DNA from: a virus
Length of the DNA: 22,884 bases
IMG/VR virus record: IMGVR_UViG_3300025849_000242
Span: 1 to 22,884 of that record
Strand: one strand, 5' to 3'
The notes below the pieces were generated by a model. It was given only the letters and a program-made list of their open reading frames with translations. It was not told where the DNA came from and ran no database searches. The stretch's first letter is position 1; the number at the start of each line of letters is the position of its first letter. This document shows positions 1 through 22,884 of this stretch, one piece after another. Position numbers and translations under genes: made by a program.

Positions 1-1309
1 AAACTTCTTTTGATTTACTTGTTTTACTACATTTATCAAATATTGTATATATTATAGCATCTAATAAAGATGATTTACCAGATGCATTTGCAGCAAATAA
101 TCCTATAACATCAGATAATTTAGAAAAGTCTACTTTATTTTTTTCTCCATATGAAAACATATTATCAAATTCAAACGATACCGGATACCATGTTACGTTT
201 CTAACTGATTCTAAAACAGGTAGTTTAGAATTTATAGTTCTGTTAATATGTCTAATTGCATCTAATTCTTTTTTATTTGCATCTGGATGATTTTCATTTA
301 TAAAATTTGTTATTAAGTTATTTTGATGTTCTACATCTCGAACATTGCCTATTGCAATAGATCCATTTTTATTACTTTCAATATGATTTGCAGTACGCTG
401 TATTGATACGTCTTGAACTTTATATTTTTTACGTATAGTTGCTATTAATTTTTTAATGTCAGATGCATCTGTATCAGTAAATTTAATTCTGACTCTAGGT
501 TTAGCAGGAACCCTATGTGGAGATTTCTTAATTTTTGCGTTTTCTACTTCAAAAGTAACATATCCATAATCATTTTGTATTTCTATGAATTCTGATGTAC
601 GATCTGGAAGATCCCATACTAATATACCATGATCGAGTGCTTCTCCATGGTTTTGTTGTATTAATGATCCAGGATATCCAATAGTTTTTTCACTGTTTAA
701 GAACTGTGCAGGTTTGTGTATATCGCCTAATAATGTTAAATCATGTCCGTCAAACAATTCAGTAGTAACATGATCATTTGAAATTTGAAATCCTATATCA
801 GTTTTAGCATTATGTACAGCTCCGTGATGTAAAGCTATTTTATAATGAGCATTAAAGTCTTTTGCTTTAATATAGTCTTTTGGAGCAACATCTACTGCCA
901 TATGATTGAATACAACATTTGCAAAACTAAATAATCCATTTTCTTTAATAAAATGAATATTATCATTATTAATAACATCTAATATTGGAGATATTGCATC
1001 TAATCTATATAAATTATTTAAATTCATATCATGATTACCTAATATAACAATTGTAGGTATATGAAATCCATTAAAGAATTTTGTTAGCATGTTAATTAAT
1101 TCTGGAGACATATCTAATTTTGAATGTACTATATCTCCTGTTAATACACAAATACTTTGATTAGTTGCATGTTGTGTAATATGTAAGAATAAATTTTCAA
1201 ATACTTCTTTATATTCTTTGTGACGTTTTAATGTACGAATATGTATATCTGATATATGAAATATTTTATCAATTGATGTAATTGTTGTTTTTAATGTTTT
1301 TATTTCCAT
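1..1309 (-). CDS. SbcD/Mre11-type nuclease fused to SbcC/Rad50-type ATPase (gp47-gp46-like), 3' part beyond window
   Basis: The reading frame is open from the ATG at 1309 to the window edge (436 codons visible, no stop), so the gene is partial. The first ~210 residues carry calcineurin-type metallophosphoesterase motifs in order: FHISDIH (H18, D21, H23), TGDIVHS (G58-D59), GNHD (91-94), LHHG (161-163) and GDIH (195-198). This is the signature of Mre11/SbcD and T4 gp47. In the same frame, residues ~385-420 match the N-terminus of a Rad50/SbcC/gp46 ATPase: FDNMFSYGE, then a Walker A loop GLFAANASGKSSLL (K412). I checked the frame at several points between the two parts and found no shift. T4 gp47 (about 340 aa) and gp46 are separate proteins; here they look fused. 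Expected role: 5' end resection for recombination-dependent replication. The start overlaps the end of the primase gene by 10 nt. Confidence 0.85.
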   Translation of the reverse strand, partial: MEIKTLKTTITSIDKIFHISDIHIRTLKRHKEYKEVFENLFLHITQHATNQSICVLTGDIVHSKLDMSPELINMLTKFFNGFHIPTIVILGNHDMNLNNLYRLDAISPILDVINNDNIHFIKENGLFSFANVVFNHMAVDVAPKDYIKAKDFNAHYKIALHHGAVHNAKTDIGFQISNDHVTTELFDGHDLTLLGDIHKPAQFLNSEKTIGYPGSLIQQNHGEALDHGILVWDLPDRTSEFIEIQNDYGYVTFEVENAKIKKSPHRVPAKPRVRIKFTDTDASDIKKLIATIRKKYKVQDVSIQRTANHIESNKNGSIAIGNVRDVEHQNNLITNFINENHPDANKKELDAIRHINRTINSKLPVLESVRNVTWYPVSFEFDNMFSYGEKNKVDFSKLSDVIGLFAANASGKSSLLDAIIYTIFDKCSKTSKSKEV

Positions 1310-2247
1310 AATGAGTCTATTTCCATTTGCATCAATTCTTCAAATGAAAATTGATACGTGTCATGAATTTTTTCAGTAATTTTTTTATATCCTAATTCAT
1401 TAGGATCATCTTTATCTAATTTAACTAAGTGTACTGTTATACCTTCAGTCATAAATGTTTTTGCTATATGTTTTGCATTTTTTATTGCATCTTGATCTAA
1501 ACATATATAAATTTCTTTTACTCCTTCTTCGATAATTTTTATTCGAAGTTTAGGATTAATTTGTTTACCAAATAATGGAATTGCATTTCTTTTAATAGTA
1601 ATTGCATCAAATGCTCCTTCACATAATGTAATAGGTTCATTCCAATTAATTAACATATCAAATCCTATAATATCTTTTGATACTTTTGGATTCTTATGTT
1701 TATATGAATCATGTTCATAAAAAGCTCTAGAAACAAAATAATTTAATTGTCCTTCTGAATCATAACTAGGAATAATAATTTTACCAGAATATGGACCTGA
1801 TTCTGCATATCCTATTCTATATCTAATTATATCAAATATTGATATACCACGTTTTTTTAAATAATATATTGCATTTCTATAATCTGGTGTATTTCTATTA
1901 GTCCATAATGGTTTATAATCTTCTGGCAATTGTATTACTTCGTCTATTTGTTTTATATCATTAGAATTATTTCTATATTTGGATCGCTCAATTATTTTAC
2001 CTAACTTATCAAATTTATCCTGGGATAATTTTAATTGTTTAAATAATGAGTATATAGATCTGCCTTTTTTATCAGATATCCAACAATGCCATGGATTACG
2101 ACCTTCATGATCAGTATTTATATCAATTTCTAATTTAGGTTTATAATGTGATGTAAACGGAGAAAAAAATGCAACGTTATTACCTGAAGTAGATTTACTT
2201 TTACCTAATACAGATTCTAACAATTGAAGTAATTTTAGATTCTTCAT
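1300..2247 (-). CDS. DNA primase, T4 gp61-like (degenerate zinc ribbon, TOPRIM domain)
   Basis: A 315-aa protein close in length to T4 gp61 (342 aa). The N-terminal part has the layout of a primase zinc-ribbon (SPFTSHYKPKLEI at 29-41, NPWHCWISDKKGRS at 51-64), but only Cys55 and His34 remain where zinc ligands are expected. The C-terminal part is a TOPRIM catalytic domain: the acidic motif CEGAFDA (E210, D214) and ICLDQDA (D251, D253), which bind the metal ions for RNA primer synthesis. Expected role: primer synthesis for lagging-strand replication together with the phage helicase, which is not in this window. The start at 2247 has no Shine-Dalgarno-like sequence and lies 8 nt past a TATAAT box, so the message may be leaderless. 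The 3' end overlaps the nuclease gene by 10 nt. Primase call is firm; loss of zinc binding is an inference from residues. Confidence 0.88.
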   Translation of the reverse strand: MKNLKLLQLLESVLGKSKSTSGNNVAFFSPFTSHYKPKLEIDINTDHEGRNPWHCWISDKKGRSIYSLFKQLKLSQDKFDKLGKIIERSKYRNNSNDIKQIDEVIQLPEDYKPLWTNRNTPDYRNAIYYLKKRGISIFDIIRYRIGYAESGPYSGKIIIPSYDSEGQLNYFVSRAFYEHDSYKHKNPKVSKDIIGFDMLINWNEPITLCEGAFDAITIKRNAIPLFGKQINPKLRIKIIEEGVKEIYICLDQDAIKNAKHIAKTFMTEGITVHLVKLDKDDPNELGYKKITEKIHDTYQFSFEELMQMEIDSLWK

Positions 2248-2255
2248 ATAATAAT

Positions 2256-2283
2256 ATTATAAGGAATTTTTAACAGAATTCAA
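2256..2283 (-). promoter_or_regulatory. Sigma70-like promoter of the primase-nuclease unit
   Basis: On the sense strand, TTGAAT (2283 to 2278) and a perfect TATAAT (2261 to 2256) are separated by 16 nt. The -10 box ends 8 nt before the primase ATG at 2247, so initiation at normal spacing would put the 5' end at or next to the start codon. It suits a host-polymerase early or middle promoter, in contrast with the motif before the tail genes. Assigned by eye in AT-rich DNA. Confidence 0.45.
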
Positions 2284-2307
2284 AGGAACTGGAACTTTAT
2301 ATTATAT

Positions 2308-2341
2308 GTTAGACACAATTAATTACATTTATCGGTCTAAC
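2308..2341. repeat. 7-bp inverted repeat GTTAGAC/GTCTAAC
   Basis: GTTAGAC at 2308-2314 and its exact complement GTCTAAC at 2335-2341 enclose 20 nt. It lies 25 nt upstream of the primase -35 box, so it could be an operator-like site or an RNA stem-loop. No further support is visible. Confidence 0.4.
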
Positions 2342-2366
2342 GATTCATCATTTAAATAATTACATT

Positions 2367-2391
2367 ATATTAAAAGATTTCATCTTTATAT
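2367..2391 (-). terminator. Possible terminator hairpin after the endonuclease gene
   Basis: AAAGAT/ATCTTT pair perfectly around a 3-nt loop (2373-2378 with 2382-2387), and four more A-T pairs follow after a 2-nt bulge (2367-2370 with 2388-2391). On the sense strand it is followed by TTTAATATAATG, a weak U-tract. It lies about 45 nt downstream of the endonuclease stop. The stem is A/T-rich, so its strength as a terminator is uncertain. Confidence 0.35.
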
Positions 2392-2436
2392 TAAATACAT
2401 AAAAAAAATAATAAAAATTTTTCAAAGATCAAACCA

Positions 2437-2910
2437 TTAACCAAAAAACTTAACTATATTTGGCTTTTCATCTACTTTACAACACTCATCTAACCATTCC
2501 GTTGGCATATCTTTTTTTGCAACATGTTTAATGCCTAATTTTAAAGCATATGCTTCATATGTTGTTTTTGATCCTTTTGATATCTTTTGATTTGGATTTT
2601 GAAATATTATTCTTAAATCTATATCAGGATTCGAAGCTAATATATTTTTCATTTTTTGTCTATCCGTACTTGTCCATCTTCCCTTAGTTTCAATATACAT
2701 TGTATTACCATCTTTTTTTGTAAAAATAAAATCAGGTGTATATTTTGAATTCTTTTGTGGAACTATATATTTTAATGTTTCTGTTTCATAATTAACTGGA
2801 TATTTTGCTTCTTTAATTTGATCTGCAACTTTTAATTCTAAGCCAGATCTATATCCATATTTATACGCTGCTTGGCGTTGTTTATTATTCGAATGCCAAT
2901 GATTTTTCAT
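2437..2910 (-). CDS. T7-type endonuclease I (Holliday junction resolvase)
   Basis: A 157-aa protein close to the 149 aa of T7 gp3. It cleaves branched DNA such as Holliday junctions. All four catalytic positions of the T7 enzyme have counterparts: E25 in SGLE, D60 in KYTPDF, and E74 and K76 in YIETKGR. The family motif IIFQNPNQKISKGSKTTY (residues 101-118) and a C-terminal PTEWLDE are also present. The start is set by a strong ribosome site, AAGGAAA, 7 nt upstream of the ATG. It follows the kinase-fold gene after 16 nt, so the two are probably co-transcribed. T4 uses an unrelated enzyme (endonuclease VII, gp49) for this task; no gp49 homologue is seen here. Function is well supported by residue conservation. 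Confidence 0.92.
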   Translation of the reverse strand: MKNHWHSNNKQRQAAYKYGYRSGLELKVADQIKEAKYPVNYETETLKYIVPQKNSKYTPDFIFTKKDGNTMYIETKGRWTSTDRQKMKNILASNPDIDLRIIFQNPNQKISKGSKTTYEAYALKLGIKHVAKKDMPTEWLDECCKVDEKPNIVKFFG

Positions 2911-2926
2911 AACTGTTTCCTTTTTT

Positions 2927-3469
2927 TTACCAATCGATCATTACAATATTACCATTCCAGCTCATTATGTTGTCTGGTTTAAAATCTAATGATAAATCTA
3001 AATCACCTATTCCGGTAGTTTGTACTTGTTGTTCTAATGCTCTTATAAAATTACCTAATTTTTGGTCAACATATCTGCCACCATCATTATTAAAATAATC
3101 AAATATACTAGTTTCAACTCCTTGACTTCTTGCATATTCTTTATATTTTTCATAAAATTGTGTTATTTTATGTAACATATCAGATGATAACTTACTTGCT
3201 CGTTTCATTATATACATGGTTTTATTATCAGAATAAACAACAGGTATAAATGCATTATATTCATTATACCGTCCTACTATAACATCTGCTACTGCAATTT
3301 CATCTGGTTCTGATGTTATTTTCATTAATAAATCTTCACCATTTATACTATAAACTTTTCCATTATCTCCAGAATTAAAAAATTGAAATTCTTTATTTCG
3401 TATTTTAGATAATAATCTTTCTGATTCTTGTTCAGAAATTTCTGTTAATATAGTTTTTAATTTTATCAT
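2927..3469 (-). CDS. Short kinase-fold protein with capsid-targeting-like N-terminus
   Basis: A 180-aa protein with protein-kinase/aminoglycoside-phosphotransferase landmarks: a glycine-loop segment NSGDNGKVYSI (32-42), a lysine in LLMKIT (K50) that fits the ATP-binding position, a hinge-like segment YIMKRAS (86-92), a catalytic loop LDFKPDNIM (D162, N167, exactly five apart as in kinases) and a metal-binding Asp in MIDW (D179). The protein ends one residue after this Asp, so the usual C-terminal helical part is missing. The first 11 residues, MIKLKTILTEI, resemble a T4 capsid-targeting peptide with a gp21-like cleavage motif (LTE). It starts 2 nt after the adhesin stop codon and lies directly before the endonuclease gene. 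Kinase fold is well supported; activity, substrate and packaging are inference. Confidence 0.7.
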   Translation of the reverse strand: MIKLKTILTEISEQESERLLSKIRNKEFQFFNSGDNGKVYSINGEDLLMKITSEPDEIAVADVIVGRYNEYNAFIPVVYSDNKTMYIMKRASKLSSDMLHKITQFYEKYKEYARSQGVETSIFDYFNNDGGRYVDQKLGNFIRALEQQVQTTGIGDLDLSLDFKPDNIMSWNGNIVMIDW

Positions 3470-3471
3470 AT

Positions 3472-5121
3472 TTAATCAAATTCATTATCATCTACTGTAC
3501 TTGCAAATTGATCTTGATCTAAATCTACACGTACTAAAAAATTCATATCAATATTATTTCTATTTTTAACTGGATTAGCTAATTTACCAATTGCTAATAA
3601 TTCAGCATGTTGATTATATAATCCTATAGTTGTTAAATATGGTTCAAATGTACTAGAAGTCATATGACTTAAATATGTTTGATTATCATCTTTTAATGCT
3701 GAATAATTTGTTGTTAAATTAAAATCTCCTTGTTCTACCTTACATAACGTTGCAAATTCAAATACATTAATAGTACTTTTATAACTAGCAGAATATGCAT
3801 ATGACAATGTATCTTCATAACGGTAATCTGGACTAGTTACTACAAATAATCCATTATTATGAAATGCATTACCAACACGATTAGTTTGTAATAATGTACC
3901 TCCTTCTGTACGATCTGCTAATGAATTAATATGATCCTGAGTTAAAGCTTTATTATATATTCTAACTTCATCTAAATAACCATGAAAGAAATTTAGTTGT
4001 TGTAAAAAAGGATTATTTTCTTGATATGATCCAAATTTTATTGGGTCTGTATTATTTATAGCAGCTGATGATGTTTTAAAATTATTAAGTTTTTCTAAAC
4101 TAAGTAATGTATTCGAAGTTATTGAATTATGTAATGAAGAGTTAATATACATCTCCATAGTACTACCAGTTTTTTGACAAACAACATGAGTCCAACTACT
4201 AGATACAAATGCTGATGATGTAATTTCATTTTTTAAAGACTCTTTACCAGAAATTGAAAAAACTAATTGATTACTTCCACTCAATTCAATTTTAAATGGA
4301 TATTGTTCACTAACATTATTTTTTACTTTTCCAATTATTAATTCATTTGCTGTTGATGTATTTGATCCACTATATAAATAAAAAGAAAGTGCATAATCAT
4401 GGTCTCTATCAAAATATGCATCATATTGAGTAGTTTCCATATATCCAGATCCAGAAAAATATGCAGAATATCCAATTGATTTTTTATCACCATTTGACGT
4501 AGTTACTCCATTTGTAAATATAACATTTGAAGATGTTACATATTTAGTAATTCTATTTGTATCAAAATATTCATTGAATCCTTCATAAAATATTTCATCG
4601 CCAGGAAATGAACTTGTAACAATTCCAGAATCAATAATATTCTCATATTTATCAGAATGTAAATTAAACGATCCACTATAAATAAAAGAACCAGGTTTAA
4701 TTGTCAATCCCATTTGTGTTTGAGGAACACTAAATACTGATGCTGATTGGTATAATATTTTTGTAGATTTATCTAACGGAGTCATTAATCCATGATTTTT
4801 ATATGCATCATTTTTATACTTATAAAATAAATGATTAATTGAATAATATATATTAAACGCATATGAATCATTGTCAGGATTTTTTCTAAAAGCTGAATCT
4901 AAATTAGAATTAAAAAAATATGCTTCATTAGTAAAAGGATTAATTTCAGGAATAGATCCAACATAATTTGCATATAATGCTAAATGATTATCAGATGTAC
5001 TACCTGATCTCATTGTAAATGATTTATTAATTTGTATAGGAGTTATTTTAGTATCAGATCTGTCAACACGTTTAAATACTTGAGGATGTGTTCCGTTTTT
5101 ATCTTTAATAATGTTTGGCAT
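3472..5121 (-). CDS. Adhesin-like tail/virion protein with LamG domain and shared C-terminal module
   Basis: A 549-aa protein with no signal peptide or membrane segment. Residues ~210-405 form a LamG/concanavalin-A-like domain: YSAYFSGSGYMETTQYDAYF at the start, SSSWTHVVCQKTGSTMEMYI in the middle, and the diagnostic GYLDEVRIYNKALTQDHINS near the end. Such domains bind glycans, so a role in host recognition is likely. Residues ~450-535 (FEFATLCKVEQGDFNL, then YLTTIGLYNQHAELLAIGKL) match the C-terminus of the next upstream gene (5178-6551), which suggests a common assembly or attachment module. The last residues are acidic. The gene is preceded by a GC-capped hairpin and a promoter-like motif, so it may be expressed separately from the block before it; it is followed after 2 nt by the kinase-fold gene. 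Receptor binding is an inference from the domain type. Confidence 0.75.
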   Translation of the reverse strand: MPNIIKDKNGTHPQVFKRVDRSDTKITPIQINKSFTMRSGSTSDNHLALYANYVGSIPEINPFTNEAYFFNSNLDSAFRKNPDNDSYAFNIYYSINHLFYKYKNDAYKNHGLMTPLDKSTKILYQSASVFSVPQTQMGLTIKPGSFIYSGSFNLHSDKYENIIDSGIVTSSFPGDEIFYEGFNEYFDTNRITKYVTSSNVIFTNGVTTSNGDKKSIGYSAYFSGSGYMETTQYDAYFDRDHDYALSFYLYSGSNTSTANELIIGKVKNNVSEQYPFKIELSGSNQLVFSISGKESLKNEITSSAFVSSSWTHVVCQKTGSTMEMYINSSLHNSITSNTLLSLEKLNNFKTSSAAINNTDPIKFGSYQENNPFLQQLNFFHGYLDEVRIYNKALTQDHINSLADRTEGGTLLQTNRVGNAFHNNGLFVVTSPDYRYEDTLSYAYSASYKSTINVFEFATLCKVEQGDFNLTTNYSALKDDNQTYLSHMTSSTFEPYLTTIGLYNQHAELLAIGKLANPVKNRNNIDMNFLVRVDLDQDQFASTVDDNEFD

Positions 5122-5131
5122 AATAGTAAAA

Positions 5132-5164
5132 CCCCGCTATACTTTTATTATAAATATAACGGGG
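5132..5164 (-). terminator. GC-capped hairpin between the two adhesin genes
   Basis: CCCCGCTATA (5132-5141) pairs with TATAACGGGG (5155-5164) at 9 of 10 positions around a 13-nt loop. On the sense strand the stem is followed by TTTTAC and then the ATG at 5121, so it resembles a short intrinsic terminator. The descending GCGGGG arm is also the only G-rich stretch before the start codon, so the hairpin might instead mask a ribosome site. The loop and one arm contain the promoter-like ATATTTATA. Confidence 0.6.
5149..5157 (-). promoter_or_regulatory. Late-promoter-like motif inside the hairpin
   Basis: The sense strand reads TATATTTATAATAAAAG, a variant of the motif found before the other tail units. 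It lies 27 nt before the ATG at 5121, farther than elsewhere, and is embedded in the 5132-5164 hairpin. A transcript started here would lack the upstream arm and so could not fold the hairpin. Confidence 0.35.
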
Positions 5165-5177
5165 ATAAAATCAATGA

Positions 5178-6551
5178 TTAATATTCAAGTTTTACACGAA
5201 CATTTAATTCTCTCTTTTTAGATTTAAGTAAAGGCTTACTTAATTTAGCAATTGCTAATAATTCTCTAGAGTCATTATATAATCCTACAGTTGTTATATA
5301 TGATTTTGGATCGCCTATATAACCATCTTGTAATATATCACCTTGGTCACCAGTTACATATGAAGGATTATTTGAATAATTAAAGTCTCCATTTTTTACT
5401 CTAACAAAATAGAATGTGCTAGAAACAGTTTCTTTATTTCTTGCTTTAAATCCTTTTGAAGCTGTTACATATGATCCAGATATTGAATGATGTAATCTAT
5501 AATGATTACTTCCATTTGAATTAGAACCAGTATTTGTTATAAATCCTAATTTAGTATCTAATACATCTCCATCTAATACAATAGTACTATGATCACAAAA
5601 AACACGTCCATAATAATGAGGTGCAGCTGGATTATAAACTCCATTTGCAATACTACCAGAAACAACAAAATATACATTTCCTGCATCTTCATTAGATGCT
5701 GATGCTATAGTTGAATCATCAATTAAAGTAAATGTATCAGCCGCTCCGCTAATTTCAACACTTCCAGTTGCGTCTAAAGCTTGCGAGCTAGATAAAGTAC
5801 TTAATGGTATTTCAAAATTTCCTGGATCTAGTTTTTCTTTTGCTCTATTTCTTTGAAAGTTTATAACATATATAGAATCAGTACTACCAGAAGCTGGAGT
5901 TGAAAATCTAGTAACGTCTTTATTTAATAATAATTGTCTGTATTGGCTATAAATTGCTCTAGATGGAGCATCATCAATACTTCCGTTAGTTGAAGAACCA
6001 CTTCCTAATGCATTACCATATGCTAAAGCATATTGAGTAGCAGATCCAGTTAGTGAAGGTAATTTTTGATTAACATTAACATAATATTGAGATTGAGCTG
6101 CAGTCATTGATTGAGTAAAATAATTTTGCAATTCAGTTAAATTATCACTCCATAACCCAGCCGTTACAGTTTCTTTAGATGCATCTATAATATCACCATT
6201 TAAATCAAATAATTGAAAAGTTTTACCACCATTCATTATAGCATTTTGATTTGTTACTTGTTGTATATAATCATCAACAGCTTGATTTTGTATAGATGTA
6301 ATCGTTTCTTCTGCAATTTCTCCACCAGTAAGCGGATCTTGTATTACCGGTCGACCTTCTGGTTGAGGTTCTCTTACTCTAATAGTGTCAGGAGTTCGTA
6401 ATTCTTGTGGTCTAGACATAGGTTCTTCTGATACTCTGCCTTCTTCTCTTTCTGGAGATCTTTCAACTTCTCTAGCTGACTCTCTTGTACGAGATCTACG
6501 TTCTCTTTGACTTTGGTTTGGTAATTGTTTTAAATCTATTATTTTATTCAT
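5178..6551 (-). CDS. Tail/virion structural protein with Arg/Glu-rich N-terminus
   Basis: A 457-aa protein of unproven function. Residues ~15-65 are strongly charged and probably disordered (for example QRERRSRTRESAREVERSPE). Residues ~110-250 include segments that look like a conserved phage structural domain (QYALAYGNALGSGSS; AIYSQYRQLLL; SIYVINFQRNRAKEKL). The C-terminal ~80 residues (STFYFVRVKNGDFNY ... YITTVGLYNDSRELLAIAKL ... ELNVRVKLEY) are paralogous to the C-terminus of the LamG adhesin encoded next (3472-5121). The sequence is rich in Ser, Gly and Asn, as is typical of beta-structured fibre proteins. The start is supported by a GGAG site 8 nt upstream, and the gene follows the Ig-like protein gene after 13 nt. 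A tail-fibre or baseplate-attached role fits the neighbourhood, but the protein is not assigned to a named T4 gene. Confidence 0.7.
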   Translation of the reverse strand: MNKIIDLKQLPNQSQRERRSRTRESAREVERSPEREEGRVSEEPMSRPQELRTPDTIRVREPQPEGRPVIQDPLTGGEIAEETITSIQNQAVDDYIQQVTNQNAIMNGGKTFQLFDLNGDIIDASKETVTAGLWSDNLTELQNYFTQSMTAAQSQYYVNVNQKLPSLTGSATQYALAYGNALGSGSSTNGSIDDAPSRAIYSQYRQLLLNKDVTRFSTPASGSTDSIYVINFQRNRAKEKLDPGNFEIPLSTLSSSQALDATGSVEISGAADTFTLIDDSTIASASNEDAGNVYFVVSGSIANGVYNPAAPHYYGRVFCDHSTIVLDGDVLDTKLGFITNTGSNSNGSNHYRLHHSISGSYVTASKGFKARNKETVSSTFYFVRVKNGDFNYSNNPSYVTGDQGDILQDGYIGDPKSYITTVGLYNDSRELLAIAKLSKPLLKSKKRELNVRVKLEY

Positions 6552-6564
6552 TAGTTAACTCCTA

Positions 6565-7227
6565 TTAACCTCTTTGCACTGTTGCTAAATTAGCTGCTTT
6601 AACAGTTATACTTACAGTTGTGCTACCACCTGTTTCATTTCCAATTAATGTAATAGTAGCTGTTTTATCTTTCGATAACTGTTTTCCAACTATTCTAAAT
6701 GCACCTTTACTTAATGAAGCTATACTAGTTGCTTCAGCATTTGCAGATATACTAGGTACAGTTGGTAAAATATTACTTGTAATTTCTTGTCCTGCTGCTG
6801 GTGTAATTAAAGCAACAGATGAATCAGATAAAATTGCTGAATATCCAAATGTGGAATTTGCCATATTCATTCCAAACGTAGAAGCTTGTATAACAGCTGC
6901 TTGTCCAGTATTTAAAGTTATTGATTGTTTGTCTACTTGTACAGTAGGTATTCTTGTTGTAGTATTATTATCTAATGTTAATAATCTACTTTTCATTGCT
7001 TGAGTTTCATCAGGCAACGCTTCAGTTAATGGCATATTTTCGATAACTATACCATAATAGTCAGAACCTAATGAATGATTTGGATTCCATAAATCATAAT
7101 CAATTTCATCATCTGCTAATGCAAATTGTGTTATGTTAAAAGAACCATCTCCTTTTGCTAGTAGTTCACGACCTTTATTTGTTAATATCGCATCTACAGT
7201 AACAGAAGTATTATCTAAATATCCCAT
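6565..7227 (-). CDS. Tail/baseplate structural protein with C-terminal Ig-like domain
   Basis: A 220-aa protein. The N-terminal ~90 residues (MGYLDNTSVTVDAILTNKGR; FALADDEIDYDLWNP) form a compact domain that I recognise only as typical of phage structural proteins, with no named T4 counterpart. From about residue 100 the pattern resembles a bacterial Ig-like (Big_2/BACON-type) domain: QSITLNTGQAAVIQAST, then SVALITP, and KTATITLIGNETGGSTTVSI near the end. Such domains decorate tails and capsids and often bind cell-surface carbohydrate weakly. A promoter-like TAATATTTATA lies 19 nt upstream of the ATG and a GGGAAA ribosome site lies in between, so this gene opens a transcription unit with the adhesin gene that follows it by 13 nt. 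No coiled coil or signal peptide is seen. Confidence 0.65.
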   Translation of the reverse strand: MGYLDNTSVTVDAILTNKGRELLAKGDGSFNITQFALADDEIDYDLWNPNHSLGSDYYGIVIENMPLTEALPDETQAMKSRLLTLDNNTTTRIPTVQVDKQSITLNTGQAAVIQASTFGMNMANSTFGYSAILSDSSVALITPAAGQEITSNILPTVPSISANAEATSIASLSKGAFRIVGKQLSKDKTATITLIGNETGGSTTVSITVKAANLATVQRG

Positions 7228-7246
7228 TGTTATTTCCCTTTTTTTA

Positions 7247-7257
7247 TATAAATATTA
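7247..7257 (-). promoter_or_regulatory. Candidate late promoter TAATATTTATA
   Basis: The sense strand reads TAATATTTATA, followed by 19 nt (with GGGAAA) and the ATG at 7227. The same 11-mer precedes the genes starting at 12699, 16719 and 19221. It sits in a 49-nt gap after the 1241-aa gene, the expected place for a new transcription unit. Confidence 0.5.
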
Positions 7258-7276
7258 CGTTGATAGAAAAATTGCT

Positions 7277-10200
7277 TTATTCTCTAACATCAAAATTTCC
7301 TTTTATTCCTGGTGGTTGAGTAAAAATTCTACTACCATTATTTTCAGCAATTTCAATAACTGGTTTACCATCCGGTGTATCTTTTGAGTCTACATTAAAA
7401 TCTGGACTAGTTATTTTACATCCATTAAACCTATGATTAGCTATACCAGTAGGTAGAAAATCTTGTACATGTGCTTTTCTTCTTGTTATTCCAATTGATG
7501 ATGAATAATTTACTTTTAAAAATTCAGATACCCTACTAGCAGTTATAAATGGCACAATAGCTTCTGATTCCCAATATGGAGTAGATCCAACAATATATGT
7601 GCTACCTGATTGAATTAAATATTTACGAGAATAAGTACTTCCCACAAATGGATTGTCTCTAGCAGTTAATATTACTCGATATGCCGCATATGATCCAGTT
7701 ATAGACAACACACTATTTCTTGCAATATCAATACCACCTATTTCATCAAATTTAGATGATTCTATAAAGTCTGGATTTATTATTTCTATAGGATTTTTAT
7801 CATTTTGTATATCATTCTCTTGAATTCCTTTAACAAACTCTTCGTTAATTGGTTCAATTTTATTAGCAGTTTTTTCTTCAAGTTCAACTAAAGAAGTTTT
7901 TACAGATCCGCTTAATGCTGTTTCTTTAATAACATCGATTGATGTATTTTTATCTTCTTTACTAGCAGTTACATTTATAACTTTTTCTATATCTATACTA
8001 CCACTATAAGTTTGATTTAATTTTGAAATTCTAGCTAATGTAGAATCTTTACTTCTTTCAATAATAGTTGGCTGTATTAATAATCCTAATATTTTCTCTG
8101 TTCTTGCAGGTAATAATTGTTCTAATTGTTTAAAAAATGACAAATCAAATAATGAAAATATTCGTAAGAATGCATTCATATCATTTTTATCTGCATATTT
8201 TTTCCAATACTCTCTAGAAGTATTTATTAAATCTGGATATGAATATCTATCATTATTAGTTGGATCTCCTATTAAATCATCTAATAATGTAAATCCTAAT
8301 TGAGCAATAATATCTTCATTGATCATTGTTTGTGGAGAATAATATACTCCTAATTTATTTGAATCTAAAGGAGCTGTGTCAAATTGATTTAAACTAGCTC
8401 TATTTTCTACACTTAATGTATTAGTTAATGTTTGTGATTCTAATCTTATTTTATTATCATCAAATGTGCCAGCGCCTAAAGAAATACCATCAAAATAATA
8501 TGTTTCTTCTATAGAATCATAAGGAGTACTATTAGTCCAAGCAGGATATCCAGAGCCTGTAAATGATGCTGATATTGTTAATTTAACATCAGGTTGTACT
8601 CCAGTTAAACTAGAAGTTAATGCATGATTAATATTTTGTGTTAATGGAGTTCTAAAAACTAATTCTTGATATGCATCTACATTTCCATCATATGCAGATG
8701 GTGCCTTTGTATGATTATTAAATGGAGCATTATTTAAACTTCCTGTCCATATACGTAATTCTTGTACATGTCCTTGTAATCTACTACCTCCACTCGTTCC
8801 TCCTATTAATACAGTACCTGGATTAGAAAAACTACCTGTTGCAGATGCAGACACAGTATTAATAATTTTTCCATATTTAGATTTATTTGCTAATACTTCT
8901 ACTGTATTATTAGATCCTGTTCGTAATAATGCTGTTAAATAATCTCCTTCAAACATTTCAATTTCAGCAGATGATGTTCCATTAACTTGGATTCTACCCA
9001 TAGTACCTCTAGAAAATTCTAAAGTTACATTATGGCCACCTGCAGAAAATAAATTCATAGTTCCAGGTAATATTGGATTCTTTAAAACATTATCTGTTCT
9101 AAATCTTAATTCAACTGCTCCAATATTTTGATTATAATCAGTTCTAACAATTCCGGTTGTATTTTTAATTAAATCTAATGCATAATCAAAATTTAATTTT
9201 TCATATGTTGGAGGTCTATTTATTCTAGGTCCGCCATATTCTTGAATAGTTATTAATGATTGTGGTACTCCATAACAAGCTAATAATGCTTGCACACTTC
9301 TTTTTGTACCTTTAGCTTTTAATAATCCAGGAATATTATTAACAATTCGTCTCCATATATTATATGTAACTTCTCTACTAGGTACTGAAGGATCTCCTAC
9401 ACTATTAGATCCAGTTAAAGGAATTCCATTAACATCAGTGCCTAATGTATATTCCCATAATTCTTTTGATTGATTTCCATTAGTTAAATTCCATCCAAAT
9501 TGTTTTGCTACTGAATATAATAATTCATTTGGCATACTTTTCTTAGGATGTTCATCTCTAGAATTAATTAATGTCATAGCATTAATATATGTATATAATA
9601 TATCATAATGCTGACCTAACATGTTAACAAATGTAGATAATTGTTCATTATTTTCATCTAATAACATGAATTCCGGAATACTTCTTATTAATCGATTATT
9701 ATTTCTAGTATCATATATAGAAGAACTAGAATATACACCAGTATACCAAGATTCAAAATTACTACTTGTTACAGAATATAATTCATATGGATATGTATTA
9801 TTAGATTTTGGTGATGGTTCTATATAACTACCTGTAACAAATTCTACTATAGGCGAAGCTAATGGAATGTCATGTGTGAATATAGTTGAAGATGAATCAT
9901 AATATAAATATTGTTCAAATTGATCCATTCCACCAATTAAATTTGTATATAAATTATCATAATCAGCTGCATTTGTAATAGCTGCAGACCCAGATAATAA
10001 AGCTGCAGACGCAGATTGTGCTGTATAATATTCTAATAATTCAATTTTATATTTGAAATTTTCTAATCGTTCTGTTGCCGAACTGTAAAATATAAAGTTA
10101 TTGAAATCAGAAAAATCTATATTTAGTTTAACTCCACCTAAACTGCCAGAAAAATATGAATCAACAATTTGTTGGGATGTTTGCATTGATGACCCTAATA

Positions 10201-11002
10201 AGTCATTCCAAGATTTTAAAGATGTAGAATTAGAAGTATTTTGTTCTGCAGAAGCATACCAATTAGTTCCAGATAATACATTAAATGTGAGTGCATCTAA
10301 TACTTCTTTAACAAAAACATTATCAACATATGGTAATTTATTTTCTCTAACAACCCAACACTTAAAATTTTTCTCTACTGTTTTATCAATTGGTTCATAT
10401 AATTTAACAAATAAATATTTTCCTACAACAACACTATTAACAAACATTGCTGTTTTATTTCTAGAAAAGTTTAATAAATATTGCTCATTTGCATCATGCG
10501 TTAATGATGTTTGATTTACATTATTAATAAATTGATTAATTGACAATAAAAATTTTGGATTTGTTTCGTCAATTGCACGCAATCTAATTTCAGTACGATC
10601 AGGAGAAATTTCATCAATAGCTAGTAATTGTTGATTATAACTTCCAATCATATCCTCAAAGAAGTTTAAAACAATTTTATAATTTCCTGAAGTTAAATTT
10701 AAATTAGAAAATTGTTGAGATATATTAAACTTAACAGGATCTGATAATTGTATTGGATTTCCATCTTCATCAAATATAGGATTATTAAATTCTATTAAAT
10801 CTACTTTATGTTTTCCTGTAATCCATGATTCTCCAGAATAAACATGAAATTCATTTGCAGAATTAATTTGTCCTAAATCTACTGTAGAATATTGAAAAGG
10901 TGTTTTTGTAAACAACGATCTATCCAACGAACTATATCGTTCGGCATTAATAGCATTTATTGCTTCTAAAATTTTGTCTTTATTTGTATATTGATTTAAC
11001 AT
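7277..11002 (-). CDS. Large baseplate wedge protein, gp7/P2-gpI-like core with LamG-like insert
   Basis: At 1241 aa this is the largest gene in the window (T4 gp7 is about 1030 aa). Residues ~440-590 resemble the tail protein I/gp7 core: an aromatic-rich helix (MLGQHYDILYTYINAM), SVAKQFGWNL, then IWRRIVNNIPGLLKAKGTKR with SVQALLACYGVP. The KAKGTKRSVQALL segment is the most telling. A second helical segment typical of this core lies near 930-1000 (REYWKKYADKNDMNAFLRIF; LEQLLPARTEKILGLL). Between them, residues ~620-755 look like a LamG/concanavalin fold ending in GHVQELRIWTGSLN. In T4 and related injectors gp25, gp6 and gp7 (gpW, gpJ, gpI) build the wedge, and here gp25 and gp6 lie in the same operon block. 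It begins 4 nt after the stop of the preceding gene. The gp7 role is inferred from motifs and context. Confidence 0.6.
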   Translation of the reverse strand: MLNQYTNKDKILEAINAINAERYSSLDRSLFTKTPFQYSTVDLGQINSANEFHVYSGESWITGKHKVDLIEFNNPIFDEDGNPIQLSDPVKFNISQQFSNLNLTSGNYKIVLNFFEDMIGSYNQQLLAIDEISPDRTEIRLRAIDETNPKFLLSINQFINNVNQTSLTHDANEQYLLNFSRNKTAMFVNSVVVGKYLFVKLYEPIDKTVEKNFKCWVVRENKLPYVDNVFVKEVLDALTFNVLSGTNWYASAEQNTSNSTSLKSWNDLLGSSMQTSQQIVDSYFSGSLGGVKLNIDFSDFNNFIFYSSATERLENFKYKIELLEYYTAQSASAALLSGSAAITNAADYDNLYTNLIGGMDQFEQYLYYDSSSTIFTHDIPLASPIVEFVTGSYIEPSPKSNNTYPYELYSVTSSNFESWYTGVYSSSSIYDTRNNNRLIRSIPEFMLLDENNEQLSTFVNMLGQHYDILYTYINAMTLINSRDEHPKKSMPNELLYSVAKQFGWNLTNGNQSKELWEYTLGTDVNGIPLTGSNSVGDPSVPSREVTYNIWRRIVNNIPGLLKAKGTKRSVQALLACYGVPQSLITIQEYGGPRINRPPTYEKLNFDYALDLIKNTTGIVRTDYNQNIGAVELRFRTDNVLKNPILPGTMNLFSAGGHNVTLEFSRGTMGRIQVNGTSSAEIEMFEGDYLTALLRTGSNNTVEVLANKSKYGKIINTVSASATGSFSNPGTVLIGGTSGGSRLQGHVQELRIWTGSLNNAPFNNHTKAPSAYDGNVDAYQELVFRTPLTQNINHALTSSLTGVQPDVKLTISASFTGSGYPAWTNSTPYDSIEETYYFDGISLGAGTFDDNKIRLESQTLTNTLSVENRASLNQFDTAPLDSNKLGVYYSPQTMINEDIIAQLGFTLLDDLIGDPTNNDRYSYPDLINTSREYWKKYADKNDMNAFLRIFSLFDLSFFKQLEQLLPARTEKILGLLIQPTIIERSKDSTLARISKLNQTYSGSIDIEKVINVTASKEDKNTSIDVIKETALSGSVKTSLVELEEKTANKIEPINEEFVKGIQENDIQNDKNPIEIINPDFIESSKFDEIGGIDIARNSVLSITGSYAAYRVILTARDNPFVGSTYSRKYLIQSGSTYIVGSTPYWESEAIVPFITASRVSEFLKVNYSSSIGITRRKAHVQDFLPTGIANHRFNGCKITSPDFNVDSKDTPDGKPVIEIAENNGSRIFTQPPGIKGNFDVRE

Positions 11003-11005
11003 ATT

Positions 11006-12022
11006 TTATACATCTAATAATTGATCGCGCGTACTTGGAACATTTGTTTGTTTTCCATATTTTCTTGATCTTACTGTATCACTACTAATACCAGAACCTG
11101 GATCATCAATTAATTCAATTTTCCACCAACAAGCTGATCTTAAATACCAACTCGCTCCTCCTGCTACACATTGTACCATCCATCCATCATATTCTGCTAT
11201 AGCCCTAGGATCTACGATATATTGTATTTCCAGATTTGGCCACATATCTGAATTATCTCCAGTATGTCCTGTATTTGCTCTATGAGTTTCAGACGTTATA
11301 TATGCTCTAACTCCAGTTGAATTTCTATATATATAATTTCCATCTGCTCCAATTTTTCCATTATCTCTCCAAGCTGTTGGCATATGACGTTTTAATCTCA
11401 AATCATATCCAACATTTCTTCTAGCTGGATCTCCATTTACATCATTTAACGTTGCAACATCAGCTTTTTGTTGATTTACTGTAATTCTAACAGTAAATTT
11501 TACTGTTCTATTAGATTCTATTAATAATTTTATAATATCTGGCGTAAATACAAACATTGGAGCATCTGCGAGTGCTGGTCCAGATAATGGTTGACTAAAT
11601 GGTAATGATCTATGGCCAGACTGACCGGTTGGGTTTCCATCATCTACATTCCAAGACGACTGATATGATAAATTTATTCTTTTATATTCATTTGCTCCAT
11701 AATCTCCTTCTGCTTCGGGAAGTATTTTATAAAACCCAGACACTGGGTCTGTTCCAAAATCATTAATGTTTATATTGAAATCCGGTAAAGCAAAATCAGA
11801 CATATTTAATGTAGTGCTTGGAGGAAATGAAAAATATTTAAAAGCAGTATCAATATTTTTAACAACTGATCTGTTTGTGTAATTTCTTCGTAATTGTTCA
11901 AAAATTATAGAATCTTCATTATTAGCAGGAATTCCAGCATTTTGATATACTTGTATATCTTTTTCTGCTTGTTCGTTTTGAGCTACTTGTTCTGGTTGTT
12001 GAGTATTTGGATTTGCAGCCAT
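11006..12022 (-). CDS. Unassigned tail/baseplate protein (338 aa)
   Basis: I do not recognise the family. The first ~30 residues are Gln/Asn-rich and probably flexible (NTQQPEQVAQNEQAEKDI). The remainder is a mixed, mostly beta-type globular protein with aromatic-rich stretches (TAFKYFSFPPSTTLNMSDFA; FVFTPDIIKLLIESNRTVKF; ASWYLRSACWWKIELIDDPG). There is no signal peptide, membrane segment or obvious enzyme motif. The start codon overlaps the stop of the upstream gene by one base (TAATG), so translation of the two is probably coupled, and the next gene (gp7-like) starts 4 nt after its stop. Placed between the DNRLRE-like protein and the gp7-like protein, it is most likely a baseplate-periphery or fibre-attachment component. 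That role is inferred from position only. Confidence 0.6.
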   Translation of the reverse strand: MAANPNTQQPEQVAQNEQAEKDIQVYQNAGIPANNEDSIIFEQLRRNYTNRSVVKNIDTAFKYFSFPPSTTLNMSDFALPDFNININDFGTDPVSGFYKILPEAEGDYGANEYKRINLSYQSSWNVDDGNPTGQSGHRSLPFSQPLSGPALADAPMFVFTPDIIKLLIESNRTVKFTVRITVNQQKADVATLNDVNGDPARRNVGYDLRLKRHMPTAWRDNGKIGADGNYIYRNSTGVRAYITSETHRANTGHTGDNSDMWPNLEIQYIVDPRAIAEYDGWMVQCVAGGASWYLRSACWWKIELIDDPGSGISSDTVRSRKYGKQTNVPSTRDQLLDV

Positions 12023-12699
12023 TATTTATTTCCTATATTTAATATAACAGATCCTTTATTATCTCGTTTCATGACAGCTGATAAATTTGATTTATAAAAA
12101 ATACCGTTTTTATTATATCTTCTAAAATTTCCAAATTGTGCTGCAGTAGGTTGTGGATTTATATTTGCTTTTACAACTTCTGGAAGTTTTTCTGGAGTCA
12201 TTAAAATATCAGTTGGTAATTCAACATTAGCTTCTGATAATGCTGCTAATGAAGCTAAATTTGAATCATTTGCAATTTTAGATTGAATATTAGAAAAATA
12301 ATCATTAGTAAAGCTATCAACTGTAGTTCCTCTAGTTGGAGGATCAGAATCCGGATTTCCAGCTGATGGTTGTTGATCAACACTTACTATATTTTCTGCA
12401 ACAGTTTCTCCTGCTATTGTACCAGGAGGGGTAGTTACTTGGCTATTACCAATAAATGTTAATACAGTTTCTTGTGATATATCTGTATGTGAACTTGCTG
12501 GCCCAACTGTTACAACACCATTATTGTGCATATGCCAAACACCAGAATATGGAGTGCCATCTGGAAGAGCATAAGCTCCTTGAGTATAGCCTTCTGTTCC
12601 ATCGGCATCTTCTGGGTCACTACTTTGATATCCAACCTTATCTGGAAATGATTGTTTTGGTAATAATTTTAATATGTTAATTTGATTAGTTTGAATCAT
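12022..12699 (-). CDS. Structural protein with GTPYSGxxHxH motif (225 aa)
   Basis: Not assignable to a T4 gene. Near the N-terminus is a compact motif, YALPDGTPYSGVWHMHNNGV (residues 43-62), followed by TVGPASSHTD. Similar blocks (YxGxxHxH ... G ... H) recur in phage structural proteins as I remember them. The HxH pair (H56, H58) plus H71 could bind a metal, as HxH motifs do in some tail needles. Residues ~85-130 are low-complexity (PPGTIAGETV; PSAGNPDSDPPTRG), and the C-terminal part is helical then basic. A TAATATTTATA motif ends only 5 nt before the ATG and there is no Shine-Dalgarno sequence, so the transcript may be leaderless. It shares TAATG with the next gene. The virion role is inferred from its neighbours. 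Confidence 0.6.
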   Translation of the reverse strand: MIQTNQINILKLLPKQSFPDKVGYQSSDPEDADGTEGYTQGAYALPDGTPYSGVWHMHNNGVVTVGPASSHTDISQETVLTFIGNSQVTTPPGTIAGETVAENIVSVDQQPSAGNPDSDPPTRGTTVDSFTNDYFSNIQSKIANDSNLASLAALSEANVELPTDILMTPEKLPEVVKANINPQPTAAQFGNFRRYNKNGIFYKSNLSAVMKRDNKGSVILNIGNK

Positions 12700-12704
12700 A
12701 TATC

Positions 12705-12715
12705 TATAAATATTA
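12705..12715 (-). promoter_or_regulatory. Candidate late promoter TAATATTTATA abutting a start codon
   Basis: The exact 11-mer seen at the other unit boundaries, here only 5 nt before the ATG at 12699. If the motif works as a -10 element, the message would begin at or inside the start codon. Confidence 0.45.
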
Positions 12716-12735
12716 AACTAAAAAATTATGAAGTA

Positions 12736-13896
12736 TTATCTTGTAACTTTAAAGAATAATTTATCGTTAATATATTCTTCTAGAAATCCATCGACTATTT
12801 TAAATTCTAATTTATAATATCTTTCTGGCATTAATCCTGTCATATCTAAATAAATAAAATTACTAGTACTATCACAACTAACTTTTGTATAAGTAGAGTC
12901 ATAAGGCACTATAACTTCATCTGTAGCGGCGTCTAATACTGAGTATAACGAGCTACTAGGAATATACTTAATAGTTTGCATAGGAAATGTATTAGTAGGA
13001 GACTTCTGTGGATATTTATCTCTACCATACAGTCTAATTTTTGTTACTTCTTCATCTTTATATGACTTTTTTAATTTGGTATAAACTGCAAATGAATTAG
13101 AATCTATTGGATCTAAACTACCAGTACTGAAACTAGATTTATCAAAATACATTAATAATCTAGGAACATATATAGTATGAGTATCACGGCTAAAGAATCT
13201 AACATATCCTCCAATAGCTGCATCTGATTCATTGTCGTCAGAATATTTTAAAATAAATCCATAATTAGGAACTGTATAACCACCACTTCCGGATATCCAT
13301 AATTTAACAGCATTTGTTACGTCAATATTGATATCAGTAGGTCTTACTGACGTATCATTTAAATTAGAATCATCAAACGATTGTGAATATAATGTAACAC
13401 TACCACTTTGATTTGCAGATCCAGATTCATATAACCAACTACCACCTTTACCAGATCCAGATATATATAATGTACTTCCAACAGGCATATTAGTATCTTG
13501 GCTACTAGAAATCCAAGAATATGAACCAGACTTTGGTTGATTCCAAGAACATCCATCTATTATTGCTGTATCAACATTTAAAAATCCTGTGCCATTAGTC
13601 CAATCTTGTCCAACTACATTGGCATCAATTGTAAATGATGAAGGTAAATTTTTTGCATGAGTAGTATATAATTGTAACATAAATTTACAATCATTAACAG
13701 TTTTGTCATATTTTGTAAGTGCTGCAGATACATCAGACATATCAAATTTTATTAATGATCTAGATAATGAATAACTAGATGTAACAGCAACAGTTAAATG
13801 TTTTCCTACTTCGAGTATTTCATCTATACCAGTATTGTAAGTAGGTTTTGCTTCATATAATGTAGAATCATTGGATGGATATATTATTTTGAACAT
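12736..13896 (-). CDS. DNRLRE-like tail/baseplate protein
   Basis: A 386-aa protein. Its first ~255 residues follow the pattern of DNRLRE (CBM96-like) beta-sandwich domains: IIYPSNDSTLYEAKP, NTGIDEILEVGK, SRSLIKFDMSDV, then INIDVTNAVKLWISG, NYGFILKYSDDNE and YVRFFSRDTHTIYVPRLLMY. Such domains occur in bacterial surface proteins and bind carbohydrate in some enzymes. The remaining ~120 residues form a second beta-rich region (KIRLYGRDKYPQKSP; MPERYYKLEFKIVDGF). It is the first gene after gp6, where T4 has wedge proteins gp7 and gp8, so a wedge or fibre-adaptor role is likely. A weaker promoter-like motif lies 16 nt upstream of the start. The domain call rests on pattern recognition of the motif order, not on a search. 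Confidence 0.65.
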   Translation of the reverse strand: MFKIIYPSNDSTLYEAKPTYNTGIDEILEVGKHLTVAVTSSYSLSRSLIKFDMSDVSAALTKYDKTVNDCKFMLQLYTTHAKNLPSSFTIDANVVGQDWTNGTGFLNVDTAIIDGCSWNQPKSGSYSWISSSQDTNMPVGSTLYISGSGKGGSWLYESGSANQSGSVTLYSQSFDDSNLNDTSVRPTDINIDVTNAVKLWISGSGGYTVPNYGFILKYSDDNESDAAIGGYVRFFSRDTHTIYVPRLLMYFDKSSFSTGSLDPIDSNSFAVYTKLKKSYKDEEVTKIRLYGRDKYPQKSPTNTFPMQTIKYIPSSSLYSVLDAATDEVIVPYDSTYTKVSCDSTSNFIYLDMTGLMPERYYKLEFKIVDGFLEEYINDKLFFKVTR

Positions 13897-13912
13897 AATT
13901 TTAGTCTTTTTA

Positions 13913-13923
13913 AATAAATATTA
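13913..13923 (-). promoter_or_regulatory. Weak late-promoter-like motif TAATATTTATT
   Basis: One mismatch from the 11-mer found before other tail units, 16 nt upstream of the ATG at 13896, in the gap after gp6. Similar variants also occur inside genes (near 10408 and 10471), so this one is less certain. Confidence 0.35.
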
Positions 13924-13925
13924 AA

Positions 13926-15806
13926 TTAAACACTTACTACCCTACCTTTTATATCTTTATTTAAAAATTTAATTTCAAATATTGCTGGATCTAATGGAGG
14001 ATAAATAATTCCTTGTTTTGTAGCACTTTCTAAATCATATACATTTCCAGAATAATTATCAGCTGTATTAAATAGGTTTTTAAAGTCTAAATCTACAACA
14101 GATTGAACGCCATCTATATTTCCTAATATATTCATTACGTCTGACATAATAATTGGTTGATTAATCTGCCATTTGTCAATTGAAAAATACTCTTTTAATT
14201 CATTAATACAAAGTAATAAAACTTCGTTACTATTATAATTTGAGTTAACTGTTATTTCAAATTCAATTCCAATATTAACAATAAATGCATTTAATATATT
14301 AACTGCATCAGTTAATATTCTATAATAATCTAAATAATTTTTTAAATTAGTTTTAACTGCGTCATTTAATGATGTTAAATTATTATTATTATCAACCCCT
14401 AATACATATAAATTCATAGCTAATGGATTTGGAATTCTTGTTGTTTCCATTTGATTTTGTGATAATTGATCGTCTGGAACTATGTAAGCTTTTGCAACAC
14501 TTCCAAATTTAGCTGGCATTGAATAACATCTAATAATATAATCATCTTTAGTAACTAATCTATTTTGAGTAGCAAAATTAGATAATGCATTATTTTTTAT
14601 ATCTTGCAATGTATCTGCAGATTTACCACCTCTAGCAGGAGATTCATTAGTAGTGCTTATACTAGATTTAACAAAATTAACCATGGCTGCACTAGTTGTA
14701 GCATTAGGATCATCATCAAATTCTATATTTTCAACTTTTGTTAATACAGAAGAAGCCACATTATCTGAAACACCGCCTCCTACTGTATATGTAATAGTTA
14801 ATGTAGTATTTGCTGGTGCTTGTCCGTATGCTCTAGTATATAAAAAATTAGATGGATCTATATCAACATCTATAGGTCTACGAAATGCAGCAATACCATT
14901 TCCAACGTTATCTGGATTTGGAATAATTTCTTCATCATTATTATCTGATATACCTGCTCCAAATTGAATTTCCATTTTTTTATCACTTCGTAATCTAGTA
15001 ATAAATCTTTTAGATGTTTTTAATAATTTTAATAAACTAGGACTAGAACTTCTATATTGAGCAAAGTCAGGATCATTTTCTAATAAGTTAGGTACATCTC
15101 TAAATATTGTATCTTGTGCTAAATATTCAACATGATACCAATTATCACCATCTGACTCTTGACATGATATAATATCAATAACATTAGTTTCATCTAAAAC
15201 TATTTTATCATACTGTTTTGGCGAAGTAAATGTAAAAGTAGCAGTTTTAACATCTCCAGATACTACCTTTGCTTTTTTCTTTAATAAATAATATGTAGGC
15301 TGATTTGTTACTTCATCACTTTCGTAAACAGTAACTTCTGTTGTATTAAATGATGAGCTAAAAGTAAAATCTATAGAATCTAATGTTCTAAATTCTGCAG
15401 CTCCACCATCTTCTTTTACTTGCATTCCAGGTTTAATTGATAATGCATAAGAAAAGTCTGGAGAATTATTAACTCCACTACCAGTTGATGGAACTAATTG
15501 AAATACATTTAAATCTGTATATGCTGGTATAGCATTTTTTGATTTATATCCTAATGATCGAGCTAAATCATATATATTTTTTCTTTCAGATGCTTGTTCT
15601 AATAACGACTCTTTAAGATTATTATCTGCATAGTAACTTAAAACATCTCCTACGTATGCTGACATTTCCATAAATAACATACCGGGTGATGATTCATTAA
15701 AATCATTATAATCATTAGGAAAATATTGTTTTGTAAAATCTATTAAATTTTTACGAAATTGACCAAAGTCTTTTCCTAAATATGATACGTCTTTTGTTAC
15801 CTCCAT
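13926..15806 (-). CDS. 6: Baseplate wedge protein, gp6-like (baseplate J family)
   Basis: A 626-aa protein, close to T4 gp6 (660 aa). The N-terminal block is diagnostic of gp6/baseplate-J proteins: GKDFGQFRKNLIDFTKQYFP, DFNESSPGMLFMEMSAYVGD, VLSYYADNNLKESLLEQASE and NIYDLARSLGYKSKNAIPAY (residues ~12-115). The middle includes MEIQFGAGISDN and the gpJ-type stretch ARGGKSADTLQDIKNNA followed by NRLVTKDDYIIRCYSMP (~395-435). The C-terminus carries MNILGNIDGVQSVVDLDFKN. gp6 dimers form the ring of wedge vertices that surrounds the hub and triggers sheath contraction. The gene follows gp25 after 8 nt with a GGAAA ribosome site, the same gp25-gp6 order as in many contractile tails. Confidence 0.93.
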   Translation of the reverse strand: MEVTKDVSYLGKDFGQFRKNLIDFTKQYFPNDYNDFNESSPGMLFMEMSAYVGDVLSYYADNNLKESLLEQASERKNIYDLARSLGYKSKNAIPAYTDLNVFQLVPSTGSGVNNSPDFSYALSIKPGMQVKEDGGAAEFRTLDSIDFTFSSSFNTTEVTVYESDEVTNQPTYYLLKKKAKVVSGDVKTATFTFTSPKQYDKIVLDETNVIDIISCQESDGDNWYHVEYLAQDTIFRDVPNLLENDPDFAQYRSSSPSLLKLLKTSKRFITRLRSDKKMEIQFGAGISDNNDEEIIPNPDNVGNGIAAFRRPIDVDIDPSNFLYTRAYGQAPANTTLTITYTVGGGVSDNVASSVLTKVENIEFDDDPNATTSAAMVNFVKSSISTTNESPARGGKSADTLQDIKNNALSNFATQNRLVTKDDYIIRCYSMPAKFGSVAKAYIVPDDQLSQNQMETTRIPNPLAMNLYVLGVDNNNNLTSLNDAVKTNLKNYLDYYRILTDAVNILNAFIVNIGIEFEITVNSNYNSNEVLLLCINELKEYFSIDKWQINQPIIMSDVMNILGNIDGVQSVVDLDFKNLFNTADNYSGNVYDLESATKQGIIYPPLDPAIFEIKFLNKDIKGRVVSV

Positions 15807-15814
15807 AATATTTC

Positions 15815-16258
15815 CTATTCTATTTTAAGTATTCCATCTTGTCCAGCAAACACCGTTATTGTTTCTTCTGAATCTGTACCAGTTACGGTAAATTTAATTG
15901 ATATTTTAATATTGTGTATCATAGTTGGATCATCTTCCATGGTAACAATAATTAATTCTGTAATATCTACATATGGTAACCAAAAATTTATTGCATCTGT
16001 TATAGTGGTATGTATAAAATCTTTTAAAGCATTTACATTTGGTTCAAATACTATGTTTAATAAATCTGTACCAAAATTTGGTTGTTCATACCGCTCTCCT
16101 TTTCTTGTTAATAGTAAACTTTTAACATTAGTAGAAGCTTGATCAAAAGTAGTAAATGTTTTTTTAAATATACCGGGGCTATTGAATGGAAATTTAACTC
16201 CTATAGCTCGATTAGGATTTTGTACATTTGTATCTACTTCGATTATATTATATGCCAT
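15815..16258 (-). CDS. 25: Baseplate wedge protein, gp25-like (gpW family)
   Basis: A 147-aa protein (T4 gp25: 132 aa). Family features are the N-terminal AIGVKFPFNSPGIFKKTFTT, the segment NVKSLLLTRKGERYEQPNFG and then TDLLNIVFEPNVNALKDFIH, where the GERxxxPxxG motif is the hallmark of gp25/gpW/lysozyme-like baseplate proteins. gp25 sits in the core bundle of the wedge with gp6 and gp7 and helps start sheath assembly. The start codon overlaps the stop of the preceding gene by one base (TAATG), and gp6 follows 8 nt downstream. Assignment is firm from motif and neighbours. Confidence 0.92.
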   Translation of the reverse strand: MAYNIIEVDTNVQNPNRAIGVKFPFNSPGIFKKTFTTFDQASTNVKSLLLTRKGERYEQPNFGTDLLNIVFEPNVNALKDFIHTTITDAINFWLPYVDITELIIVTMEDDPTMIHNIKISIKFTVTGTDSEETITVFAGQDGILKIE

Positions 16259-16719
16259 TATCTATTTTTCTTTTTATCAATTGCTTTCATTAATGCAGAA
16301 TAATCACGTGTCATAGCATTTGCAATTGCAGTATCTTGTACAGGTATATTTTGTCCTGTTTCTGCATCAATTACACTCGGAGCAGTATTTGATCGTATCG
16401 ATCGTTGCATTCCAAAATTTTGTGCATTATTTGATGTCATGACAATATCTTCATTCATTAAATTCGCATAATCTGAAGGAGTAGTTGTTTCTTTAGTTAC
16501 TTCAGTTTGATTTAAAATATTTGCAAATTTATTTTCTTTAAACATATTATGTTTTTTAACTGTTTTAGTATTTTTAACAATTTGTTTTGTTGTTTTCAAA
16601 TCATTAACAGTTGATTGTAACCCTTCTTGTAAAATTTCAGTTAGTTCTTCTTTTATTACTTCTCTAACAGTTTCTTTTACTACTTTTTTTAAAACTTGTA
16701 TAAATTTCTTTTGTTCCAT
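16258..16719 (-). CDS. Helical baseplate-cluster protein (153 aa)
   Basis: Not a recognised family. I chose the ATG at 16719 (protein MEQKKFIQVLKKVVKETVRE...). The open frame extends 18 codons further to 16773, but the shorter form is preceded by an AAGAGAAG ribosome site and, 15 nt upstream, by a TAATATTTATA motif, while the longer form would overlap the preceding gene and encode an unlikely basic tail (MARRRKLLKLIFIKKRR). Residues ~1-60 form a charged amphipathic helix or coiled coil; the rest is polar and probably flexible, with NIPVQDTAIANAMTRDYSAL near the C-terminus. Its stop overlaps the gp25 start (TAATG), so it is probably translated with gp25. A small baseplate or chaperone-like role is possible. 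Confidence 0.65.
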   Translation of the reverse strand: MEQKKFIQVLKKVVKETVREVIKEELTEILQEGLQSTVNDLKTTKQIVKNTKTVKKHNMFKENKFANILNQTEVTKETTTPSDYANLMNEDIVMTSNNAQNFGMQRSIRSNTAPSVIDAETGQNIPVQDTAIANAMTRDYSALMKAIDKKKNR

Positions 16720-16734
16720 AGTTCTTCTCTTTTT

Positions 16735-16745
16735 TATAAATATTA
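16735..16745 (-). promoter_or_regulatory. Candidate late promoter TAATATTTATA before the gp25-gp6 unit
   Basis: An exact 11-mer, 15 nt before the ATG at 16719, with an AAGAGAAG ribosome site in between. It overlaps only a few bases upstream of the 345-aa gene stop at 16749. Its presence decides the start of the 153-aa gene. Confidence 0.5.
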
Positions 16746-16748
16746 ACT

Positions 16749-17786
16749 TTAATAATTTACGACGTCTGGCCAACCATTATTATCTTTTGGGCCATATATA
16801 CCATTTCCGGTGGTATCAATATAATAATCTCCTGACTTTCCTAATTCTGCATCTGGAGGACCTGATCCATTATATGATTGAGCCGGTGCTTCTTGTAATG
16901 ATGTCAATAAATCTCGTTGCGAATTAACTAATAATTCAATTGATTCAATTCTTGCTGTTATATCATTAATACCAACATTTAATTCTGAATAAAATTCACT
17001 TCCCATAGTATTATCATCTAATCTACTTCTTTTACTACCCCAAGCAACTCCTGTACCTGGATCAATTTCTCCATTCCATATCCATATATCTCCATTTGAA
17101 TCAGTATATGGACTTTTAGGAACAGGTGGTTGTCCAGAAGGACTTCCTAAAGTGCCACTTCCTTGTACTAATAACCATTCTCCTGCAGGTTGTTTTTCCG
17201 GAATACTATCAGAAAAATCATAATCATCAATTGCTTTTTGTAAATTTTCATTAGTAACTAAATTTCCGCCATCGCCATTTAAATCATCATCTCCGCATTT
17301 AGTATCTAATTTTATAGCAACAGATGCTAAATTACGTAATGTTGCTTCTAAAGATGCAGCCATTGATCCAGGAATAGTTCCTAATTGTTTAACAGCAACA
17401 GTAGCATTAGCTAAAACCATATTTTGTACTATTGCTAATTCAGCCATTAATGCTGCTTGTCCTACTATAGGAATTAAAAATATAGATGCTTTTATTGCAT
17501 TAGCTATAGCTAATAATGTTTTTAATAATTTAATAATTTTTTCTATTAATGGTATAAGCTCCATAACTTTTTCTACCATTTTTTGAATATTTTTAATTCG
17601 TGCTAATAAATCTTGTATTGGTGGATAATCACATCCAACATCATCTGGTAACTTAGCTGCTTCAGAAATTGTAGCTTCTATTTCTGATTGTATTTTATTA
17701 ATAAATACGTTAATTTGATCAACCAGCAATGCAACAGCTTGTGCTGGAAGTGCTGGTATTTTATCTAATGGGAACGAAACTGGCAT
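16749..17786 (-). CDS. Baseplate-cluster structural protein with C-terminal GDYYIDTxxxxIYGPK module (345 aa)
   Basis: Not assignable to a named T4 gene. Residues ~15-160 are predicted helical, including a hydrophobic stretch ~70-130 (LLKTLLAIANAIKASIFLIP) that could be a buried helical bundle or membrane-active. Residues ~195-250 and ~300-345 contain two short beta modules: TDSNGDIWIWNGEIDPGTG and YNGSGPPDAELGKSGDYYID followed by TTGNGIYGPK and GWPDV. The second is a recurring phage-tail pattern (GxGxP..xxGxxGDxYxDxxxxxxYGPK), often placed at protein ends as a linker or fibre-tip element. It starts 15 nt after the spike gene stop with an AAAAGGA ribosome site, and precedes the gp25 unit. Position between gp5 and gp25 suggests a hub or baseplate component. 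Confidence 0.65.
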   Translation of the reverse strand: MPVSFPLDKIPALPAQAVALLVDQINVFINKIQSEIEATISEAAKLPDDVGCDYPPIQDLLARIKNIQKMVEKVMELIPLIEKIIKLLKTLLAIANAIKASIFLIPIVGQAALMAELAIVQNMVLANATVAVKQLGTIPGSMAASLEATLRNLASVAIKLDTKCGDDDLNGDGGNLVTNENLQKAIDDYDFSDSIPEKQPAGEWLLVQGSGTLGSPSGQPPVPKSPYTDSNGDIWIWNGEIDPGTGVAWGSKRSRLDDNTMGSEFYSELNVGINDITARIESIELLVNSQRDLLTSLQEAPAQSYNGSGPPDAELGKSGDYYIDTTGNGIYGPKDNNGWPDVVNY

Positions 17787-17801
17787 TTTTATATATCCTT
17801 T

Positions 17802-18800
17802 TTATTTATCAAAATAATGTCTATCACTGTTTAGTTTACCTATATCAGTTAATATACTTATTAATTTTCCTTGTTGTAACGGTGCTGAAGCAATTCCTGC
17901 AGGGCCTATTACTCCTGCATTAATAACAGCAACTAAATCATTTAATATCATTTTTAATTTATCTCCTTTAACTAAAGGATGTCCTGCATTTTCAGCTCCT
18001 ATACGTACTTCTGGCGTACCTAATGTTATTCTATTAGGACTATCTAATATAATAGAGTCTGTTTTAGCTCTTAAAATTATTCTATTCGCATCTCCAATTA
18101 ACTGAGATGTTCTAAATTTAGAAACTGGTGAAGATTTTGTTGGATTTCTATATAATTTTAAATCAACCAATTGCTGCATAGATGTTAAATAAAAAGAAGA
18201 TGCATCATCATTAAATGATTCTATAGTAAATTCTTTATTAATTTTATCAGTATGAGCATTTGATATTATTATTATAGGATCTCCATCTGTATTGCCTTGC
18301 CATGTTGGTTGTAAACTATATTTTCCATTATTAACAGTACTTCCTAATCTAATACTATTACTAAATCGTCCTTCTATTATAGTATCGCCTTCAAATTGTT
18401 GTAATGCAGAAACTTCTTTTTCTTTGAAAGATTCTCCTAATTCACCTTGTACTCCAGTTGCATTAACATTTGATGTTTGAATTTCAGAAATTCCTGGTAA
18501 TGCATTATGGTTAATATTTGATTGTATACCATATGCAGGAAAATAATACCATTGTCTTCGATATTTATCAACCGTGCTAAATTCGTTAGTTCCTAGGAAT
18601 ACTAATACATGTTCTCCAATTAATGGTATATCCTTTAATCTTTGGTTAGCTGGTTTACATATTAATTCTTGTGTTTTTTCTTCGTCATATGTTCGTACTA
18701 ATATAGTATAAGATGAATTTATATTATCTATATTATACTCATATGTTTCTAAAACATTATTATCTATTACTTCAGCTAATAAAAAACTAACCAGCATCAT
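17802..18800 (-). CDS. 5: Central baseplate spike, gp5-like without lysozyme domain
   Basis: A 332-aa protein. Residues ~1-100 fit an N-terminal OB-fold of spike proteins (YTILVRTYDEE; DIPLIGEHVLVFLGTNEF; RRQWYYFPAYGIQS). A beta-rich region follows (EGDTIIEGRFSNSIRLGSTV; GDPIIIISNAHTDK; ANRIILRAKTDSIILDSPNR; ITLGTPEVRIGAENAGHPLV), like the part of gp5 that leads into the needle; the last ~50 residues are helical. T4 gp5 has a lysozyme domain between OB fold and needle; no lysozyme motif is present here and the protein is much shorter than the 575 aa of T4 gp5. It trimerises at the tail tip to pierce the outer membrane. The frame opens with two Met codons and overlaps the upstream gene by 14 nt; which Met is used is unclear. 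Confidence 0.72.
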   Translation of the reverse strand: MMLVSFLLAEVIDNNVLETYEYNIDNINSSYTILVRTYDEEKTQELICKPANQRLKDIPLIGEHVLVFLGTNEFSTVDKYRRQWYYFPAYGIQSNINHNALPGISEIQTSNVNATGVQGELGESFKEKEVSALQQFEGDTIIEGRFSNSIRLGSTVNNGKYSLQPTWQGNTDGDPIIIISNAHTDKINKEFTIESFNDDASSFYLTSMQQLVDLKLYRNPTKSSPVSKFRTSQLIGDANRIILRAKTDSIILDSPNRITLGTPEVRIGAENAGHPLVKGDKLKMILNDLVAVINAGVIGPAGIASAPLQQGKLISILTDIGKLNSDRHYFDK

Positions 18801-19221
18801 TTTTCTCCAATGACTCTTTTACATTGTTAATTTTTTCTTGTAGTTCTTTATCTTCATTTTGAATTTTATCAATTTCATCTGTTAATTCTTCTTCAAATTC
18901 AGATTCTGCAATTTTTAATAATTGATTTTTTTCATCATCACTTAATAAAGAATTTTCTCCAGTTATAGTTTGTTGAGTTGATATATAACGTTGAACTATA
19001 GCTGTTAATTTTACTAAATGATCATCATTTTTAACAGCAACATCTAAATACTCTTTAATTAATGGAACTATTATAGTAGCATCTGATGCAGTACGTATTA
19101 GTGGTTGTAATTGAGATATCAATTGATTAATTTGTCTATCTTTCTTTTTAGAATTATGATAGACATCTGACATTAAGTCAGAAAAACTTTTACCTTTAAA
19201 TAAATGATCATTAACATCCAT
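18787..19221 (-). CDS. Conserved-looking helical protein before gp5 (144 aa)
   Basis: The sequence is almost wholly helical: FKGKSFSDLMSDVYHNSKKK near the N-terminus, then a middle domain (IIVPLIKEYLDVAVKNDDHL VKL), and an acidic C-terminal coiled coil (~105-140, EFEEELTDEIDKIQNEDKEL). I remember similar proteins as uncharacterised neighbours of baseplate genes in marine T4-like phages, but cannot name a family. A TAATATTTATA motif lies 18 nt before the ATG with an AAAAGGAA ribosome site, so this gene opens the baseplate operon. Its 3' end overlaps the gp5-like gene by 14 nt, which suggests coupled translation. A baseplate-assembly or chaperone role is conceivable, with no direct evidence. 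Confidence 0.65.
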   Translation of the reverse strand: MDVNDHLFKGKSFSDLMSDVYHNSKKKDRQINQLISQLQPLIRTASDATIIVPLIKEYLDVAVKNDDHLVKLTAIVQRYISTQQTITGENSLLSDDEKNQLLKIAESEFEEELTDEIDKIQNEDKELQEKINNVKESLEKNDAG

Positions 19222-19239
19222 AATATGGATTCCTTTTAA

Positions 19240-19250
19240 TATAAATATTA
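19240..19250 (-). promoter_or_regulatory. Candidate late promoter TAATATTTATA of the baseplate operon
   Basis: An exact 11-mer 18 nt upstream of the ATG at 19221, with AAAAGGAA in between. Its first three bases are the stop codon of the sigma-factor gene, so it is at the boundary between the regulatory and the baseplate block. Confidence 0.5.
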
Positions 19251-19949
19251 GAAGGGCAAATTCACGAACTCAGTTTGTTCGTATTCTAAAAATTTTGTTG
19301 AATATATATGTTTTAAAACTTTTATTACCTTTGTAATATTATTAGTTTCCAATCCAGTACGTTCCCTTATAAATACATATAATGCTTTTTTATTGAATTG
19401 CTCAATATTTTCACGATCTTCAAATATATGTAATATAGAATCAGCAACATGAATATCAGTTTGATTAGTAAATATAGAATTTATATTATTATAACAATAT
19501 TCAACGTATGCATCCATAAAGTATTTTAAAGTTTCTGCCATTTCGGTATTATGCATTTCTGTCATAACATTTCGTTGCTCATCAATATTGATTGGTTCTG
19601 ATTCTTTTTTTAGTTTTGCATATCCTTTTTGATTTTCAGCAATTAAATAATTAAATGAAGTTCTTGTATAATATGAATATGCTCTTCCTGCATTTGGATT
19701 AAACTTATCTAATCTAATAGTTAAATATGTAACTAAATCGGTTTGTAAATCTTTAAAGGATGAATCAATATATTCACACTTCATTTTATTAATAAGATTT
19801 TCTGATAACTTCATAAAAGCAGGAAATATAAATCTTCTATATATTTTTTCTTTTAATATTGTATTTTCATATGACCTATTATATGCTGATATAGATCCTT
19901 CGGTAATCTTAGTCCAATACCTATTTGACTTCTTCTTTTTTCTTCCCAT
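19248..19949 (-). CDS. 55: Late-transcription sigma factor, gp55-like
   Basis: A 233-aa protein (T4 gp55: 185 aa). Residues ~37-110 fit sigma region 2 as in gp55: YRRFIFPAFMKLSENLINKM, then DLQTDLVTYLTIRLDKFNPN, AGRAYSYYTRTSFNYLIAEN and QKGYAKLKKES. The AxSYYxxxxxNYLIxxNxKxY pattern, with its aromatic residues, is the part that contacts core polymerase and the -10 element. The C-terminal ~100 residues are helical and end in FVNLPF, reminiscent of the short hydrophobic/acidic tail with which gp55 binds the sliding clamp. The N-terminus is very basic (GRKKKKSNRYW). It would direct host polymerase to late promoters; candidate sites with TAATATTTATA precede the tail units, one overlapping the stop of this gene. 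The start overlaps the preceding gene by 29 nt. Confidence 0.85.
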   Translation of the reverse strand: MGRKKKKSNRYWTKITEGSISAYNRSYENTILKEKIYRRFIFPAFMKLSENLINKMKCEYIDSSFKDLQTDLVTYLTIRLDKFNPNAGRAYSYYTRTSFNYLIAENQKGYAKLKKESEPINIDEQRNVMTEMHNTEMAETLKYFMDAYVEYCYNNINSIFTNQTDIHVADSILHIFEDRENIEQFNKKALYVFIRERTGLETNNITKVIKVLKHIYSTKFLEYEQTEFVNLPF

Positions 19950-20223
19950 TAAATTCTTTTTCTAAATTATCAATAACGTCTTTTAACATTGAAAATGTAG
20001 TACCGGCTTCATCGTCTTTTTCAAAAGCTCCAAGTCTATCAATTTCTTTCATTGCTTTATATGATTCATTTATTTGAGTATACATGTATTGACTCATATC
20101 TTCTAACTCTTTTGTATATTCTTCTAAATCTGAATATACGCCGGCTAAAATATATGCTCTATATATGAAATATACTACAATACCTGATAATAATACAATA
20201 CATAATATTAATAAAAAATTCAT
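19921..20223 (-). CDS. Small membrane-anchored coiled-coil protein (100 aa)
   Basis: The first ~25 residues form one transmembrane helix (NFLLILCIVLLSGIVVYFIY) with no cleavage site, so the protein is probably anchored with its C-terminus in the cytoplasm. The rest is an acidic helical segment (DLEEYTKELEDMSQYMYTQI) and a conserved-looking patch, DRLGAFEKDDEAGTTFSMLK (residues ~62-81), then a basic tail (FNGKKKEEVK). I remember small proteins with an AFEKDDExG patch in marine T4-like phages, without known function. It starts 2 nt after the HD-hydrolase stop and overlaps gp55 by 29 nt, so it is co-translated with regulators rather than with lysis genes. No holin-like or spanin-like feature is clear. 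Confidence 0.75.
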   Translation of the reverse strand: MNFLLILCIVLLSGIVVYFIYRAYILAGVYSDLEEYTKELEDMSQYMYTQINESYKAMKEIDRLGAFEKDDEAGTTFSMLKDVIDNLEKEFNGKKKEEVK

Positions 20224-20225
20224 AA

Positions 20226-21002
20226 TTAATCTTCTTTAAAATCACTAAAAATATCCATTATTGATTTATCTATTTCTGGATTTTGTTCTGCTAAATTTTT
20301 AATAGCTGTTTTTTTAGTAGCTTTTGATTTTGTTGATACTGGCTTTGGTGAATTATTTTTATATGATCTCCATCTTTCATATTCAATTTGAGATGCCATA
20401 TGATCTGCATGATGTAATAATAAAGGCAAATTAGTTTTTAATTTAGCTTGTGCCGATCTAGCAATAAAATACGGTTTATTAGCATCATCATATATACCAT
20501 CATGTATTCTAATAGCTTGAAATTCATTCCAAGACATTTGAACTTGATATTTTTGAAGTAAATATATAGATAAATCTGGTACCATTGTAAATGGAATGTT
20601 TTCATTATGTTTATACATTCTTCCCATATTTTTTCTATGCCAATCTGATGTTTCAACTTGATATACTTCTCTTCCTTTTCCTGGAAATCCACATTTCCCT
20701 AAATCATGATGCATTGCTGCAAACATCATTTCTTCTTTACTATAACCAGACATATCAGATCCCATACTTTCCCACGAATCATATAATTTATTTACACAAT
20801 CCATAACTCTAAGTACATGATCAATATATCCTCCTGCAAATGCATTATGATAATGAGCAACTGAAGAAGCAGGCATCATTACGATCCTTTCTTCATAATC
20901 ATCATACATTTTATTTAATTCATAATTTCTTGTAGGAAATAACTCATTAACTCTTTTTCTATATTCTTCCCAATTGGATTTTATTTTTTCTGCTTCTAAC
21001 AT
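20226..21002 (-). CDS. HD-domain phosphohydrolase (YhaM-like)
   Basis: A 258-aa protein with an HD-type metal site: H52 and H62 in HYHNAFAGGYIDHVLRV, the HD pair H99-D100 in AAMHHDLGKCG, H167 in AIRIHDGIY, and D200 in LLLHHADHMAS. The HNAFAGGYIDHVLRV segment is close to the HHxxxGGLLEHT pattern of the HD domain in YhaM-type 3'-5' exoribonucleases and related nucleotide hydrolases. The C-terminal ~45 residues are basic then acidic (KSKATKKTAIKNLAEQ; DIFSDFKED). Expected activity is phosphodiester or phosphomonoester hydrolysis; the substrate (RNA, nucleotide or signalling nucleotide) cannot be told. A TATAATATAAATA stretch lies just before the ATG and no Shine-Dalgarno sequence is seen. It leads the operon with the membrane protein and gp55. 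Confidence 0.85.
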   Translation of the reverse strand: MLEAEKIKSNWEEYRKRVNELFPTRNYELNKMYDDYEERIVMMPASSVAHYHNAFAGGYIDHVLRVMDCVNKLYDSWESMGSDMSGYSKEEMMFAAMHHDLGKCGFPGKGREVYQVETSDWHRKNMGRMYKHNENIPFTMVPDLSIYLLQKYQVQMSWNEFQAIRIHDGIYDDANKPYFIARSAQAKLKTNLPLLLHHADHMASQIEYERWRSYKNNSPKPVSTKSKATKKTAIKNLAEQNPEIDKSIMDIFSDFKED

Positions 21003-21007
21003 ATTTT

Positions 21008-21020
21008 TATTTATATTATA
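21008..21020 (-). promoter_or_regulatory. Promoter-like TATAATATAAATA directly before the HD gene
   Basis: The sense strand reads TATAATATAAATA (21020 to 21008), merging a sigma70 -10 box with the T4 late consensus TATAAATA in its normal orientation. It ends 5 nt before the ATG at 21002 in a 23-nt gap, so any transcript would have almost no leader. By-eye call in A/T-rich DNA. Confidence 0.35.
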
Positions 21021-21025
21021 ATGAA

Positions 21026-21184
21026 TTATTTGGAATATTCCAATATACCTTCTGCCATTTTAAATGTGCATAAAGAGCATATAACAGATAATGAAGTTGA
21101 TGCAACTTGTACCATATTGTTACAATTTTTACATCTACATTGTAACATTTTTGTTGTTTTTACTTTTTTAATTGATTTTTTCAT
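21026..21184 (-). CDS. 52-aa zinc-ribbon peptide
   Basis: A 52-codon gene. The protein reads MKKSIKKVKTTKMLQCRCKN followed by CNNMVQVASTSLSVICSLCT and FKMAEGILEYSK. C18 and C21 (CKNC) and C36 and C39 (CSLC) form two knuckles 14 residues apart, a standard zinc-ribbon spacing; C16 is an extra cysteine. The N-terminus is basic (six Lys in the first 12 residues), so RNA or DNA binding is plausible. The ATG begins directly after the stop of the upstream 85-aa membrane protein gene, which supports it as a real, co-translated gene. The HD hydrolase gene follows after 23 nt. Function unknown; a transcription or translation cofactor is one possibility. Confidence 0.75.
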   Translation of the reverse strand: MKKSIKKVKTTKMLQCRCKNCNNMVQVASTSLSVICSLCTFKMAEGILEYSK

Positions 21185-21442
21185 TTATTTTAATTTTAAT
21201 ATAACATTAACTGTTGAATATAATATTCCTACCAATATTGCAACAGCAAACATTATTTGGTTAGGTATTTCATTTTTAGTTGCTAATATAAATCCACTTA
21301 AAAATATTAGTTTTAAAAATAAACTAGCATATATTATAGAATAACCTATATTATTAAATTTTTTAAATATTTTTATTAGTAAATTTGTTAAGGTAACAAG
21401 AAATATTGATCCTGTTGCACCATACATAATTGATATTATCAT
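21185..21442 (-). CDS. Small multi-spanning membrane protein (85 aa)
   Basis: Nearly all hydrophobic, with three likely membrane helices: ~3-24 (ISIMYGATGSIFLVTLTNLL), ~33-55 (GYSIIYASLFLKLIFLSGFI) and ~62-83 (QIMFAVAILVGILYSTVNVI), with basic residues between the first two (KIFKKFNN). There is no recognisable family or catalytic motif. Three short helices in 85 residues are compatible with a class I holin, but the neighbours are regulatory and membrane proteins, with no endolysin in the window, so this is not claimed. It starts 12 nt after the 344-aa membrane protein gene and its stop abuts the zinc-ribbon gene, so it belongs to the same unit. Confidence 0.65.
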   Translation of the reverse strand: MIISIMYGATGSIFLVTLTNLLIKIFKKFNNIGYSIIYASLFLKLIFLSGFILATKNEIPNQIMFAVAILVGILYSTVNVILKLK

Positions 21443-21454
21443 GATTATTTGTTT

Positions 21455-22489
21455 TTATGTGATATGTTGTCCAGTTGCACGTTTTGGAGGAGATTCTTTT
21501 ATTTCTTCTTCATAATGCAATCCTTCATTGCCATTCTGACCAATAATATCCATTCTTTTTTCAGCTTCTGCTTCAAGATAATCTTCAGTATCAGAATAAG
21601 GAGCTGCTGCAGCATCAGACGGATGTGGAGGCCTAAAAGCTTCTGGGTTACTATTTTTTATAACTTGTTCACCATATATATTTTTCTTAGTTGTCAATGA
21701 CTTTATATCAAATGCTTTATTGGCAGCAATCAATAATACTATTGCTAAAGGATCGAACACAAATATGAATATCAATATAAACCAATTGACTACTTGATTC
21801 ATTGGACGTTCTACTAATTCAGAAACATATTTTAAAGGACCAATCTCCGCAGTAACTGTTGAATTTGATTCAATATCTAATATATTTAAATCATATGACG
21901 TAATTGAGTCTGTTAATTTTTCAATCTTTATTGAAACATTATTACGTTCTATTTTCATGTCATTTAATTGAGCAGTTAAAACTCTTCTTGTAGAAGATGA
22001 AGTAGTTGTAATAATTTGATTTGTTTCTTTATCTCGATATTGTATTTTATTATTAGATAAACCTTTAGTTAATTCTGATATAGAATTAGCTAACATAATT
22101 TTTTCATTTGTATAACCATTTAATTGATCTTGAAATCTTTGTTTTTTCATTTCAATTACAGCTATTTGTTTATCCATTATAAATAAATCATTTGCAGTTG
22201 TTTGATATGCAGAAGTTAAAAATCCATATATACCTAGTGATGTTATAAACATTAAAATTACAACAGCACTAGTTAAATATGTTTTAAATAAGATATTAAG
22301 GTGTTTCCAATATCGATGCAAATAAGTTGCAGTTATTAGTTTAGAAGCTTCTAATGCTCCTGCCATTATGGCAACAGCTATAGCTTGAGCTGAAAATAAC
22401 TTACTTATTCCAAATACACTATAATATGCAGCACTTACTGCTAATGTTAGTGATGATATTAATACCACATATGGAAATGTTCGTTTCAT
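21455..22489 (-). CDS. Four-TM membrane protein with periplasmic or cytoplasmic coiled coil (344 aa)
   Basis: Likely membrane helices are at ~6-28 (YVVLISSLTLAVSAAYYSVF), ~32-55, ~70-95 (TYLTSAVVILMFITSLGIYG) and ~233-256 (NWFILIFIFVFDPLAIVLLI). Between the third and fourth, residues ~100-205 form a long coiled coil (DKQIAVIEMKKQRFQDQLNG; DMKIERNNVSIKIEKLTDSI). The C-terminal ~90 residues are polar and acidic (EDYLEAEAEKRMDIIGQNGN), and end in PPKRATGQHIT. The region ~25-60 (FGISKLFSAQAIAVAIMAGA, then LEASKLITATYLHRYW) is a pattern I remember from uncharacterised marine T4-like phage proteins. With an even number of helices both ends are on the same side. Its start overlaps the upstream 59-aa gene (ATGA). 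Function unknown; remodelling or sealing of the host membrane are possibilities only. Confidence 0.75.
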   Translation of the reverse strand: MKRTFPYVVLISSLTLAVSAAYYSVFGISKLFSAQAIAVAIMAGALEASKLITATYLHRYWKHLNILFKTYLTSAVVILMFITSLGIYGFLTSAYQTTANDLFIMDKQIAVIEMKKQRFQDQLNGYTNEKIMLANSISELTKGLSNNKIQYRDKETNQIITTTSSSTRRVLTAQLNDMKIERNNVSIKIEKLTDSITSYDLNILDIESNSTVTAEIGPLKYVSELVERPMNQVVNWFILIFIFVFDPLAIVLLIAANKAFDIKSLTTKKNIYGEQVIKNSNPEAFRPPHPSDAAAAPYSDTEDYLEAEAEKRMDIIGQNGNEGLHYEEEIKESPPKRATGQHIT

Positions 22490-22665
22490 TCCCTATCGAT
22501 AAAATATTTTGCAGAGTCTAATTTTCTTAAAGCTTCAGCTAAATTTGTTATTGCTGATCGAGGATCTATTTTTCCTGTTTCGATGCCTCTACCAACTGAT
22601 TTAATGATTTCATATGTATCAGTTAAATCATCGGTTATTTTTTCTTTGTATTTGAGATTACTCAT
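22486..22665 (-). CDS. Small soluble protein (59 aa), unassigned
   Basis: A 59-codon frame reading MSNLKYKEKITDDLTDTYEI, then IKSVGRGIETGKIDPRSAIT and NLAEALRKLDSAKYFIDRE. It looks like two or three amphipathic helices and has no cysteines or membrane segments. Its stop overlaps the start of the 344-aa membrane protein in an ATGA arrangement, and it follows the 51-aa membrane peptide after 13 nt, which includes a GAAAGAAAT ribosome-site-like stretch. The good packing and charged composition support a real gene. No function can be suggested from the sequence. Confidence 0.65.
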   Translation of the reverse strand: MSNLKYKEKITDDLTDTYEIIKSVGRGIETGKIDPRSAITNLAEALRKLDSAKYFIDRE

Positions 22666-22678
22666 AACTATTTCTTTC

Positions 22679-22834
22679 TTACTTTTTAAATGCTAATAAA
22701 AATTCTCTAACAGCAAAACCAAATGCTATACCAGAATAAAATACATTTTTGTCTAATAATAATAAAACACCTATACCACCTATAGCAGCAGCTTTAAACC
22801 AAGATGAATTTACTATGTCTTTAATTTTTTTCAT
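22679..22834 (-). CDS. Small membrane peptide (51 aa)
   Basis: A 51-codon frame reading MKKIKDIVNSSWFKAAAIGG, IGVLLLLDKNVFYSGIAFGF and AVREFLLAFKK. A basic N-terminus is followed by a hydrophobic segment (~13-27), a short polar turn (DKN) and a second hydrophobic segment (~31-48), so one or two membrane helices are likely, with positive residues at both ends. A candidate promoter lies 16 nt upstream and an AGAAAG stretch could serve as ribosome site, so this is the first gene of the unit within the window. It is followed by three more genes, two of them membrane proteins. Function unknown. Confidence 0.65.
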   Translation of the reverse strand: MKKIKDIVNSSWFKAAAIGGIGVLLLLDKNVFYSGIAFGFAVREFLLAFKK

Positions 22835-22850
22835 AATTTACTTTCTTTTA

Positions 22851-22861
22851 TATAAATATTG
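22851..22861 (-). promoter_or_regulatory. Candidate late promoter CAATATTTATA of the membrane-protein unit
   Basis: The sense strand reads CAATATTTATA, 16 nt before the ATG at 22834, one base different from the 11-mer before the tail genes. It is part of a 12-bp direct repeat. Confidence 0.45.
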
Positions 22862-22880
22862 GTAAAGTTAAATATTGGTA
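22853..22880. repeat. Two copies of a 12-bp direct repeat (TAAATATTGGTA)
   Basis: Copies at 22853-22864 and 22869-22880 are identical and start 16 bp apart. The inner copy overlaps the candidate promoter. Spacing of about one and a half helical turns could suit a tandem binding site or a duplicated promoter element, or be a simple duplication. Confidence 0.55.
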
Positions 22881-22884
22881 TATT

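What the first reader, a model, noticed from the sequence alone, without database searches (positions are those of the whole stretch)
2927..3469. Kinase-fold protein with a capsid-targeting-like leader: a possible injected effector
The first residues MIKLKTILTEI resemble the leader of T4 internal head proteins and contain LTE, which fits the (L/I)XE cleavage rule of prohead protease gp21. Behind it sits a kinase-fold domain with glycine loop, K50, D162/N167 and D179. T4 packages its Alt enzyme in the head and injects it; this gene could be a kinase analogue, processed after Glu10 and delivered with the DNA. It is encoded with tail genes, as expected for a virion protein.
Basis: partly seen in the sequence, partly recalled or inferred. 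Interest (0 to 1): 0.65.

Follow-up and report, generated by a model that had tools for sequence, protein, structure and literature searches.

The report
Kinase with phage head-packing address label
An aquatic T4-related virus of bacteria encodes a very small kinase-shaped protein whose first ten residues look like a removable address label for packing proteins into the virus head, and the same label sits on some seventy unrelated viral proteins, so it may mark a set of enzymes that these viruses inject into their hosts.

Summary
ORF 2927-3469(-) encodes 180 aa with a kinase-like core (Gly loop G34-G37, K50, E57, D162/N167, D179) behind MIKLKTILTE|I. At least 182 viral contigs encode relatives; a scan of 84,980 cellular species genomes found none. 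Every full-length relative inspected keeps E10 and the kinase motifs and ends at the DFG-equivalent Asp-Trp.
The leader idea gains strong computational support. In relatives, MIKL(K)xILxE heads many unrelated proteins: 109 collected leader ORFs fall into 70 body families. Conservation is at peptide level (74 different DNA sequences), stops after E10, and leaves the X of L-x-E variable. When E10 is not required by the search, 67/79 ORFs still have it. Near-complete leader-bearing contigs encode a gp21-type (S77) prohead protease, some leader ORFs lie inside the head gene cluster, and the capsid proteins keep an L/I/V-x-E site near T4's cleavage position. The positions match the T4 IPIII capsid-targeting sequence (4, 7 targeting; 8, 10 processing).
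Best reading: a CTS-tagged mini-kinase, packaged, trimmed after E10 and injected. Not shown: presence in virions, cleavage, kinase activity, substrate.

The parts
2927..3469 (-). CTS-tagged mini-kinase gene, 180 aa; starts 2 bases after the stop codon of the upstream tail-region gene
   Evidence: relatives
3440..3469 (-). codons 1-10, MIKLKTILTE: putative capsid-targeting leader; predicted cut between codons 10 and 11 (3440|3439)
   Evidence: shared by 70 body families; conservation ends after E10; pLDDT below 50
3350..3370 (-). glycine-rich loop G34-D-N-G-K-V-Y40
   Evidence: G34, D35, N36, G37, Y40 invariant in 31 relatives; strands 28-34 and 37-42 in model
3320..3322 (-). K50, beta-3 lysine
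   Evidence: invariant
3299..3310 (-). E54-E57, helix C region with invariant E54 and E57
   Evidence: invariant; helix 55-64 in model
2969..2986 (-). catalytic-loop motif D162-F-K-P-D-N167
   Evidence: D162, F163, N167 invariant
2930..2935 (-). D179-W180, DFG-equivalent Asp followed at once by the stop codon
   Evidence: all full-length relatives inspected end here

Best explanation
The gene encodes a head-packaged, injected mini-kinase of a T4-superfamily phage. Step 1 (inferred by position-by-position match to T4): residues 1-10 bind the prohead scaffold core and carry the protein into the prohead. Step 2 (inferred; protease, site and context are shown): the phage's S77 prohead protease cuts after Leu-Thr-Glu10, removes the leader and frees the 170-residue body among the DNA. 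Step 3 (inferred from T4 internal proteins): the body enters the host with the DNA. Step 4 (inferred): it binds ATP through the Gly loop, K50 and D179 and acts on a host component, most likely by phosphorylation through D162. It lacks an activation segment and the C-terminal half of the C-lobe, so it probably needs a host partner or a small, specific substrate. The leader is not special to this gene; it is the general packing label of this phage group.
For: Relatives G001, G004 and G007 carry 9, 6 and 5 MIKL/MIRL leader ORFs besides the kinase (a G001 ORF starting MIKLIIFDLDG is not counted) with unrelated bodies; N-terminal similarity far exceeds shuffles. 109 leader proteins form 70 body families. 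87 leader genes use 74 different DNA sequences, leader columns hold 1.5 bits each against 0.15-0.23 on either side, and the X of L-x-E is free. Without requiring E10, 67/79 leader ORFs have it and 74/79 keep a hydrophobic-x-E site of L/I/V/M/F type near residues 9-12. An S77 protease is present in G001 and in all four leader-bearing contigs over 140 kb, with GEL(D/N)HP and SSRG conserved with T4 gp21. Leader ORFs sit between S77 protease and scaffold/MCP (L090, L146, L077) or between terminase and portal (L079, L137). MCPs of 9 relatives keep (V/I/L)-x-E|(A/S) near residue 57, where T4 gp23 is cut after LTE65. T4 IPIII needs only its first 10 residues; residues 4 and 7 target, 8 and 10 govern processing; gp21 cuts after L/I-X-E (PMC9026906); here these are L4, I7, L8, E10. 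Kinase: motifs and Foldseek hits. Specificity: a near-identical leader pattern (residue 6 Asp/Asn only) matches only 21 stretches in 257 Gb of cellular genomes, many trivially short, and most long ones lie on contigs with homologues of G001 genes.
Against: No proteomics: nothing shows this protein in a virion or with a new N-terminus. PDB TM-scores are low (0.35-0.47) and no sequence profile confirms a kinase. The protein ends at the DFG-equivalent position, and the divergent homologue in Flavobacterium phage immuto lacks the catalytic Asp in the alignment. One leader protein is an M23 peptidase plus tail lysozyme (L119), which could be a tail protein and would weaken a head-only reading. A few leader ORFs lack a clean L-x-E. 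The window's own fragment contains no protease, because it is only 22.9 kb.
Confidence: 0.74

Rival explanations
1. The leader does target the head and is cleaved, but the body is not an active kinase: it is a pseudokinase or ATP-binding decoy (or transfers AMP) that binds or blocks a host protein after injection, as T4 IPI blocks a restriction enzyme.
For: Truncation directly after the DFG-equivalent Asp in all relatives inspected. Immuto homologue keeps the Gly loop, Lys, Asn and last Asp but appears to lack the catalytic Asp.
Against: D162, N167, K50 and D179 are invariant in 31 relatives down to 52% identity, more than a pure binder needs.
Confidence: 0.3
2. The leader is a tag for tail or baseplate assembly, or a general phage assembly tag, and the protein is a tail component or assembly factor.
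For: The gene lies directly behind tail-region genes in the window and in G001; one leader protein carries a tail-lysozyme domain.
Against: Leader ORFs inside head clusters next to the S77 protease; L-x-E fits the prohead protease rule; cargo includes NUDIX, Zeta-toxin-like, RimK-like and exonuclease domains, odd for tail parts.
Confidence: 0.1
3. The leader has no packaging role: it is a translation, expression or stability signal, and the kinase acts in the infected cell where it is made.
For: A shared N-terminus alone could reflect initiation or stability; the gene is under ordinary purifying selection.
Against: Conservation is at peptide rather than DNA level and stops at Glu10; indels shift but keep L-x-E; co-occurrence with S77 protease.
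Confidence: 0.1
4. The protein is not kinase-related; the motif resemblance is chance.
For: No Pfam or PDB sequence match.
Against: All canonical motifs in canonical order and invariant; two models from different alignments give overwhelmingly kinase-like hits.
Confidence: 0.05

Closest known systems
T4 internal proteins IPII/IPIII (and Alt) with the capsid-targeting sequence
   Same: 10-residue N-terminal leader ending in L/I-x-E; leader conserved while bodies differ; gp21-type protease in the same phage; key positions 4, 7, 8, 10 occupied by L, I, L, E
   Different: Different leader sequence (MIKLKxILxE versus MKTYQEFIAE in T4); far larger and more varied cargo; kinase-like body; uncultured aquatic phages related to Microcystis phage Mel-JY01 and Flavobacterium phage immuto
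T4 gp24 propeptide (MAKINELLRE)
   Same: Closest T4 leader by eye: K3, L7, L8, E10
   Different: gp24 is a capsid vertex protein, not a delivered enzyme
Aminoglycoside/choline/methylthioribose kinase-like fold (APH(2'')-IIa, MTR kinase) and RIO kinases
   Same: Best Foldseek PDB hits, N-lobe and catalytic loop; final I-D-W resembles the APH-type motif
   Different: No activation segment or rest of C-lobe; about 10-17% identity; TM-scores below 0.5
OspG, an injected minimal effector kinase (4q5h, 169 residues in the entry)
   Same: Small injected kinase, weak structural hit; from general knowledge, lacks the usual activation segment and needs a host partner
   Different: No homology established; different delivery system
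Small kinase-like proteins of phages such as RaK2 and CBB (BFVD)
   Same: Similar size and predicted fold (TM 0.53-0.56)
   Different: About 16% identity; leader not examined
Phage P1 DarB capsid-targeting sequence
   Same: N-terminal signal brings a defence protein into the head (PMC9024508)
   Different: Longer signal, no shared consensus among Dar proteins

Membership tests
T4-type capsid-targeting sequence (CTS) cargo | Short N-terminal leader ending in (L/I)-x-E | tested here: met
   ILTE|I; E10 invariant in relatives; 67/79 leader ORFs without E10 in the search pattern
T4-type capsid-targeting sequence (CTS) cargo | Leader shared by otherwise unrelated proteins of the same phage | tested here: met
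T4-type capsid-targeting sequence (CTS) cargo | gp21-type prohead protease encoded by the same phage | tested here: met
   Met in near-complete relatives; the window itself is a fragment without the head cluster
T4-type capsid-targeting sequence (CTS) cargo | Protein found in the head with the leader removed | not testable with these tools
   needs virion proteomics
T4-type capsid-targeting sequence (CTS) cargo | Leader sufficient to carry a foreign protein into heads | not testable with these tools
   needs a reporter fusion
Protein-kinase-like fold | Gly loop, beta-3 Lys, helix-C Glu, D-x-x-x-x-N catalytic loop, DFG-position Asp, in order | tested here: met
   invariant in 31 relatives
Protein-kinase-like fold | Fold similarity to solved kinases | tested here: inconclusive
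   Top hits are kinase-like with high probability but TM below 0.5
Protein-kinase-like fold | Activation segment and helices F onwards | tested here: not met
   protein ends at D179-W180 in all full-length relatives inspected; so a truncated relative, not a complete kinase domain
Protein-kinase-like fold | Phosphotransfer activity | not testable with these tools
   needs assay

The most novel reading that the evidence does not exclude
MIKLKxILxE is the capsid-targeting code of a large, mostly uncultured group of aquatic T4-superfamily phages, and reading it in metagenomes lists their injected protein arsenal directly: at least 70 families, including a virus-only mini-kinase, NUDIX, Zeta-toxin-like, RimK-like, exonuclease and peptidase domains, most of them unannotated.
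Probability: 0.68. Interest if true: 0.85.

Novelty: new variant of a known kind. Interest (0 to 1): 0.73.

Why it matters
Proteins that phages inject with their DNA act first on host defences and metabolism, but outside a few model phages they cannot be told apart from other unknown genes. A ten-residue label that can be read from sequence would turn the problem into a search. The mini-kinase would be, to my knowledge, the first CTS-tagged kinase-like cargo, and its natural cut-off at the DFG Asp asks how little of a kinase can still work. The relatives in the cultured phages immuto and Mel-JY01 make the idea testable.

Tried and rejected
Single-sequence searches of Pfam, PHROGs, PDB and phage genomes: no significant match. 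Profile search of PDB sequences: only chance-level hits. Search for cellular homologues: none confirmed. Looked for published virion proteomics of immuto and Mel-JY01: none found in the held library. Considered that the shared leader is a DNA-level element: rejected because leader DNA varies synonymously and upstream DNA is not conserved. Considered that the leader is a common chance N-terminus: rejected by shuffles and by its rarity in 257 Gb of cellular genomes. Considered that E10 conservation is an artefact of the search pattern: rejected by the scan without E10. A structure-based link to phage RaK2/CBB kinase-like proteins was seen but not followed.

Full report
1. The gene. ORF 2927-3469 on the minus strand encodes 180 residues, MIKLKTILTEISEQ...DFKPDNIMSWNGNIVMIDW, and begins two bases after the stop codon of the preceding tail-region gene. 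The window is a 22.9 kb viral fragment. Its baseplate protein (13926-15806) is 51% identical to Microcystis phage Mel-JY01 and 42% to Flavobacterium phage immuto, which have T4-type head genes.

2. Relatives. Scans of viral contigs gave 49 relatives with single-sequence patterns and 182 with a family alignment, of which the best 80 were kept. A scan of 84,980 cellular species genomes confirmed none. In 31 sequences spanning 52-81% identity to the window protein, invariant residues include L4, E10, G34, D35, N36, G37, K50, E54, E57, D162, N167, D179 and W180. Full-length relatives all stop at the Asp-Trp. dN/dS is about 0.06-0.27. A divergent homologue, found by its leader and kinase motifs, sits in immuto between tail genes and the DNA primase gene (L072:42367-42807, annotated hypothetical). 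It starts MISIYNILKEV, ends IIDV and in the alignment lacks the catalytic Asp.

3. Fold. With 31 sequences AlphaFold2 gives pLDDT 83 and pTM 0.77, with residues 1-10 below pLDDT 50. Foldseek returns almost only kinase-like structures: APH enzymes, MTR kinase, Cdc7, MEK1, RIO1, TkArkI; SAICAR synthetase also appears, a more distant fold. Global TM-scores are below 0.5. Sequence profiles alone do not reach any known kinase. I take the kinase-like core as likely (about 0.9), and catalytic activity as open (about 0.5-0.6), because everything after the DFG-equivalent Asp is missing.

4. The leader. In the 173 kb relative G001 (the record of L033) the same ten-residue start heads unrelated genes at 103, 788, 1252, 1948, 2502, 4943, 28554 (the kinase, TTG start) and 97328; shorter or shifted versions occur at 3566 and 146797. 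N-terminal pairs sharing 6 or more of 10 residues number 40, against at most 3 in 200 shuffles; G004 has 16 against at most 2. It gave 87 ORFs of 60 or more residues. With those from full-length relatives this makes 109 leader proteins in 70 body families by BLAST of residues 13 onward. Single-linkage BLAST can miss distant homology, so 70 is an upper estimate for this sample.

5. The leader behaves as a cleaved peptide. 87 leader genes use 74 distinct DNA sequences; information content is 1.5 bits per base in the leader and 0.15-0.23 on either side; the X of L-x-E is unconstrained. Most leader positions were fixed by the search pattern, so their own conservation in that set is not evidence, but the flanks, residue 9 and residue 11 were free. 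In a scan that left residues 9 and 10 free, E10 appears in 67 of 79 ORFs and a hydrophobic-x-E site (L, I, V, M or F) near residues 9-12 in 74. Several exceptions show indels that shift the site, such as ILLTE, ILINE and ILNNKILNE. A slightly narrower leader pattern gave only 21 matches in the cellular genome collection. Many of those give trivially short ORFs, and most of the long ones lie on contigs with homologues of G001 genes.

6. Link to head assembly. S77 prohead protease (PF03420) is found in G001, G002 and all four leader-bearing contigs over 140 kb. It keeps the GEL(D/N)HP and SSRG motifs of T4 gp21. Leader ORFs lie between the protease and scaffold/MCP (L090, L146, L077), or between terminase and portal (L079, L137). 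All nine MCPs compared keep (V/I/L)-x-E followed by Ala or Ser near residue 57 of G001, where T4 gp23 has its LTE65|A site. In T4 the first ten residues of IPIII suffice for targeting, residues 4 and 7 direct targeting, 8 and 10 processing, and gp21 cuts after L/I-X-E (PMC9026906). T4 internal proteins share only this leader and differ otherwise (PMC3012670). They act against host defences after injection (PMC9391042).

7. Cargo. Leader proteins include M23 peptidase plus tail lysozyme (L119), Zeta-toxin-like P-loop (L076), RimK-like ATP-grasp (L116), NUDIX (L147), an RNase_T-type exonuclease (L086), OmpA-like domains and a basic DUF5872 protein. By eye only: a HELEH zincin motif (G004:7152), ADP-ribosyltransferase-like YHFT/YHGT starts (L148, L082, L321), an HD motif (L082). 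Mel-JY01 has two leader proteins, MIKLKSLLQE and MIKLMSLVTE, of one body family with L148.

8. Judgement. Shown: the ORF, its conservation, the portable leader with an L-x-E end, the protease and the head-cluster context. Inferred: packaging, cleavage, injection, ATP use, host target. The combination is a new variant of the T4 internal-protein system: a different leader, a much wider cargo and a truncated kinase-like body. I searched the open-access library for an earlier description of this leader and found none, but that library is not complete.

Noticed in passing
viral contigs L073-L152; G001:C1:103-6148; G004:C1:5876-19112: About 70 unrelated protein families share the MIKLKxILxE leader, most without any annotation: a candidate list of injected phage proteins.
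   Followed up: partly
L072:42367-42807 (Flavobacterium phage immuto gp093): Divergent homologue of the mini-kinase in a cultured phage, leader MISIYNILKE, ends IIDV, catalytic Asp apparently replaced.
   Followed up: partly
L194:10577-11227 and L194:12357-13019 (Microcystis phage Mel-JY01): Two leader proteins with ISDRVWH(L/V)T starts, possibly ADP-ribosyltransferase-like; no Pfam match for the first.
   Followed up: partly
L105, L103, L112, L119, L285, L057: A second N-terminal motif, MRRFGTKNLxE, follows the leader or stands alone at the N-terminus of several unrelated proteins; may be an extended or second leader with its own L-x-E.
   Followed up: no
window 2-1309 (cut by the window end); G001:C1:30700-33795: Reads as a fused Mre11/Rad50-type (T4 gp47-gp46) protein: a phosphoesterase-like start followed by a Walker A motif; one 1031-aa ORF in G001. 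Read by eye, not tested with profiles.
   Followed up: no
window 2437-2910: T7 endonuclease I-like Holliday junction resolvase (PF05367, E 2.8e-34) directly downstream of the mini-kinase gene; same order in G001.
   Followed up: partly
L319, L321, L322, L324: Leader proteins on contigs in Flavobacteriales/Flavobacteriaceae genome bins, hinting at Bacteroidota hosts for this phage group.
   Followed up: no
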